Assembly (NCBI RefSeq): GCF_027532945.1
Contig: NZ_JAPZTZ010000003.1
Coordinates: 62,001-126,000, forward strand
DNA from: Phreatobacter sp.
GTDB taxonomy: Bacteria; Pseudomonadota; Alphaproteobacteria; Rhizobiales; Phreatobacteraceae
Direction: 5' to 3'
Length of the DNA: 64,000 nucleotides
The notes beneath the pieces were generated by a model. The model had not been told where the DNA came from, searched no databases, and saw nothing but the letters and a program-made list of their open reading frames with translations. Made by a program: the position numbers and the translations under genes. Below are positions 1-64,000 of this stretch, piece after piece. The stretch's first letter is position 1, and each line of letters starts with the position of its first letter.

Positions 1-1185
1 CAGTACTCCATCCCTGTCCTGTTCAAGGACCTGTTGGAGAAGCTCGCCGCGGATTTCCAGAAGGCCCATCCGGGCATCGCCATCAAGCTTCGTGCTCCGG
101 AAGTTGGCTATGAGGAAATCCTCCAGCGCAACCTCCGCGACGTCGTCACCAATTCCCTCCCCGACGTCGCCTTCCACGGGCTCAACCGCCAGCGCACGCT
201 GGAAGAGCGCCGCATCCCCGTCGACCTGAAGCCCTTCATGGACGGCGATGCGGAGACGGCATCGCTCGGCTTCTCGCCCTCGCTGCTCTCGCTCGGCCAG
301 ACCGGCACGAAGCAGACGGGCATCGGCTTCGCCATGTCGACGCCGATCATGTACTACAACGCCGACCTGCTGAAGGCGGCCGGCGGCGACCCGGACAAGC
401 TGCCGACGACCTGGGACGAGGTGATCCGCCTCGCCGCTGCCATCTCCGCGCCGGCGCAGAACCGCACCGGCCTGTTCTACGACTGGACCATCACCGGCAA
501 CTGGGCCTGGCAGGCGCTCGTCATGTCGCATGGCGGCACCATGCTGAATGCCGAGGAGACCCGCGTCGCCTTCGCCGACGAGCCGGGCCAGAAGGCCATC
601 CGCGTGCTGCGCAAGATGGTCGACGACGGCAAGATGCCGGACATCCGCCCGGAGACGGCCTTCCAGGACTTCTTCTCCGGCCGCCTCGGCATGTCCATGC
701 AGTCGACCGCGCAGCTCGGCCGCTACAACCGCGAGATCGGCGGCCGGTTCAAGCTGGTCTGCGGCCGCTTCCCGCTCTCGGCGACCAATCCGCGCCTGCC
801 GGCCGGCGGCAATGTGGCAATGATGTTCACCAAGGACCGCGCCCGCCAGGAGGCGGCCTGGAAGTTCATCAAATACGCCACCGGCCCGATCGGCGCGACG
901 ACCATGGTCAACGCCACGGGCTACATGCCCGGCACGACCATTCCGGCGGAGCGGGAGGACATGCTCGGCAAGTTCTATCGCGACAACCCGAACCACCTCG
1001 TCGCCATCCGCCAGCAGGACGTGATCGCCGGCTGGTACGCCTTCCCCGGCCAGAACGCTCTGCGCATCACCGACGTGATCAACGATCACCTGCAGTCGGT
1101 GGTGAACCGGTCGAAGGACGCCGACGAGGCGCTGAAGGCCATGGGCGCCGCTGTCCAGCCGCTGCTGCCGCGCCGCGCCAGCTGA
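1..1185 (+). CDS. ABC transporter extracellular solute-binding protein (3' part, gene starts outside window)
   Basis: This periplasmic binding protein belongs to the family 1 (maltose/glycerol-3-phosphate type) group and captures a substrate for an ABC importer. The frame is open from base 1 (QYSIPVLFKDL, then LLEKLAADF), so the signal peptide and true start lie to the left. The TTG at 34 is not the real start. Typical family features are PDVAFHGLN, the hinge segment PIMYYNADLLKAAGGDP, the 'TTWDEV' segment and an aromatic-rich C-terminal lobe. About 394 residues are visible, close to full mature length. A metallophosphoesterase gene follows after 71 bases containing a hairpin, so the two may share a transcript. 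The substrate cannot be read from the sequence; a phosphate ester is a guess from the neighbours. Confidence 0.88.
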   Translation, partial: QYSIPVLFKDLLEKLAADFQKAHPGIAIKLRAPEVGYEEILQRNLRDVVTNSLPDVAFHGLNRQRTLEERRIPVDLKPFMDGDAETASLGFSPSLLSLGQTGTKQTGIGFAMSTPIMYYNADLLKAAGGDPDKLPTTWDEVIRLAAAISAPAQNRTGLFYDWTITGNWAWQALVMSHGGTMLNAEETRVAFADEPGQKAIRVLRKMVDDGKMPDIRPETAFQDFFSGRLGMSMQSTAQLGRYNREIGGRFKLVCGRFPLSATNPRLPAGGNVAMMFTKDRARQEAAWKFIKYATGPIGATTMVNATGYMPGTTIPAEREDMLGKFYRDNPNHLVAIRQQDVIAGWYAFPGQNALRITDVINDHLQSVVNRSKDADEALKAMGAAVQPLLPRRAS

Positions 1186-1204
1186 GCCAGCCCCGGACCG
1201 ATCC

Positions 1205-1233
1205 GGCCCGTCCCGCCCGATGCGGGGCGGGCC
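1205..1233 (+). terminator. GC-rich hairpin after the binding protein gene
   Basis: A 12-bp stem (1205-1216 with 1222-1233, one G-U pair) closes a 5-base loop. It lies 19 bases after the stop of the binding-protein gene. Only CTT follows, with no long T tract, so it could be a weak terminator or a transcript-stabilising stem. Confidence 0.45.
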
Positions 1234-1256
1234 CTTCCGCACCTTAAGGACCTCCG

Positions 1257-2126
1257 ATGACCCGCGCCGCCCGCCTCTGCATCGTCACCGACATTCACCA
1301 TGGCAAGCCGTCCTTCTCAAAAGCCGGACCGGCGGCCCTGGGGCTGATGGCGGAGTTCCGCCGCTTCGTCGATGAGACCCGGCCGGACCTCGTCCTCGAC
1401 CTCGGCGATCGCATCTCCGACGAGGCGCGCGACATTGACCTCGTGCTCGAACAAGAGGTGGCCGAGGCCTTCGCGCCCATCGCCGCGCCGCGCTTCCATC
1501 TCGATGGCAATCACGATCGCGACTACCTCGACGTGACGGACAATGATGCGATCCTCGGCCGCAAAGCCGGGCACGAGACGGTGGATGTCGGCGACTGGCG
1601 CCTCGTCGTCTGGCGCGCCGATGCAAAGCTGCACAGGCCTTCGGGCTTCGCCCTCCAGGACCCGGACCTTGCCTGGCTCGCTGCGACCGTCGCGGCTGCC
1701 GACCGGCCGCTCGCCATCGTCAGCCACGTGCCGGTCTCCGGCCATTCCCAGGTCGGCAATTTCTGGTTTCAAAACAACAGCCGCTTCTCCACCTACCCGA
1801 CCGCGGACCATGTGCGCGCCGTGCTGCGGACCGCGACGGTCCCGGTGGTGTGGATCTCCGGCCACGTGCACTGGAACACGCTCACCATGGTCGATGGCAT
1901 CGCCCACATCACGCTGCAATCGCTCACCGAGACCTTCACGACGGCGGGCGAGCCGGCGGGTGCCTTCGCGCTGCTGGAACTGTCGGACGAGGTGCTCTGG
2001 CGGGTCCATGGCCGCGATCCCTTCACCTGGAGCGCGCGGACGGAAGCCCTGGCAAGGCGCTGGCTGGCGCCGCTCCCCGATTTCCGCGAGGTCGTCGGCA
2101 GCAAGATGCACGCGGCCGCCGAATAG
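1257..2126 (+). CDS. Metallophosphoesterase (calcineurin-like, cyclic/glycerophosphodiesterase type)
   Basis: A 289-residue cytosolic metal-dependent phosphoesterase. The full set of family motifs is present: D-x-H (D12, H14 in VTDIHHGK), GD (D51 in LDLGDRISD), GNHD (N85, H86), H157 in SHVPVSGH and GHVH (H203, H205). Together these ligate a two-metal centre. There is no signal peptide or membrane segment. The start is supported by AAGGA eight bases upstream. Members of this class hydrolyse cyclic nucleotides or glycerophosphodiesters. Its position between a binding-protein gene and a ugp operon makes a role in using phosphodiesters attractive, but that is inference from context only. Confidence 0.85.
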   Translation: MTRAARLCIVTDIHHGKPSFSKAGPAALGLMAEFRRFVDETRPDLVLDLGDRISDEARDIDLVLEQEVAEAFAPIAAPRFHLDGNHDRDYLDVTDNDAILGRKAGHETVDVGDWRLVVWRADAKLHRPSGFALQDPDLAWLAATVAAADRPLAIVSHVPVSGHSQVGNFWFQNNSRFSTYPTADHVRAVLRTATVPVVWISGHVHWNTLTMVDGIAHITLQSLTETFTTAGEPAGAFALLELSDEVLWRVHGRDPFTWSARTEALARRWLAPLPDFREVVGSKMHAAAE

Positions 2127-2525
2127 GCAGCGGCCACCTCGACAGAGATCGGTGAGGCGCCGTTGTCGCCGAAGGCAGGCCGAACGCCCGGCGGGAAGCC
2201 GGATCGCGGCACCGCTCCGACCCTTCGCCCCTGTGCCGCCGCGGCGGGCTCAGGCCTCCGACCGGATGGCGCCCACCACCCGGGCCCTGACGCGCAATGC
2301 GTTCCCCGGCAGATAGGCGATGGGCATGTCCTCGACGTCGATGGTCTCGATGGTCGCCCGGTCAGCGCCCTCGCGACCGCCCGGCCAAACGCCTGACCCG
2401 GCGGCCAGGCCCACTTGCGCCGCTGCGGCGGGACCCACCGTCCCGCCGCAGCGAGGGGCGGCTGCAGTCTCGCTTTCCGCGCGGGAGCGTGGAAGAAAGG
2501 GAGCCATCGGCAGGGGGGCATTCCC
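2127..2525. other. Intergenic region of 399 bases, contains a possible gene remnant
   Basis: No complete gene is supported here. The minus strand of 2250-2380 reads as a coding-like C-terminal fragment, listed separately. Long frames over the rest are low-complexity Pro/Arg/Ala translations typical of GC-rich non-coding frames. AGGGAG at 2498-2503 lies too far upstream of the ATG at 2526 to act as its ribosome-binding site. Confidence 0.6.
2250..2369 (-). pseudogene. Possible remnant of a RidA-like C-terminus
   Basis: Read on the minus strand, about 40 codons ending at the stop at 2250 give a natural-looking tail: RATIETIDVEDMPIAYLP, then NALRVRARVVGAIRSEA. The pattern 'RAT..v..LP....v.i.a..vg' resembles the end of RidA/YjgF-family proteins. 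Upstream the frame becomes compositionally biased and shows no recognisable N-terminal part, and a forward-strand gene starts at 2526. This is either a decayed fragment or chance; the family assignment is a guess from pattern memory. Confidence 0.28.
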
Positions 2526-2891
2526 ATGGTGAGCAGCAATCGCCTCGTCCTCATCGCCGTCGCCGCCATGGGGTTCTGCGGAACACCGGCAGACGCGGCG
2601 GGGCTTCCGCGGCAGTTCCACGGAACTTGGGCCGGAGACCTCGACCAATGTGCCCTCACAGGGGAACATGCCCGGCTGAAAATCGATCGCCGCTTCATCC
2701 TCGGCTATGAGCACGGCTGGACCATTCGCCGGTGGAGATCGCGCAACGGGGTCTGGACCGGCCGTGGAACCGCCGATGACGATCAGGGCTCCGAGCCGGC
2801 GACTGTCCGCCTGCGCATGGGCCGCGATGGACGATTGATCTTCAATGACGCCGCCTATCTGCGGTGCCCGGACAGGACAGGCGCCGACTGA
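2526..2891 (+). CDS. Small secreted protein, unknown function
   Basis: A 121-residue protein with a classical signal peptide: a short basic start, a hydrophobic core RLVLIAVAAMGFCG and a cleavage-like site near ADAAG. The mature part contains FHGTWAGDLDQC and two cysteines (about residues 39 and 115), suggesting a small periplasmic domain with a disulfide. The 'GTWA....C' opening recalls small lipocalin-like periplasmic proteins, but I do not recognise the family. The ATG at 2526 is chosen because it places the hydrophobic segment at the N-terminus. It appears monocistronic. Confidence 0.7.
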   Translation: MVSSNRLVLIAVAAMGFCGTPADAAGLPRQFHGTWAGDLDQCALTGEHARLKIDRRFILGYEHGWTIRRWRSRNGVWTGRGTADDDQGSEPATVRLRMGRDGRLIFNDAAYLRCPDRTGAD

Positions 2892-3044
2892 CAAGGCCAT
2901 GCCGCCCTCGGCTGCGGCTCATCACGCCGGCGCGAGAGTCTTTGCCGATGATCCGGGTGACCGCAGCCCCCTCGGGCAAGGTCGCGATCCGCCCGGGAGA
3001 CCGTTTCGCTAGCGATCACAGAGGTTATCGCAGGCGCCGTGCTG

Positions 3045-3917
3045 TCACTTCTCCGTCTCGACCAGGCCCTTCACGAACCAGCGCTGCATCAGCACGACGA
3101 CGAGAACGGGGGGCAGCAGGGCGAGCATGGCGGTGGCCATGACCATGTTCCAGTCGGTCGGCCCGCCGGCGGAATCGATCATCTTGGACATGCCGATGAC
3201 GATGGTCTGCATCCTGGCATCCGTGCCGATGAGCAACGGCCAGAGATACTGGTTCCAGCCATAGAGGAAGAGGATGACGAAGAGCGCCGCGATGTTGGTC
3301 ACAGACAAGGGCAGCACCATGTCGCGGAAGAACTTCAACGGCCCGGCGCCGTCGATCTTGGCGGCCTCGACCAGTTCGTCGGGGATGGTCATGAAGAACT
3401 GGCGGAACAGCAGCGTGGCGGTGGCCGAGGCGATGAGCGGGATGGTGAGGCCCGCATAGGTGTTCATCAGGTTGAGGTTGGTGATGACCTGGATCGTCGG
3501 CACGATCCTCACCTCCACCGGCAGCATCAGGGTGATGAAGATCATCCAGAAGAAGGCCATGCGGAAGGGAAAGCGGAAGAACACCACGGCATAGGCGGAC
3601 AGGATCGAGATGACGATCTTGCCGAGGGCGATGGTGAGGGCCATCACCGTCGAGTTCAGCATCATCTCCCAGACCGGAGGCGTCAGGATGCGGCCGGAGC
3701 GACCGCCCTGCATCAGCGCCTCGCCGTAATTGTCGATGGCCCGGTCGCCCGGCAGGAGCGGCATCGGCGCCTGGGCGATCTCGGGGTTGCTGAGCGTCGA
3801 GGCGACGAAGGCGACCCAAAGCGGGAAGGCCGTGATCGCAATGCCGATGGCAATGACGAGATGGGGGATGAGATCGCGGCGGCTGGACTTCAGCGCAGGC
3901 AAGACGGGGCTGGTCAT
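3045..3917 (-). CDS. ugpE: Glycerol-3-phosphate ABC transporter permease UgpE
   Basis: An inner-membrane permease of 290 residues with six predicted membrane helices. It is the second permease of the sn-glycerol-3-phosphate importer. The MalG-type EAA loop is clear ([17 protein letters not shown]), followed by [13 protein letters not shown] and the characteristic Ugp tail [11 protein letters not shown] ... [11 protein letters not shown]. Its start codon overlaps the ugpA stop by one base (TGATG), showing translational coupling. No ugpC ATPase gene follows; the next gene downstream is on the opposite strand, so the ATPase must be supplied from elsewhere. Confidence 0.92.
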
Positions 3918-4798
3918 CAGTAGTGCACCCGGCGCTCGACATAGCGGAACTGGATGACCGTCAGGCCGATGACGATGATCATCAGGATGACAGCCTGGGC
4001 CGAGGAGCGGCCGAGGTCCTGAGCGATGAGCCCGTCGTACCAGGCCTTGTAGATCAGCACCTCCGTAGACTTGCCCGGCCCGCCCTGGGTGACCGCGTGG
4101 ATCACGCCGAACGTGTCGAAGAAGGCATAGGTGATGTTGATCACCAGCAGGAAGAAGGTGGTGGGCGACAGGAGCGGGAAGACGATGGTCCAGAAGCGGC
4201 GGACCTCGCTCGCCCCGTCAATGGCGGCGGCTTCGAGCAGCGATTTCGGGATCGACTGGAGGCCGGCGAGGAAGAACAGGAAATTGTAGCCGATCTGCTT
4301 CCAGGCCGAGGCGATGACGACGACGATCATCGCGTCGGTGCCGTCGATCCGCGGGTTCCAGTCGATGCCGAGGAGGCGCAGCGGATAGGCGATGGTGCCG
4401 ATGGACGGCTGGAACAGGAAGAGCCACAGGGCACCGGCCACCGCTGGTGCGATGGCATAGGGCACGACGAGGACGGTGCGGTAGGCGGTGGCGCCGCGCA
4501 CCACCCGATCGACCATGACGGCGAGCAGCAGCGCCGGGATCATCGCCAGGGCGGTGACGCCGAAGGAGAACAGGAAGGTCCGCTGCAGCGTGGCGACATA
4601 GGCGGTGTCCTTCAGCACCGCCTCGAAATTCTCAAGGCCGACGAACTGCACCGAGAAGCCGAGGGGGTCCTGCAGCAGCGTCGACATCCAGATGGCCTGG
4701 CCGGCCGGCCAGAAGAAGAAGACCAGCGTGATGGCGATCTGTGGCGCGAGCAGCAGATAGGGCAGCACCTTCTGCGGATAGACGACCTTGCGTTCCAT
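3917..4798 (-). CDS. ugpA: Glycerol-3-phosphate ABC transporter permease UgpA
   Basis: An inner-membrane permease of 293 residues. It forms the translocation channel with UgpE. The protein starts [20 protein letters not shown], as UgpA proteins do. It contains [12 protein letters not shown], the EAA loop ([18 protein letters not shown]) and the C-terminal motif [20 protein letters not shown] longer frame extends upstream to 5023, but those codons overlap ugpB antiparallel-like composition and lack family similarity, so the ATG at 4798 is used. It is separated from ugpB by 103 bases that contain a strong hairpin. Confidence 0.92.
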
Positions 4799-4850
4799 GA
4801 GGACCCCGGGGCCGGCCGCGAGCGAAGCGGCCGTCACGCCAAAACGGAAC

Positions 4851-4886
4851 CGCGGGGCGCCGGGCCTTGCGGCCGGACGCCCCGCG
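4851..4886 (-). other. Stem-loop between ugpB and ugpA
   Basis: A 9-bp perfect stem (4851-4859 with 4878-4886) is continued, after a small internal loop, by GGCC/GGCC around a TTGC loop. It sits within the ugpB-ugpA spacer of the same transcript. No T tract follows in the direction of transcription. Such intergenic stems in binding-protein operons can protect the upstream mRNA and raise binding-protein output over permease output. Confidence 0.5.
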
Positions 4887-4901
4887 ATGAATGCGGAGAG
4901 A

Positions 4902-6242
4902 TCAGTTGGAGGCGCCGACCGAGCGCTCGAACTGGCGCAGGGCGTCGTTACCGCGGCGGACCGCGTTATCGAGGGCGGCCTGGGCGGTCTGCTGGCCCTG
5001 CAGAGCCCGCTCGACCTCCTCATGGTACATGTCGCGGATCTCGGTCCAGCGGCCGAAGCGATAGCCCGACGAATTGGCCGTCGGGGTGCCGCGGGTCAGC
5101 TGCAGGATCGGGACATCGCGGCCCGCATTCTGCTGGAAGAAGCCCTCGGCCTGCATCGCCTGGAAGGCGGCGTTGGTCGCGGGCAGGAAGCCCGTCGCCT
5201 TGGCGAAGCGGACATAGACCTCCGGACGGGCGAGGAAGGAGAGGAACTGGGCGACGCCACGGAGTTCCTCGGCCGAGCGGTTCGGCGCGTTGAACACCCA
5301 GAGCGAGGCACCGCCGACGATCGAGTTCTTCGGCTCGGCGATCACGTCCGGCCAGAATGGCATCGGCGCGACGGAGAAGGAGGCCTTCAGGTCGCGGGCG
5401 ATGGCGGCATGGCCGCCTGAGGACTGGATGAGCATGCCGCAGGTGCCGGCGACGAACAGCGCGTTGGCGTCGTTGGAGCGGCCGCCATACTGGAAGGCCT
5501 TGTTGCGGGAGGCATCGACCAGGGTCTGCACCATCCGGGCGCGCGGGGCGTCGTTGAAGTTCAGCACCGCGTTGAGGCCGCCGCGGCCGTTGGCCTCGGT
5601 GGAGAGCGGCAGGTCGTGCAGGGCCGAGTACTGCTCCAGCATCGTCCAGGCGAGCCAGGTCGTGGTGAAGCCGCATTCGGCGGCGTTGCGCTCACGGATC
5701 TGGTTGGCGGCGGCGATCACCTCCGGCCAGGTGCGCGGCGGCTTGGACGGGTCGAGGCCGGCGCGGGTGAAGATGTCGTTGTTGATGAACATCACCGCCG
5801 TGGAGACGTTGAACGGCAGCGAGTTCATCGTGCCGTCGGGACGCGAGTAGTAGCCGCGGGCCGGGCCGATATAGGCGGCCGGGTCGAACTGCACGCCGGC
5901 GCGCTGCATGACCTCGGAGACCGGGATCGTCGCGCGCGGCAGGGCGAACATGTCGCCGGTGCCGGCGTCGAACATCTGCATGATGTGCGGCGGATTGCCG
6001 GCGCGGAAGGCGGCGAAGGCGGCGGCGCGCTGCTCGGGATACTGGCCGCGGAACTCGACCTTGGCCTCGAACTGGGTCTGGCTGGCATTGAACTCCTGCG
6101 CATAGCGCATGATTTCTTCCTGGGCCGGGCCGGTGACGCCGATCCACATGGTGATCGGGGTGCGCGCCTGCTGGGCGAGCGCCGGCGCGGTGGCAAGGCC
6201 GGCAATCGCCGCGGCGGCGAGGAGAAGACGGCGTGTGGGCAT
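4902..6242 (-). CDS. ugpB: Glycerol-3-phosphate-binding protein UgpB
   Basis: A periplasmic binding protein of 446 residues that delivers sn-glycerol-3-phosphate or glycerophosphodiesters to UgpAE. The start at 6242 ([17 protein letters not shown]) is preceded by GGGAGA seven bases upstream and opens a signal peptide ending at ALAQ. Hallmarks shared with Escherichia coli UgpB include [49 protein letters not shown] and [12 protein letters not shown], and the tail [17 protein letters not shown] matches that protein's end. It is the first gene of ugpBAE, about 64 bases downstream of a PHO-box-like element, which fits phosphate-starvation control. Confidence 0.93.
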
Positions 6243-6305
6243 GGACAGTCTCCCGGTGGAAAAGGTGGGCACCAATCTGGCGACGGGCCCTTCTCAAGAC
6301 CCACG

Positions 6306-6345
6306 GCGACAGACTGGCGACAGTTTCATGACGACAGGGTGACAG
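6306..6345 (-). promoter_or_regulatory. PHO-box-like direct repeats upstream of ugpB
   Basis: On the minus strand, CTGTCGC-CAGT-CTGTCGC occupies 6306-6323. This is two heptamers with an 11-base period, the architecture of a PhoB-binding PHO box (consensus CTGTCAT-N4-CTGTCAT). Two more related heptamers lie just upstream (CTGTCGT at 6331-6337 and CTGTCAC at 6339-6345). The element ends 64 bases before the ugpB start. The ugp operon is a classical Pho-regulon member, so function and site agree. Confidence 0.6.
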
Positions 6346-6394
6346 GCGCCGCACAAGTGCTGAAGTGAGCTCATGTGGGCCTGTCAATTGCGGC

Positions 6395-6428
6395 AAATGT
6401 CCGCTTTATGAAGACCTTAGCGGCATTT
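6395..6428. repeat. Imperfect inverted repeat
   Basis: AAATGTCCGCT (6395-6405) faces AGCGGCATTT (6419-6428). The arms pair over 10 bp with one bulged base and a 13-base spacer. The repeat lies about 150-190 bases upstream of ugpB. It could be an operator or a hairpin; no regulator gene is adjacent. Confidence 0.4.
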
Positions 6429-6514
6429 CACGGGTTAGACAGGACATCATGTCGCAATCCCTGGCGGGCGCCGGGCGACCGAGGGAGAGGCAAGCGACCT
6501 GCCCTGCCTGCTTC

Positions 6515-6790
6515 AGCCGAGATCGTCACGGAGGGAGAGGCCCTGCACCTTTGCCCACCCCGCATAGGAGGCCAGGAGCTGGGTCCGGTCGGCGGTGAGT
6601 TGCACCCTGACCGCGGCGACGTCGCCCCCCGTGAGGCCGGTCAGCTGGGTCGGAAGTCCTGGAAGTCCTGCTGACCCTTGGAGGCGCGCTCCAAGGCGGC
6701 GGAGCGGATGGACAGGCGCGATTGCACCGCGGTCACGGCATCGAGCGCCGAGACGAGGTCGACCCACATGGCTTCGAGGCGCTGGCACAC
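6515..6790 (-). pseudogene. Probable frameshifted gene remnant, minus strand
   Basis: Two coding-like segments overlap in different frames. The upstream frame reads RLEAMWVDLVSALDAVTAVQ, then SRLSIRSAALERASKGQQDF, and stops shortly after QDFRPS (about 6647). The downstream frame reads LTGLTGGDVAAVRVQLTADR, then TQLLASYAGWAKVQGLSLRD, and stops at the TGA near 6513. Together they look like the end of an alpha-helical protein broken by one frameshift. The helical, Gln/Leu/Ala-rich pattern recalls a TolC-like C-terminus, but I cannot assign it. No start or N-terminal part is visible. Confidence 0.4.
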
Positions 6791-6933
6791 TAGCGTCCAT
6801 GAAAGGCTTTAACCCTACGGGAACCCATTTACGGCACGCTAAATCAAATAGTCGTCGGCGTCGGCTGGGATGACAGCCGCGCGGCGATGCGTGGCGTCCT
6901 CTCGAGGGACCATGCCGGCGGGGGCAAGGATCG

Positions 6934-8949
6934 ATGAGCAGTCCGGGACAGGACACTGGCGGGACAGCATCGCGCACCCTGCGCGACACACTGCTCACGC
7001 CACTCGTCCGGCTCTGGGGACTGCCAGACGATCCCAACCTGCTGCGCGCGCAACACCGCGCCTTTTCCGGGCAGGTGCCGCTCATGTACGTCATCCTCAT
7101 GACGAACACCTGGGCGCTGGCGATCACCCATGTGTCCCACGCACCCGCCTGGCTCACCATCGGTGTCCCGTGCCTCATGACGGCGATCACCGGCCTGCGC
7201 ATCGTGATGTGGTGGCGCCGGCGCGGCGGCCATACGACGCCCGAACGGGCACGGGCCGAACTTGGCCGCACGCTCAAGCTCGGCGTGGTGATCTCGCTCG
7301 GCTTTGCTCTCTGGTCGCTGTCGCTCTACAGCTACGGCACCGCCTATACGCGCGCGCATGTGGCCTTCTACATGGCTATCACTGTCATCAGCTGCATCTT
7401 CTGCCTGATGCACCTGCGCCCGGCGGCCATGACGGTTGCGGTGATCGTCAACGGCCTTTTCGTCGGCTTTTTCATCAGCTCCGGCGAGCCGACCTTCGTT
7501 GCATCGGCAGTCAATGTCGTCCTCGTCTCGCTGGCGATGCTGATCATCCTCAATATCAACTACAACCACTTCACCCACATGGTGCAGGCGCAGGCGGAGG
7601 CCGTGGCGCTGGGCAACGAGAACTTTCGTCTGGCGAACCTCGACAGCCTGACCGATCTCCCGAACCGGCGGGCCTTCTTCGCCCGCCTCGCCGAAGCCTA
7701 TGAGGGCGGAGCGAGGGAGCGGCTCCTCGCGGTCGGCATCCTTGATCTCGACGGGTTCAAGCCGGTGAACGACGCCTATGGCCACGGCGTGGGCGACCGC
7801 CTGTTGCAGGAGGTCAGCCGCCGATTGGAGGCCGCCTGCGCGCCCCATGGGATCTTCCTTGCCCGGCTCGGCGGCGACGAATTCGCCTTCCTTTTGACGA
7901 GCCAGGCCAGCGAGGACCAGTGCCTCGCCTGGGGCCAGGAGGTCTGCGAGGTCCTGTCGCGGCATTTCTCCCTGGCCGGCACCGTGGTCCAGATCTCGGG
8001 ATCGCTGGGGATCGCCACCCAGCACGGCCAGCCCCAATCCCCCCAGGACCTGATGTACCGGGCCGACTATGCTCTCTACCAGGCCAAGCGCGGCCAACGC
8101 GGCTCGGTCGTCGTCTTTTCGGAAGCGCATAATGACGAGATCCGCCGCCATGCGGTGATCGAGCAGGCGCTGCGGTCGGCCGATCTTGAAAGCGAATTGA
8201 AGGTCGTTTTCCAGCCCATCGTCGATATCAGGACGGAGCAGGCCATCGGCTTCGAGGCGCTCGCCCGCTGGGTCAGTCCCGCCCTCGGTTCCGTGTCGCC
8301 GGGCGAGTTCATCCCGGTGGCCGAACGCGGCGGCTTCGTGTCGCGCCTTACCACGACGCTCCTGAAGAAGGCGCTGGATACCGCGACGGACTGGCCCGCC
8401 CCCATGCGGCTTTCGTTCAATCTTTCGGCCCAGGACCTCAGCTCCCCGGAGAACCTTCTCCGGATCACCGCCGTGATCGGCCAGTCCGCCTTTGACCCGC
8501 GACGGCTCGACCTCGAAATCACCGAGACCGCCTTCGCCTTCGACCCCGCCCAGGTCAAGCGATCGGTCCTGCAGCTCCGGGACCTCGGCTGCGGCATCTC
8601 CATTGACGACTTCGGCACCGGCTATTCGAGCCTGTCACGGCTTCACTCGCTGCCCCTGACGAAGCTGAAGATCGACCGCAGCTTCATTGCCCGCATCGAG
8701 CACGATGCCGCCAGCCACAACATCGTCCGATCGCTCATCGCGCTCAGCCGCGACATGAAGCTGGACTGCGTCATCGAAGGCGTGGAGACGGCTGGTGAAC
8801 TAGAGGTCCTGCGCAACCTCGGCGGCGTGCTGATCCAGGGCTACTTCTACTCCCCGCCCGTCGAGGCGAGCGCCCTGGCAGGTTGCCTCAGCCGGTTCGA
8901 CCGGACGCGCGCGGCGACGATGGGTGAAGCAGGCCTCAAGGCGTCCTGA
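6934..8949 (+). CDS. Membrane-bound GGDEF-EAL cyclic-di-GMP protein
   Basis: A 671-residue bifunctional protein. It has an N-terminal membrane region (about residues 40-215, several helices), then a diguanylate cyclase domain (SLTDLPNRRAFFARL; GGDEF at 313-317 intact) and an EAL phosphodiesterase domain (EAL at 441-443 in GFEALARW; DDFGTGYSSL; KIDRSFI; EGVE). Both domains keep their signature residues, so either activity is possible. The RxxD product-inhibition site expected five residues before GGDEF is absent. It would tune c-di-GMP in response to a membrane-sensed cue. It is monocistronic, with a hairpin terminator downstream. Confidence 0.93.
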   Translation: MSSPGQDTGGTASRTLRDTLLTPLVRLWGLPDDPNLLRAQHRAFSGQVPLMYVILMTNTWALAITHVSHAPAWLTIGVPCLMTAITGLRIVMWWRRRGGHTTPERARAELGRTLKLGVVISLGFALWSLSLYSYGTAYTRAHVAFYMAITVISCIFCLMHLRPAAMTVAVIVNGLFVGFFISSGEPTFVASAVNVVLVSLAMLIILNINYNHFTHMVQAQAEAVALGNENFRLANLDSLTDLPNRRAFFARLAEAYEGGARERLLAVGILDLDGFKPVNDAYGHGVGDRLLQEVSRRLEAACAPHGIFLARLGGDEFAFLLTSQASEDQCLAWGQEVCEVLSRHFSLAGTVVQISGSLGIATQHGQPQSPQDLMYRADYALYQAKRGQRGSVVVFSEAHNDEIRRHAVIEQALRSADLESELKVVFQPIVDIRTEQAIGFEALARWVSPALGSVSPGEFIPVAERGGFVSRLTTTLLKKALDTATDWPAPMRLSFNLSAQDLSSPENLLRITAVIGQSAFDPRRLDLEITETAFAFDPAQVKRSVLQLRDLGCGISIDDFGTGYSSLSRLHSLPLTKLKIDRSFIARIEHDAASHNIVRSLIALSRDMKLDCVIEGVETAGELEVLRNLGGVLIQGYFYSPPVEASALAGCLSRFDRTRAATMGEAGLKAS

Positions 8950-8986
8950 CCCCCGCACGTCATCCCGCCGTCACAGCGCATCGGCA

Positions 8987-9012
8987 AGGGCGTGTCTGTC
9001 CACGCCCTCTTT
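8987..9012 (+). terminator. Terminator after the GGDEF-EAL gene
   Basis: AGGGCGTG (8987-8994) pairs perfectly with CACGCCCT (9001-9008) around a 6-base loop and is followed by CTTT. It lies 38 bases after the stop codon. Confidence 0.55.
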
Positions 9013-9096
9013 CGGCTTGACTTGGGCGTGCGGCTGCGGCCTCTCCGCCCCCGGGACCTCCCCTAGGCTGGCGCCCTGCCCGCGGACCTGACGCCC

Positions 9097-9819
9097 ATGA
9101 CCCTCGCCGCCGTCCAATCCTTCCAGTTGGTGCCATTCATCGACACGGTCATCAGCCTCGCCACGGCCTTCGTGCTGGGCACGCTGATCGGCGCCGAGCG
9201 GCAGTTTCGCCAGCGCACCGCGGGCCTTCGCACCAATGTGCTGGTGGCGGTGGGCGCCGCCGCCTTCGTCGACATCGGCATGCGGCTCAACGGCCATGCC
9301 AGCGCCGCCCATGTGCTGGCCTATGTGGTCTCCGGCGTCGGCTTTCTCGGCGCCGGCGTCATCATGCGCGAGGGGCTGAATATCCGCGGCCTCAACACAG
9401 CCGCGACTCTCTGGGGCTCAGCGGCTGTCGGCGCCACAGCAGGCGCCGATTTCGTCGCCGAGGCGATGCTCATCGCGCTCTTCGTCCTCGCAGCCAATAC
9501 GGCACTGCGGCCGCTCGTCAACCTCATCAACCGACAGCCGCTCGACGAGACCAGCACCGAGGCAACCTACGAACTGCATGTCTCCGCCGGGCCGGAGGAT
9601 GTCGGACGCATCCGCGAGGTGGTCGAGGGCCATCTCGAAGCGCACAATTATGCGGTGCGGGAGACCTCGACCGAGGACCCGTCGGACGAGACGACTGAAC
9701 TCACTGTCGTGCTCGCGGCCTCCACCGCCAAGCCCGGCGAGCTCGAGGGCGTCATCGCCGCCGTCAGCCGCACGCCGGGTGTCCGGCACGCGACCTGGTC
9801 GATGCGCACCAGCGACTGA
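9097..9819 (+). CDS. MgtC/SapB family membrane protein
   Basis: A 240-residue inner-membrane protein of the MgtC family. The N-terminal half has about five helices with the family signature LGTLIGAERQFRQRTAGLRT, GVGFLGAGVIMREG and IRGLNTAATLWGSAAVG. The C-terminal cytosolic part (from about residue 145) is an ACT-like domain typical of the longer MgtC proteins. MgtC proteins help cells cope with low magnesium or inhibit F-ATPase in intracellular pathogens. In free-living bacteria their role is less clear. No magnesium riboswitch is visible upstream. Confidence 0.88.
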   Translation: MTLAAVQSFQLVPFIDTVISLATAFVLGTLIGAERQFRQRTAGLRTNVLVAVGAAAFVDIGMRLNGHASAAHVLAYVVSGVGFLGAGVIMREGLNIRGLNTAATLWGSAAVGATAGADFVAEAMLIALFVLAANTALRPLVNLINRQPLDETSTEATYELHVSAGPEDVGRIREVVEGHLEAHNYAVRETSTEDPSDETTELTVVLAASTAKPGELEGVIAAVSRTPGVRHATWSMRTSD

Positions 9820-9826
9820 CGCCGCC

Positions 9827-10168
9827 TCACCGCTGCGGGGCGAAAGGCACGACGAAGCCGCCGCCCTGGGCCGGGGCTGCTGCCGGATAGGCTTTCTCCA
9901 GATAGTCGAGCAGCAGCTTGCGCGTCTCCCCGTCCGGAGCCGGCATGTTGTGCTTCTCGCTCATCCAGCTGAGCGTCGTATCCCAACGCTCCCGGTCCAT
10001 GCCCTGGCGGCCCACCACCTTCATCGAGTGGCAGCCGATGCAATAGCCGAAGGTCTCATCGCGGCCGGGGAAGTCCGGCATGTCGGTGGGGCTCTCTTCG
10101 GCGCGGACGCCGCCTGCCGCCGCCAACGCGACGGCGACGACGGCCGCCAGCATGATCGAGCGGCTCAT
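9827..10168 (-). CDS. sorB: Sulfite dehydrogenase cytochrome c subunit (SorB-like)
   Basis: A 113-residue periplasmic c-type cytochrome. The chosen ATG at 10168 opens a signal peptide (MSRSIMLAAVVAVALAAAGG) cleaved near VRAEE. The haem-binding motif is CIGCH (C43, C46, H47). It starts two bases after the stop of the molybdenum subunit gene, so the two are cotranscribed. In SorAB enzymes this subunit takes electrons from the molybdopterin subunit and passes them to the respiratory chain. The frame continues upstream to 10285, but that part overlaps the neighbouring gene and lacks a signal peptide. Confidence 0.85.
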   Translation of the reverse strand: MSRSIMLAAVVAVALAAAGGVRAEESPTDMPDFPGRDETFGYCIGCHSMKVVGRQGMDRERWDTTLSWMSEKHNMPAPDGETRKLLLDYLEKAYPAAAPAQGGGFVVPFAPQR

Positions 10169-10170
10169 GC

Positions 10171-11463
10171 TCAGCCCACCAGCACAGCGATGCGATGGAG
10201 GGGGTTGGCGCCATACCCTTGCGGGTTCCAGTTGGTGGCGACATGGGGCTGGGCGATGCCGCGGGAATCCGTGGCACGGACCCACAACTCGTAATAGCCG
10301 GCGGTCGGCAGGTCGACAGCGCCGGTCCAGCGCACCCAGTCGTAGCGGTTGCGAGGCGCGGTGAGGGTCATCGTTTGCCAGCGCTGGCCGGCATCGGCGG
10401 AGACCTCCACCTTCGCCACCTCATAGTCACCGGCCCAGGCCGCCCCGCGCAGCGGAATGCGGCGCGTCGCCTCCGGCAGGCGGGTGCCATTGGCCGGCGC
10501 GGTGATGATGGCGCGCAGCGGCATGGAGGTCATGTCGGCGAAGTTGGTCCTGCCGTCGACATTGGAGCCGGGGACGATCGGCTGGGTCGGCATCCGGTAG
10601 GAGGTGCCACCCATGCCCTGGCCGTCATGGGGCGTCTCGCGGACGAGAATGCGCTTCAGCCACTTGGACGAGAGCGAGGCCGGCCAGCCCGGAACGACGA
10701 GGCGCAGCGGCCCGCCATGGATATGCGGCAGCGGCTCGCCGTTCATCTGCCAGACGATGAGCGAGTGCGGCTCCAGCGCCTTGTCGATGGGCATGCCGCG
10801 GGAGAGGGCATCCTTGTCGGTGTCGCCGGAGAGATGCGGATCGGCGCCGAAATGGCCGGTATACTTCGCCGTGGGTTTAAGGCCCGCGGCCTTCAGCACG
10901 TCGGCGAGGCGCACACCCGTCCATTCGGCGCAGCCGGCGCCGCCATTGGTCCACTGGTTGCCGCGGGCGGCCGGCTGGAAGAAGGAGCGGCCGTTGCCGC
11001 CGCACTCCATCACCATCCGGAAGGTCTGGGCCTGGAACCGGGACTTGAGCTCGGCGACGGAAAGGGTGAGCGGCCGCTCGACCTCACCTTCGATGGTGAA
11101 ACGCCAGCCGTCGCGGTCCGTGATCTCCGCGGGCACCTGGCCGTTGTTGCGGATGAAGAACTTGGCGATGGGGGTGGTGTCGTCATCGAGCAGCGCTTCC
11201 GGCGTCTCGGCGACGAGCGGCCGGTCGCCGAGCAGCTTGAGGCCGCGCTCCTTGCCAGGGAAGTCGAAGGGCTGGGGCCCTGCGGGACGGGCGGGCGCCG
11301 CGGCAGGAGCCGGCGCGCTCTGGGCCAGCGCCGTCCGGGGCATACCCGCGAGGCTGGCGCCACCCGTGACGGCAGCGATGGTGGCAAGGCTTGCGCCCAT
11401 GGCGCCGCGACGCGACACGCCAGTGGATCGTTGGGACAGGGTCTCTTCGGCGTCCTTGCGCAT
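10171..11463 (-). CDS. sorA: Sulfite:cytochrome c oxidoreductase molybdopterin subunit
   Basis: A 430-residue periplasmic sulfite dehydrogenase. It oxidises sulfite to sulfate and feeds electrons to the adjacent cytochrome. The N-terminus carries a twin-arginine-type signal (GVSRRGAMGASLATIAAV) consistent with Tat export of a folded Mo enzyme. The molybdopterin domain contains ECGGNGRSFF, whose C154 is the expected Mo-ligating cysteine, then AGCAEWTGVRLADVL. The C-terminal third is the sulfite-oxidase dimerisation domain (APANGTRLPEATRRIPLRG, AWAGDYEVAKVEVS). GGGAGAAG precedes the start. It forms an operon with sorB. Confidence 0.92.
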   Translation of the reverse strand: MRKDAEETLSQRSTGVSRRGAMGASLATIAAVTGGASLAGMPRTALAQSAPAPAAAPARPAGPQPFDFPGKERGLKLLGDRPLVAETPEALLDDDTTPIAKFFIRNNGQVPAEITDRDGWRFTIEGEVERPLTLSVAELKSRFQAQTFRMVMECGGNGRSFFQPAARGNQWTNGGAGCAEWTGVRLADVLKAAGLKPTAKYTGHFGADPHLSGDTDKDALSRGMPIDKALEPHSLIVWQMNGEPLPHIHGGPLRLVVPGWPASLSSKWLKRILVRETPHDGQGMGGTSYRMPTQPIVPGSNVDGRTNFADMTSMPLRAIITAPANGTRLPEATRRIPLRGAAWAGDYEVAKVEVSADAGQRWQTMTLTAPRNRYDWVRWTGAVDLPTAGYYELWVRATDSRGIAQPHVATNWNPQGYGANPLHRIAVLVG

Positions 11464-11678
11464 CGTCTTCTCCCGTTCGCTTGTTATGGAGGATCGATGT
11501 CCTCCTTTTGCGCCTTGCAGCGATCAACGCATGCTAGGCCAAGTTGGGTCCATGGTCCAAGCCATCCACCGTACGAGGGGGGATGCGCCGCCGCCCTCTT
11601 GCCGGCCCCGGCGGACACCATAATGTCGCGGCCGGGCGCCACGATGAATGACGCCGAATGACGGGCGAGGAGAGCACC

Positions 11679-12077
11679 ATGGAGATCAAGCGTTGCGGAG
11701 CGACGGAGTCGCGACGTCCCCCGGCGGCCTGGTTCACCGGCAGCGTCTGGCAGGACCCGATCGTCGAGACCGAGGCGCCGGCCCGCGTTCGCGCCGCGGT
11801 GGTGCGCTTTGATCCCGGCGCGCGGACCAACTGGCACACTCACCCGCTGGGGCAGACGCTCTTCGTCACAGCAGGCTCCGGCTTTGTGCAGAAGCTCGGC
11901 GGTCCGATCGAGGAGATCCGTGCCGGCGACACGGTCTGGATTCCGCCGGGCGAGAAGCACTGGCATGGCGCAAGCCCGAAGACCGCCATGACGCATATCG
12001 CCATTCACGAGGCTCTCGACGGCAACCATGTCGACTGGATGGAACCGGTCACCGACGAGCAGTATCGCGGCGCCTGA
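11679..12077 (+). CDS. Cupin protein of the (R)-hydroxynitrile-lyase-like family
   Basis: A 132-residue single-domain cupin. The metal site is complete: H53 and H55 ([10 protein letters not shown]), Q59 and H94 (GEKHWHG). This is the Mn-binding set described for bacterial cupin hydroxynitrile lyases such as GtHNL. Residues A40 and V42 also agree with GtHNL, but position 110 is His. The start at 11679 is supported by GGCGAGGAGAG just upstream; an in-frame ATG at 11658 lacks this. The natural substrate of this family is unsettled. The gene is divergent from sorA and followed by yghU after a hairpin. Confidence 0.85.
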
Positions 12078-12094
12078 CCGCCCTTCCCTCTTCC

Positions 12095-12116
12095 GGGAGC
12101 CGCTCCGGCGGCTCCC
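12095..12116 (+). terminator. Hairpin after the cupin gene
   Basis: GGGAGCCGC (12095-12103) pairs perfectly with GCGGCTCCC (12108-12116) around a TCCG loop. The stem is strong but no T tract follows, so termination may be partial before yghU. Confidence 0.5.
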
Positions 12117-12131
12117 CCGCTGGAGCCCCCG

Positions 12132-13004
12132 ATGACCGCATCCGACTACACGCCGCCGAAGGTCTGGACCTGGAACAAGGCGAGCGGCGGCCGCTTCGCC
12201 AATATCAACCGGCCGATCGCCGGCCCGACCCACGAGAAGGACCTGCCGGTCGGACGTCACCCGCTGCAGCTCTATTCGCTCGGCACGCCGAACGGCGTGA
12301 AGGTGACGGTGATGCTGGAGGAGCTTCTGGCGCTCGGCCATGCCGGCGCGGAATATGACGCCTGGCTCATCCGCATCAATGAGGGCGCGCAGTTCTCATC
12401 GGGCTTCGTGGATGCCAATCCGAATTCGAAGATCCCGGCCCTCGTCGACCACAGCGGCGGCAAGCCGGTCCGGGTGTTCGAGTCCGGCGCCATTCTCGTC
12501 TATCTCGCCGAGAAGTTCGGCGCCTTCCTGCCGACGGAGCCGGCCGCTCGGGCCGAGACGCTCTCCTGGCTGTTCTGGCAGATGGGCTCGGCGCCCTTCC
12601 TCGGCGGCGGCTTTGGCCATTTCTACGCCTATGCGCCGACCAAGATCGAATATGCCATCGACCGCTACGCCATGGAGGTGAAGCGGCAGATGGACGTGCT
12701 CGACCGCCGCCTTGCCGAGACACCCTTCGTCGCGGGCGAGGAGTACACGATCGCCGACATTGCGATCTGGCCCTGGTATGGCCAGCTCGCCAAGGGGCTG
12801 CTCTACGAGGCCGGCGAGTTCCTTGAGGTCCACACCTACACCAACGTGGTGCGCTGGTCCGAGCAGCTCTTCGAGCGGCCGGCGGTGAAGCGCGGCCGGA
12901 TGGTCAACCGCGTCACCGGCGATCCGGCGAGCCAGCTGCGCGAGCGGCATGAGGCCAGCGACTTCGACACGAAGACCGAGGACAAGCTGGCGAAGCCGGC
13001 CTGA
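12132..13004 (+). CDS. yghU: Glutathione-dependent disulfide-bond oxidoreductase YghU
   Basis: A 290-residue member of the YghU/Nu-class glutathione S-transferases. These reduce small disulfides using two bound glutathiones. The protein matches the family along its length: TPPKVWTWNKASGGRFANIN, then RPIAGPTHEK at the N-terminus, the thioredoxin-fold part with HPLQLYSLGTPNGVKVTVML, PNSKIPALVD and the GSH-contact ESGAILVYLAEKFG. The helical domain contains GEEYTIADIAIWPWYG. The long N-terminal extension before the thioredoxin fold is diagnostic. GGAG precedes the ATG. Confidence 0.92.
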   Translation: MTASDYTPPKVWTWNKASGGRFANINRPIAGPTHEKDLPVGRHPLQLYSLGTPNGVKVTVMLEELLALGHAGAEYDAWLIRINEGAQFSSGFVDANPNSKIPALVDHSGGKPVRVFESGAILVYLAEKFGAFLPTEPAARAETLSWLFWQMGSAPFLGGGFGHFYAYAPTKIEYAIDRYAMEVKRQMDVLDRRLAETPFVAGEEYTIADIAIWPWYGQLAKGLLYEAGEFLEVHTYTNVVRWSEQLFERPAVKRGRMVNRVTGDPASQLRERHEASDFDTKTEDKLAKPA

Positions 13005-13334
13005 CCGTTCCTGGCGAGGGCCGAGCCGCTTCGGCCGGCCCTGCCGGAGGCCCAGAGGCATGCGCAGGAGCGCGCCACCTGACGTGGCACGTAAACCGAG
13101 TGCGACCACTTTCCCTTGTATTTGACGCTTTGACGTCGCTCAAAAGCGAGGTCCGGCGCCGGAAAATTACGCTTTTCCGTTGCGGTAATTCAGGAAGATT
13201 TTACCGGTTCGGCGCACCGTCGCATGTGACGGGCTTGGTTGTCGAACCGCCCGCCGGCAGTGCAGACCGCCGCTACCCCCCGAAGTGACGGTAAAACCCG
13301 ATCTGCTCCGCAGACGTGCTTTGGGAACGCCACA
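13005..13334. other. 330-base region upstream of the globin-coupled receptor gene
   Basis: No gene is supported. The central part (about 13100-13210) is clearly AT-richer than the surroundings and probably holds the promoter of the downstream receptor. It includes AATTACGC (13165-13172) facing GCGGTAATT (13182-13190), an imperfect inverted repeat with one extra G that could be an operator. No convincing -35/-10 or sigma-54 pair was found. Confidence 0.5.
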
Positions 13335-14693
13335 ATGAAAACCATGTCCCCCGGGGCCTCGGACGAGGCCGCCGAACGCTCGACTCGTATGCGCTTCATG
13401 CGCATCAGCCCGGAAACATCGATCCTCTTGCGCGAATTCTGGAAGGTTGTGGAGCCGAAGCTTCCGCAGATCCTTGAGGGCTTCTATCGCCACGTTTCCG
13501 CCGAGCCCAAACTCGCCGCCATGCTGGGGAACGATATTCCCCGCCTGAAGAAGGTCCAGGGCAGCCACTGGGCGCGGCTCTTCGACGGCGCGTTCGATGA
13601 GGACTACATGCGCGGTGTGCGCACCATCGGCCACATCCACAACAAGATCGGGTTGGAGCCGCGCTGGTATATCGGTGGCTACAACATGGTGATGAGCGAG
13701 CTCGCGACGCTCGCGGTGGCGACCTACAAGTGGCGCCCGTCCAAGCTTGCGAAGATGCTGACGGCGGTCAATTCGGCCGTGATGATCGACATGGACCTCG
13801 CCATCTCCGTCTACCAGGAGGCCATGCTGACCGAGCGCCAGCAGCGGCAGGACAAGATGAACGCCGCGATCGCCGCGTTCAACACGGAGATGAGCCAGTC
13901 GTTGAACACCATGGGCCATGCTGCCCATCAGCTCACCAGCAATGCCAACAGCCTCGCCGCCAATGCCGAGGAAACGACGCGGCAGTCGACCGCTGTCGCA
14001 GCTGCCTCGGAACAGTCCGCCTCCAACGTCCAGACGGTGGCTGCGGCCTCGGAGGAACTATCCACGGCTGTCGTGGAGATCGGGCGCCAGGTGAGCCACT
14101 CGAACGAGATCGCCACGCAGGCCGTCACGCAGGCGCGTCAGTCCAAGGCGGTCATGGACGGTCTCGCGGAGGCGGCCCAGCGGATCGGCGACGTGGTCAA
14201 CCTCATCGCCAATATCGCGGGCCAGACGAACCTCCTCGCGCTCAACGCCACGATCGAGGCGGCCCGCGCGGGCGAGGCCGGCAAGGGCTTTGCGGTGGTC
14301 GCCTCAGAGGTGAAGAGCCTCGCCAGCCAGACCGCCAAGGCGACCGACGAAATCGGCGTGCAGATCGCACAGATCCAGTCGGCGACCGCCCAGTCGGTCA
14401 ACTCGATCACCCAGATCGGCGCGACTATCGAGACCATCAGCGCCATCGCGGGGGCCATCTCGTCCTCGGTGGGCGAGCAGCAATCGGCCATCGGCGAGAT
14501 CACGCGCAACATCCAGGAGGCCGCCCACGGCACCCAGGAGGTTTCGGCCAACATTGCCGGCGTCAGTCAGGCGGCCAGCGAGACGGGCAGCACCTCGACC
14601 TTCGTGCTCACCGCAGCGACCGAGCTCGACGGCCAGACCCAGGCCATTCGCCGACAGGTGGATGAATTCTTCAACGTCATCAAGGCGGCCTGA
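13335..14693 (+). CDS. Globin-coupled methyl-accepting chemotaxis protein (soluble aerotaxis sensor)
   Basis: A cytosolic chemoreceptor of about 452 residues with no membrane segment. Residues about 20-165 form a protoglobin-type sensor: [20 protein letters not shown], then [20 protein letters not shown], in which H102 is the expected proximal haem ligand. The rest is an MCP signalling domain with the conserved hairpin tip [20 protein letters not shown]. It should report oxygen or redox state to CheA/CheW. The ATG at 13335 is preferred; 13344 is a possible alternative, and the frame open from 13239 has no family support. A perfect hairpin follows the gene. Confidence 0.92.
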
Positions 14694-14712
14694 GCTGCGG
14701 TATTGCGCCACT

Positions 14713-14742
14713 GCGTCAGCCGGTCACCCGGCCGGCTGACGC
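14713..14742 (+). terminator. Hairpin after the globin-coupled receptor gene
   Basis: GCGTCAGCCGG (14713-14723) pairs perfectly over 11 bp with CCGGCTGACGC (14732-14742) around an 8-base loop, 19 bases after the stop. No T tract follows, so the terminator call rests on position and stem strength. Confidence 0.55.
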
Positions 14743-14842
14743 CTCCGGGGCTTCCCTTCACCGCCCCGTCATGCTTCTGTCCTCGTGAAATTTTTGCCTG
14801 AAGGCCGGATCAACCGGCCCGCCCGTTCCCGAGGAAACGTCG

Positions 14843-15811
14843 ATGACCCTGCTTCTGAACCGCCGCGCGGCTCTCGCCGCCAGCGCCGCCCTGCTTGGCC
14901 TCGGGGCTCCCGCCCTCGCCCAGGCCCGCCGCCGCCTCACCGTCGCCACCGGCGGCACCGGCGGCGTCTATTTCGTCTATGGCGGCGGCCTTGCCCGCGT
15001 CCTCACCGAGAAGGTCCCGAACGTCCAGGCGACCTCGCAGGTGACCGGCGGCTCGGTCGACAACATCAACCTGCTGTCGGCCGGCGATGCCGATATCGGC
15101 TTCTCGACGCTGGACTCGGTCGTCGACGCGCTGAACGGCGTCGGCGCCTATGCCCGCGGCGGCAAGCGCGAGGTGCGCATCATCGCAGTGCTTTACGACA
15201 ACGTGCTGCATGCCGTCGCCACGCCCGCCATCAACTCGGTCGCCGAGATGAAGGGCAAGCGCATCGGCGTCGGCTCTGCTGGCTCCTCGACCGAAGGCTG
15301 GGCCGACCGCACGCTCGAGGCTGCCGGCCTCAACCCGAAGACCGATATCATCCGCGACAATCTCGGCGTCGCCGAGAGCGCCAATGCCCTCGCCGACGGC
15401 AAGATCGCCGGCTTCTTCTGGGGTGGCGGCGTCCCGACGGCGGCGATCCGCGACCTCGCCCAGTCCGGCCGCACGGCCTTCAAGCTCCTCGACACCTCGA
15501 AGGAGCTTGTCGAGATGAACAAGAAATATCCCGGCCTCTACCGGGAATCGATCATGCCGCCGAACTCCTACCAGGGGCAGACCCAGGCCGTGTCCGGCAT
15601 CGGTGTCGCCAATGTCATGCTGGTCGATGCCAAGGCGCCGAACGACCTCGTGACGCTGATCCTCGAGGGCATCTTCAACAACCTCACGGACATGCAGGCC
15701 GTCCACCCGGAGGCCCGCAAGCTCACGCTGCAGACCGCAGCGGTGAAGTTGGCTGCCCCGTTCCATCCGGCGGCGGAGGCCTTCTACAAGGCGCGCGGCG
15801 TCTCGATCTGA
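14843..15811 (+). CDS. TAXI-family TRAP transporter substrate-binding protein
   Basis: A periplasmic binding protein of 322 residues for the TRAP transporter encoded next. It has a signal peptide (RRAALAASAALLGLGAPALA) and the TAXI signature near the mature N-terminus (LTVATGGTGGVYFVYGGGLA). QVTGGSVDNINLLSAGDADI and GKRIGVGSAGSSTE follow, as in other TAXI proteins. GAGGAAAC lies just before the ATG. The ligand is not readable from sequence; TAXI systems are generally associated with organic acids such as glutamate or ketoglutarate. The permease gene starts 115 bases downstream, on the same strand. Confidence 0.92.
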   Translation: MTLLLNRRAALAASAALLGLGAPALAQARRRLTVATGGTGGVYFVYGGGLARVLTEKVPNVQATSQVTGGSVDNINLLSAGDADIGFSTLDSVVDALNGVGAYARGGKREVRIIAVLYDNVLHAVATPAINSVAEMKGKRIGVGSAGSSTEGWADRTLEAAGLNPKTDIIRDNLGVAESANALADGKIAGFFWGGGVPTAAIRDLAQSGRTAFKLLDTSKELVEMNKKYPGLYRESIMPPNSYQGQTQAVSGIGVANVMLVDAKAPNDLVTLILEGIFNNLTDMQAVHPEARKLTLQTAAVKLAAPFHPAAEAFYKARGVSI

Positions 15812-15926
15812 TCGCGACGAACGAACAGCGGGAGCCGGGGCGGGAGACCGTTCCGGCTTTTTCCGTGCCGCTGGCGGAAGACCAGCGACGCCTCGTCGGG
15901 GGACGAGAAGCGACAGGGGAACGGCC

Positions 15927-18374
15927 ATGACCACCGACGCGCTGAAGCCGGCGTCAGGCGACGCGGAACGGGTCCTGACGGCCGAGGAGCTGGAAAAGCT
16001 GTCCTCGGACTCCGAAGGCGGACCGGCGCGGCGGGTTGGCGGCTGGCTCGGCTGGCTGACCGGCTCGGTCGCCTTCCTCATCGCCGCCACGGCGATGTAC
16101 TGGACGCAGTTCTCCATCACCACGACGGTCTATCGCGCCAGCTTCCTGACGCTCTGCCTCGCCCTCATCTTCATCCTCTATCCGCTCGCCAAGACGGGCC
16201 GCGACGGCGCCCCGCAGACGCGGCGTGCCAGCGTCGAGGAAATCGTGGTGGCGCTCATCGCCATCGCCATGCTCGCCTATATCCTGCATCACCCGAACCC
16301 CCGGATCGCGGTGGTGGGGCGCTCGCCCTTCGGCTACGGTCTCGGCTGGGTGCTGATCGCCTGTTTCGCCGCCTATCCGCTGCTTGTCTCCAACCGCTGG
16401 CTGGCGCGGCTCCAGCCGACGGACTGGTTCTTCGCGGCGCTCGGCCTCTATTGCGCCTGGTACCTGTCGACCAATATCGACGAGTTCAAGACCCGCGCCA
16501 TGCAGCCCTCGGCCGAGGAGCTGGTGCTCGGCCTCGCCCTCATGCTCCTCGTGCTGGAGGCGACGCGCCGCACGGTCGGATGGGTGCTACCGGCCATCGC
16601 CGCCGTCTTCCTCATCTACTGCTATGCCGGCACGGGCTGGCTCATCCCCGATGTCTTCGAGCATCGCGGCTTCAGCCTCAACCGCATCATCGGGCAGAAC
16701 TTCCTCACTCTCGAGGGCCTGTTCACGACGCCGCTCGACGTCGCCGCCACCTTCATCATCCTGTTCACGATCTATGGCGCGGTGCTCGACCGCGGCGGCG
16801 CGGGGCGCTTCTTCATCGAATGGGCCTTCGCCCTCTTCGGCAAGAACCCCTCACCCTCCGCTCCCGGCCGGGCCGTGGTCGCGTCCGGTTTCCTGCTCGG
16901 GACCGTCTCGGGCTCGGGCGTTGCCACCACGGTGACCGTCTCGACCCTCGCCTGGCCCATGCTGAAGCGCTCGGGCTACGACCCACAGGTCGCCGGCGGC
17001 ATGCTCTCCGCGGCCGGCATCGGCGCAACGCTGTCGCCGCCGACGCTCGGCGCGGCGGCCTTCATCATCGCCGAATTCCTCGACGTCGATTACCTGCAGA
17101 TCCTCATCTACGCGACGATCCCGACCGTCCTCTACTACGTCTCCTGCTGGCTGATGACGGAGGCCGATTCCCGTCGCCTCGGCGTCGTGCCGGTGCGCAC
17201 CTCGGACGCCTCGGTCTGGGAACTGACCAAGCGCGGCGGCTACCACTTCATCTCGCTTGGGGCAATCGCCGTCTTCCTGGTGATGGGCTTCACCAGTTTC
17301 ATGGCGGTCTACTGGTCGATCGTCGTCGCCTTCGTGCTGTCCATGGTGCGCGAGGACAGCCGGCTGGTGACGCTGGAGGCCTTCGCCGTCGGCTGCGCCG
17401 CGGCGCTCGCCGCCTGGCTCTTCGGCATGAGCGGCTGGCCACAGGGGCTTGGGCTGCAGGAGCTGTTCAACGACCGCATCTCGGTCGCGACCTTCTGGGG
17501 CATTGCGGCGGCGATCGCCGTCTCGGGCGCGCAGAGCCTTGTGGCCATGCGCAGCGGACGACCGGTGCCGGCCGGCGGCACGGGCATGATCGACGCCCTG
17601 CTCGACGGCACACGCTCGACGCTCGGCATCGTCGCGGTCTGCGCCTGCGCCGGCATCATCGTCTCGGTGGTGAACCTCACCGGCCTCGGTCTCACCATTT
17701 CCGGCATCATCATCTCGGCCGGCGGCTCGAACGTGTTCCTGATCCTGCTCATGGCGGCGCTCGCCATGTGGGTGCTCGGCCTCTCCGTGCCGGTGACGGC
17801 GAGCTACATCATCGCTGCGGTCATGCTGGTGCCGGCGCTGATCAAGGTCGGCGTACCGCCGGCCGCCGCCCACATGTTCATGTTCTACTATGCGGTGCTG
17901 GCGGACGTGTCGCCGCCCACCGCTCTCGCCCCCTTCGCGGCCTCTGCCATCACCGGCGGCGAGCCCTTCCGCACGACGATGCAGGCGTGGAAATACACCC
18001 TGCCGGCCTTCATCGTGCCCTTCATGTTCTGCCTGACGCCGGATGGCGCGCAGCTGCTCATGCTGGTGCCGACGGGGACCAACGCGGCGGGCGCGGTGGT
18101 CTACGGCATGCCAGGCACGCTGGCGGCCTGGCTCTCGGTGCTGTGGGTGACGGTGACGGCCTGCCTCGCGCTCGTCGGCTTCTGTGTCGCCTTCGCGGGC
18201 TATGCGCTCGGCCGGGCGAACCATGTCGAGCGGGTGGTGTGCCTCGCCGCCGGCGTTCTGCTGCTGGTGCCGCGGCCCTGGGCAACGGCTTCCGGCCTCG
18301 TCCTCCTCGTCGGCGGCCTGACACTGCACTGGCGGCGCATCGGCAGGGCGGAACCCGCCCTGCCCGCCGGGTGA
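15927..18374 (+). CDS. Fused TRAP transporter permease (4TM/12TM)
   Basis: An 815-residue inner-membrane protein that fuses the small DctQ-like and large DctM-like TRAP subunits, as is usual for TAXI systems. After a hydrophilic N-terminus of about 45 residues there are about four helices, then the 12-helix part. The latter contains GFLLGTVSGSGVATTVTVST, AAGIGATLSPPTLGAAAFII and PVTASYIIAAVMLVPALI, the repeated half-sites for sodium and substrate. YYAVLADVSPPTALAPFAAS is diagnostic. It imports the TAXI ligand using a sodium gradient. Its stop lies three bases from the convergent DUF1508 gene. Confidence 0.93.
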   Translation: MTTDALKPASGDAERVLTAEELEKLSSDSEGGPARRVGGWLGWLTGSVAFLIAATAMYWTQFSITTTVYRASFLTLCLALIFILYPLAKTGRDGAPQTRRASVEEIVVALIAIAMLAYILHHPNPRIAVVGRSPFGYGLGWVLIACFAAYPLLVSNRWLARLQPTDWFFAALGLYCAWYLSTNIDEFKTRAMQPSAEELVLGLALMLLVLEATRRTVGWVLPAIAAVFLIYCYAGTGWLIPDVFEHRGFSLNRIIGQNFLTLEGLFTTPLDVAATFIILFTIYGAVLDRGGAGRFFIEWAFALFGKNPSPSAPGRAVVASGFLLGTVSGSGVATTVTVSTLAWPMLKRSGYDPQVAGGMLSAAGIGATLSPPTLGAAAFIIAEFLDVDYLQILIYATIPTVLYYVSCWLMTEADSRRLGVVPVRTSDASVWELTKRGGYHFISLGAIAVFLVMGFTSFMAVYWSIVVAFVLSMVREDSRLVTLEAFAVGCAAALAAWLFGMSGWPQGLGLQELFNDRISVATFWGIAAAIAVSGAQSLVAMRSGRPVPAGGTGMIDALLDGTRSTLGIVAVCACAGIIVSVVNLTGLGLTISGIIISAGGSNVFLILLMAALAMWVLGLSVPVTASYIIAAVMLVPALIKVGVPPAAAHMFMFYYAVLADVSPPTALAPFAASAITGGEPFRTTMQAWKYTLPAFIVPFMFCLTPDGAQLLMLVPTGTNAAGAVVYGMPGTLAAWLSVLWVTVTACLALVGFCVAFAGYALGRANHVERVVCLAAGVLLLVPRPWATASGLVLLVGGLTLHWRRIGRAEPALPAG

Positions 18375-18377
18375 TCC

Positions 18378-18713
18378 TCAGGCGGCCGTCGTGTCGTCGA
18401 GCTTGGCCTCGGGCGCGTTCTTCTTGACGCTCTCGATGCCGGCATCGCGCGAGGCTTCCGAGGAATAGACCTCGCTCGTGCCGATCACCTGGCCGTTGGT
18501 GGCCTTGAGGTTGAACATCGGGCCGGTCTTGGCCTGCTTGCGCTCATAGCGGCCATCTTCCTTGGCGTTCTTCCTGACGCTCTCGATGCCGGCCAGCGCG
18601 GCTGCCTTGGTGGTGTACATCTCGCTGGACAGGATGACCTGACCGTTCGAGGCCTTCAGCGAGAAATGGAACTGACCGCTCTTGCCCTTGGTCAGCACGA
18701 ATTTGCCTGCCAT
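18378..18713 (-). CDS. DUF1508 (YegP-type) protein with two repeats
   Basis: A 111-residue protein made of two tandem DUF1508 repeats: GQFHFSLKASNGQVILSSEM and, about 48 residues later, GPMFNLKATNGQVIGTSEVY. Each repeat is followed by a helix of the form 'A..GIESV+KNA'. Each unit forms a beta-beta-beta-alpha fold; the function is unknown and often linked to stress. The ATG at 18713 starts MAGKFVLTKGKSGQFHF directly at the domain, with GAGGAT upstream. The longer frame to 18809 would overlap the neighbouring gene and has no family match. Confidence 0.88.
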   Translation of the reverse strand: MAGKFVLTKGKSGQFHFSLKASNGQVILSSEMYTTKAAALAGIESVRKNAKEDGRYERKQAKTGPMFNLKATNGQVIGTSEVYSSEASRDAGIESVKKNAPEAKLDDTTAA

Positions 18714-18805
18714 GCCATCCTCCCTCGGAAACGCGCTCGGGGCGCGAGGCGAGCATAGCGGCACGCTGGGGAAAGCGAGGTGCGGAAGGTCACGGACCCG
18801 GCGCG

Positions 18806-19309
18806 TCACGGCGCCGCGCGGCGCTGCTTTTCGTAGCGCTTGATGGCGCGCTCCCGCTTCAGCCGCGACAGGCGGTCCAGCCAGAAGATCCCCTCAAGCT
18901 GGTCGATCTCGTGCTGGAGCACGACGGCGAGGAAACCGTCGGCCTCGCCCTGCTCCTCCGCGCCGGTGAGCGTCGACCAGGCAAGGCCGATGCGGGCGGG
19001 GCGTTCGACCTCTTCGGAGATGCCGGGCATGGAGACCGAGCCTTCGCGCTCGACCTTCACCTCCGGCGAGGTCCAGAGGATGCGCGGATTGACATAGAGC
19101 CGCATCAGCGCGTCGTCCGCGAGACGGATGGCGACCAGCCGCTGGAAGACGCCGATATGGCAAGCGGCAAGGCCGATGGCCGGTGCGGCGACGACCGTGT
19201 CCATCAGGTCCTGCGCGAGGTCCTTCAGCGCCTCGTCGAAGACCTCGACAGGGTCGGCGCGGCGGCGCAGGCGCGGATCGGGGAACATGACGAGCGGGCG
19301 TGCGGGCAC
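18806..19309 (-). CDS. Peptide-deformylase-like protein lacking two metal ligands
   Basis: A 167-residue member of the peptide deformylase family, which normally removes the formyl group from nascent proteins. All three signature motifs are recognisable but altered. The GxGLAAxQ motif is AIGLAACH (Gln to His51), EGCLS is EGSVS (the metal-ligand Cys is Ser91), and HExxH is HEIDQ (the second His ligand is Gln137). H133 and E134 remain. Two of the three metal ligands are therefore gone, so normal deformylase activity is unlikely. The fold and length are otherwise intact, arguing for a retained, different function rather than decay. A genuine Def is presumably elsewhere. Confidence 0.88.
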   Translation of the reverse strand: MPARPLVMFPDPRLRRRADPVEVFDEALKDLAQDLMDTVVAAPAIGLAACHIGVFQRLVAIRLADDALMRLYVNPRILWTSPEVKVEREGSVSMPGISEEVERPARIGLAWSTLTGAEEQGEADGFLAVVLQHEIDQLEGIFWLDRLSRLKRERAIKRYEKQRRAAP

Positions 19310-19550
19310 AGCGGACCTCCTGCGTTTCGCTCTAGCGAAGCTGACGGCGCGGGAAAAGCCCGTCGGCGGGGCGGCTGCCGCTCTTGCGGGCGGCTGTTGC
19401 CTTCGCCACAGGCAGCCTCAGGAATGATCATCCACAGCATCCGGGCCATGCCCTCAACGGGTTGCAATGGAATGGTCGTTGCATAAGGATGCTCGACCGT
19501 CGGCCCCCCGCGGGCCGTTCTTCCGATCTCCAGCACGAGTGACATTCCAC

Positions 19551-21410
<1,860 letters not shown>

Positions 21411-21436
21411 GGCCTGATGGTCTGATGGTTTCGGAA

Positions 21437-21465
21437 GGCCCCGGTTCGCCGGGGCCTTTTGTTTT
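21437..21465 (+). terminator. Strong intrinsic terminator with TTCG loop
   Basis: GGCCCCGG (21437-21444) and CCGGGGCC (21449-21456) form a perfect stem closed by a TTCG tetraloop and followed by TTTTGTTTT. It lies 27 bases after the ABC ATPase stop codon. Confidence 0.9.
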
Positions 21466-21551
21466 GCGGTGACTGCTGGTCGCGGACATGACATCGCGCT
21501 CTAGGCCGCGTGGCCGATCCGAAGTGCAGGGCACGTCTCGACGCTAAGCGC

Positions 21552-22544
21552 TCAAAAGTGCTCGAAGCGTTCCGATCCGAAGGTCAGCGGCTGGCCGTTG
21601 AGCGACCAGGTAACGCCGGTGCTGCCCGTGACCTCGCCGATCACGGCGAGGGGCACCGCCACCGCCGCCGCATCCGCCTGCAGCGAGGAAAGCCGGGCCG
21701 GCGGGCAGGCCAGCAGGATCTCGTAATCGTCACCGCCGGTCAGCGCCCGTGTCCAGAGGGCCTGGTCCGTCGCAAGGGCGGCAGCGGCGGCCGGCGACAG
21801 CGGCACGGCGCCGGCGTCCACCATCGCGCCCGTGCCCGACGCCGCCATCATCTTGGCAAGGTCGCCCACGAGGCCATCCGATACATCCATGGCAGCCGAA
21901 GCATGGCGCGCTATGGCCTTCGCCAGGGCTACCCGCGGCTGGGGCTTAAGATAGCGATCGATGAGGTGGCGGCGATGATCCTCGCCGAGGGCGGCGAGCC
22001 AACCCGGCGCGGTTGCGGGATCGCGTTCCGCCTGCCGCGCCAGGAGCCCCAGCGCGCCGTCACCGATCGTGCCAGTGACGCAGAGGAGGTCGCCTGGCCG
22101 CGCCCCACGGCGACGCACGGTGCGGCTGGCGCGCCCGAAGGCAGTGACGGAGAGAGTCAGCGGCCCCGGCACCTTCACCGTGTCGCCGCCGAGCAGCGGA
22201 CAGCCATAGGCTTTCAAATCGGCAGCGAGGCCGCCAGCAAAACCCTCCAGCCACTCGACCGACCAGTCCGCGGGAAGTCCCAGCCCCAGCAGCATGCCGA
22301 CAGGCACCGCGCCCTTGGCGGCGAGGTCGGAGAGGTTCACCCGCAGCGCCTTGGCAGCGACGAGGCCCGGCGGATCGTCGGGGAAGAAATGGACGCCGGC
22401 GATCGCCATGTCCTTGGTGACGACGAGGTCCCCTTCCCCCGGCAGGATGGTTGCCGCATCATCGGTGAGCCCATCCGCACCGGCGCTGGTGGCGAGCGGC
22501 GCGAAAAAGCGGGCGATGAGGGCGTCTTCGGAGGGGCGTGTCAC
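21552..22544 (-). CDS. thiL: Thiamine-monophosphate kinase
   Basis: A 330-residue enzyme that phosphorylates thiamine monophosphate to thiamine diphosphate with ATP, the last step of cofactor synthesis. It belongs to the AIR synthase/PurM fold. Family motifs are DALIARFFAPLA, LTDDAATI with the metal-binding Asp pair, VVTKDMAIAGVHF, VNLSDLAAKGA, AMDVSDGLVGDL and GGDDYEIL. The start is a GTG at 22544; no strong ribosome-binding site is visible. It is the last gene of the glyA-nrdR-rib-nusB-thiL cluster, 39 bases after nusB. Confidence 0.94.
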   Translation of the reverse strand: MTRPSEDALIARFFAPLATSAGADGLTDDAATILPGEGDLVVTKDMAIAGVHFFPDDPPGLVAAKALRVNLSDLAAKGAVPVGMLLGLGLPADWSVEWLEGFAGGLAADLKAYGCPLLGGDTVKVPGPLTLSVTAFGRASRTVRRRGARPGDLLCVTGTIGDGALGLLARQAERDPATAPGWLAALGEDHRRHLIDRYLKPQPRVALAKAIARHASAAMDVSDGLVGDLAKMMAASGTGAMVDAGAVPLSPAAAAALATDQALWTRALTGGDDYEILLACPPARLSSLQADAAAVAVPLAVIGEVTGSTGVTWSLNGQPLTFGSERFEHF

Positions 22545-22583
22545 GGGGGGATCATGGCCCGGCGGAGCCGCGCCGGGAAGCGC

Positions 22584-23069
22584 TCAGTGCTTCGGCGCCT
22601 CGCCCATTTCAGCGGCGCGCACGCGCTTGGCGATCTTGTCGAGCACGGCATTGGCCATGCCGACCTCCTCGCGATCGACGAAGGCATCGGCCACGTCGAC
22701 ATATTCCGCGATGATGACCTTGGCCGGCACGTCCGGGCGCTCGAAGAGCTCGTAGGTGCCGGCGCGCAGCACGGCGCGCAGCACGGCCTCGATGCGACGC
22801 AGCGGCCAGTCGTCGGCGAGGATGCGGTCCACCGCCACGTCGATGCGCTGCTGCTCGCGCATCACGCCCTGGATGATGTCGCGGAAGAACTGGTGATCGG
22901 CCGGCAGGTAGGTGTCGCCCTCGACCTCCCGGCCCATCCAGAAGGTCTGGAACGAGCCGATCACGTCGTTGATGTCGGTGCCGGCGACATCCATCTGGTA
23001 GAGCGCCTGGACGGCGGCGAGACGCGCCGTGCCGCGCTTGTTGGCCTGTTTCGGAGCGGTCTCGGACAT
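22584..23069 (-). CDS. nusB: Transcription antitermination factor NusB
   Basis: A 161-residue, all-helical RNA-binding protein. With NusE it binds boxA RNA and supports rRNA transcription antitermination. Family features are RGTARLAAVQALYQMDVAG near the N-terminus, LRRIEAVLRAVLRAGTYEL and the C-terminal VIIAEYVDVADAFVDREEVG with MANAVLDKIA. Its ATG overlaps the ribH stop by one base (23069), so the two are translationally coupled. The ribH-nusB pairing is conserved across proteobacteria. Confidence 0.95.
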   Translation of the reverse strand: MSETAPKQANKRGTARLAAVQALYQMDVAGTDINDVIGSFQTFWMGREVEGDTYLPADHQFFRDIIQGVMREQQRIDVAVDRILADDWPLRRIEAVLRAVLRAGTYELFERPDVPAKVIIAEYVDVADAFVDREEVGMANAVLDKIAKRVRAAEMGEAPKH

Positions 23070-23554
23070 CAGGGCTGCTCCGCCCCACGCTTCAGGCGGA
23101 TCATGGCGAGGCAGGCCTTCGCCGCCCCGCCGCCCTTGTCGAGTTCGCTGCGACGGGCGCGCGCCCAGGCCTGGGCATCGTTCTCGACTGTGAGGATGCC
23201 GTTGCCGAGGGGCAGCTTGCGCTGGACCGAGAGGTCCATGAGCGCCCGCGAACTCTCCTCCGAGACGATCTCGTAATGGGTGGTCTCGCCGCGGATGACC
23301 GTACCGAGGGCCACTGCCCCGTCGAAGGGCTGGCCGCGGGCGGCCGCGCCGTCCATCAGGATGGCGATCGCGGCCGGGATCTCCAGCGCACCGGGCACGG
23401 TGTGGACCTCACAGGTCGCGCCAACCTCGGCAAGCGCCGCCTTGGCGCCATCGAGCAGGGCGTCGGCGAGGTCATCATAGAAACGCGCCTCGACGATCAG
23501 CACGCGGGCATGAGTCGGGATCACGTGCTCGGCTGCGGAACGCGGAGCGGCCAT
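23069..23554 (-). CDS. ribH: 6,7-dimethyl-8-ribityllumazine synthase
   Basis: A 161-residue lumazine synthase. It condenses 5-amino-6-ribitylaminouracil with dihydroxybutanone phosphate, the penultimate step of riboflavin synthesis. Motifs include [34 protein letters not shown] and [11 protein letters not shown]; the His of RGETTHYE is the expected catalytic base. It is encoded between ribE and nusB, overlapping nusB by one base. No FMN riboswitch is visible upstream of this copy. Confidence 0.95.
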
Positions 23555-23580
23555 GGCGGGTCCTTCGAAATGGGAGCGCT

Positions 23581-24195
23581 CTAGTAGCCCCCCGCCTTCG
23601 CATCCGCAAGGCGGGCGGCATAGCGCGCCATCATGTCGGCCTCGATGTTGACGCGGTCGCCGGCCTTGGCGTCACCCCAGGTGGTCACCGCGAGGGTGTG
23701 CGGGATCATGGTGACGGTGAAGGTATCGCCGTCGACGCCGTTGACGGTGAGCGAGGTGCCGTCGAGGGCGACGGAGCCCTTCTCGGCGATGAACTTGGCA
23801 AGGTCCTTCGGGGCGCGGAAGACGAAGCGGGCGGTGCCGTCGGTGTCGTCGCGCGAGACGATCTCGGCAACGCCATCGACATGGCCGGTGACGATATGGC
23901 CGCCGAGTTCATCGCCGATGCGCAGCGCCCGCTCGAGGTTGACCTTCTTGCCGGCCTGCCAGGCACCGAGCGTGGTGCGGGCGAGGGTCTCGGCCGATGC
24001 GTCGATGGTGAAGACGGTGCGGTTGCCCTGTTCGGCAAGCGAGGTGACGGTCAGGCAGATGCCCATGTGGCAGACCGAGGCGCCGAGCGGCAGGCTGTCG
24101 GCCGGATAGGAGCAGGCCACCGCCAGATGGCGCGCGGAGCCGCGGGCCTCCACGGCGACGATCTCGCCGACGTCGGTGATGATGCCGGTGAACAT
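23581..24195 (-). CDS. ribE: Riboflavin synthase alpha subunit
   Basis: A 204-residue enzyme that dismutates two lumazine molecules to riboflavin and the pyrimidine precursor. It is built from two similar lumazine-binding barrels. The first begins [16 protein letters not shown] and contains [16 protein letters not shown]. The second contains [16 protein letters not shown] and [20 protein letters not shown]. Both are complete. Three bases separate it from the preceding ribD stop, indicating one transcript, and ribH follows after 26 bases. Confidence 0.95.
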
Positions 24196-24198
24196 GGT

Positions 24199-25326
24199 TC
24201 AGGCTCCTTGAGCGGCGGGATCGGGGCGGAAGGTTTCGATGAGGTCGCAGCCGGCGGTGCGGCTCTCGGCGAGGCGGTAGCGCTCGGGCATGGGGATGAC
24301 GAAACCGGGCACGCCGTCGCCAAGTGCGGCCGGCGAGCGCGCGACGATGATTTCGTCAGCCAGCGCCTGCTGCATCAGCGTCGCGCCAAGGATCGGGCCG
24401 CCCTCGCTCATGACGCGGGTGATGCCGCGCGCGGACAAGAGCCGGAGCGCGGCACCCATGTCGACGGAGCCGTCGGCGAGGCGGCTCACCAGCATGACCT
24501 CGCAGCCGGCCTGGCGCAGCGCCCGCTCGGCCTCGGGCGGTGCGCCGACGGTGGAGACGACCCAGGTCGGCGCGTCGCGCGCGGTGGCGACGAGGCGGGA
24601 GGTGAGCGGCAGGCGCAGCTTCGAGTCGATGATGACGCGGATCGGCGAGCGGTCCTCCATGCCGGGAAGGCGGCAGGTGAGCAGCGGGTCGTCGGCCAGC
24701 ACCGTGCCGATGCCGATCATGATGGCATCGGCCATGGCGCGGACGAGATGTAGCTGGACGGTGGCCTCGGGGCAGCTGATCTGGGTACGCGCGCCGCCCG
24801 CGGCCGCCACGAAGCCGTCGGCGGAGAGCGCCATCTTCAGCTGCACGAAGGGGCGGCCCTGGCGCACGCGGGTGAAATGACCGCGGTGATCAAGGGCGGC
24901 CTCGGCGGCGCCAACGCCGACATCGACGGCGATGCCATAGGCGCGGAGCATGTGGAAGCCGCGGCCATGGACGCGCGGATCGGGGTCGCCGATGGCACAG
25001 ACGACGCGCGCGATACCGGCACGGGCGAGAGCATCCGAACAGGGCGCCGTGCGGCCGTAATGCGAACAGGGCTCCAGCGTCACATAGGCGGTGGCGCCAT
25101 GGGTGGCGCGCAGGCCGGAAGCGGCGAGCGCATGGGCGATGGCCGTCGTCTCGCCATGCGGGCGGCCGCCGGCCTGGGTCACGCCGCGGCCGACAATCAC
25201 GCCGCTTTTGACGACAACGCAACCGACGGAGGGATTGGGCCAGGCGAGACCGAGATGCCGCCGGCCGAGGCGCAGCGCGTGGTCCATATGGGCGGCATCG
25301 ACCGCGGTGAAGGCGCCAGCGGCCAT
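24199..25326 (-). CDS. ribD: Bifunctional diaminohydroxyphosphoribosylaminopyrimidine deaminase / reductase
   Basis: A 375-residue bifunctional enzyme for the second and third steps of riboflavin synthesis. The N-terminal deaminase (residues about 5-150) has the zinc site GGRPHGETTAI and LEPCSHYGRTAPC; the first motif reads HGE where many deaminases have HAE, which is normal for RibD. The C-terminal NADPH-dependent reductase (about 160-365) contains RPFVQLKMALSADGFVA, GIGTVLADDPLLTCR, RVIIDSKLRLPLTSRL and MSEGGPILGATLMQ. It starts five bases after the nrdR stop. Confidence 0.94.
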   Translation of the reverse strand: MAAGAFTAVDAAHMDHALRLGRRHLGLAWPNPSVGCVVVKSGVIVGRGVTQAGGRPHGETTAIAHALAASGLRATHGATAYVTLEPCSHYGRTAPCSDALARAGIARVVCAIGDPDPRVHGRGFHMLRAYGIAVDVGVGAAEAALDHRGHFTRVRQGRPFVQLKMALSADGFVAAAGGARTQISCPEATVQLHLVRAMADAIMIGIGTVLADDPLLTCRLPGMEDRSPIRVIIDSKLRLPLTSRLVATARDAPTWVVSTVGAPPEAERALRQAGCEVMLVSRLADGSVDMGAALRLLSARGITRVMSEGGPILGATLMQQALADEIIVARSPAALGDGVPGFVIPMPERYRLAESRTAGCDLIETFRPDPAAQGA

Positions 25327-25330
25327 GACG

Positions 25331-25813
25331 CTAGCTGCGCCCGGGCTCGGTCGTGCCGTCGCCGTCCTCTGACATCTCGCCGATCAGCTGCTGGAACTCG
25401 CGGGGATCGCGGAAATTGCGGTAGACCGAGGCGAAACGCACATAGGCGACGTCGTCGAGGGCCTTGAGCGCCTCCATGACGATGCGGCCGATATTCTCGG
25501 CGGGAATGTCCGACTCGCCGGAGGCCTCGAGCTGGCGGACGATGCCGGAGACGAGGCGCTCGACGCGCTCGGGGTCCACCGGCCGCTTGCGCAGCGCGAT
25601 CTGGATGGATCGCATGAGCTTGTCGCGGTCGAAGGGCACGCGCTTGCCGGAGCGCTTGACCACGATGAGCTCACGCAACTGCACGCGCTCGAAGGTGGTG
25701 AAGCGCCCGCCGCATTCCGTGCAGACGCGGCGGCGACGGATGGCGGAGCCGTCCTCGGTGGGACGGCTGTCCTTCACCTGCGTATCCGCGAACCCACAGA
25801 AGGGGCAGCGCAC
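25331..25813 (-). CDS. nrdR: Ribonucleotide reductase transcriptional repressor NrdR
   Basis: A 160-residue nucleotide-sensing repressor of ribonucleotide reductase genes. It has the N-terminal zinc ribbon ([18 protein letters not shown] paired with [17 protein letters not shown]) and an ATP-cone domain (about residues 49-139: [20 protein letters not shown]). The protein ends with a short acidic tail. It binds NrdR boxes when dATP occupies the cone. It lies between glyA and ribD with 15- and 4-base gaps, the usual alphaproteobacterial order. Confidence 0.96.
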
Positions 25814-25828
25814 GGCGCGCGCGTCCCG

Positions 25829-27133
25829 TCAGGAATAGATGGGGAAGCGGGCGGTGAGGTCTTTGACCTTCTCCCGCACGACCGCCTCGACCTGGGCGTT
25901 GCCCTCGTCGGAATTGGCGCGGGACAGTCCGTCCAGCGTCTCGGCGATGAGCTCACCGACGCGCTTGAACTCGGCAATGCCGAAGCCGCGGGTCGTGCCG
26001 GCCGGGGTGCCGAGGCGGACGCCCGAGGTGACGAAGGGCTTCTGCGGGTCGAAGGGAATGCCGTTCTTGTTGCAGGTGATGTAGGCGCGGCCGAGGGCGG
26101 CCTCGGAGGCCTTGCCGGTGAGGTTTTTCGGGCGCAGGTCGACCAGCATCAGGTGGTTATCGGTGCCGCCGGTGACGAGGTCGAAACCGGCGCTCTTCAG
26201 CGTCTCGGCCAGCGCCTTGGCATTGGCAACGACGGCGTGGGAATAGGTCTTGAACTCGGGGCGCAGCGCCTCGCCGAAGGCCACGGCCTTGGCGGCGATG
26301 ACATGCATGAGCGGGCCGCCCTGCATACCGGGGAAGACCGCCGAGTTGAACTTCTTGGCGAGTTCCTCGTCATCGGTGAGGATCATGCCGCCACGCGGAC
26401 CGCGCAGGGTCTTGTGGGTGGTGGTGGTAGCCACATGGGCATGCGGGAACGGAGAGGGATGGGCGCCGCCCGCGACCAGGCCGGCGAAATGGGCCATGTC
26501 GACAAAGAGATAGGCGCCAACCTCATCGGCAATGGCGCGGAAACGGGCGAAGTCCCAGAAGCGGGCATAGGCCGAGCCACCGGCGATGATGATCTCCGGC
26601 TTCGCCTCGCGCGCGATGCGGGCGACCTCGTCCATGTCGATGAGCTGGTCCTCGCGGCGCACCGTATAGGGCGCCACCTTGAACCACTTGCCGGAGACGT
26701 TGACCGGCGAGCCATGGGTGAGGTGGCCACCGGCGGCGAGGTCCAGGCCCATGAAGGTGTCGCCCGGCTGCATGAGGGCGAGGAACACGGCCTGGTTCGC
26801 CTGGCTGCCCGAATTCGGCTGGACATTGGCGAAGCGGCAACCGAACAGCTTGGTGGCGCGCTCGATGGCGACCGTCTCGGCGATATCGACGAACTGGCAG
26901 CCGCCATAGTAGCGCTTGCCCGGATAGCCCTCGGCATACTTGTTGGTCATCACCGAGCCCTGCGCTTCCATGACGGCGCGCGAGACGATGTTCTCCGAGG
27001 CGATCAGTTCGATCTCATGCTGCTGCCGGCCAAGCTCCTTCTGGATCGCGTCGAAGATCACCGGATCGGTGTCGGCGAGGGACGCGGAGAAGAAGCCATC
27101 GAAGGGCTTCGCGGCGGCGGAGGACGAGGACAT
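25829..27133 (-). CDS. glyA: Serine hydroxymethyltransferase
   Basis: A 434-residue PLP enzyme interconverting serine and glycine while charging tetrahydrofolate with a one-carbon unit. Family motifs are [54 protein letters not shown] and [14 protein letters not shown], whose Lys binds PLP. The ATG at 27133 gives [15 protein letters not shown], a normal rhizobial start; the frame to 27241 has no family support. It is the first gene of the seven-gene riboflavin/thiamine cluster. Confidence 0.96.
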
Positions 27134-27258
27134 CCGGATGGCTCCGTGAGGCGGCGGGCACCCGCCGTGGCGGTCGATGATATGGGCTAGCGGGTAGCAC
27201 AGCGCCGGTGGCAAGTCCAAGGCCGAAGGCGCGCGCGGCACCAGACCTTGTGCCGATG

Positions 27259-27495
27259 TCAGGACCCCTCCCCCGTATCCTGCATCAGCCGACGCTCCAG
27301 CTTACGACGGGCAAGCCGTTCGAGATCAGGGAGGGCGGTGTGCGCCGGCCCCATCACCACCACTTCGGTGCCGGTCTCCGCGCAGATGGCGGCGCAGCGC
27401 AGATAGGCGCCGATCACGGTGTGCTCGAAATAGACGGTGCGGCCGGAGGATTCGGGCATGGCCCATCGTGCCACAGCCTCGTTCGCCCGCACCAT
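27259..27495 (-). CDS. Small conserved hypothetical protein (DUF6898-like)
   Basis: A protein of up to 78 residues encoded upstream of glyA on the same strand. The core reads [20 protein letters not shown], then [20 protein letters not shown], followed by a basic helix [12 protein letters not shown]. This matches my memory of short rhizobial proteins called DUF6898, which sit near glyA-type clusters. The true start may be the ATG at 27459 ([13 protein letters not shown]), which fits the family better than 27495. Function is unknown. The assignment rests on pattern memory. Confidence 0.65.
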
Positions 27496-27523
27496 GACCG
27501 AACGCCGCGTCCCAGGTGAAACG

Positions 27524-27551
27524 AAAAAGCCCGGCGCGAGGCCGGGCTTTT
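27524..27551 (-). terminator. Intrinsic terminator of ldtP
   Basis: AAAAGCCCGGC (27525-27535) pairs with GCCGGGCTTTT (27541-27551) around a 5-base loop. On the minus strand the stem ends in TTTTT, 23 bases after the ldtP stop. The symmetry makes it able to act in both directions. Confidence 0.85.
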
Positions 27552-27573
27552 GGAAAAGGCTGCGGGTGTCCGA

Positions 27574-28857
27574 TCAGCGCAGGGCGACCGGCTGGCCCAT
27601 GCCCGTCGCGGCCTGGGGGCCGATGCCGTCACGCTGGTAGATGTCGTCACGGAACTGCACGAGGCCGTCCGGATTGGCCCAGGCGGTGATATAGACCCAG
27701 TAGACCGGGACCGGCTGCAGCGGCTTGGCGTCGACGCGGTCGGTGGTACGGAAGATCCGGTCGATCTCCGAACGGCTCCACTGCGTGCCCTGCAGGATCC
27801 AGGCGATGAGCTCGCGGACATTCTGGACGCGGGCGCAACCCGAGGAGTGGAAGCGCTGGTCCTCGCCGAACAGGCCCTTGGAGGGCGTGTCGTGCATGTA
27901 GACCGCATGCTGGTTGGGAATGTTGATGCGGACATTGCCCATCGAGTTGCCCTCGAAGGGGTCCTGGCGGAAGCGATAGTTCATCGCCTCCATGGTGTTC
28001 CAGTTGATCGATTCCGGCGCCACTTCCTGGCCCTGGCCGTTGAACACGCGGATGCGGTTCTTGGCGAGGTAGTCCGGCTCGGCCTGCATCTTCGGGATCA
28101 GGTCCTTGCGGATGATCGAGGCCGGCACGGTCCAGTAGGGGTTGAAGTTGATGTCCTGGACGCGGGTCGAGATCACCGGCGACTGGCGATCGATCTTGCC
28201 TACGACAGTGACATGGCGGGAGACGACCGTGCCGTTCTCGACCGCCTCGAGCTGGGCGGCGGGGATGTTCATGACGATGAAGCGATTGCCGAGGAAGCCC
28301 GAATAGGCGCGGACGCGGACGAGATTCGTCTCGAGCTGGCGCAGACGCATCTCAGCCGGGACATTGAGGGCGGCGAAGGTGGCATCACGGACCTGGCCAT
28401 CCGGCGAGATGCCGTGGCGGGTCTGGAACCGCTTCACGGCGGTGTCGACGAAGCTGTCGAAAATGTCGGAGCGGCCGGCGGAGGCGTCAAGATCGCCGGA
28501 AGCGATGAGGCGGTCACGCAGGGCGACCACGGCCGGGCGGCGGGCGCCGATGCGCAGGCGCTCACGGTCCGGGACCGGCTGCCAGCCGCCGCGGGAGACG
28601 ATCTGCTGATACTGGCCGATGGCCATTTCGAGGCCCTGCACCGTGTGCGGACCGAGAACCGGAAAGGGGTTGCGCGCCGAGCGGGTGCGAGAGCCGGCAT
28701 CGAAGCTGTCGGACCATTCGGCGACAGCGGAGCGGCCCTGCTGGGCGAGGGCGGGAGAGGCGAGCGCGAGGGCCGGCAGGGAGGCCAGGCCGCCGAGCAG
28801 CGCGCGCCGGTCGAGCCTGGTGGTGAAGCGATCGGTCAAAGGTCGGCTCCGGATCAT
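27574..28857 (-). CDS. ldtP: L,D-transpeptidase (LdtP-type, murein remodelling)
   Basis: A periplasmic L,D-transpeptidase of about 427 residues that makes or remodels 3-3 peptidoglycan crosslinks. It has a signal peptide (RRALLGGLASLPALALASPA, cleaved near ALAQ), a peptidoglycan-binding segment (about 115-165: AVKRFQTRHGISPDGQVRDA) and a YkuD catalytic domain with YMHDTPSKGLFGEDQRFHSS, then GCARVQN; the Cys is the nucleophile. ATG 28857 and 28896 are both possible starts. It lies downstream of the ldtR regulator and a mini-protein on the same strand. LdtR is known to control such a transpeptidase in Liberibacter. Confidence 0.9.
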   Translation of the reverse strand: MIRSRPLTDRFTTRLDRRALLGGLASLPALALASPALAQQGRSAVAEWSDSFDAGSRTRSARNPFPVLGPHTVQGLEMAIGQYQQIVSRGGWQPVPDRERLRIGARRPAVVALRDRLIASGDLDASAGRSDIFDSFVDTAVKRFQTRHGISPDGQVRDATFAALNVPAEMRLRQLETNLVRVRAYSGFLGNRFIVMNIPAAQLEAVENGTVVSRHVTVVGKIDRQSPVISTRVQDINFNPYWTVPASIIRKDLIPKMQAEPDYLAKNRIRVFNGQGQEVAPESINWNTMEAMNYRFRQDPFEGNSMGNVRINIPNQHAVYMHDTPSKGLFGEDQRFHSSGCARVQNVRELIAWILQGTQWSRSEIDRIFRTTDRVDAKPLQPVPVYWVYITAWANPDGLVQFRDDIYQRDGIGPQAATGMGQPVALR

Positions 28858-29036
28858 CGGCGGGGTGCGCTCCCGCCCGCGGGGAGCAAACACCATTATC
28901 CTTAAGGAATGCCAAGCGGCGTTGGCTTCACCTATGGCAATCAATGTGACCAACTCAAGGCGTTTGTGGCAGCTTCCCTCCGCACAGATGCGTGAAAAGG
29001 GCGCATGGCAGTCGTGACGTGTCCCAAAACGGCGAC

Positions 29037-29063
29037 GGCCGGCCTCCCGTCGGAAGGCCGGCC
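29037..29063 (-). terminator. Hairpin between the mini-protein gene and ldtP
   Basis: GGCCGGCCT (29037-29045) pairs perfectly with AGGCCGGCC (29055-29063) around a 9-base loop. It lies 23 bases after the stop of the 43-residue gene. Three T residues follow shortly after on the minus strand. It may separate the ldtR transcript from ldtP. Confidence 0.5.
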
Positions 29064-29085
29064 ATCGCGGTTCGTGTCCCACGTC

Positions 29086-29217
29086 TCAGTGGCGACGGTT
29101 CGCCTCATCGCGGACGAAGAGCGTGGTGCCGGTGACGCCGAGCATGGTCTCGGCGAGGACCAGGACCATGGCGATGCCGGAGAGCAGCAGCGCCATATCG
29201 GTGGACAGGAGCGTCAT
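29086..29217 (-). CDS. 43-residue single-helix membrane protein downstream of ldtR
   Basis: A short gene reading MTLLSTDMALLLSGIAMVLV, then LAETMLGVTGTTLFVRDEAN and RRH. Residues about 8-32 form one hydrophobic helix, and the tail is charged. It starts eight bases after the ldtR stop on the same strand, so it is very likely cotranscribed and perhaps coupled. A hairpin follows. I know no named family. Its position between a MarR regulator of cell-wall genes and an L,D-transpeptidase suggests an envelope role, which is inference. Confidence 0.62.
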   Translation of the reverse strand: MTLLSTDMALLLSGIAMVLVLAETMLGVTGTTLFVRDEANRRH

Positions 29218-29225
29218 GGATCGCC

Positions 29226-29756
29226 TCAGAGCCGGTAGAGGATCTGGTCGGTCCAGAAGCGCTCGAGCCGCAGCAGCGACTTGTTGAGCGACTTGAAGTC
29301 GTCGAGGTTGACGCCGCCGACCTGCTCGACCGTGCGGACGTGCTTGGCATAGAGCGCCTGCACGATGGCGGCGATCTCGTGGCCCTTGTCCGTCAGCGAG
29401 ATGCGGACCGACCGGCGGTCGATGCGCGAGCGCTGGTGGGACAGGTAGCCCATCTCGACGAGCTTCTTGAGATTGTAGGAGACGTTCGAGCCGAGATAGT
29501 AGCCCTTGGTGCGCAGTTCACCGGCGGTCAGTTCGCGGTCGCCGATGTTGAAGAGCAGCAGCGCCTGGACGGCGTTGATGTCCGAGCGGCTGCGGCGGTC
29601 GAACTCGTCCTTGATCACGTCCAGCAGGCGGCGGTGCAGGCGCTCGATGAGCGTCAGGGCCTCCATATAGACGGGGGTGATGGCCTCGAAACGCTCGAGA
29701 CGCTCGGGGGAGATCGGCGGCGAGGCAACCTCGCGCGTCTTCGTCATCATGCTCAT
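29226..29756 (-). CDS. ldtR: MarR-family regulator LdtR
   Basis: A 176-residue winged-helix transcription factor. The central part matches MarR: ALLLFNIGDRELTAGELRTK, then GYYLGSNVSYNLKKLVEMGY, the recognition helix, and LSHQRSRIDRRSVRISLTDKG, the wing with the DRR motif. The flanking helices RLERFEAITPVYMEALTLIE and LNKSLLRLERFWTDQIL are those of the rhizobial/Liberibacter LdtR group. LdtR regulates an L,D-transpeptidase gene in Liberibacter, and here ldtP lies downstream. AAGAGG precedes the ATG. A perfect palindrome lies about 150 bases upstream. Confidence 0.88.
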   Translation of the reverse strand: MSMMTKTREVASPPISPERLERFEAITPVYMEALTLIERLHRRLLDVIKDEFDRRSRSDINAVQALLLFNIGDRELTAGELRTKGYYLGSNVSYNLKKLVEMGYLSHQRSRIDRRSVRISLTDKGHEIAAIVQALYAKHVRTVEQVGGVNLDDFKSLNKSLLRLERFWTDQILYRL

Positions 29757-30212
29757 GGGACGCCTCTTGTCCGGGTTGGCGCCGGGGCTGTTTTTTGACC
29801 CTCGGCCGAGCGGCCCTGTTCACCGCTCGTGTGATGCCAACCTAGCCCCGTGAATTTTAAGAGCGCCCGAACAAACACGATGAAGGCGGCTTAACCACTA
29901 TTAGATCAACAAGTTATTGCGTTGATCTCTCGGCAATATCTCATTGTCTTTTCATCAACCGACCGCGTTTTCGGCAAGCTTCCGTCAACGATGGGAAGGG
30001 CGGATTTCCAAGGGCACGGGCTGTGATGTTCACAGACTGTTCAGACCCGGGAAAGGCATCGTCAACCAAGGGGCTGTGGCGCGATCCATCGACTGTCTGC
30101 GACCGCCGAAACCTCGCGTTCATCATAGCGCCATGACGGCGCGGAAGCCCACGGTGAGGAACTTCCCCGCCGGCAGGGCTTCACCTCTGAAATTCCCTGA
30201 GGGAAGGGATGG
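29757..30212. other. 456-base regulatory region upstream of ldtR
   Basis: No gene is supported. The part 29840-29990 is markedly AT-rich for this genome and carries a perfect 8-bp inverted repeat with 10-base spacer (listed). The rest, up to the HIBADH stop, shows only short unconvincing frames. The region should contain the ldtR promoter on the minus strand; I could not pick a -35/-10 pair with confidence. Confidence 0.6.
29903..29928. promoter_or_regulatory. Perfect palindrome, candidate LdtR operator
   Basis: AGATCAAC (29903-29910) and GTTGATCT (29921-29928) form a perfect 8-bp inverted repeat separated by 10 bases. The half-site spacing of 18 bases centre to centre suits a dimeric winged-helix regulator. 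It lies 147-172 bases upstream of ldtR in the most AT-rich part of the region. Autoregulation by LdtR is inferred, not shown. Confidence 0.5.
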
Positions 30213-31100
30213 TCACTTGCCCCGCAGGAAGTTGACGATGCCCGAAAAATCGGTGCCAGCCTCGCCCTGGGCGGCATAGAGCCCGTAGAGGGCGGTCGCC
30301 TCGGCGCCGAGCGGCGTGACGGCGCCGGCAGAGCGGGCGGCGTCCTGGGCGAGCTTCAGGTCCTTCAGCATCATCGCGGCGGTGAAGCCCGCCTGATAGC
30401 CGCGGTTGGCCGGCGAGGTCGGCACCGGGCCCGGTACGGGGCAGTAGGTCGTGAGCGACCAGGACTGGCCGGACGATTTGGAGGCGATGTCGAAGAGCTT
30501 CTGCGCGTCGAGGCCGAGCTTCTCGGCGAGCACGAAGGCTTCGGACGTGGCGATCATGGTGATCCCGAGGATCATGTTGTTGCAGATCTTGGCGGCCTGG
30601 CCGTTCCCGGGACCGCCAGCATGGACGATCGTCTTGCCCATGGCCTCGAGATAGGGCTTCGCCCTGGCGAAGGCGGCATCGTCGCCGCCGCACATGAAGG
30701 TGAGTGTGCCAGCCGTGGCGCCGCCAACGCCACCGGAGACCGGCGCATCGATCATCGAGAGGCCGCGGGCGGCAGCATCCGATGCAACGGCTCGGGCGCT
30801 GTCGACGTCGATGGTCGAGGAATCGATCAGCAGTGCGCCGGCCTTGGCGGAGGCGATGATGCCCTGCGGGCCGCCATAGAGCGCCTTCACCTCGCGGCCC
30901 GAGGGCAGCATGGTGACGACCACGTCGCCCTCTGCCACCGCCGCGGCGATCGAGGCGCCGGCAACGCCGCCGGCCGCCACATGGCGCTCGACGGCAGCCG
31001 GCGCGAGATCGGTGCCGATGACGCGGTGGCCGGCCTTGACGAGGTTGGCGGCCATCGGCCCGCCCATGTTGCCGAGGCCGATGAAGGCGATGGTGCTCAT
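30213..31100 (-). CDS. mmsB: 3-hydroxyisobutyrate dehydrogenase
   Basis: A 295-residue NAD-dependent enzyme that oxidises 3-hydroxyisobutyrate to methylmalonate semialdehyde in valine breakdown. It has the N-terminal Rossmann motif (IAFIGLGNMGGPMAANLVKA), DAPVSGGVGGATAGTLTFM and the catalytic Lys segment GNGQAAKICNNM. GGGAGGA lies directly before the ATG at 31100; the longer frame to 31286 overlaps the previous gene and is discarded. It is the last gene of an operon with an isobutyryl-CoA dehydrogenase, a 3-hydroxyisobutyryl-CoA hydrolase and a DUF6163 membrane protein. Confidence 0.94.
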   Translation of the reverse strand: MSTIAFIGLGNMGGPMAANLVKAGHRVIGTDLAPAAVERHVAAGGVAGASIAAAVAEGDVVVTMLPSGREVKALYGGPQGIIASAKAGALLIDSSTIDVDSARAVASDAAARGLSMIDAPVSGGVGGATAGTLTFMCGGDDAAFARAKPYLEAMGKTIVHAGGPGNGQAAKICNNMILGITMIATSEAFVLAEKLGLDAQKLFDIASKSSGQSWSLTTYCPVPGPVPTSPANRGYQAGFTAAMMLKDLKLAQDAARSAGAVTPLGAEATALYGLYAAQGEAGTDFSGIVNFLRGK

Positions 31101-31152
31101 TAAGTCCTCCCCTGTGGTCGCCCCGGCATGGCCGGGGTGGCGGCTTCGCCGC

Positions 31153-31626
31153 TCATTCGGTGATGGTGTCGTCGGCCTGGCGCGCGGCGAGAACCGCGAC
31201 GATGGCGTAGAAGAGCAGCAGCGCCGCATCGGCGGCGGTGGCCGGCCAGGTGCGGGCAGCGAGCTGCACCAAGCCCAGGATGCCACCGGTCATGGCAAGG
31301 TCGATGGCGATTGCCACGGCCGTGGCGATGATCCAGACGACGCCGCCCCAGGCCGAGGTCAGCCAGAGGCCGACGCCCGCCACCAGTTCGATGACGGCGA
31401 AGAAGACGGTGGAGGCCTGGAGGCCGGGGGGCAGCTCCTCGAAGCCGAGGCCATCGGCATTGGGGCCGCCGCAGATGACCAGCCATCGCGACAGACCGCG
31501 GGCGATGGTCATGACCGCGAGCGCCCGCATGAAGATGCGATAAATGCGCGTCCAGTCGATGCCGCGGGCCTCGCCATCGGCGGGGATCGGCGCGTCGCTT
31601 GGCGTGCGGAGGCGGGCGGCGGTCAT
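31153..31626 (-). CDS. DUF6163-type four-helix membrane protein
   Basis: A 157-residue inner-membrane protein of unknown function. After a hydrophilic N-terminus of about 25 residues there are four hydrophobic helices (around 33-50, 70-90, 95-118 and 127-147). The segment WTRIYRIFMRALAVMTIARG is typical of the rhizobial DUF6163 family as I remember it. It begins five bases after the 3-hydroxyisobutyryl-CoA hydrolase stop and is followed by mmsB, so it is embedded in the valine operon. Any metabolic role is guesswork. Confidence 0.75.
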   Translation of the reverse strand: MTAARLRTPSDAPIPADGEARGIDWTRIYRIFMRALAVMTIARGLSRWLVICGGPNADGLGFEELPPGLQASTVFFAVIELVAGVGLWLTSAWGGVVWIIATAVAIAIDLAMTGGILGLVQLAARTWPATAADAALLLFYAIVAVLAARQADDTITE

Positions 31627-31631
31627 CGGCG

Positions 31632-32720
31632 TCAGGACCGCGGCAGGGGTGGGGCGACGAGTTCGCCCTCACCGAGGGGCGCGAAATGCGCGGCGACCAT
31701 CTCCGGCGTCACCGCCTCAACCGCTGCGGGCTGCCAGCGCGGGGCATTGTCCTTGTCGATGATGACGGCGCGCACCCCTTCGTAGAAGTCGTGTCCATGG
31801 CAGATGCGGGAGACGATGCGGAACTCGGTCTTCATCGCATCCTCGAAATCCATCGACCGGCCCGCGCGCACCTGCGCGAGCGCGAGCTTCATGGAGGTTG
31901 GCGACTTTGCACGCATGGTGGCAAGCGTCTCGCCGCACCAGGCATCGCCTGCAGCCGAAGCCGCGGCGAGAGCCTGCATCACCTTTTCCACCGTGTCGAA
32001 GCGGAAGCAGGCATCGATGGCGGCTCTTCGGGCGGTGACGGTCGCCGGCACGGTGGAGGCGTGAGCGAAGCCCTCCAGCACGAGGTCGACGGTCTCGCGG
32101 CCGCAGAGCGCCTCGCGCAGTTCCTCGAAGCGCGCGGAGGCGGTGGCGTGGGTGGCAAGACCGGTGGAGAGGGCGTCGCCCTGCTTCATACGCTCGCCGG
32201 TCAGCGCGAAAAAGGCGCCGATCTCGCCGGGGATGCGCGGCAGGAAATAGGTGCCGCCGACATCGGGGAAGAAACCGATGCCGACCTCCGGCATGGCGAA
32301 GACGAATTTCTCGCCCGCGACCACATGGCTGCCGTTGATCGACACGCCGACGCCGCCGCCCATGACGATGCCGTCGATGAGCGACACATAGGGCTTCGGG
32401 TAGCGCTTGATGAGGATGTTGAGCTCGTATTCCTCGCGCCAGAACTGCAAGGCCTCGGCATGACGGCCAGCCTTGCCGAGGTCGTGGAGCACGCGGATGT
32501 CGCCGCCGGCACAGAAGGCGCGCCCGCCCGCCCCGGTCACCACGACGCGGGTGACGCCGGGATCGACGGCCCAGGCGTCGAGCGCCTGGCGCATGGCGCG
32601 GACCATGGTGAGGGTCAGCGCGTTCAGCGCCTTGGGGCGGTTGAGAATGATGAGGCCGGCGGATCCTCGGCGCTCGAGGAGAACTTCCGGTTCGGCGGGG
32701 GCGTGAATCGGCTCGCTCAT
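31632..32720 (-). CDS. 3-hydroxyisobutyryl-CoA hydrolase
   Basis: A 362-residue crotonase-fold thioesterase that releases 3-hydroxyisobutyrate from its CoA ester in valine catabolism. Motifs are LIILNRPKALNALTLTMVRA, the oxyanion segment GGRAFCAGGDIRVL, SLIDGIVMGGGVGVSINGSH and FAMPEVGIGFFPDVGGTYFL, with the catalytic Glu and Asp of the HIBCH subgroup. The length and the C-terminal part (DFEDAMKTEFRIVSRICHGH, DFYEGVRAVIIDKD) are those of HIBCH rather than enoyl-CoA hydratase. It lies between the acyl-CoA dehydrogenase (13 bases upstream) and the DUF6163 gene. Confidence 0.93.
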   Translation of the reverse strand: MSEPIHAPAEPEVLLERRGSAGLIILNRPKALNALTLTMVRAMRQALDAWAVDPGVTRVVVTGAGGRAFCAGGDIRVLHDLGKAGRHAEALQFWREEYELNILIKRYPKPYVSLIDGIVMGGGVGVSINGSHVVAGEKFVFAMPEVGIGFFPDVGGTYFLPRIPGEIGAFFALTGERMKQGDALSTGLATHATASARFEELREALCGRETVDLVLEGFAHASTVPATVTARRAAIDACFRFDTVEKVMQALAAASAAGDAWCGETLATMRAKSPTSMKLALAQVRAGRSMDFEDAMKTEFRIVSRICHGHDFYEGVRAVIIDKDNAPRWQPAAVEAVTPEMVAAHFAPLGEGELVAPPLPRS

Positions 32721-32733
32721 GCCCTGCCCTCTA

Positions 32734-33873
32734 TCACGCGCCGAGCAGGTCGCGCGAGACGATCACCCGCATGATCTCGTTGGTGCCTTCGAGGATCTGG
32801 TGGACGCGGACGTCGCGCAGCACGCGCTCGATCGGGTGGTCGTTGAGATAGCCATAGCCGCCGTGCAGCTGGAGGCAGCCATTGACCACCTCGAAACCGA
32901 CATCGGTGGCGAAACGCTTGGCCATGGCGGCGAGCGTCGTGGCGCGGGGATCCTTCTCGCCGACGGCGACCGCGGCGCGGCGGACCATGAGGCGGGCGGC
33001 CTCCAGCTCCGTCGCATAATCGGCGACGCGGAAGCGCAGCGCCTGGAAATCCTTCAGCTGCTGACCGAACTGCTTGCGATCGGTCATGTAGCCGATGGTG
33101 CGGTCGAGGCAGAACTGCGCACCACCAAGCGAGCAGGCGGCGATGTTGAGACGCCCTCCGTCGAGGCCGGCCATGGCGATGCGGAAGCCCTGCCCCTCCT
33201 CCCCCACCATGTTCTCGGCCGGCACGCGGACATTGTCGAAATCGACGACGGCGGTGGGCTGGCTTTTCCAGCCGAGCTTCTTCTCCTGTGCGCCGAAGGT
33301 GAGACCCGGCGTGCCGTTCTCGACGACGAAGCAGGAGATACCACGCGCCCCCTCACCGCCGGTGCGGGCCATGACAACATAGATGTCGGAGCGCCCGCCG
33401 CCCGAGATGAAGGCCTTGGCGCCGTTGATGACCCAGGAATTGCCGTCGCGCACCGCGCGGGTGCGCAGAGAGGCGGCGTCCGATCCCGCGCCTGCCTCGG
33501 TGAGGCAGTAGCTGGCGAAGGTGGTCATGGCGCAGAGGTCCGGCACGTAGCGGCGCCTCAGGTCCTCGTGGCCATACGCGTCGATCATCCAGGCGGCCAT
33601 GTTGTGGATCGAGATATAGGCGGTGGTGGAGACGCAGCCCTGGGCAAGTTCCTCGAAGATTACCGCCGCATCGAGCCGCGACAGGCCGGAGCCGCCGACA
33701 TCCTCGCGCACATAGATGCCGCCGAAGCCGAGGCTCGCGGCCTTGCGCAGGGTCTCCTCGGGAAAGACGGACCCGGCATCCCAGTCGCGGGCATGCGGCG
33801 CCATCTCCGCGCTGGCAAAATCGCGCGCGACCTGGCGGAAGGCTTCCTGGTCCTCGGTCAGGGCGAAATCCAT
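32734..33873 (-). CDS. Isobutyryl-CoA dehydrogenase (acyl-CoA dehydrogenase family)
   Basis: A 379-residue FAD enzyme. It likely converts isobutyryl-CoA to methacrylyl-CoA in valine breakdown. Family signatures are [60 protein letters not shown] and the C-terminal [20 protein letters not shown], then [16 protein letters not shown]. The putative catalytic Glu is in EGTNEI, as in short-chain dehydrogenases of this type. As first gene of the operon with HIBCH and mmsB, isobutyryl-CoA is the best substrate guess; 2-methylbutyryl-CoA is an alternative. Confidence 0.9.
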
Positions 33874-34064
33874 CGGCCACAGCCCCTTGATGCAAGCCTG
33901 CCGGTTATGGAGTGATCCGCGCCCGGGTCAATTCGGTCGGGCGGGGGAGACCATTCGGCAGTGCCTTTTCGGAAGGGAGGTCCGTTGTCTGCGGGACTGT
34001 TCCGAATAATTCCAGAGTGATATTCAACCATGACCGGCGGCTCCGGCCGCTGCGGAGACCGGTC

Positions 34065-35114
34065 ATGACCCTTCGCGCCCTGCACAAGCCCGCCGCCGAC
34101 GCGTCCAGCGCCGAAACTCCCCGGCTCGACCTCCAGACCCGCATGCGGCGCAACCGCAAGACCGAATGGTCGCGCCGGCTGGTGCGCGAGAACGTTCTGA
34201 CCACGAATGACCTGATCTGGCCGATCTTCCTCATCGACGGCAACGAAGCGCGCACCCCCGTGGCGACCATGCCCGGCGTCGACCGTGTGTCCATCGACGA
34301 GGCGGTGCGCGAGGCCGAGAAGGCGGCGCGGCTCGGCATCCCGGCGCTCGCCCCCTTCCCCTATGTCGACCCCGCCCTGCGCGATCCCGTCGGCTCGGAG
34401 GCCGAGAACAACCGGAACCTGATGTGCCGCGCGGTACGCGCCATCAAGGCGGCGGTGCCCGAGGTCGGCCTCATCTGCGACGCGGCCCTCGACCCCTATA
34501 CCTCGCACGGCCATGACGGCGTGCTGACCGAGTGCGGCCGCATCCTCAACGACGAGACCGTGGCCATCCTCTGCCGCCAGGCCCAGGCGCTCGCCGAAGC
34601 CGGCGCTGACTGCATCGCCCCCTCCGACATGATGGACGGGCGCATCGGCGCCATCCGCGCCACGCTCGACGCCGCGGGCCTCAGCGAAGTGCAGATCATG
34701 AGCTATGCGGCGAAATATGCCTCGGCCTTCTACGGCCCGTTCCGCGACGCCATCGGCACCAAGAAGACACTGATTGGCGACAAGCGCACCTATCAGATGG
34801 ACCCCGCCAATTCCGACGAGGCGATCCGCGAGGTCGAGCTCGATCTCGCCGAGGGCGCCGACATGGTGATGGTGAAGCCCGGCCTGCCCTATCTCGACAT
34901 CTGCCGCCGGGTGAAGGACACGTTTGGGGTGCCGACCTTCGCCTACCAGGTGTCCGGCGAATACGCGATGATCGAGATGGCGGCGCGAGCCGGCGCCATC
35001 GACGGCGAGCGCGCCATGATCGAGAGCCTCGTCGCCTTCAAGCGGGCGGGCTGCGACGGCATCCTCACCTATTTCGCGCCGCGCGTCGCGGGGCTCCTCA
35101 GCGCCGCCGCGTGA
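34065..35114 (+). CDS. hemB: Delta-aminolevulinic acid dehydratase (porphobilinogen synthase)
   Basis: A 349-residue enzyme that joins two 5-aminolevulinate molecules into porphobilinogen for haem synthesis. Motifs include RMRRNRKTEWSRRLVRENVL, APFPYVDPALRDP, DAALDPYTSHGHDGVL, MSYAAKYASAFYGPFRDA and MVKPGLPYLDI; the last two hold the two active-site lysines. DAALDPYTSHGHDG lacks the Cys-rich zinc site, so this is a magnesium-type enzyme, as usual in alphaproteobacteria. The ATG at 34065 has GGAG upstream and gives a family-like N-terminus; the frame open from 33912 is not supported. The next gene overlaps its stop. Confidence 0.95.
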   Translation: MTLRALHKPAADASSAETPRLDLQTRMRRNRKTEWSRRLVRENVLTTNDLIWPIFLIDGNEARTPVATMPGVDRVSIDEAVREAEKAARLGIPALAPFPYVDPALRDPVGSEAENNRNLMCRAVRAIKAAVPEVGLICDAALDPYTSHGHDGVLTECGRILNDETVAILCRQAQALAEAGADCIAPSDMMDGRIGAIRATLDAAGLSEVQIMSYAAKYASAFYGPFRDAIGTKKTLIGDKRTYQMDPANSDEAIREVELDLAEGADMVMVKPGLPYLDICRRVKDTFGVPTFAYQVSGEYAMIEMAARAGAIDGERAMIESLVAFKRAGCDGILTYFAPRVAGLLSAAA

Positions 35115-35542
35115 TCCGTCGGGTCCTCGCCGCGACCGTGCTCATCGCTGCCGGCGGCTGCACGCCGGTGGTCGATCCTGCCCGCCTCGCGCTGTGCCGC
35201 GAGGTGCTGCCGGCTCTCCATGAGGTCGGAACGGTCATTTCCGGCAATCGCGACGAACCCGGCGACGGCGGCGTGAAGATCACCTATCTCGCCGAGCGCC
35301 CGGGCCGTCCGCGCACGGTCCATTCCGCCACCTGCCGCTTCAACGGCGAGGATGCCCATGGCCGGCCGGACCTCGTCGGCCTCGTCACCGAACGGGGGCC
35401 GATCTCGGCGGTGCGGCTCCTGATCCTGAAGCGCTGGTGGCTTGGCCAGGTGCCGGCACCGGCCCGCGCCACGACGGTGGACTTCCGCGACGCCTTCCCC
35501 GACCTTGCGGGCCTTGCCCCCCGGGCCGGAGACCTGCCTTGA
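35111..35542 (+). CDS. Putative small lipoprotein between hemB and ilvA
   Basis: A 143-residue protein starting at a GTG that overlaps the hemB stop (GTGA). The N-terminus RRVLAATVLIAAGGCTPVVD looks like a lipoprotein signal with Cys17 as the lipidated residue, although -AGGC- is a loose lipobox. The mature part contains two more Cys (RLALCREVLP, HSATCRFNGE) and no recognised domain. It is tightly coupled to both neighbours (TTGA overlap with the next gene). Function unknown. Confidence 0.72.
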   Translation: MIRRVLAATVLIAAGGCTPVVDPARLALCREVLPALHEVGTVISGNRDEPGDGGVKITYLAERPGRPRTVHSATCRFNGEDAHGRPDLVGLVTERGPISAVRLLILKRWWLGQVPAPARATTVDFRDAFPDLAGLAPRAGDLP

Positions 35543-36762
35543 GCCTCACCCTCGCCGATATCCTCGCCGCACGCGAGACCATCGCCGGCCAGGTGATGCG
35601 CACGCCGATGCTCCCCGCCCCGCCGCTCTCGGCCATCACCGGCGCCGAGGTCTTCGTGAAATACGAGAACCTGCAGGTCACCAACTCCTTCAAGGAGCGC
35701 GGCGCGCTGGTGAAACTCGCCTCGCTGAACGAGGAGGAGCGTCGGCGCGGCGTCATCGCCATGTCGGCTGGCAACCACGCCCAGGCCGTGGCGTTGCATG
35801 CGAGCCGCCTCGGCATTCCCGCCACCATCGTCATGCCGGAGACGACGCCCTTTGTGAAGGTCGCCGCCACCCGCAGCCACGGCGCGACCGTGGTGCTCGA
35901 CGGCGAGACCCTGTCGGAGGCGCAGGCGCGGGCGGAGGCCATCCAGGCCGCCGAGAACCGCGTCTGGGTCCACCCCTATGACGACCTCCACGTCATGGCC
36001 GGACAGGGCACGATCGCCTGCGAGATGCTGGAGGACGTGCCCGACCTCGACGTCCTCGTCGTGCCGATCGGAGGCGGCGGGCTGATCGGCGGCAATGCGG
36101 TGGCGGCGAAGGCGCTGAGGCCCGGCATCGAGGTCGTGGGTGTCGAGGCGGCGCTCTACCCCTCGATGTGGAACGCCCTCCACAACGAGGCGCGCCCCGT
36201 CGGCGGGCCGACGCTCGCCGAGGGCATCGCGGTGAAGATCGTCGGCAAGGCGACGCTCCCCGTCGTGCGCGAGCATGTCTCCGCAGTGGTGCTTGCCAGC
36301 GAAAGCGAGCTTGAGCGCGCCGTGAACCTCTATCTCACGCGCCAGAAGACCATGGCCGAGGGCGCCGGCGCGGCGGGCCTTGCCGCCATGCTCGCCGAGC
36401 CCGAGCGGTTCCGCGGCCGCAAGGTCGGGCTGATCCTGTGCGGCGGCAATATCGACCCGCGGATCCTCGCCTCGATCATGGTGCGGGAGCTGGAGCGCGA
36501 AAGCCGCATCGCCTCGATCCGCGTCACCATCCATGACCGGCCGGGCGTGCTCGGCCATGTCGCGGCGCTGATCGGGCGGCTCGGCGCCAACATCCTCGCC
36601 GTCGAGCATCGGCGCTATTTCCTCGACACGCCGGCCAAGGGCACCAAGCTCGACGTCACCGTGGAGGTGCGCGACGGCGCCCATCTCCACGAGATCCTGG
36701 CGGCGCTGGAGGCCGAGGGCCTGCCGGCGGTCAGGATCGAGACGGCGGGGCAGCTCGGCTGA
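35539..36762 (+). CDS. ilvA: Threonine dehydratase with C-terminal ACT domain
   Basis: A 407-residue PLP enzyme that deaminates threonine (or serine) to 2-oxobutyrate, the entry to isoleucine synthesis. The PLP Lys lies in [20 protein letters not shown] binds the cofactor phosphate, and [10 protein letters not shown] is the Asn loop. Residues from about 325 form one ACT domain ([20 protein letters not shown]), so it resembles the shorter TdcB/IlvA2 group and not E. coli IlvA with two ACT-like domains. The start is a TTG at 35539 overlapping the previous stop, with GGAG eight bases upstream; no in-frame ATG fits better. Confidence 0.9.
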
Positions 36763-36793
36763 GACGCTGAATCACGGGCTCGTGCGTCCGCGA

Positions 36794-36864
36794 GCGACGG
36801 ATCAACCTTTGACCCGGGCGACCCGCCGACTATCTTCGGTGATCCGTCGCGGGGTCGCCCGGTC
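36794..36864. repeat. Two interleaved inverted repeats upstream of bpt
   Basis: GCGACGGATCA (36794-36804) is repeated inverted and perfect as TGATCCGTCGC (36840-36850). GACCCGGGCGACCC (36811-36824) is repeated inverted, with one base less, as GGGTCGCCCGGTC (36852-36864). The order is A-B-A'-B', so the two stems cannot form together in a simple hairpin. The element fills the ilvA-bpt gap and ends 26 bases before the bpt start. Confidence 0.75.
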
Positions 36865-36889
36865 CCGCGATTCGTCTCCGGAACACGCC

Positions 36890-37639
36890 TTGACGCAGCA
36901 ACCCCGCGACACCCCCCAGTTCTACCTGACGGCCCCGACGCCATGCCCCTATCTCCCGGGGCAGTCGGAGCGGAAAGTGTTCACGCATCTGGTGGGGCCG
37001 CAGGCACCGCATCTCAACGACATCCTCACCCAGGGCGGCTTCCGCCGCAGCCAGTCGATCGCCTACCGGCCGGCCTGCGAGACCTGCCGGGCCTGCGTCT
37101 CGGTGCGTGTGCCGGTGGCTGATTTCCGGCCCGGCCGCTCGTTCCGGAAGGTGATGCTGCGGAACTCCGACCTCGTCGGCGAGATGCGCCCGGCCATCCC
37201 GACCTCCGAGCAGTACTCGACCTTCCGCGCTTATCTGGACGCCCGGCATCGCTCCGGCGGCATGGCCGACATGACCGTGCTGGACTATGCGATGATGGTC
37301 GAGGACAGCCACGTGAAGACGCGGCTGGTCGAATATCGCCGTCGCGATGCGGACACCGCCATCAACGGCCGCAGCAAGGGCGAGCTCGTGGCCTGCGTGC
37401 TCACCGACATCCTCGGCGATGGGCTGTCGCTGGTCTATTCCTTCTTCGAGCCCGACCAGCAGAGCCGCTCGCTCGGCACGCTCATCATCCTCGACCATAT
37501 CGCCCGGGCGAAGGCCATGGGCCTGCCTTACGTCTATCTCGGCTACTGGGTCGATGGTTCGGCCAAGATGGACTACAAGGCCCGCTTCCTGCCGCAGGAG
37601 CGGCTGATGCCTGAGGGATGGGCGCGGGTAGAGGCCTGA
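36890..37639 (+). CDS. bpt: Aspartate/glutamate leucyltransferase
   Basis: A 249-residue aminoacyl-tRNA-protein transferase. It attaches leucine to proteins with N-terminal Asp or Glu, marking them for ClpAP through the N-degron pathway. The family pattern is clear: [48 protein letters not shown] with [11 protein letters not shown] (paired Cys), and the C-terminal [20 protein letters not shown], then [10 protein letters not shown] and MDYKARFLP. The TTG at 36890 ([15 protein letters not shown]) fits homologues; the frame runs upstream without similarity. Two interleaved inverted repeats lie directly before it. Confidence 0.9.
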
Positions 37640-37723
37640 GGGCCCGCCAGCCGAGACGGTGACCGTCACAGGCACTTCATCGCGATGGTCTAGCGCCAAC
37701 CCGTCGATCATCGCGGGTGGATC

Positions 37724-38695
37724 ATGCTGTCTCGCCGTCTCCTTCTTGCCGCCGGCGCAAGCCTTGCCGCCGCGCCCTTCGCCAGCGCCTTCCCCGAACG
37801 ACCCCTGCGCTTCATCGTGCCCTTCGCACCCGGCGGCTCGACCGACGTCGCAGCCCGCCTGCTCGCCGAGGCGCTCGGCCCGGTGATCGGACAGAGCGTC
37901 GTGGTTGAAAACCGCGCCGGCGCCAATGGCGCAGTCGCCTCGGAGGCGGTGATCCGTGCCGAGCCCGATGGCCATGTCCTGCTCGTCGCCTCGGCCTCCA
38001 CCCACGGCGTCAATCCTGCCGTCGCCCGGCGTCTCGGCTTCGACCCCATCGGCGATTTCGCCGCGGTGACCATGATCGGCACCACGCCGCTCGTTCTCGT
38101 CTGCCCGCCGGGCTTCGGCGAGACGACGCTCGCCGGCTTCATCGACCGGCTGCGGCGCGAGCCCGGCCGGCACAGCTATGCCTCGGCGGGAGCGGGCTCC
38201 ATCACCCATCTCGCCGGTGAACTGTTCAAGCTGAAGGCCGGACTGCCGGACCTCGTCCACGTGCCCTACCGCGGCGGCGGTCCCGCCATGCAGGCGGTGC
38301 TGACGGGTGAGGTCGCCTTCACCATCGAGAGCGTCGCCTCAGCCGCCTCGCTGATCGAGGGCGGCCGCGTCAAGCCCCTCGCCATCGGCTCAAAGGCCCG
38401 CCATCCCGGGCTGCCGGATGTCCCGACCTTCGCCGAGGCGGGCCTTCCGGGCGTCGAACTCGCAACCTGGAACATGCTGCTGGCGCCGCGCGCCACGCCC
38501 TCCGCCCGCATCGAGCAGATCGGCACGGCCGTTCGACAGGCTCTGGCAAGCGAGGCGCTGAAGACGCGGCTTGCAGCCGTCGGGACCACCGCGATCGCCG
38601 ATGCCTCGTCGGAGGCAACCGCGCGGTTCCTCGGCGCGGAGATCGCGGCGTTCAAGGCGGTAGCCGAGGCCGCAAAGATCAGCCTCGCTGACTGA
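37724..38695 (+). CDS. Bug/TctC-family periplasmic binding protein
   Basis: A 323-residue tripartite-tricarboxylate-type substrate-binding protein. The signal peptide is RRLLLAAGASLAAAPFASA. The mature protein starts with FPERPLRFIVPFAPGGSTDV, then VVVENRAGANGAVASEAV and LVHVPYRGGGPAMQAVLTGE, all classical Bug-family signatures. It should bind a carboxylated compound in the periplasm. No tctA/tctB membrane genes are nearby, so it is an orphan, as is common for this expanded family. It is convergent with parC, with only six bases between. Confidence 0.9.
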   Translation: MLSRRLLLAAGASLAAAPFASAFPERPLRFIVPFAPGGSTDVAARLLAEALGPVIGQSVVVENRAGANGAVASEAVIRAEPDGHVLLVASASTHGVNPAVARRLGFDPIGDFAAVTMIGTTPLVLVCPPGFGETTLAGFIDRLRREPGRHSYASAGAGSITHLAGELFKLKAGLPDLVHVPYRGGGPAMQAVLTGEVAFTIESVASAASLIEGGRVKPLAIGSKARHPGLPDVPTFAEAGLPGVELATWNMLLAPRATPSARIEQIGTAVRQALASEALKTRLAAVGTTAIADASSEATARFLGAEIAAFKAVAEAAKISLAD

Positions 38696-38701
38696 CCCGC
38701 A

Positions 38702-40951
38702 TCACCCGAACCGGTTCGTCTTCGGGAAGCCCTTCGGCGGCAGGCGGCCGGAATCGGCGCGGTTGCCGATCCATTCAGCGAGGTCGGCCTGCGACACCGT
38801 CCAGGTCCGGTCGGAGGAATCCTTCCAGGTGAGGCCATCGGCGAGGGTGAAGGTCTTGAGGTCGACCATGCCGCCCTCCTTGTACTTCTGCAGGCGCACG
38901 CCCTTGCCGCGCGCCATCTCCGGCACCTGGTTGAGGGGGAAGACCAGAAGCTTGCGGTTGAGGCCAACGATGGCGACGTGGTCGCCCTCGATGAAGCGCA
39001 CCGCCGCCAGTTCGTCCGGGGTATCGACGCCCATGACGCCCTTGCCCTTGCGGGTGTTGGCGACGAGATCGTCCTCGGCCACGACGAAGCCGCGGCCCTC
39101 GCGCGAGGCGAGGAGCACCTTGCGGCCGCCGCGATAGGGCGTGACCTCGATGATGTCGTGCTCCTGCTCGAGGTCGATCATCAGGCGCACCGGCTCGCCG
39201 GCGCCGCGCCCACCGGGAAGCTTCGAGCCTTCCAGGGTGAAGACCTTGCCGTTGGTGGAGAAGACCAGCAGCTTCGATGTCGTCTCGGCGAAGAACGACA
39301 GCTTGAGGCGGTCATCGGTCTTGAAGGCGAGGCCGGAGAGGTCCTGCACATGGCCCTTGAGGGCGCGGATCCAGCCCTTCTCGGAGACCACGACGGTGAT
39401 CGGCTCGCGCTCCACCAGCGCCTCGGCGATGGCGTCGACATCGACCTCGGCGGCCTCGCCGAAGGTGGTGCGGCGCTTGCCGAGCGGCGTCTCCTTGGAG
39501 AACTGCTTGCGGACATTGCCGATCTCCCAGGAGACCGTCTTCCACTGCATGGCCTCGGAGGCGAGCAGCTTCTCGATGCCCTCCTTCTCCTTGGTCAGCT
39601 CCGCATGTTCCTTGCGCAGCTCGATCTCCTCGAGCTTGGCGAGGGACCGCAGGCGCATGTTGAGGATGGCCTCGACCTGCACCTCGGTGAGGTCGAACCG
39701 CGCGACGAGGGCCTTCTTCGGCTCGTCGGCGGTGCGGATGATGTGGATGACCTCGTCGATGTTGAGATAGGCGACGAGCAGGCCGGCGAGCACCTCCAGG
39801 CGCTTGTCGATGGCGGCAAGGCGATGCTGCGAGCGGCGGATGAGCACCTCGCGGCGGTGGTCGAGCCACTCGCGAAGCACCTCCTTGAGGCCGACGACCT
39901 TTGGCACCTTGCCCTTCATGAGGACGTTCATGTTGAGCGGGATGCGGCTCTCGAGCTCGGTGAGCTTGAACAGGCTCTCCATGAGCAGGGTCGCGTCGAC
40001 ATTGCGCGACTTCGGCTCGAAGACGAGGCGGATATCCTCGGCGCTCTCGTCGCGCATGTCGGCGACGAGCGGCAGCTTCTTCTCGTTGATCAGCTCGGCG
40101 ATCTTCTCGATCAGCCGGCCCTTGGTGACGCCATAGGGGATCTCGGTGACGACGACGAGATAGGTGCCGCGACCGGTATCCTCCTGGTGCCAGCGGGAGC
40201 GGGTGCGGAAGGCGCCGCGGCCGGTCTCGTAGGCCTCCTCGATGGCGGCCCGCCCCTCGATGATGATGCCGCCGGTGGGGAAGTCCGGGCCGGGCACGTG
40301 GGCGAGGAGGTCGCGCGTGGTGCAGTCGGGATGGGCGATGATATGCAGCGCCGCGTCGCAGACCTCGGCCGCGTTGTGCGGCGGGATCGAGGTGGCCATG
40401 CCGACGGCGATGCCCTGGGAGCCATTGGCGAGGAGATTGGGGAAGGCGCCGGGCAGGACGACCGGTTCCTCGTCCTCCTCGTTGTAGGTCTTGCGGAAGT
40501 CGACCGCGTCCTCGTCGATGCCGTCGAGGAGGAGGCGCGCCACCTCCGTCATGCGGGCTTCGGTGTAGCGGTAGGCGGCGGCGTTATCGCCGTCGATATT
40601 GCCGAAATTGCCCTGGCCGTCGACCAGCGGATAGCGCTGCGAGAAGTCCTGGGCGAGGCGCACCAGCGCGTCATAGACGGACTGGTCGCCATGCGGGTGG
40701 AACTTACCGATGACGTCGCCGACGATGCGGGCGCATTTCTTGAAGGCGGTGCCGGGGTCGAGCTTCAGCAGCCGCATGGCGTGGAGGATGCGGCGATGGA
40801 CCGGCTTCAACCCGTCGCGGGCGTCGGGCAACGCGCGGCCCATGATGGTGGAGAGGGCATAGGCGAGATAGCGCTCTTCCAGCGCGTCGCGCAGGTTGAT
40901 GGTCTCGATGCCGTCGTCACCGCCCGGCGGCGGGGTCACGCGCTCGCCCAT
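38702..40951 (-). CDS. parC: DNA topoisomerase IV subunit A
   Basis: A 749-residue type IIA topoisomerase subunit that decatenates daughter chromosomes together with ParE. The N-terminal breakage-reunion domain has [39 protein letters not shown] and [14 protein letters not shown], with catalytic Tyr129. The C-terminal domain has degenerate beta-pinwheel repeats, shorter than in GyrA, which supports ParC. At the quinolone-contact site the sequence is HPHGDQS, so the Ser common in other ParC/GyrA proteins is Gln90. The ATG at 40951 fits homologues. Confidence 0.93.
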
Positions 40952-41052
40952 GGTCTCAGGCCTCGCGAATCGGGGAAAGGGTCATGCCTTCTCGATAGGC
41001 GCGGTGGTCCAACAGAACAAGCGGGGAACGGGGAAGGGCTGTGGGCGGCGGC

Positions 41053-41334
41053 TCAGCCCGCGTCCCGCTTGAGCGGGGCGGGACGCGCAGCAATGGCGCG
41101 TTCCAGCGTCAGCCTGATGTAGCGCTGATACGGGATGCCCTCCTGGCGCGCGGCAGTCCGCACCGCATCAAGAAGCGCCTCCGGCATCCGCATGCTCACG
41201 GTCTTCTCCTTCGGCGCGAATTCGAAGGAGGTTGGCTTGAGCCGTTCGGCGACGATGAACTCGGAGAGGTCGCCCCGCTCCAGAAACGCTTCGGCCTCTT
41301 CGTCAGTCGGGAAGGCGGGCAACTTGCTGCTCAT
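41053..41334 (-). CDS. brnA: BrnA-type antitoxin
   Basis: A 93-residue ribbon-helix-helix protein, the antitoxin of a BrnT/BrnA type II module. The DNA-binding part is TVSMRMPEALLDAVRTAARQ, then EGIPYQRYIRLTLERAIA. The N-terminal region LPAFPTDEEAEAFLERGDLS and 'F+FAPKEK' is the toxin-wrapping segment typical of BrnA. It starts inside the 3' end of the toxin frame (32-base overlap), as in intact brnTA operons. The toxin gene upstream is frameshifted, so this may now be an orphan regulator. Confidence 0.88.
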   Translation of the reverse strand: MSSKLPAFPTDEEAEAFLERGDLSEFIVAERLKPTSFEFAPKEKTVSMRMPEALLDAVRTAARQEGIPYQRYIRLTLERAIAARPAPLKRDAG

Positions 41335-41609
41335 AGCGCCTCAATTCCTTGGCGTGCATGTAGCGGGCGCTAATCGGCCTCAGAAGAGTCCGGCCGTCAC
41401 GCTCGCGGATCGTGAAGGCGACGAAGGCATAGCGCCGTCGCATTGCGTCCGATGGCGATGCTGCGGGTCTCGGTCCCGGAATGCCGTTCGTCCGGCAGGA
41501 TGAGGGTGACCGGTCCCGACAGAATCTCTTCGATTTCCTGGGGCGAAAGACCATGCTTGCGGCATTTCGCAAGATTGCCCTCGTCCCAGTCGAAGCCGTC
41601 GATCTGCAT
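41303..41609 (-). pseudogene. brnT: BrnT toxin gene broken by a frameshift
   Basis: The BrnT ribonuclease toxin is encoded in two frames. The first, from the ATG at 41609, reads MQIDGFDWDEGNLAKCRKHG, later RSIAIGRN, then runs into an unrelated tail and stops near 41397. The second frame gives RRRYAFVAFTIRERDGRTLL, then RPISARYMHAKELRRYEQQV, and stops at 41303. Removing one base at about 41441 joins them into a normal BrnT of about 101 residues. The truncated product would lose the conserved RPISARYMHAKE segment. A sequencing error or real inactivation are both possible. Confidence 0.85.
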
Positions 41610-41676
41610 GGACGATCATGGCATTTGTCATGACATTCGGCAAGACAACGCTCAAGCTGTCACGGGCGGAGCCGCC

Positions 41677-42105
41677 TCAGAACGTCACCAGCACCGATGG
41701 CGCGCTGCGCACGTGCGCGCCGTGGAACACCGCCTCGATGTTGTTGCCGTCGGGATCGAGCAGGAAGGCCGCATAGTAGCCGGGATGATAGGGACGCGGG
41801 CCCGGCGGGCCGTTATCGCGCCCGCCGGCCGCCAGGCCCGCCGCATGGAAGCCCTCGACCATGGCGGCGTCCTTCGCCTGGAAGGCGAGATGGTGACGGC
41901 CGGTGAGCTCGCCGAGCGCGGCGGGGCTGCTGGCTGAGGAAATGAACAGCTCGTCGGCCCAGAAATAGGTCTCCTCCTCGCCGCCGATGGGAATGCCGAG
42001 CACCGCGAACAGGGCGCCGTAGAAGCGGCGGGAGGCCGCAAGGTCGCGGACCACGAGTTGCACGTGATCGATCAGGCGGCCGCGATGGATCTCGTTCACG
42101 TCCAT
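41677..42105 (-). CDS. VOC-family (glyoxalase-like) protein
   Basis: A 142-residue vicinal-oxygen-chelate protein with two beta-alpha-beta-beta-beta modules. The first begins DHVQLVVRDLAASRRFYGAL. The second contains HHLAFQAKDAAMVEGFHAAG and ends with YYAAFLLDPDGNNIEAVFHG. His in DHVQL, His in HHLAF and Glu in NNIEAV are candidate metal ligands. The substrate is unknown; this subgroup is often annotated as glyoxalase/bleomycin-resistance-like. The start at 42105 has GGAG eight bases upstream. It is divergent from creA. Confidence 0.87.
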   Translation of the reverse strand: MDVNEIHRGRLIDHVQLVVRDLAASRRFYGALFAVLGIPIGGEEETYFWADELFISSASSPAALGELTGRHHLAFQAKDAAMVEGFHAAGLAAGGRDNGPPGPRPYHPGYYAAFLLDPDGNNIEAVFHGAHVRSAPSVLVTF

Positions 42106-42243
42106 GGGAGGTCTCCGGTCAGTGCTGCCGCGCAGGGAACCAACGGGCGGGGCCGGCGTTCCCGACGGTCCTGCACTCTGCGTCATCGCCTTGCCAAACC
42201 ATGGCGGCAGCGTTGCTATGGCCGCCATCCAGGAGCCTGTCCC

Positions 42244-42753
42244 ATGCGCCGTATCCTCGCCGCCGCCCTCGCCGCCCTCCTTGCCGTGCCGGCGATCCCT
42301 GCCTTCGCGCAGTCGCCGGAGCTGATCTTCCGGCGCTCGACGGTGTTCCGGCTGCTCTCGCCCAATGACAAGCTCGCGACCTATGGCATCGACGATCCCG
42401 AGGTGGAGGGCGTGGCCTGCCATTTCACCGTGCCGGAAAAGGGCGGCTGGGCCGGCGCCTTCGGCTTTGCCGAGCAGCTCTCCGAGGTCTCTCTCGCCTG
42501 CCGGCAGATCGGCCCCATCCGCATCACCGGCCGCTCGAGCCAGGGCGACGTGGTGTTCCGCGAGGGCCGCTCCTTCTTCTTCAAGCGTGTTCAGATCGTC
42601 CGCGGCTGCGACGCGCGGCGCAACGTGCTGGTCTACATGATCTACTCGGACAAGCTGATCGACGGCTCGCCGCAGAACTCCACCTCCACCGTGCCGATCA
42701 TGCCCTGGGGCCAGCAGACCGAGGTGGTGCGCTGCGGGGATTTCATTTCCTGA
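42244..42753 (+). CDS. creA: CreA-family periplasmic protein
   Basis: A 169-residue secreted protein of unknown function, first named in the E. coli cre locus. It has a signal peptide (RRILAAALAALLAVPAIPAF, cleaved near AFAQ). The CreA signature follows: DDPEVEGVACHFTVPEKGGW, then SEVSLACRQIGPI, FKRVQIVRGCDARRNVLVYM and YSDKLIDGSPQNSTSTVPI. The conserved cysteines suggest disulfides. There are no cre two-component genes nearby. The longer open frame from 42058 lacks a signal sequence. Confidence 0.92.
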   Translation: MRRILAAALAALLAVPAIPAFAQSPELIFRRSTVFRLLSPNDKLATYGIDDPEVEGVACHFTVPEKGGWAGAFGFAEQLSEVSLACRQIGPIRITGRSSQGDVVFREGRSFFFKRVQIVRGCDARRNVLVYMIYSDKLIDGSPQNSTSTVPIMPWGQQTEVVRCGDFIS

Positions 42754-42860
42754 CCGACAGCCGAGCGTTTCCTGCGTTTCCGTAAGGGCATTCCCCGCGA
42801 CGTCACGCTGAAAGACGGCCTTGGCATCTCTCCGGCCCACACACCGCCCCGGAGATCACC

Positions 42861-43313
42861 ATGTTCCGCCGCCTTTCTGCCCTGACAGCCCTCGCCTTCC
42901 TGTCGCTCGCCCCCGCCCATGCCACCGGTGGCATCTCCTGCGAGGCAGAGGACCGCTCGGCCAAGTTCACCATCGGCAGCCCGATCAGCCGCTCGGCCGG
43001 CGGCGCGTTCCACCAGTTCGAGGGCGAACTCGAACTCAAGGTCCGAGGCATCGCGGAGGACTTTCGCAAGCTGACGTTCGCGAAGGAGCATCTCACCCAG
43101 AGCTGGTTCGATGCCCGGGATCTGCGGATGCGCGTCTACCACGAGCGGTCCGGCGAACCTCATGGCACGGTCGAGCTCACCATCGAGGCGCGTGGCAACC
43201 CGGACGCCGAAACCTGGCGCGGCCGTTACACGATCAGCATCGGCGAGACGGTGAACGGCGAATTCCGCACGCGGCAGGTCAATGGCCGGGTTTCCTGTTC
43301 TGTCGAAGGCTGA
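42861..43313 (+). CDS. Secreted protein of unknown function
   Basis: A 150-residue protein with a clear signal peptide (RRLSALTALAFLSLAPAHAT). The mature part starts GGISCEAEDRSAKFTIGSPI and ends RQVNGRVSCSVEG; the two cysteines near each end could form a disulfide. Predicted secondary structure is mainly beta. I recognise no domain. It is located between creA and another small secreted protein on the same strand, but the gaps exceed 100 bases, so separate transcription is likely. Confidence 0.78.
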   Translation: MFRRLSALTALAFLSLAPAHATGGISCEAEDRSAKFTIGSPISRSAGGAFHQFEGELELKVRGIAEDFRKLTFAKEHLTQSWFDARDLRMRVYHERSGEPHGTVELTIEARGNPDAETWRGRYTISIGETVNGEFRTRQVNGRVSCSVEG

Positions 43314-43416
43314 GGCGGCAACCCTCCAGAACCCCTGCCGCGCAAGGCGAATGACTTTATTTTGTTACCTAGGGTTGCTAGCGTCATTGAATTGAACACG
43401 CGCTGATGAGCTTCCC

Positions 43417-43812
43417 ATGAGCATTCGCCGCTTGCTTGCCATCGCACTCTTCGCGCCCCTCGCATCGCTGGCGACGGTCGCCCCAGCGGCGGCCTTCTCG
43501 ATCAACGTCAGTTGGTCCGGCACCGCGAAATGCTTCGACAGCCAGAGCCCCGCCATATCGCTCTCGTCCGTGCCCCAGGGCACGGCACGGATCCGGTTCG
43601 TCATGAACGATCTCGACGCTCCGAACTTCAATCATGGCGGTGGCACTGTGACCTTCTCGGGCCAGCGGCAACTGGCCAAGGGTGCCTCCTCCTATCGCGG
43701 CCCGTGTCCCCCAAACGGACAAACCCATCGTTACCGCTGGACTGCCGAGGCGCTCGGTGCGGATGGGAACACGCTTGCTCGGGCCCAGCAGGTCGTGCCG
43801 TTCCGGCAGTGA
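43417..43812 (+). CDS. Secreted PEBP-like (YbhB/YbcL) short protein
   Basis: A 131-residue secreted protein with a signal peptide (RRLLAIALFAPLASLATVAP, cleaved near AAAF). The mature part resembles a shortened phosphatidylethanolamine-binding-protein fold: PAISLSSVPQGTARIRFVMN, then DLDAPNFNHGGGT and YRGPCPPNGQTHRYRWTAEA. The 'D.DAP' and 'GPCPP.G..HRY' elements are family hallmarks, but the protein is shorter than typical YbhB (about 160). Ligand and role are unknown. It starts in an AT-richer stretch that may hold its own promoter. Confidence 0.78.
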   Translation: MSIRRLLAIALFAPLASLATVAPAAAFSINVSWSGTAKCFDSQSPAISLSSVPQGTARIRFVMNDLDAPNFNHGGGTVTFSGQRQLAKGASSYRGPCPPNGQTHRYRWTAEALGADGNTLARAQQVVPFRQ

Positions 43813-43857
43813 CCCGCCCTTGACGGCTGCCGCTCCTTCTGCGCTATCTCTGCGCTC

Positions 43858-43899
43858 ATGAACGGTTTCGCGACCATTTGCGGGATTATTTGCGGCTGA
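43858..43899 (+). CDS. Possible cysteine-containing leader peptide upstream of cysS
   Basis: A 13-codon frame, [13 protein letters not shown] then TGA, ends 97 bases before the cysS start. Two of 13 codons are Cys (TGC), which is high for a residue that is rare in this window. It fits the idea of a leader whose translation senses charged tRNA-Cys. There is no obvious ribosome-binding site and no clear terminator/antiterminator pair in the gap, so this stays tentative. Confidence 0.28.
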
Positions 43900-43996
43900 G
43901 CGTCTTCGCTGGCCGGTCGCCGTTCTTTGCCATCATCCTCAAGCGCAAAAGATCACCGACACGGCCCGCGGCGGATGCCCCTGCGCGGAGGCGGCT

Positions 43997-45378
<1,382 letters not shown>

Positions 45379-45382
<4 letters not shown>

Positions 45383-45855
45383 CCGCGCGCTTCACCGGCG
45401 GCTGCCAGTGCGGTGCCGTGCGCTTTGCCTGCGAGAGCGTGGGCCGCGCCTCGCTCTGCCATTGCCGCATGTGCCAGAAGGCGTTTGGCAGCTATTTCGC
45501 CCCGCTGGCCGGGGCGGAGGGCCTCACCTGGACCCGCGGCACGCCAAAGCATTTCCAGAGTTCCAGCGTCGTGCGTCGCGGCTTTTGCGGCGATTGCGGC
45601 ACGCCGCTGACCTATGAACACGCCCACGGCGTCGAGCTGGCGCTCGGCGCCTTCGATGATCCGGCCGCCCTCCCCCCGGTCATCCAGATGGGGCTGGAGG
45701 CGCGCATGCCCTTCTTCGCCGACCTGTTCGGTCTGCGCACCCGCTCGCCGCAGGAAGACGCGCAGGTCGCCGGATTCTATGCCTCCGTCGTCTCCTTCCA
45801 GCATCCGGACCACGACACGGACGGCTGGCCGATGCAGGACCGCAGCACCCGATGA
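45379..45855 (+). CDS. GFA-family zinc protein (glutathione-dependent formaldehyde-activating-like)
   Basis: A 158-residue protein of the GFA/Mss4-like fold. The zinc sites are formed by [12 protein letters not shown] (CxC), [13 protein letters not shown] (CxCxxC) and [10 protein letters not shown] (CxxC). The best-studied member, Gfa of Paracoccus, was linked to glutathione-formaldehyde condensation; most homologues remain uncharacterised. The ATG at 45379 overlaps the cysS stop and the stop overlaps the cimA start (both ATGA), so translation of the three genes is coupled. Function in this operon is unknown. Confidence 0.9.
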
Positions 45856-47465
45856 GCGCCCCCCTCCCCGACAGCCGCGAGCGGCTGCATCTCTTCGACA
45901 CGACGCTGCGCGACGGCGCGCAGACGACGGGCGTCGATTTCAGCCTCGAGGACAAGCTGAAGATCGCGGCGCTGCTGGACGATCTCGGCATCGACTATGT
46001 CGAGGGCGGCTATCCCGGCGCAAATCCGACCGACACTGCGCTTTTCGCCAAGCGGCGCCCGCTCAAGGCGCGGTTCACCGCCTTCGGCATGACCAAGCGC
46101 GCCGGCCGCTCGGCGGCGAACGATCCCGGCGTCGCCGCCCTGCTGGACGCCGAAGCCGATGCCATCTGCTTCGTCGCCAAGGCCTGGGACTACCATGTCC
46201 ATGTGGCGCTCGGCTGTACGCTGGATGAGAACATCGAGGGCATCTCGGACTCGGTCCAGGCGGCGCGGGCCCGCGGCCGCGAGGTGCTGGTCGATTGCGA
46301 GCATTTCTTCGATGGCTACAAGGCCAATCCGGACTATGCGCTCGCCTGCGCCCGCACGGCCTTCAAGAGCGGCGCGCGCTGGGTGGTGCTCTGCGACACC
46401 AATGGCGGCACGCTGCCTGAGGAGATCGAGGCCATCGTCACGGCGGTGACCGCGGTGGTGCCGGGCGTCAATCTCGGCATCCACGCCCATAACGACACCG
46501 AACAGGCCGTGGCCAACACGCTCGCCGCGGTCAGGGCCGGCTGCCGGCAGATCCAGGGCACGCTGAACGGTCTTGGCGAGCGCTGCGGCAACGCCAACCT
46601 CACCTCGCTCATCCCGACCCTGCTGCTGAAGCAGCCTTACGCCGAGCGCTTTGCCATCGGCGTCACCGCAGAGAAGCTCCGCAACCTCACCAAGATCTCG
46701 CGCCAGCTCGACGAACTGATCAACCGGCCGCCGAACCGCCATGCGCCTTACGTCGGCGCGGCGGCCTTCGCCACCAAGGCGGGCATCCATGCCTCGGCCG
46801 TGCTGAAGGAGCCGGAGACCTACGAGCATGTGCCGCCGGAGACGGTCGGCAATCGTCGCCACGTCCTCGTCTCGGAACAGGCCGGCAAGTCCAACGTGCT
46901 GGCGGAGCTGGAGCGCGTCGGCCTGACGGTGGCCAAGGACGATCCGCGCATCGCCCGCATCCTCGACGAGGTGAAGGAGCGCGAGAGCCTCGGCTATGCC
47001 TATGAGGGGGCGGATGCCTCCTTCTTCCTCCTCGCCAAGCGGGTCATGGGAGAGGTGCCGGCCTTCTTCGCTGTGGAGCGGTTCAAGGTAAATGTCGAGC
47101 GCCGCTACAACGCTGCCGGCGACCTCGTGACCTTCTCGGAGGCCACGGTGAAGGTGAAGGTCGGGGACGAGTTGCTGATCTCGGCGGCCGAAGGCAACGG
47201 CCCGGTCAACGCGCTCGACGCCGCCCTGCGCAAGGATCTCGGCAAGTACCAGCGCTTCATCGAGGACCTGGAACTGGTCGACTTCCGCGTCCGCATCCTC
47301 AACGGCGGCACCGGGGCGGTGACGCGCGTGCTCATCGAGAGCCGCGACCGCGCCGGCGAGACCTGGACGACGGTGGGCGTCTCCGCGAACATCATCGACG
47401 CGAGCTTCCAGGCGCTGACGGATTCCATCACCTACAAGCTGGTGAAGGAGGGCGCGGGGGTGTGA
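45852..47465 (+). CDS. cimA: (R)-citramalate synthase
   Basis: A 537-residue enzyme that condenses pyruvate and acetyl-CoA to citramalate, a threonine-independent start of isoleucine synthesis. The TIM-barrel domain has LHLFDTTLRDGAQTTGVDFS, the catalytic and metal residues of the LeuA family, and LGIHAHNDTEQAVANTLAAV, then INGLGERCGNANL-like TLNGLGERCGNANLTSLIP. The C-terminal LeuA-type regulatory domain (about 400-530) ends IDASFQALTDSITYKLV. The length and DAQTTGV-type active site favour CimA over 2-isopropylmalate synthase. It overlaps the GFA gene. Confidence 0.92.
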   Translation: MSAPLPDSRERLHLFDTTLRDGAQTTGVDFSLEDKLKIAALLDDLGIDYVEGGYPGANPTDTALFAKRRPLKARFTAFGMTKRAGRSAANDPGVAALLDAEADAICFVAKAWDYHVHVALGCTLDENIEGISDSVQAARARGREVLVDCEHFFDGYKANPDYALACARTAFKSGARWVVLCDTNGGTLPEEIEAIVTAVTAVVPGVNLGIHAHNDTEQAVANTLAAVRAGCRQIQGTLNGLGERCGNANLTSLIPTLLLKQPYAERFAIGVTAEKLRNLTKISRQLDELINRPPNRHAPYVGAAAFATKAGIHASAVLKEPETYEHVPPETVGNRRHVLVSEQAGKSNVLAELERVGLTVAKDDPRIARILDEVKERESLGYAYEGADASFFLLAKRVMGEVPAFFAVERFKVNVERRYNAAGDLVTFSEATVKVKVGDELLISAAEGNGPVNALDAALRKDLGKYQRFIEDLELVDFRVRILNGGTGAVTRVLIESRDRAGETWTTVGVSANIIDASFQALTDSITYKLVKEGAGV

Positions 47466-47469
47466 GGTG

Positions 47470-47757
47470 CTACAGGTTGCCCTCGACGTCCATGCGCTGA
47501 TGGAGAATGCGGATCACGACCAACGTTTCGGGCTTCAGCCGGTAGACCACGATATGGGACCCTGCCGACAGGATGCGTAGGCCCGGTCCAACGGCCTCGG
47601 CGGATCGCCCCAGTTCGGGAAAGCGCAGCAGGCGCTCGATGGCCGCCTGCAGCATGCGCAGATAGGCCACCGCTCGGTCGGTGCCCCAGCTGTCGGCGGA
47701 GTAATCGAAGATGTCGGAGAGGTCCTGCTCGGCCGCGGGGGTAAGCGCCAGCCTCAT
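47470..47757 (-). CDS. parE: ParE-type toxin
   Basis: A 95-residue RelE/ParE-superfamily toxin. The fold pattern is typical: [20 protein letters not shown], then [40 protein letters not shown] and [17 protein letters not shown]; the C-terminal 'RILHQRMD' is the characteristic end of ParE/RelE proteins. ParE toxins inhibit DNA gyrase. Its ATG overlaps the antitoxin stop (ATGA), so the pair is a complete type II toxin-antitoxin module. It is convergent with cimA (four bases apart). The name should not be confused with topoisomerase IV subunit B. Confidence 0.92.
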
Positions 47758-47996
47758 CCGCGTCCTGCCAGCTTTCGACCGAGAAACGCGTCGAAATCGA
47801 AGGCGCGCGGCTCTCCACTGGCCTCGCCTTCGGCGACTGCCGCCCGCAACGCGGCAAGCCTCGCCTCGTGATCCTCGAGCAGTCGTAACCCCGCCCTGAC
47901 GACCTCGCTGGCAGAGCCATAGCGCCCCTCTGCCACCCGCTGGTCGATGAAGCTGGTGAAATGCTCGCCGAGGCTAAAGGAGGTGTTCTTGGCCAT
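47754..47996 (-). CDS. parD: ParD-type antitoxin
   Basis: An 80-residue ribbon-helix-helix antitoxin. The N-terminal DNA-binding part is [20 protein letters not shown], then [20 protein letters not shown], a textbook ParD pattern. The C-terminal tail [20 protein letters not shown] would bind and neutralise the toxin. It precedes parE with a 4-base overlap. The pair probably represses its own promoter; short inverted sequence around the start (ATACCAAAAACTGGTAT, 48006-48022) is a good operator candidate. Confidence 0.93.
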
Positions 47997-48005
47997 GGAG
48001 GAACG

Positions 48006-48022
48006 ATACCAAAAACTGGTAT
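48006..48022. promoter_or_regulatory. Palindrome upstream of parDE, candidate operator
   Basis: ATACCA and TGGTAT flank a 5-base AAAAC spacer, giving a 6-bp perfect inverted repeat ten bases upstream of the parD start. Ribbon-helix-helix antitoxins typically bind such sites to repress their own operon. Confidence 0.55.
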
Positions 48023-48035
48023 CGGCCTCAACGCT

Positions 48036-48647
48036 TCACATCTTCTCGATGACCACCGGGTCGTGCTCGGCGCCGAGCGCCTCCTGCGGCAGGCTCGCCA
48101 CCTGGCTCTGGATCGTCGGGATGATGTCGCGGACCTCGTCGACGATGGAATACTTCACCTGCAGCCCCGGGCGGATGAAGCCCTCCTCCTTCATGTGGTC
48201 GAGGAGGACACGTAAGGGGTCCCAGAAGCCGCCGATATTGGCGACCACCACGGGCTTGGCGTGGCGGCCGAGCTGCGCCCAGGTCAGCTGCTCCACCAGT
48301 TCCTCCAGCGTGCCGATGCCGCCAGGCAGCGCCACGAAGGCGTCGGCCTCGGTGAACATGCGCATCTTGCGGGTGTGCATGTCAGGCACCGTAACCACGT
48401 CGATGACGGCGTCGAGCGGCATTTCCTTGCGCTTCAGGAAGTCCGGGATGATGCCCAGCACCTTGCCGCCATGGTCGACCACCGACTTCGCCAGCGTACC
48501 CATGAGGCCGATGCCGCCGCCGCCATAGACGAGGCGGATATTCGCCTTGGCCATGGCGGCGCCGAGTTCGACCGCGGCCTTGCCATAGGCCTCGGCATGG
48601 CCGGAGCCGGAGCCGCAATAGACGCAGAGGGAACGGATGGTCGCCAT
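48036..48647 (-). CDS. LOG-family protein (cytokinin riboside 5'-monophosphate phosphoribohydrolase type)
   Basis: A 203-residue Rossmann-fold nucleotide hydrolase. It has the N-terminal SLCVYCGSGSG, GGGGIGLMG, and the catalytic signature PGGIGTLEELVEQLTWAQLG, preceded by the conserved Arg segment MHTRKMRMF. LOG enzymes release nucleobases from nucleoside monophosphates; in bacteria the physiological role is often purine metabolism. The ATG at 48647 (MATIRSLCVYCGS) gives the standard length; the frame to 48863 is not supported. It is divergent from the Atm1-like gene. Confidence 0.92.
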   Translation of the reverse strand: MATIRSLCVYCGSGSGHAEAYGKAAVELGAAMAKANIRLVYGGGGIGLMGTLAKSVVDHGGKVLGIIPDFLKRKEMPLDAVIDVVTVPDMHTRKMRMFTEADAFVALPGGIGTLEELVEQLTWAQLGRHAKPVVVANIGGFWDPLRVLLDHMKEEGFIRPGLQVKYSIVDEVRDIIPTIQSQVASLPQEALGAEHDPVVIEKM

Positions 48648-48844
48648 GCAAGGCCTCCGGAGGCAGGCAGCCGCGGGTTTCGCGGCGCGATTCAGGTCTT
48701 CCCCGACCATAGACGCAGGCGAGGCCGAGGTCAGCCATGCATCATGGGCTGCGATGAAGGGGTTCTCGGGGACGATTTCCTGATTATATCGCTTCCAGGA
48801 AACATGCCTTCTCCAGAAGGCGCCGCCCCAAGGACCCTGCCATC

Positions 48845-50806
48845 GTGTCTCCGCCCCATGCACCGGCCGCCTCCGGCGCCGGCAAGCCCGTCTCGGCCGA
48901 GAGCGGCGCCTTGATGCGCACGATCGTCAACCTGTGGCCCTTCATCTGGCCGCATGACCGCGCTGACCTGCAGCGCCGCGTCGGCTGGGCCATGGTTCTG
49001 CTGGTGGTGGCGAAGGTCGTCACCATGGTGGTGCCCTTCACCTTCAAATGGGCCACCGACGCGCTGGCGGCGCCACAGACCGCCTCGACGGCATGGTGGG
49101 CGGGTGTCCTTGCCGCCCCGCTCGCCCTTACCCTCGCCTATGGCCTGTCGCGCATTCTCATGGCGGTCGTCACGCAGATGCGCGACGGCCTCTTCGCCAA
49201 GGTGTCGATGCACGCGGTGCGGCGCCTCGCGCTGCTCACCTTCGAGCACATGCACAAGCTGTCGCTGCGCTTCCACCTGGAGCGCAAGACTGGCGGCCTG
49301 ACGCGTGTGCTGGAGCGCGGGCGCAACGCCATCGAGACCATCGTCAGGATGATCATCCTGCAGCTCATGCCGACGATCCTCGAACTGGCGATGATCGTCG
49401 GCGTCCTGTTGTGGATGTTCGACTGGCGCTATGTCGTGGTGATCCTCGTCACCGTCGCGGCCTATCTCGCCTTCACCTACTACGCCACGGAATGGCGCAT
49501 CGCCATCCGCCGCGACATGAATGACAGCGACACCAATGCCAACGTCAAGGCGATCGACTCGCTCCTGAATTTCGAGACGGTGAAGTATTTCTCCGCCGAG
49601 GAACGCGAGAAGGCCCGCTACGACGTCTCGATGGCGAAATACGAGAAGGCCTCGACCAAGGCGCTCACCTCGCTCGCCGTGCTGAATGCCGGCCAGGCCG
49701 CGATCTTCACCGCCGGCATGACGGTCGCCATGGTGCTCTGCGCCATCGACATCGCCAAGGGCCGCAACACGGTCGGCGACTTCGTCATGATCAATGCCAT
49801 GATGATCCAGCTCTACCAGCCGCTGAACTTCATGGGCATGGTCTATCGCGAGATCAAACAGGCGGTGACCGATATCGAGTCGATGTTCGCCATCCTCGGC
49901 CGCCCGCCGGAGATCGTCGACCGGCCCGCGGCACCGGACCTTGCCGTCGCCGGCGGCACGATCCGCTTCGAGGACGTGGTCTTCGCCTATGATCCGGCAC
50001 GGCCGATCCTCAAGGGCGTCTCCTTCGAGGTGCCGGCCGGCAAGACGGTGGCGATCGTCGGCCCGTCGGGCGCCGGCAAATCGACGATCTCGCGGCTTCT
50101 GTTCCGTTTCTACGACGTCGGGGCGGGGCGCATCACCATCGACGGGCAGGACATCCGCGCGGTCACGCAGACCTCGGTGCGCCGGGCCATCGGCATGGTC
50201 CCGCAGGACACGGTCCTGTTCAACGACACGATCCGCTACAACATCCGCTACGGCCGCTGGGATGCCCCCGACGCAGAGGTGGAAGAGGCCGCGCGGCTTG
50301 CGCAGATCCACGACTTCATCCTGCGCAACCCGCAGGGCTATGAGACCGAAGTCGGCGAGCGCGGCCTCAAGCTCTCCGGCGGCGAGAAGCAGCGCGTCGC
50401 CATCGCCCGCGCCATGCTGAAATCCCCGCCGATCCTCGTGCTGGACGAGGCGACCTCCGCCCTCGACAGCCATACCGAGCGCGAGATCCAGGAGGCGCTC
50501 GACCGCATCGCCCGCGACCGCACGGCCATCGTCATCGCCCATCGGCTCTCGACCATCGTCAATGCCGACGAGATCATCGTGCTTGAGGACGGCAGGGTGG
50601 CCGAGCGCGGCACGCATGGGGAATTGCTTGCCAAGGGCGGCCTCTATGCCGGATTGTGGAACCGTCAGCGCGAGGCGGCCGAGGCTGAGGAGAAGATCGC
50701 CGGTCTTGAGCGCGGTGTTCCGGCCCGTTCGCAGGAAGCCGCCGCCGTTTCGCCCGATGCGCATGTTGCCCTGATCCCGAAGCCGCCAAGCCAGGCGGCG
50801 GAGTAG
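48845..50806 (+). CDS. Atm1-type ABC exporter (heavy-metal/glutathione conjugate)
   Basis: A 653-residue half-transporter with an N-terminal six-helix domain and a C-terminal ATPase. It closely follows bacterial Atm1/ABCB7: LERGRNAIETIVRMI, DSLLNFETVKYFSAEEREKA and TVGDFVMINAMMIQLYQPLN, then FMGMVYREIKQAVTD. The ATPase has GPSGAGKS, LSGGEKQRVAIARA and LVLDEATSALD. Such proteins export glutathione persulfide or metal-glutathione complexes and link to Fe-S and metal homeostasis. The start is a GTG at 48845. A membrane protein gene follows after eight bases. Confidence 0.92.
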   Translation: MSPPHAPAASGAGKPVSAESGALMRTIVNLWPFIWPHDRADLQRRVGWAMVLLVVAKVVTMVVPFTFKWATDALAAPQTASTAWWAGVLAAPLALTLAYGLSRILMAVVTQMRDGLFAKVSMHAVRRLALLTFEHMHKLSLRFHLERKTGGLTRVLERGRNAIETIVRMIILQLMPTILELAMIVGVLLWMFDWRYVVVILVTVAAYLAFTYYATEWRIAIRRDMNDSDTNANVKAIDSLLNFETVKYFSAEEREKARYDVSMAKYEKASTKALTSLAVLNAGQAAIFTAGMTVAMVLCAIDIAKGRNTVGDFVMINAMMIQLYQPLNFMGMVYREIKQAVTDIESMFAILGRPPEIVDRPAAPDLAVAGGTIRFEDVVFAYDPARPILKGVSFEVPAGKTVAIVGPSGAGKSTISRLLFRFYDVGAGRITIDGQDIRAVTQTSVRRAIGMVPQDTVLFNDTIRYNIRYGRWDAPDAEVEEAARLAQIHDFILRNPQGYETEVGERGLKLSGGEKQRVAIARAMLKSPPILVLDEATSALDSHTEREIQEALDRIARDRTAIVIAHRLSTIVNADEIIVLEDGRVAERGTHGELLAKGGLYAGLWNRQREAAEAEEKIAGLERGVPARSQEAAAVSPDAHVALIPKPPSQAAE

Positions 50807-50814
50807 CCGACCCG

Positions 50815-51549
50815 ATGGTCGAGACCCGAGAGCGCCCGCTGTCCCTGTCCTATCGCCGGCCCTCGGACCGCAGCGAGCGGCGGGTGCTGCAGGAGGTCCT
50901 GGATGACCTGCATCTCGACCCGCAATCGGACCTCGCGGAGGTCGGCTCGGGCTTCGGGCTTGGCCTCATCTCGCTGCTCTTCATCGGCCCGGTGGCGCTG
51001 CTTGTCGCCTGGCTGCTGCAGTTCGCCACCGGCGTCACCTTCGGGTCCGATCAGGCCTGGCTTGCCGCCGCCGCCCTCTGGCTCGCCGGCTGGAGCGGCA
51101 TGAGCGCGGTGAAGGTGATGGCCCGGCGCGGGCGGGCTTCGGCGCTCCGGCGGGCGATCACGGCCGACATTGCCGAGGGCGATGTTCAGGAGGAAAGCTG
51201 GCGCTTCGTCGAGGCCATCGGCTTCCAGGAAGCGGAGAAGATGCCCCTTCTTTATATCGTCCAGGCCGACAACGGCCGGATCGTCGCCTTCGAGGAGACC
51301 CGCCTCACCGGCCGCGAGCGCCAGCCGGGCGAGGGCTTCACCTCCGCGGCCCCGGCGGACGCGGTGCTGGTGCGGGGCATCCGCTCGGGCGTCCTCATCA
51401 GCGAGAACTATTCGGGCCCGACCCTGCCGCTGGTGGACGTCCAGCCGCTCGCCCTTCCCCGCGAGGAGCGGCCGCTGCACGGCTCCGTGGTGGATCGCCC
51501 CTGGGCCTCGATGGGGCCCTGGCTATCGGGCCGCTCGACGGTGGCCTGA
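50815..51549 (+). CDS. Membrane protein of unknown function downstream of the Atm1-type gene
   Basis: A 244-residue protein with two adjacent membrane helices (about 45-72 and 80-100: GLGLISLLFIGPVALLVAWL and WLAAAALWLAGWSGMSAVKV). They are flanked by a charged N-terminus and a cytosolic C-terminal half. The C-terminal part contains EMPLLYIVQ-like KMPLLYIVQADNGRIVAFEE and PRWASMGP-like RPWASMGPWL, but no domain I recognise. It starts eight bases after the exporter stop, so it is cotranscribed and might assist or regulate it. Confidence 0.72.
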   Translation: MVETRERPLSLSYRRPSDRSERRVLQEVLDDLHLDPQSDLAEVGSGFGLGLISLLFIGPVALLVAWLLQFATGVTFGSDQAWLAAAALWLAGWSGMSAVKVMARRGRASALRRAITADIAEGDVQEESWRFVEAIGFQEAEKMPLLYIVQADNGRIVAFEETRLTGRERQPGEGFTSAAPADAVLVRGIRSGVLISENYSGPTLPLVDVQPLALPREERPLHGSVVDRPWASMGPWLSGRSTVA

Positions 51550-51563
51550 GGCCTGCCGGCTCA

Positions 51564-51767
51564 CTACCCCTCCGCCATCGTCCGTCGCGCCAGGGCCACC
51601 GCCTCTGCCAGAACGGACGCATCGCCAAGGTGGTTCGCGAGGATCAGCACCAGGCGCGCGTTGAGGTCGGCGCTCTCGATCTCGTTCAGGGGGCGATGGG
51701 CCTCGGTGAGGATGCGCAGCGCGGCGTCGGGATCGGCGAAGCGATTGTCGGTGACGAGGCCGCTCAT
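51564..51767 (-). CDS. DUF2783 protein
   Basis: A 67-residue, mostly helical protein: SGLVTDNRFADPDAALRILT, then EAHRPLNEIESADLNARLVL and ILANHLGDASVLAEAVALAR. The 'DPD..l..L..AH..L...ES..LNARLvLiLANHIGD..vL.EAl..A' pattern is DUF2783. These genes usually sit next to FAD-dependent aromatic monooxygenase genes, as here, suggesting an accessory role. The ATG at 51767 has GAGGAG upstream. The frame continues to 51905 through a 24-bp-period repeat that would add an unusual Ser/Glu-rich tail; I do not include it. Confidence 0.82.
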   Translation of the reverse strand: MSGLVTDNRFADPDAALRILTEAHRPLNEIESADLNARLVLILANHLGDASVLAEAVALARRTMAEG

Positions 51768-51798
51768 CGGCTGCTCCTCATGTGACGCGTGAGGCCGC

Positions 51799-51892
51799 TC
51801 TTCACACCCTGATTCAACGGGCAGCTCACAGGCCGATTCAAGGCGCCACTGAGAGGATGATTCAAGGTCTTCACACGATGATTCCGATTCAA
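51799..51892. repeat. Degenerate 24-bp-period tandem repeat
   Basis: GATTCAA occurs at 51811, 51835, 51859 and 51886 (spacing 24, 24, 27). The units share more than the heptamer: TCTTCACAC precedes two of them (51799 and 51868), and GCTCACAGG and ACTGAGAGG occupy the same place in the others. About four units lie between the monooxygenase stop and the DUF2783 start. A clean array of this kind does not occur elsewhere in the window. Confidence 0.7.
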
Positions 51893-51914
51893 TCGGGTGG
51901 GCCAAGTCATTGAC

Positions 51915-53516
51915 CTAGAGTCCTTTTGCACGTCGGATCGCATCTGCGATCTTGGCCTTGTCAGCCCGCCGCCAGCGGGCGGTCAGATGCCCGTCAGGGC
52001 GCAGCAGCAACCCGTTTCCCTCCCCGGCATCGAAGCGCGCGGCGAAGAGCCCCGCCTCGTCGAGGGCGTCCCGGCCGATGACAATGTGCTCGCAACCGGC
52101 CGGCGCGACGCCCGCCTCGCCCATGGTCAGCAGGGTGAAGCGGCCGGAGGCGAGTGCGGTCAGATAGGTCGGTCCATGGCCCGGCCGGTGGAGCGGCAGG
52201 TCCGGCACCGGGGCGCCGAGCCGGGCACTGCCGGCCCAGCCATCCTCGTCCGGCGTGGTCAGCGGCGTGTCATAGGTGGTGGGCACCGACAGACGCCCGG
52301 AATTGACGAGGCGGCGGGCGAAGGGCGCCTCCACCGCAAGGGCGAGGACCGCGTCGCGCAGGCGCCGCTCCCCGGCCGAGGGCGGCGCGATGAAGTCCGT
52401 GGCGCGGGTGGAGTTGAGGATGTTCTCGTCCGCCGCCGCACCGCGCTCAAGGTCGTAGGTTGCGATGAGCCCGGGACCGGCCTCGTCGGCGAGAGCCAGC
52501 GCCAGCTTCCAGGCGAGGTTCTCCGCATCCTGGATTCCGGAATTGGCGCCGCGCGCACCGAAGGGCGAGACCTGGTGGGCGGCATCGCCCGCGAAGATGA
52601 CTCGCTCATGGACGAAGCGGGCGAGCCGCCGACACTGGAACGTGTAGACCGACACCCATTCGAGGCTGAAGGCGTCGTGGCCCAGCATCCGGCGGATGCG
52701 CGGCACAACATTCTCCGGCCGCTTCTCGACCTCGGCATCGGCGTCGCGCCCGAGTTGCAGGTCGATGCGCCAGACGTCGTCGGGCTGCTTGTGCAGCAGG
52801 GCCGATTGCCCACCATGGAAAGGCGGCTGGAACCAGAACCAGCGCTCGGTCGGAAAGTCCGCCGTCATCTTCACGTCGGCGATGAGGAAGCGGTCGTCGA
52901 AGACCTCGCCGGCGAAGTCGAGGCCGAGCATGGACCGCGTCGGCGAGCGCGAGCCGTCGCAGGCGACGAGCCAGTCAGCCTCCAGCCGATAGGGACCGTC
53001 CGGCGTTTCCACGGTCAGCCGCACATGGCCGGCACCAGGCTCCACCGCAGCGAGGCGGTTCGACCAGCGCAGGTCGATCAGGTCTGGGAAGTCGGCGGCG
53101 CGGGTGGCGAGCGCCGCCTCCACGTAGAATTGCTGGATGTTGATGAAGGCCGGCCGGCGGTGCCCTGCCTCGGGCAGAAGGTCGAAGTCGTAGAGCTCGC
53201 GTTCGCCGCGGAAGACGCGTCCGCGCTGCCAGGTAATGCCCTTGTCGACCAGCGGCTGACCGACGCCGAGGCGATCGAAGATTTCCAGCGTGCGCTTGGC
53301 GAAGCAGATGGCCCGGCTGCCCTCGCCGATCCGGTCGGAATCATCCAGCACGACCGAGGCCACACCGCGCGTCGCAAGGTCGATGGCAAGCGACAGACCG
53401 ACCGGGCCTGCGCCGACAATCACCACGGCATGGCGAACGGGCGTCGCCGCGTCCTGGTCGGGATGGCGCCGGTAGGCAAAGCGCAGCGGCAGGTCTTCGA
53501 GCCTCGCCGACATCAT
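51915..53516 (-). CDS. FAD-dependent aromatic monooxygenase (MhpA-like)
   Basis: A 533-residue flavoprotein hydroxylase of the PHBH/MhpA class. It has the Rossmann motif VVIVGAGPVGLSLAIDLATR, the DG motif WLVACDGSRSPTRSMLGL, the GD motif VIFAGDAAHQVSPFGARGAN, then SGIQDAENLAWKLALAL, and a thioredoxin-like C-terminal domain (GHLTARWRRAD). It should hydroxylate a phenolic or related ring with NAD(P)H and O2. The substrate cannot be deduced. GGGAGGGG precedes the ATG pair at 53516/53513. A DUF2783 gene follows, its usual partner. Confidence 0.9.
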   Translation of the reverse strand: MMSARLEDLPLRFAYRRHPDQDAATPVRHAVVIVGAGPVGLSLAIDLATRGVASVVLDDSDRIGEGSRAICFAKRTLEIFDRLGVGQPLVDKGITWQRGRVFRGERELYDFDLLPEAGHRRPAFINIQQFYVEAALATRAADFPDLIDLRWSNRLAAVEPGAGHVRLTVETPDGPYRLEADWLVACDGSRSPTRSMLGLDFAGEVFDDRFLIADVKMTADFPTERWFWFQPPFHGGQSALLHKQPDDVWRIDLQLGRDADAEVEKRPENVVPRIRRMLGHDAFSLEWVSVYTFQCRRLARFVHERVIFAGDAAHQVSPFGARGANSGIQDAENLAWKLALALADEAGPGLIATYDLERGAAADENILNSTRATDFIAPPSAGERRLRDAVLALAVEAPFARRLVNSGRLSVPTTYDTPLTTPDEDGWAGSARLGAPVPDLPLHRPGHGPTYLTALASGRFTLLTMGEAGVAPAGCEHIVIGRDALDEAGLFAARFDAGEGNGLLLRPDGHLTARWRRADKAKIADAIRRAKGL

Positions 53517-53592
53517 GCCCCTCCCGATGGTTTCTTCTGCAACCGTTTCCCGGCAGTGTGGCGCAGGCGGGTGCGGCCCGTCCACTCCGCCG

Positions 53593-53907
53593 TCACGCGG
53601 CGGCGCGGACCACAGCGCCGGCGGTCTTGAAGAAGGCGCTCGCGGCGCGGAGGGCCGAGACGAGAACGATAACGGCGATGGCACATTCGAGGATGCGGCC
53701 CCGGCGCCACAGATGGGCATAGAAGGCGAGCGAGATGAACGGCCAGCGGGCGAGGTAGGGGGCAAGGCCCGGTCGCCAGGGCTGGGTCAGGACCAGGCGC
53801 TGCGGCATGGCGAGATCATCTGCGACCCAGCGCGGCCAGAAGGACAGGACCCAGCCGAAGGCGGCGACGAGCGCGAGCCAGACGAGGCCGTGGAGGAGGA
53901 TATCCAT
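53593..53907 (-). CDS. Small membrane protein, unknown function
   Basis: A 104-residue protein with an N-terminal helix (LLHGLVWLALVAAFGWVLSF) and a C-terminal helix (ILECAIAVIVLVSALRAASA). Between them is an amphipathic stretch with many Trp/Arg/Pro. No domain is recognised. It is on the same strand as, and 23 bases downstream of, the DUF2865 gene, and upstream of the monooxygenase. The coding assignment rests on plausible helices and codon use. Confidence 0.6.
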   Translation of the reverse strand: MDILLHGLVWLALVAAFGWVLSFWPRWVADDLAMPQRLVLTQPWRPGLAPYLARWPFISLAFYAHLWRRGRILECAIAVIVLVSALRAASAFFKTAGAVVRAAA

Positions 53908-53930
53908 GGGGGCGGGCTCCGGGGGGCGGG

Positions 53931-55319
53931 TCAGCCGCCGTTGGGCGCGGGGGCGGCGTCGGCGCGCGGCGCATAGACCGGCCCGATGACGCGAACGGGG
54001 CGGCGTTCCTCCGGCGCAGGCTCGGGCGCGGGAGCGGCGGCCGGTAAGGCCGGGTCGGAAATGACCGGACCCGGGGTCGTGGCGCCCCGGATGACGGGCG
54101 GCTCGGAATCCACCGGCTGGCGGATGGTGCCGTCGAGGCCGATGGTCGGGCGCGGCGCGCCGTCACGGCCGCGGCTACGGTCGATGCGGGCCTGGCGCTC
54201 GGCCTCGCGACGGGCGCGCTCGCTGGCGGCAGCCTCCTCGCGCGCGGCGGAGCGCTGCTCGGCCGGCATGGAGAGGATGCGGGCCTGTTCCGGCGAGACG
54301 ACCTGATCGCCGGTGCGGAGCGTCGGATCGGGGCGGTTGGTGAAGGCCTCGGCCCAGGAGCCGTTGCGCGGGCGGCAGGTGCAGGCGGCGTCGAAGCGCT
54401 GGCGGAAGCGCAGGGCGTTGGGCAGCGCCGTATAGGGCTCGCCGTCCACCGAAACCGCGTTCTCGATCTGGTCGTCGCGCATCCGGTACAGCGCCGTCTC
54501 GGCGCCGGGGCACTGCATCTGGCACATCTCCTCCTGGCCGAGGCTCATGCCGGGGCGGGGCGAGGAGGTCATGGGGAAGAAGGCGCCGTCGCAGAGGCGC
54601 ACGCAGACGGCGCGGTGGCCGACATTGCGCGGGCGGTCGTCGCCGTCGCCGGGGCGGAGTTGGTCTTCGGGAATGGCGGCGACATCGCCATAGGACGGGG
54701 GCGGGCGCGGATCGCTGCGGCCAAACAGATGCTCGATGAAGTTACCGAAGCCCGGCCGCTGGGGCTCGGCGCCCTCGCGATAGGCGGCCTGAGGGCGCCC
54801 CTCGGTGCGGTAGTCGCGATAGACCTCGCGGCCCGGCGCAGCGCCCAAACCGAAGAGCCCGGGACGCTGGGGCGCTGCCGCCTCGCGGGTACCGCCGCCG
54901 CGACAGCCATTGGCGTCAAAGGCGGCGAGGAGCTGCGCGCGTTGCTGGGCGCGCTGCGCCGTTTCCATGCCCCCTCCCCCCGCCTGCGCCTCCAACTGGG
55001 CGAGGTTCGCCTGCATCTGCCGGCGCCGGGCATCGAGCGCGGAGCACTGGGCGCTTGCAAAGAAGCCGCCGCAGCCGGCCGCCTGGTAGGTGCGGGTGGC
55101 GTTGGCGAGCTCGGCGCGCTGGCGCTGGGCCGCAACGGCATAGCGGCGGGCCGTGGCCCCGCCCGATGGCGAGGCGTCGAGTTGGGCGATGCGCGAGCGG
55201 ATCTGGAGGCAGACCGACGATTGCGCCTCGGCCGGCTTCGACGGGACGAGCACCACCGCGGCCGCAATCGCGGCGAGCAGCATGGCCGCCGTGGCCTTCC
55301 GCGTCGTCCTCGCCTGCAC
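53931..55319 (-). CDS. DUF2865 secreted/envelope protein
   Basis: A 462-residue protein with a signal peptide or N-terminal anchor (KATAAMLLAAIAAAVVLVPS, then KPAEAQSS). The DUF2865 core (about 225-330) has RAVCVRLCDGAFFPMTSSPR, QEEMCQMQCPGAETALYRMR and AACTCRPRNGSWAEAF. It is Cys-rich and likely disulfide-bonded. The N-terminal part is a helical segment with repeated Arg/Gln/Ala, and the C-terminal 100 residues are disordered and Pro/Arg/Glu-rich. This family is largely limited to Hyphomicrobiales; function is unknown. Confidence 0.88.
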   Translation of the reverse strand: MQARTTRKATAAMLLAAIAAAVVLVPSKPAEAQSSVCLQIRSRIAQLDASPSGGATARRYAVAAQRQRAELANATRTYQAAGCGGFFASAQCSALDARRRQMQANLAQLEAQAGGGGMETAQRAQQRAQLLAAFDANGCRGGGTREAAAPQRPGLFGLGAAPGREVYRDYRTEGRPQAAYREGAEPQRPGFGNFIEHLFGRSDPRPPPSYGDVAAIPEDQLRPGDGDDRPRNVGHRAVCVRLCDGAFFPMTSSPRPGMSLGQEEMCQMQCPGAETALYRMRDDQIENAVSVDGEPYTALPNALRFRQRFDAACTCRPRNGSWAEAFTNRPDPTLRTGDQVVSPEQARILSMPAEQRSAAREEAAASERARREAERQARIDRSRGRDGAPRPTIGLDGTIRQPVDSEPPVIRGATTPGPVISDPALPAAAPAPEPAPEERRPVRVIGPVYAPRADAAPAPNGG

Positions 55320-55501
55320 GCATCCCCCTTGCAGTCTGGCGCCGCCCTTCGAGGGGCGGTCGCGATGAAGCGCACAAAACTATTGCGAATTCGTGGTCGA
55401 GACCAGAACGACGCAGCAGCAGGCCAGTTCCCCCGGCAAGCGCAATTGCCTGCGGCCCTGCCTTGCCGCCAAATGGGCCGGCTCGATCAGGGACCGGCGC
55501 C

Positions 55502-56833
55502 ATGACCCACGTCTTCCACCGCAGCCTCGCCCATGATTATCCGGTGGCGGTATCGGGTCGCGGCGTCACGATCCGCGACAGCGCAGGCCGCGACTATATC
55601 GATGCCTCGGGCGGCGCCGCGGTCTCCTGCCTCGGCCATTCACACCCTGACGTGCTGGCGGCCATGCATGCCCAGCTCGACAGCCTCGCCTATGCCCATA
55701 CCAGCTTCTTCACCACGGCCGTGGCGGAGGAACTGGCGCAGAGGCTGGTCGCGGACGCGCCGGCCGGCATCAGCCACGTCTATTTCCTCTCCGGCGGCTC
55801 CGAGGCCATCGAGACGGCGTTGAAGATGGCGCGGCAATATTTCGTCGAGATCGGCCAGCCGCAGCGCCGGCACATCATCGGCCGGCGGCAGAGCTACCAC
55901 GGCAACACGCTCGGCGCGCTCGCGGTCGGCCACAATGCCGCAAGACGGATCCAGTATGCGCCGCTGCTGATCGAGGCCGCACATGTCTCGCCGGCCTATG
56001 ACTATCGTGGCCGGGCGCCCGGCGAGACGCCTGAGGCCTATGGTCTCCGGCTCGCCGCCGAACTCGAGGACACGATCCAGCGGCTCGGGCCGGACAGCGT
56101 CATCGCCTTCATCGCCGAGACCGTCGGCGGTGCCACCTGCGGCGCCATCACCGCCCCGCCCGGCTATTTCCGCGCCGTCCGCGAGGTCTGCGACCGGCAC
56201 GGCGTGCTCCTCATCCTCGATGAGGTCATGTGCGGCATGGGGCGGACCGGAACGCTGCATGCCTGCGAGCAGGAAGGCGTCGCGCCCGACCTGATGACCA
56301 TCGCCAAGGGGCTGGGCGGCGGCTTTGCCCCGATCGGCGCCGTGATGGTGGCAGACAGGGTGTTCCAGGCCTTCGACCGCGGCTCGAAGCTGTTCCAGCA
56401 CGGCCATACCTATCTTGGCCATCCGCTGGCCTGCGCGGCGGGTCTCGCGGTGCAGACGGTCATCAAGCGCGATGATCTCCTCGCCAATGTCCGTGCCCAG
56501 GGCGCCCATCTCGCCCGCCGCCTCGGCGAAGCCTTCGGCAATCACCACCATGTCGGTGACATCCGCGGGCGCGGCCTGTTCCAGGCCATCGAGATCGTCG
56601 CGGACCGCGGAACGAAGGAGCCTTTCGATCCGGCCCTGAAGTTGCATGCGCGGATCAAGGCGGAAGCCATGGCCCGCGGGCTCATGGTCTATCCGTCTGG
56701 TGGCACGGCGGACGGAACGCGGGGGGACCACGTGCTGATCGCGCCACCCTTCATCGTCGATGCCGGCACCATCGACGCCATCGTCGAACGGCTCGCAGAG
56801 GCCGTCGATGCGAGCCTGACGCGGCCGGGCTGA
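55502..56833 (+). CDS. Class III (omega-type) aminotransferase
   Basis: A 443-residue PLP-dependent aminotransferase. Motifs include YIDASGGAAVSCLGHSHPDV, YFLSGGSEAIETALKMARQY, RRQSYHGNTLGALAVG, LILDEVMCGMGRTG (PLP-pyridine Asp) and the lysine segment TIAKGLGGGFAPIGAVM. The C-terminal domain has IRGRGLFQAIEIVADR. The substrate (omega-amino acid, diamine or similar) cannot be read from sequence. The ATG at 55502 gives MTHVFHRSLAHDYPVAVS; the long frame from 55055 overlaps the divergent DUF2865 gene and is discarded. Confidence 0.92.
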   Translation: MTHVFHRSLAHDYPVAVSGRGVTIRDSAGRDYIDASGGAAVSCLGHSHPDVLAAMHAQLDSLAYAHTSFFTTAVAEELAQRLVADAPAGISHVYFLSGGSEAIETALKMARQYFVEIGQPQRRHIIGRRQSYHGNTLGALAVGHNAARRIQYAPLLIEAAHVSPAYDYRGRAPGETPEAYGLRLAAELEDTIQRLGPDSVIAFIAETVGGATCGAITAPPGYFRAVREVCDRHGVLLILDEVMCGMGRTGTLHACEQEGVAPDLMTIAKGLGGGFAPIGAVMVADRVFQAFDRGSKLFQHGHTYLGHPLACAAGLAVQTVIKRDDLLANVRAQGAHLARRLGEAFGNHHHVGDIRGRGLFQAIEIVADRGTKEPFDPALKLHARIKAEAMARGLMVYPSGGTADGTRGDHVLIAPPFIVDAGTIDAIVERLAEAVDASLTRPG

Positions 56834-56845
56834 CGTCCAGGAGAG

Positions 56846-56965
56846 ACGGACAAGAAGATCACCACGCTCGCAGCCCTCGGGGGGCCCGCGTTCCTCGGCC
56901 TTGCCCGCGGCACCAACGCCCTGTGGAGCAAGGGCGGGCTGCGATATCCTTATCCCATCCGCTGA
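56846..56965 (+). pseudogene. Start-less mini-frame after the aminotransferase gene
   Basis: A 39-codon open stretch reads TDKKITTLAALGGPAFLGLA, then RGTNALWSKGGLRYPYPIR, before a TGA at 56963. It looks like a natural short protein with a hydrophobic segment. An AGGAG lies directly upstream, but there is no ATG, GTG or TTG in frame; ACG stands at the expected start. It may be a decayed small gene or chance. Confidence 0.25.
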
Positions 56966-57058
56966 TGCGGCGGGGCGCCGCGTGACGGCGTCGCCGACAT
57001 TCTTGACACCGGTCGGGGGGAGCCGCTAGGAACGCGGCTCTTCGCCACTCGATGGCGC

Positions 57059-57133
57059 GGGCGCGTAGCTCAGCGGGAGAGCACTCCCTTCACACGGGAG
57101 GGGTCACAGGTTCAATCCCTGTCGCGCCCACCA
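57059..57133 (+). tRNA. tRNA-Val (anticodon CAC)
   Basis: A complete cloverleaf. The acceptor stem is GGGCGCG (57059-57065) with CGCGCCC (57123-57129), and the D-arm is GCTC..GAGC. The anticodon stem CTCCC/GGGAG encloses TTCACAC (anticodon CAC, valine). The T-arm is ACAGG-TTCAATC-CCTGT. Discriminator A and an encoded CCA end the gene at 57133. No integrase gene or repeated 3' end is visible nearby. Confidence 0.97.
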
Positions 57134-57410
57134 TTCCTCACCACCCCTTCTTGGCTTGTTTTGCGACCTTGCTATCGGTCGCAGTGGGCGATTCAGGCTC
57201 CACCGTGCCTCTCGCGTATCGCGAGTGCGGCGCCAAACTGTTGCGCGTGACCCGATCCATGGCGAGGTCGGTCGACGCACCTTACCTTAGGACATGCGCG
57301 ACCGGTCCTGAGCCAGATGCTTCGCACGGTCTCCCGCCTGCTCCGATATCCCCCGGATCGCGGACAGGCAGGCCAGCCCGCGTCGCGCTTTTGGCCGGAG
57401 GGGGATAAGG

Positions 57411-58163
57411 GTGCCGCGCGCCGTCGTCTTGACCATTGCCGTCGCGAGTCTCGCATCGCTCGGCTCGGTCGCCATGACCTATGCGGTCTATCTGGTGATC
57501 GGCCTTAAGGAGCCTCGGGTCGCCTTCACCCTTGCCAGCCTCTGTCCCCTCATCATCGCGCCGCCGCTGGTCTACTGGGCCTTCCGCAAGAATGACCGGA
57601 TTGCCGCGCTCAACCAGGCTCTCGCAGCCAGCAATGCTGAACTCGCGGTGGCGAAGCGGTCGCTCGAGGAGATGATGCGGCGGGACGGACTGACCGGGCT
57701 GCTCAACCGTACGGCCTTCTTCGCGGCCATGGACGAGGCTCTGAGTGCAGCCGGCGGATGCCTGCTGATGATCGACATCGACCATTTCAAGGCCATCAAC
57801 GACGAGCATGGCCACGCGACCGGTGACGACGTCCTCGTGGTGGTTGGCCACGCCTTGGCCGCCGCCCTCCCCTCCGGCAGCGTCGCAGGACGGCTCGGCG
57901 GGGAGGAGTTCGGCGTCTTCCTGCCCGATATCGAGATTGGCGAGGCGCTGATCTACGCCGAGGCCCTGCGGCAAAGGCTCGGCGCCGATATCGGGAGCCG
58001 GGCCGGGCTCGGCCGCCCGGTCACGGTGAGCGTCGGGGCGGCTGCGGTGGCACGGCACGGAGACATCGCCATGCTCTACCGGACGTCGGATGCGGCGCTC
58101 TATCGCGCGAAGCGGGAGGGACGGAACCGGGTTGCCGGTGGGGGACAGATTCCGCCGTGTTGA
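57411..58163 (+). CDS. Membrane-anchored GGDEF diguanylate cyclase
   Basis: A 250-residue protein with two N-terminal membrane helices (about 3-30 and 40-60), a short coiled segment (AALNQALAASNAELAVAKRS) and a GGDEF domain. The active site is RLGGEEFGVFLPD, preceded by LTGLLNRTAFFAAMDE and DIDHFKAINDEHGHATGDDV, so it should synthesise c-di-GMP. An I-site RxxD is not present at the usual position. The start is a GTG at 57411. It is the second c-di-GMP enzyme in the window. Confidence 0.9.
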   Translation: MPRAVVLTIAVASLASLGSVAMTYAVYLVIGLKEPRVAFTLASLCPLIIAPPLVYWAFRKNDRIAALNQALAASNAELAVAKRSLEEMMRRDGLTGLLNRTAFFAAMDEALSAAGGCLLMIDIDHFKAINDEHGHATGDDVLVVVGHALAAALPSGSVAGRLGGEEFGVFLPDIEIGEALIYAEALRQRLGADIGSRAGLGRPVTVSVGAAAVARHGDIAMLYRTSDAALYRAKREGRNRVAGGGQIPPC

Positions 58164-58178
58164 GGATGGGCCGGGCCC

Positions 58179-58382
58179 TTACCCGTCATTCGCTGCGGCG
58201 GGCCAGCTGGCCGGCGGCTCCTGCGGGCCGCGCCAGGAGAGCATGAGGCCATTGCCGACGGCCCAGGCGCGCAGGGCCGCGACCATCGCATCGGTGCGGC
58301 TGGCGGCGGGCACCTCCTCCTCGATGAAGCGGTCGACCGCGGCGAGGAGGTCGGGGGGGATCTGCAGCTTGATCGTGGTCAT
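58179..58382 (-). CDS. Orphan ribbon-helix-helix protein
   Basis: A 67-residue protein opening with TIKLQIPPDLLAAVDRFIEE, then EVPAASRTDAMVAALRAWAV, a ribbon-helix-helix (CopG/Arc-like) DNA-binding pattern. The C-terminus is Pro/Trp-rich. The ATG at 58382 is chosen because the beta-strand then begins at residue 2. No toxin gene is adjacent, so it is either an orphan antitoxin or a small regulator. Its stop is 15 bases from the convergent GGDEF gene. Confidence 0.72.
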   Translation of the reverse strand: MTTIKLQIPPDLLAAVDRFIEEEVPAASRTDAMVAALRAWAVGNGLMLSWRGPQEPPASWPAAANDG

Positions 58383-58555
58383 GCGCGAATCCTCAGGGCG
58401 TCTCGGCAATCAGGCTTGGGACATTCGTCGGCTGCAGGATGCGCGCTCTCTCGTACAGGAAGAGTTAAGGCGCAAGATGGGTTCCTTTGGAAAAGCCGAC
58501 GGACAGGCCGACGGGATCCGCGTGAACGAGCGCCTCGTCCCCCACCGCCAGCCGA

Positions 58556-60325
58556 TCAGAGCTTGTAGGTCATCCTCAGCCCGCCCCAGTGCCGGCCGAA
58601 AACACGGATCGGCGCGTCGATCTCCTTCATGAAGACGGTGACGCCGTTGCCCATGTCGCGAGCATAGGACTGGACGAGATAGGGCCGGGCGTTACGCGCG
58701 GCTGAGAGCCCGGCGCGATCATCGAAGATGCGCTTGTTGCGGCAGTTGGCGGCGTTCCAGGCGGGGTCGTCGGGCCGCTGCGGGTGCGAATAGATGCGGT
58801 TGTGAACCGGCAGGTAGGCGTTGCGGTCGACGGCGGCGCAGAAGGCCATCTGCTTGTCGACGGCCAGCCATTTCTCCTGGATGGCGGGGAGGATGCCCTC
58901 CAGCACCTTCAGGTAGCGGGTGGAGAACTGCACGGGATTGGTGCCGGCGATCTGCACATAATCGTTGTCGAAGAGGTCATCGCGGCTCAGCCGTCGCGCC
59001 TCGATCGCCGCCTCGAAGGCGCGCGAGATCTCGGCGGCGGCCTCGACGACATGGTCGATGCGGGTGCGGTCCGCCTCGCGCAGCGCCGCGAGGCGGGCAC
59101 TGACGGCGGCGGTGAACTCGGGCGCCGGGCGGACGAATTCGCAATGGCTGCCGAGGGCGGAGCGGCCGGCGATGCGGATGGCGGTTTCGCCGATGCCGGG
59201 GAGCCGCGCCGTGGCGGAGGCGCCGACGCCAAGGGCATCGATCTCTCCGGCGGCGAGCAGCATGCCGCCCTCCGAGAGGTCGCGCGTCTTGGTGCGGCAG
59301 GTCTTGCCGCCGGCCGAGACGGTGACGTCGGTGTCGATGGGCAGGCGGTCGTGACGGCTGCGGTCGCCGACCTCCGACTGGCGCAGGAAGATGGTGAAGC
59401 GCGAGCGCAGCTTCTCGGTGAGGAGCTTGGCCTGTTTGCCGGCGGCGTCGGCCTCGTTCGAGGTAAGTTCGGCTTCCGCCGCGGCCGTGTCGATGGCTCT
59501 CGCACCGGAGGCCACATGGCCGATGAAGGCGGCGCTGTCGCCGGCCGAGCGGGACAGTTCGCCGATGGTCTCGATCTGCCCGTCCACGGCGTCGACGACG
59601 CTGGCGAAGACCGGGCGGATCGCATCGACAGCGCCTGCGATCTGCTGCACAGCGGCGATGGAGGCCTGGGCGTCGGACTGGAGATGGGCAATGCGCCGGG
59701 CGATTTCGTCGGTGGCGCGCTGGGTCTCCATCGACAGGCTCTTCACCTCCGAAGCGACGACCGCGAAGCCCTTGCCGGCATCGCCCGCGCGAGCGGCCTC
59801 GATCGTGGCGTTGAGCGCGAGGAGATTGGTCTGGCGGGCGATCTTGGCGATCAGCGCCACGACCTGATCGATCTCGGCGGAGGAGGCGCGCAGGCCGTCG
59901 ATGCTGAGCGAGGCGTGCCCGACGGCCTCGACGGCCTCGTCGGTGAAGCGGGTTGCCTCGCGCACGCGGCCGCCGATATCGCGCGCGCTCTGGCCAAACT
60001 CTTCCGTTGCAGCGGCGAGCTGGCGGGAATTGTCGGAGGCGCGGGCGGCAAGCCCGTCAAGGGCGCTGGAGCGCTCGCGAATGGCGGCCAGCGCACGGGT
60101 CGCGGCCTCGGTGCCGTCATGGACATGATCGGCGGAGGTGGCGACCTCGGCGATGAGCTTCACGAGATCGGATTCGACGAGGCCGATCGTGTCGCGGATC
60201 TGCGCGATCTCGCCCTTGAGACGGGCGATCTCCGCGTCACGCGGATCGGGTCCGGCCACATCAACGGTAGCCGCAAGGGTGTCGCGACGGCTGGCGGAGA
60301 TCCCAAAAACCATGGGCGTGCTCAT
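58556..60325 (-). CDS. Cytosolic MCP with PilZ domain and conserved C-terminal domain
   Basis: A protein of about 589 residues (start 60325; 60370 is possible) without membrane helices. Order: an N-terminal coiled coil, an MCP signalling domain ([33 protein letters not shown]), a PilZ domain at about 330-430 with the c-di-GMP motifs RHDR and DLSEGG, then a C-terminal domain of about 160 residues. The last contains [31 protein letters not shown] and [21 protein letters not shown] have seen this tail in many alphaproteobacterial MCPs, but it has no name I trust. It would couple chemotaxis or motility to c-di-GMP. Confidence 0.88.
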
Positions 60326-60425
60326 CCCCCCGGTGCCCGGGTGAATTCCCAGGTTCGATCTGGAGATCATGCGCTCAGATTGTAAACGGTCGCTTAAGCC
60401 TGTCGCATGCCGATACGGCAGCCAG

Positions 60426-61097
60426 CTAACGCGTCAGGAGATTCGCCACAGCCTCCGGCAGGCCGTCATAGTGATCGAGGATCACGCTGGGATTGAGCTC
60501 GGACAGCGGAATGGCCGTGTAGCCGCCGGAAAAGGCGACGACAGGAACGCCAGCCCCCTGGGCGGCGCGGATGTCGGTCTCGGAATCGCCGACCATGACG
60601 GCCCGCGCCGGGTCACCCCCGGCGGCGGCGATGGTGCGCAGGAGATGGGCGGGATCGGGCTTGCGAACGCCATATGTGTCGGCGCCGGCGATGACGGCGA
60701 AGCGGCGGCTCATGTCGAGCTCATCGAGGAGCTGGCGGGCCAGGCGCTCGACCTTGTTGGTGCAGACCGCCAGCACCATGCCCTCGGCGGCGAAGCGGTC
60801 GAGCGCGGTGATCAGGCCGGGATAGGGCCGGGTCTCCTGCGTCAGGCGCGTCTCATAGACAGCGATGTAGCGCTCGTAGACCGCCTCGATCTCCTCGCGG
60901 CTCTCGCCCCTGCCCTTCAGCCTCAGGGCCTTCTCGACCATCGGCTTGATGCCATGGCCGATGAGGGCGCGCGCCTCATCGAAGACGATCGGGTCGAGGC
61001 CCTCGCTCTCCAGCAGCCAGGACAGGGTGCCGATGAGGTCGGGGCAGCTGTCGACGAGGGTGCCGTCGAGGTCGAAGACGATGGTGGGGGCGGACAT
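60426..61097 (-). CDS. gph: Phosphoglycolate phosphatase
   Basis: A 223-residue HAD-superfamily hydrolase that dephosphorylates 2-phosphoglycolate, from DNA repair or photorespiration-like metabolism. The nucleophile motif is [17 protein letters not shown]. Motif II is LAVCTNK, motif III the Lys of [10 protein letters not shown], and motif [19 protein letters not shown]. The helical cap is of the Gph type ([12 protein letters not shown]). The ATG at 61097 begins [13 protein letters not shown], immediately at the domain. It is divergent from the succinate-semialdehyde dehydrogenase gene. Confidence 0.92.
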
Positions 61098-61245
61098 GCG
61101 CGGCTCCGTGGTGTCGCGGCAGGTCATGCCGAAAGGTGACGCGGATGTCATCCTCCGTGTGGCTGGCCTGCCCTTGGACGGGATGCGACACCGCTGCCCC
61201 GGTGCTAGAAAGCCACTCCCATACGAAAACCAACGGAGGCCGCCC

Positions 61246-62718
61246 ATGAACGCCCCCCTGAAGACGACGCCCCTGCCGCTGAAGGACCCCTCGCTCCTCA
61301 AATCGCAGTGCTACGTCAACGGCGAATGGGTCGGCACCCCCGTCGATCCGGTCGTCAATCCTGCGACCGGCCAGACCATCGGCCATGTGCCGCGCTTCGG
61401 CGCCAAGGAGGCGGCCGAGGCCGTCGAGCATGCCGACAAGGCCTTCCGCCTCTGGTCGAAGAAGACCGCCAAGGAGCGCTCGAACCTCCTGCGCAAGTGG
61501 TTCGACCTGATGATCGCCAACACCGACGATCTCGGCCTCATCATGACCGCCGAGCAGGGCAAGCCACTGGCCGAGGCCAAGGGCGAGGTCGCCTATGCCG
61601 CCTCCTTCGTCGAGTTCTTCGCGGAAGAGGCCCGGCGGGTCTATGGCGACATCATCCCGCAGCACCGCCCGGACCACCGCATCCTCGTGCACAAGCAGCC
61701 GATCGGCGTCTGCGCCGCCATCACCCCGTGGAACTTCCCGGCGGCGATGATCACCCGCAAGTGCTCGCCGGCCATCGCGGTCGGCTGCACCATGGTGGTG
61801 AAGCCCGCCCCGGAGACGCCGCTCACCGCCCTGGCGCTGGCCGAGCTCGCGCACCGCGCCGGCATTCCTGCCGGTGTCATCAACATCATCACCGGTGACG
61901 CAGCGCCCATCGGCAAGACCTGGTGCGAGCATCCGACCGTGCGCTTCGTCGGCTTCACCGGCTCGACCCCGGTCGGCAAGCTCCTGATGGCGCAGGCCGC
62001 TTCCACGGTGAAGCGTGTCGGCCTCGAGCTCGGCGGCAACGCGCCCTTCATCGTCTTCGACGATGCCGATATCGACGCGGCGGTCGAGGGCGCCATGGTC
62101 TCGAAGTACCGGAACATGGGCCAGACCTGCGTCTGCGCCAACCGCATCTTCGTGCAGGAGGCCGTCCACGACGCCTTCGTCGCGAAATTCACCGCGCGGG
62201 TGAAAGCGCTGAAGGTCGGCAATGGCCTCGAGCCCGGCATCGACCAGGGCCCGCTGATCAAGCCGGCCGCCGTCGACAAGGTCGAAGCCCATGTGAAGGA
62301 CGCGCTCTCCAAGGGCGCGAAGGTGGAGACCGGCGGCAAGCGCTCGGATCTCGGCCATACCTTCTTCGAGCCGACCGTCCTCTCGGGCGTCACGACGGAC
62401 ATGCTGGTGACGCGCGAGGAGACCTTCGGGCCGCTGGCGCCGATCTACCGGTTCAAGACCGAGGACGAGGCTGTCGCCCTCGCCAACGCCACCCAGTTCG
62501 GCCTCGCCAGCTATTTCTACGGCCGTGACATCGGCCGCATCTTCCGCGTCGCCGAGGCGCTGGAATACGGGATGGTCGGCATCAATACCGGCCTCGTCGG
62601 GACCGATGTCGCGCCCTTCGGCGGGGTGAAGGAATCCGGCCTCGGCCGCGAGGGCTCGCATTACGGCCTCGACGAGTTCATCGAGATCAAGCTGATGATG
62701 CTCGGCGGCATCCAGTGA
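61246..62718 (+). CDS. gabD: NAD(P)-dependent succinate-semialdehyde dehydrogenase
   Basis: A 490-residue aldehyde dehydrogenase oxidising succinate semialdehyde to succinate, the last step of GABA breakdown. Motifs are TPWNFPAAMITRKCSPAIAV, GFTGSTPVGKLLM, the catalytic Glu in LELGGNAPFIVFDDAD and the catalytic Cys in RNMGQTCVCANRIFVQEAVH. GVKESGLGREGSHYGLDEFI near the C-terminus is typical of GabD. GGAGG precedes the ATG. Methylmalonate-semialdehyde dehydrogenase, the partner missing from the valine operon, would look different in this region. Confidence 0.93.
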   Translation: MNAPLKTTPLPLKDPSLLKSQCYVNGEWVGTPVDPVVNPATGQTIGHVPRFGAKEAAEAVEHADKAFRLWSKKTAKERSNLLRKWFDLMIANTDDLGLIMTAEQGKPLAEAKGEVAYAASFVEFFAEEARRVYGDIIPQHRPDHRILVHKQPIGVCAAITPWNFPAAMITRKCSPAIAVGCTMVVKPAPETPLTALALAELAHRAGIPAGVINIITGDAAPIGKTWCEHPTVRFVGFTGSTPVGKLLMAQAASTVKRVGLELGGNAPFIVFDDADIDAAVEGAMVSKYRNMGQTCVCANRIFVQEAVHDAFVAKFTARVKALKVGNGLEPGIDQGPLIKPAAVDKVEAHVKDALSKGAKVETGGKRSDLGHTFFEPTVLSGVTTDMLVTREETFGPLAPIYRFKTEDEAVALANATQFGLASYFYGRDIGRIFRVAEALEYGMVGINTGLVGTDVAPFGGVKESGLGREGSHYGLDEFIEIKLMMLGGIQ

Positions 62719-62740
62719 GCTGAGGGCTCAGGGCTTCTCG

Positions 62741-62768
62741 AAGGGCGGCGTCGCAAGGCGCCGCCCTT
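62741..62768. terminator. Hairpin between gabD and the convergent GT39 gene
   Basis: AAGGGCGGCG (62741-62750) pairs perfectly over 10 bp with CGCCGCCCTT (62759-62768) around an 8-base loop. It follows the gabD stop by 22 bases and precedes the convergent stop at 62793. It could terminate transcripts from both sides. Confidence 0.6.
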
Positions 62769-62792
62769 GTCATTTGAGCCGGGGGGCCAGGT

Positions 62793-64000
62793 TCAGCGTG
62801 CCGCCACGCTCACCGGCGCGAGCGACCTCAGGCCCCGCGCCGGGACGATGACGAGATCGATCTCCCCGCGCCCGCCCCGGCCGATCGCCAGCCGCTCGGG
62901 CTCGCCGAGCACGGCGAACTGGCGCTCCAGCGTGGCGCGCTGGCGGGCGAAGGTCGCCGCCTGCGCGACGATGAGGACATCCGCGCCCTGGTAGGCGCGC
63001 GCGACCTGCCGGAACATGAACCCGCGGGGATCGGGACCGATGACCATGACGTCCGCGGCATCGCCCACGGCAAGGTCAACCTTGCCGCCCTCGTTCCAGG
63101 TGAGCGCCACCACCACCGGTCCCGAGCGGGGTCCGACCCCCTTGGCCGCCAGGACAGGCCGCAGTGCCTTCCAGTCGAAGGCATCGAGCGTCGGATCGGC
63201 CTGGGGCGGCACGCCGAGCCGGGTCAGAAGGCCCGTCGCGCCCATCGCACCGATGCCGAGCGAAAGCACCACGGCGAGGCCGGCACACCATTTCGCCCAG
63301 GCGCGCGGCGAGGGACTGGCATCGGGGTTCGCCACCATCCAGGCGCCGAGCAGCGGGAAGATGAAGAACCAGCCGGGCATGGGCCAGTGCGGCAGGGCCC
63401 AGCCCGACCACAGCGACTGGACCGTGAAATAGAGGATGGTGGGCGCGGCCAGCGCGAGCAGGAACAGCCGGCGGGGATCGAACCAGCGCCTCGCCTCCTG
63501 CACCGCGATGGTGGCGAGCGGCACGGCGATCCAGGGGGCAAGCCAGACGAACTGACCGGCCAGCATCTGCGCGAAGGCGGCGAGCGTCAGCCCCTTGCCG
63601 CCGCCGCGGCCCGCCTGGAAGCGCAGCGACGCCCAGTCATTCGCCATGTTCCAGACGATGATCGGCGAGACGACGACCGCCGCGACAAGCGCGCCGGCAT
63701 AGGGCGCGGGATGCAGAAGCCAGCGCCGGTGCGGCGTCGCCAGCATGAAGGCCGCGAGGCCCAGCACGACGAAGAGCGCCGAGTATTTCGACAATCCTGC
63801 GAGCCCGAAACAGAGGCCGGCCAGAGTCCAAGCCCGCCAGGCTGAGGGCGTCTCGCTGCGCTTGGGAAAGAAAAGCTGCGCCAGAGAGAGCATGCCCGCG
63901 GCAAGGAACAGAAGAAGCGGCCCATCGGGGACGATCCAGGTGCCGGGGGATGCCAGGAAGAACAGCGAGCAGTTCAGCGCCAGCACCGCCCAGACGCCCG
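62793..64000 (-). CDS. GT39/ArnT-like membrane glycosyltransferase (5' end outside window)
   Basis: A multi-helix membrane protein. The frame remains open to the last base (preceding residues GVWAVLALNCSLFF), so the true start is to the right. About eight hydrophobic segments span the first 300 visible residues, followed by a soluble C-terminal domain. DGPLLLFLAAGMLSLAQLFF, GLAGLSKYSALFVVLGLAAF and FQAGRGGGKGLTLAAFAQML match the polyprenyl-phosphate-sugar-dependent transferases (PMT_2/GT39) related to ArnT. It likely moves a sugar from an undecaprenyl carrier to a lipid or protein. The acceptor is unknown, and the first loop with the catalytic Asp lies outside the window. Confidence 0.85.
   Translation of the reverse strand, partial: GVWAVLALNCSLFFLASPGTWIVPDGPLLLFLAAGMLSLAQLFFPKRSETPSAWRAWTLAGLCFGLAGLSKYSALFVVLGLAAFMLATPHRRWLLHPAPYAGALVAAVVVSPIIVWNMANDWASLRFQAGRGGGKGLTLAAFAQMLAGQFVWLAPWIAVPLATIAVQEARRWFDPRRLFLLALAAPTILYFTVQSLWSGWALPHWPMPGWFFIFPLLGAWMVANPDASPSPRAWAKWCAGLAVVLSLGIGAMGATGLLTRLGVPPQADPTLDAFDWKALRPVLAAKGVGPRSGPVVVALTWNEGGKVDLAVGDAADVMVIGPDPRGFMFRQVARAYQGADVLIVAQAATFARQRATLERQFAVLGEPERLAIGRGGRGEIDLVIVPARGLRSLAPVSVAAR

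Follow-up and report, generated by a model that had tools for sequence, protein, structure and literature searches.

A gene of the peptide deformylase (PDF) family with three altered catalytic residues was analysed in a 64,000-nucleotide stretch of DNA from Phreatobacter sp. (order Rhizobiales), which is called the window below. Its active-site state His51-Ser91-His133-Glu134-Gln137 (HSHEQ) was found in 94 of 135 distinct PDF homologues, the other 41 carried the canonical state Q-C-H-E-H, and no mixed state occurred. The protein is tentatively interpreted as an accessory, ribosome-docking PDF, the active site of which may have been rebuilt without cysteine rather than lost.

The open frame was uninterrupted, started with GTG and encoded 167 amino acids:

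18806..19309, minus strand, stop codon included: HSHEQ-type peptide-deformylase paralogue, 167 aa, GTG start, assigned by PF01327, NF009484, AlphaFold2 and fold match

A profile search with Pfam PF01327 matched residues 4-152 of the protein with 134 bits (cut-off 22.8), and the NCBIfam model NF009484 ('peptide deformylase') matched with 239 bits (cut-off 190). Five structural models were calculated with AlphaFold2 from an alignment of 22 sequences (mean pLDDT 93.6, 92.4, 91.9, 81.7 and 72.0). The best model (mean pLDDT 93.6, pTM 0.89) was predicted to have the complete PDF fold. Its residues 2-167 were superimposed on residues 1-166 of the E. coli PDF chain (1bsj) with Z 26.2 and rmsd 1.4 over 165 aligned residues, and all 50 matches listed by Foldseek were PDFs. 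The protein is therefore a member of the PDF family by profile as well as by predicted fold, and of NF009484 by a score above 190 bits. The preliminary description of an intact frame with fold and length kept agrees with these results. Since the structural alignment was offset by one (residue n corresponds to E. coli n-1), His51, Ser91, His133, Glu134 and Gln137 are the equivalents of Gln50, Cys90, His132, Glu133 and His136.

The altered residues are located in the three conserved motifs:

19151..19180, minus strand: motif I, residues 44-53 AIGLAACHIG, with His51 (codon 19157-19159) for E. coli Gln50
19025..19045, minus strand: motif II, residues 89-95 EGSVSMP, with Ser91 (codon 19037-19039) for Cys90
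18890..18916, minus strand: motif III, residues 132-140 QHEIDQLEG, with Gln137 (codon 18899-18901) for His136; His133 and Glu134 are kept

A functional Def is expected to carry Gln in motif I, EGCxS with the ligand Cys in motif II, and HExxH with both His ligands in motif III. At these places the window protein has His51, EGSVS with Ser91, and HEIDQ with Gln137, so that the three substitutions described earlier can be read directly in the motifs. Two of them form an exchange, with E. coli Gln50 replaced by His and His136 by Gln. By substitutions in conserved motifs the protein would fall under the type 3 PDFs, as these are defined in sections of PMC5591237 and PMC12690207.

The canonical def of the source genome was sought and found. 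The genome contained two PF01327 matches, and the second one had the motifs EGCLSIP and QHEIDHLNG and the state Q-C-H-E-H; fmt- and truA-like ORFs (likeness judged by eye) followed it on the same strand. Both PDF types were present in 12/12 genomes of the genus sample, and one or more further PDF homologues were present in all 57 genomes of the order that carried an HSHEQ gene.

Homologues were collected from a scan of GTDB contigs (28 loci), from whole-genome searches of order, class and phylum samples, from stretches of those genomes, and from five plasmid regions. Identical sequences were removed, as were rows in which more than 25 of the 166 model positions were gaps, leaving the 135 distinct rows; the gap filter removed split copies such as those of loci L029 and L129. 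At 90% non-redundancy, 80 HSHEQ and 32 canonical rows remained. Pairwise identity among the HSHEQ rows was 55% in the median and 28% at the lowest, corresponding to a difference of up to 72%. Sixteen positions were invariant in 80/80 HSHEQ rows: G46, H51, N74, P75, E89, G90, S91, R103, G116, H133, E134, Q137, G140, F142, L150 and R152. The five signature positions among them are invariant by definition of the group, yet no row fell outside both groups. Orthologues retaining Cys and His at these places, the finding by which the preliminary description would have been refuted in favour of isolated decay, did not occur.

Most homologues were sampled for their similarity to the family, a procedure that could hide intermediates. 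As a control, the general PF01327 model was applied to 20 genomes and gave 47 matches; the complete rows read were 30 canonical, four HSHEQ and none mixed, and four split or partial copies consisted of pieces with canonical letters only. Three of the four HSHEQ rows of this control belonged to a divergent sub-clade. With the family profile its members scored only 127-145 bits, less than the housekeeping-type Defs, and yet all five residues were present. Each of the plasmid matches of middling similarity that were fetched was likewise either HSHEQ or canonical. The recurrence of the quintet in the 94 homologues, with the canonical set in all others, excludes chance. A sequencing or frame error as source of the substitutions was ruled out by the agreement of independent genomes and records.

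In the order sample, the main HSHEQ group was detected in 51/297 genomes, with a gap in bit scores (at least 209 versus at most 201) as its boundary, and all 51 assignments were checked by sequence. The divergent sub-clade added six genomes of the order, resulting in at least 57/297 genomes and 10 of the 52 families sampled. At E <= 1e-58, the class sample contained the main group in 14/385 genomes, 11 of them outside the order and from eight further families, and the phylum sample in 24/398 genomes, all of the window's order (the share of other classes in this sample was not given). Throughout the ten families of the order sample and the eight further families of the class, the triple change was fixed within the clade. 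The GTDB contig scan, which reaches close relatives only, recovered alphaproteobacterial or unclassified proteobacterial members and one acidobacterial canonical PDF; four of the six nearest records were named Phreatobacter, with 78-84% identity. Named carriers of HSHEQ genes included Sinorhizobium, Ensifer, Rhizobium, Microvirga, Aquabacter, Ferrovibrio, Aminobacter, Tistrella, Mesorhizobium, Acuticoccus and Shinella. In viral_contigs, which was searched with peptide patterns of the HSHEQ clade only, 13 stretches matched and none encoded a relative.

The clade was patchy within families, and a single family occurred in several places of the HSHEQ tree; this combination fits some horizontal spread. 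On plasmids in general, PDF homologues were found on 884 of 72,556 records, including 601 of Klebsiella and 161 of Escherichia. An unusual-looking label or replicon was noted for CP090106.1 (locus L127), a 3.7 Mb record of S. meliloti labelled pSymB, on which lipB, spoVR and prkA surround the HSHEQ gene.

When 60 HSHEQ and 32 canonical sequences were placed in a maximum-likelihood tree, the HSHEQ proteins formed one group (support 99/99; bootstrap not settled). In a quick tree calculated without columns 51, 91, 137 and 142 they still formed one group, with SH-aLRT reduced to 70. A single origin of the clade is therefore the simplest reading and is not proven. Median dN/dS values (NG86, 12 Phreatobacter genomes, 66 pairs each) were 0.27 and 0.26 for the HSHEQ and the canonical genes, respectively; the HSHEQ genes evolve under purifying selection, as def does.

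Broken copies were also found. Two HSHEQ copies on Mesorhizobium plasmids were frame-disrupted (L243, L244) and a third was shortened (L246); in Chelatococcus composti (L029) the copy was split over two frames, either by a true break or by a sequencing error. Such copies show that the gene can be dispensable, and they are what speaks for a functionless, decaying duplicate of def. Against this stand the single active-site state over the 94 distinct sequences, a dN/dS as low as that of def, and the presence of the gene in every genome of the genus sample. For the clade as a whole, isolated decay was ruled out on these grounds, and a functionless duplicate is considered very improbable.

Besides the active site, the part of the protein that would contact the ribosome was compared:

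18815..18865, minus strand: C-terminal helix, residues 149-165, a helix in the predicted model, corresponding to the helix by which E. coli PDF binds the ribosome

According to sections of PMC12690207, E. coli PDF contacts uL22 through L149, K150, R153 and K157, and 23S rRNA through K160 and R163. Among the 80 HSHEQ rows, the equivalents of the uL22 contacts were conserved as L150 (80/80), K/R151 (80/80), R154 (73/80) and K/R158 (80/80). The equivalents of the rRNA contacts were conserved as K/R161 (80/80) and K/R164 (47/80, with 28 rows lacking a residue there). In the same alignment, 7/32 canonical rows were missing most of the C-terminal helix. Judged by the conserved contact residues, the window protein retains the ribosome-binding helix of a functional Def, and a ribosome-binding role is indirectly supported at the level of sequence. 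The groove residues G46, E89-G90 and R103 were invariant among the 80 rows; G46 and E89-G90 are presumed to hold the peptide backbone. The putative docking and substrate-holding parts are thus conserved jointly with the new active site.

Gene context was examined by clustering the ORFs of 92 loci (some genomes were represented twice) together with the window. None of the neighbour clusters listed extended to all families; each was confined to a single family or to a small number of loci, as were mgtE and a MerR gene in Rhizobiaceae. Neighbours were read for 14 and 44 loci; 7/44 gave no result because the gene-choice rule based on GC3 missed the PDF itself, and small genes may be missed in the remainder. 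In Acuticoccus, an aldo/keto reductase gene was located 9 bases upstream of the HSHEQ gene, and in Aminobacter genes for an LLM oxidoreductase and a gamma-glutamyltransferase were located upstream. Four consensus patterns were used to screen upstream regions for stress promoters: two EcfG forms, a sigma32-like and a Fur-like pattern were found in 0/80 HSHEQ regions each, and the sigma32-like pattern in 2/32 regions of the canonical set. A sigma-70-like promoter was not detected in 18300-19700. Neither the gene context nor the upstream patterns discriminate between the explanations considered below.

Immediately downstream of the PDF-like gene in the window, a DUF1508 gene with two repeats was located at 18378-18713 on the minus strand; the longer frame 18378-18809 (minus strand) matched PF07411 with 149 bits. 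The same order of the two genes was repeated in other Phreatobacter loci (L167, L169). A terminator-like hairpin was observed on the plus strand at 18809-18826, within the 3' end of the PDF-like gene (two such sites versus 0.9 expected).

The HSHEQ proteins share fold (Z about 26), length, His133, Glu134, groove and helix with canonical PDFs such as E. coli Def and P. aeruginosa Def (1n5n). They differ from these by His, Ser and Gln in place of the motif I Gln, the motif II Cys and the second His of motif III, and by Phe142 in place of Leu. In a search against the PDB, 1n5n was the best match (E 4e-50, canonical motifs), and none of the matches listed was closer. Type 3 PDFs of archaea, of trypanosomatids, and the accessory ones of S. 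aureus and S. pneumoniae likewise have substitutions in the catalytic motifs, and the bacterial ones are accessory (sections of PMC5591237 and PMC12690207). As described in part of PMC5591237, type 3 PDFs are a heterogeneous class whose C-termini are not conserved in length, whereas the HSHEQ clade has one exact set of residues and a conserved helix. Vibrio cholerae Def2, also described in PMC12690207, resembles the HSHEQ proteins as an accessory, monocistronic second PDF. According to the same sections it has kept its motifs and its activity and has lost R153 of the helix, whereas in the HSHEQ clade the motifs are changed and the helix is kept.

NF009484 (PRK12846.1-5) was the best-scoring model for the main HSHEQ group, with 239, 275 and 264 bits for the three members tested. 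It is named as an ordinary deformylase, and its cut-off was also passed by 7/12 canonical Phreatobacter Defs; the two divergent HSHEQ members tested scored 142 and 122 bits, below the cut-off. This 'equivalog' therefore matches the HSHEQ clade together with some canonical Defs, and automated names do not separate the types. In 142 genomes each, the sub-models NF006670 and NF011189 matched nothing at E <= 1e-40; no control matched either, and the negative result carries no weight. In the plasmid records that were opened and had an annotation of the HSHEQ gene, it was called 'peptide deformylase' in 5/5 cases.

In full-text searches of one open-licence PMC library, no paper on an HSHEQ clade with a fixed quintet and a Gln/His exchange was found. 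The main text of PMC12690207 does not contain 'rhizobi', and nothing on the motif I Gln was found in the available sections of PMC3101196. Degenerate PDFs (type 3) are already known; a fixed-quintet clade with a Gln/His exchange is apparently undescribed in this literature.

That the three new residues are constant, and that Gln and His are exchanged between two active-site positions, suggests a site that was rebuilt and is still in use. The preliminary description had taken the gene for an intact homologue with another job beside the true Def, unable to bind metal for want of two ligands. That the gene is not decayed and is accessory to the true Def is upheld by the clade-fixed change and by the co-present canonical def; the inability to bind metal is not, and the constancy of the new residues suggests rebuilding in place of a simple loss of ligands. 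For a rebuilt site speak the absence of mixed states among the 135 homologues, with identities down to 28%, the quintet of the divergent sub-clade, the single group in the trees, the dN/dS and the helix. Serine is uncommon as a metal ligand, which counts against a rebuilt metal site. Further arguments against are the broken copies, the lack of stress-type promoter patterns in the 80 upstream regions, the fall of the clade support to SH-aLRT 70 without the signature columns, and the Salmonella PDF, in which C90S alone abolishes activity (PMC7683392, in part). Since each HSHEQ-carrying genome of the order has another PDF homologue, activity need not be kept. The main rival, itself rather doubtful, is a non-catalytic, ribosome-bound pseudoenzyme that would bind formyl-Met N-termini without cleaving them and thereby shield them or tune the access of Def, MetAP or exit factors. 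The loss of two of three canonical metal ligands, the retention of the helix and of G46, E89-G90 and R103, and the presence in S. aureus and S. pneumoniae of inactive type 3 PDFs next to active PDFs (sections of PMC12690207) are consistent with it; it is not obvious why a plain binder should keep one and the same His, Ser and Gln, as well as His133 and Glu134, in 94/94 sequences.

A hydrolase with another mechanism or substrate, possibly metal-free, is unlikely. Ser91 would be the nucleophile, His51 or His133 the base, with Glu134 or Gln137 in support, and the substrate another N-blocked peptide or a small amide. The constancy of Ser, both His, Glu and Gln would suit such an enzyme, as would the transport or catabolic genes adjoining the HSHEQ gene in several carriers; no neighbour was conserved across families, though, among the clusters listed, and the kept ribosome-contact residues fit a nascent-chain substrate better. 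An iron site of the 2-His-1-Glu type, in which Glu134 would be a ligand, was also considered and was dropped by reasoning, because residues 133 and 134 of the same helix are unlikely to share one metal.

For the preferred reading, a rebuilt cysteine-free site, a mechanism is likewise proposed tentatively. With somewhat greater reserve, the centre of the PDF fold would have been re-invented by the exchange Gln50->His/His136->Gln together with Cys90->Ser, giving a cysteine-free centre at the ribosome for deformylation proof against oxidation and NO, or for a new N-terminal reaction, conserved across Alphaproteobacteria. The conserved C-terminal helix would dock the protein at the ribosomal exit, and the retained groove (G46, E89-G90, R103) would hold a nascent or free peptide by its N-terminus. 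In the centre, His51 may replace the lost ligand His136, Gln137 may take the carbonyl-binding place of Gln50, Ser91 would stand in the place of Cys90, and Glu134 would remain the acid/base. A centre of this kind would be spared both nitrosylation at Cys90 and the sensitivity to H2O2 that the iron enzyme shows, and the protein could act alongside the housekeeping Def as a deformylase-like hydrolase that is specialised or stress-proof. In the Salmonella PDF, C90 is nitrosylated by NO, and the Fe form is sensitive to H2O2 and the Zn form is not (PMC7683392, in part); a stress-proof back-up enzyme without Cys is therefore plausible as a purpose. Oxidative stress has been speculated to be the purpose of type 3 PDFs generally (sections of PMC12690207).

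Fold-based annotation calls the whole clade 'peptide deformylase' despite three textbook motifs that are altered identically. PDF is essential and a target of antibiotics. If the rebuilt site is active, the clade would be a natural example of active-site residues changing places within a single fold, and its proteins would be cysteine-free deformylases; if not, they would be conserved readers of protein N-termini that probably dock at the ribosome.
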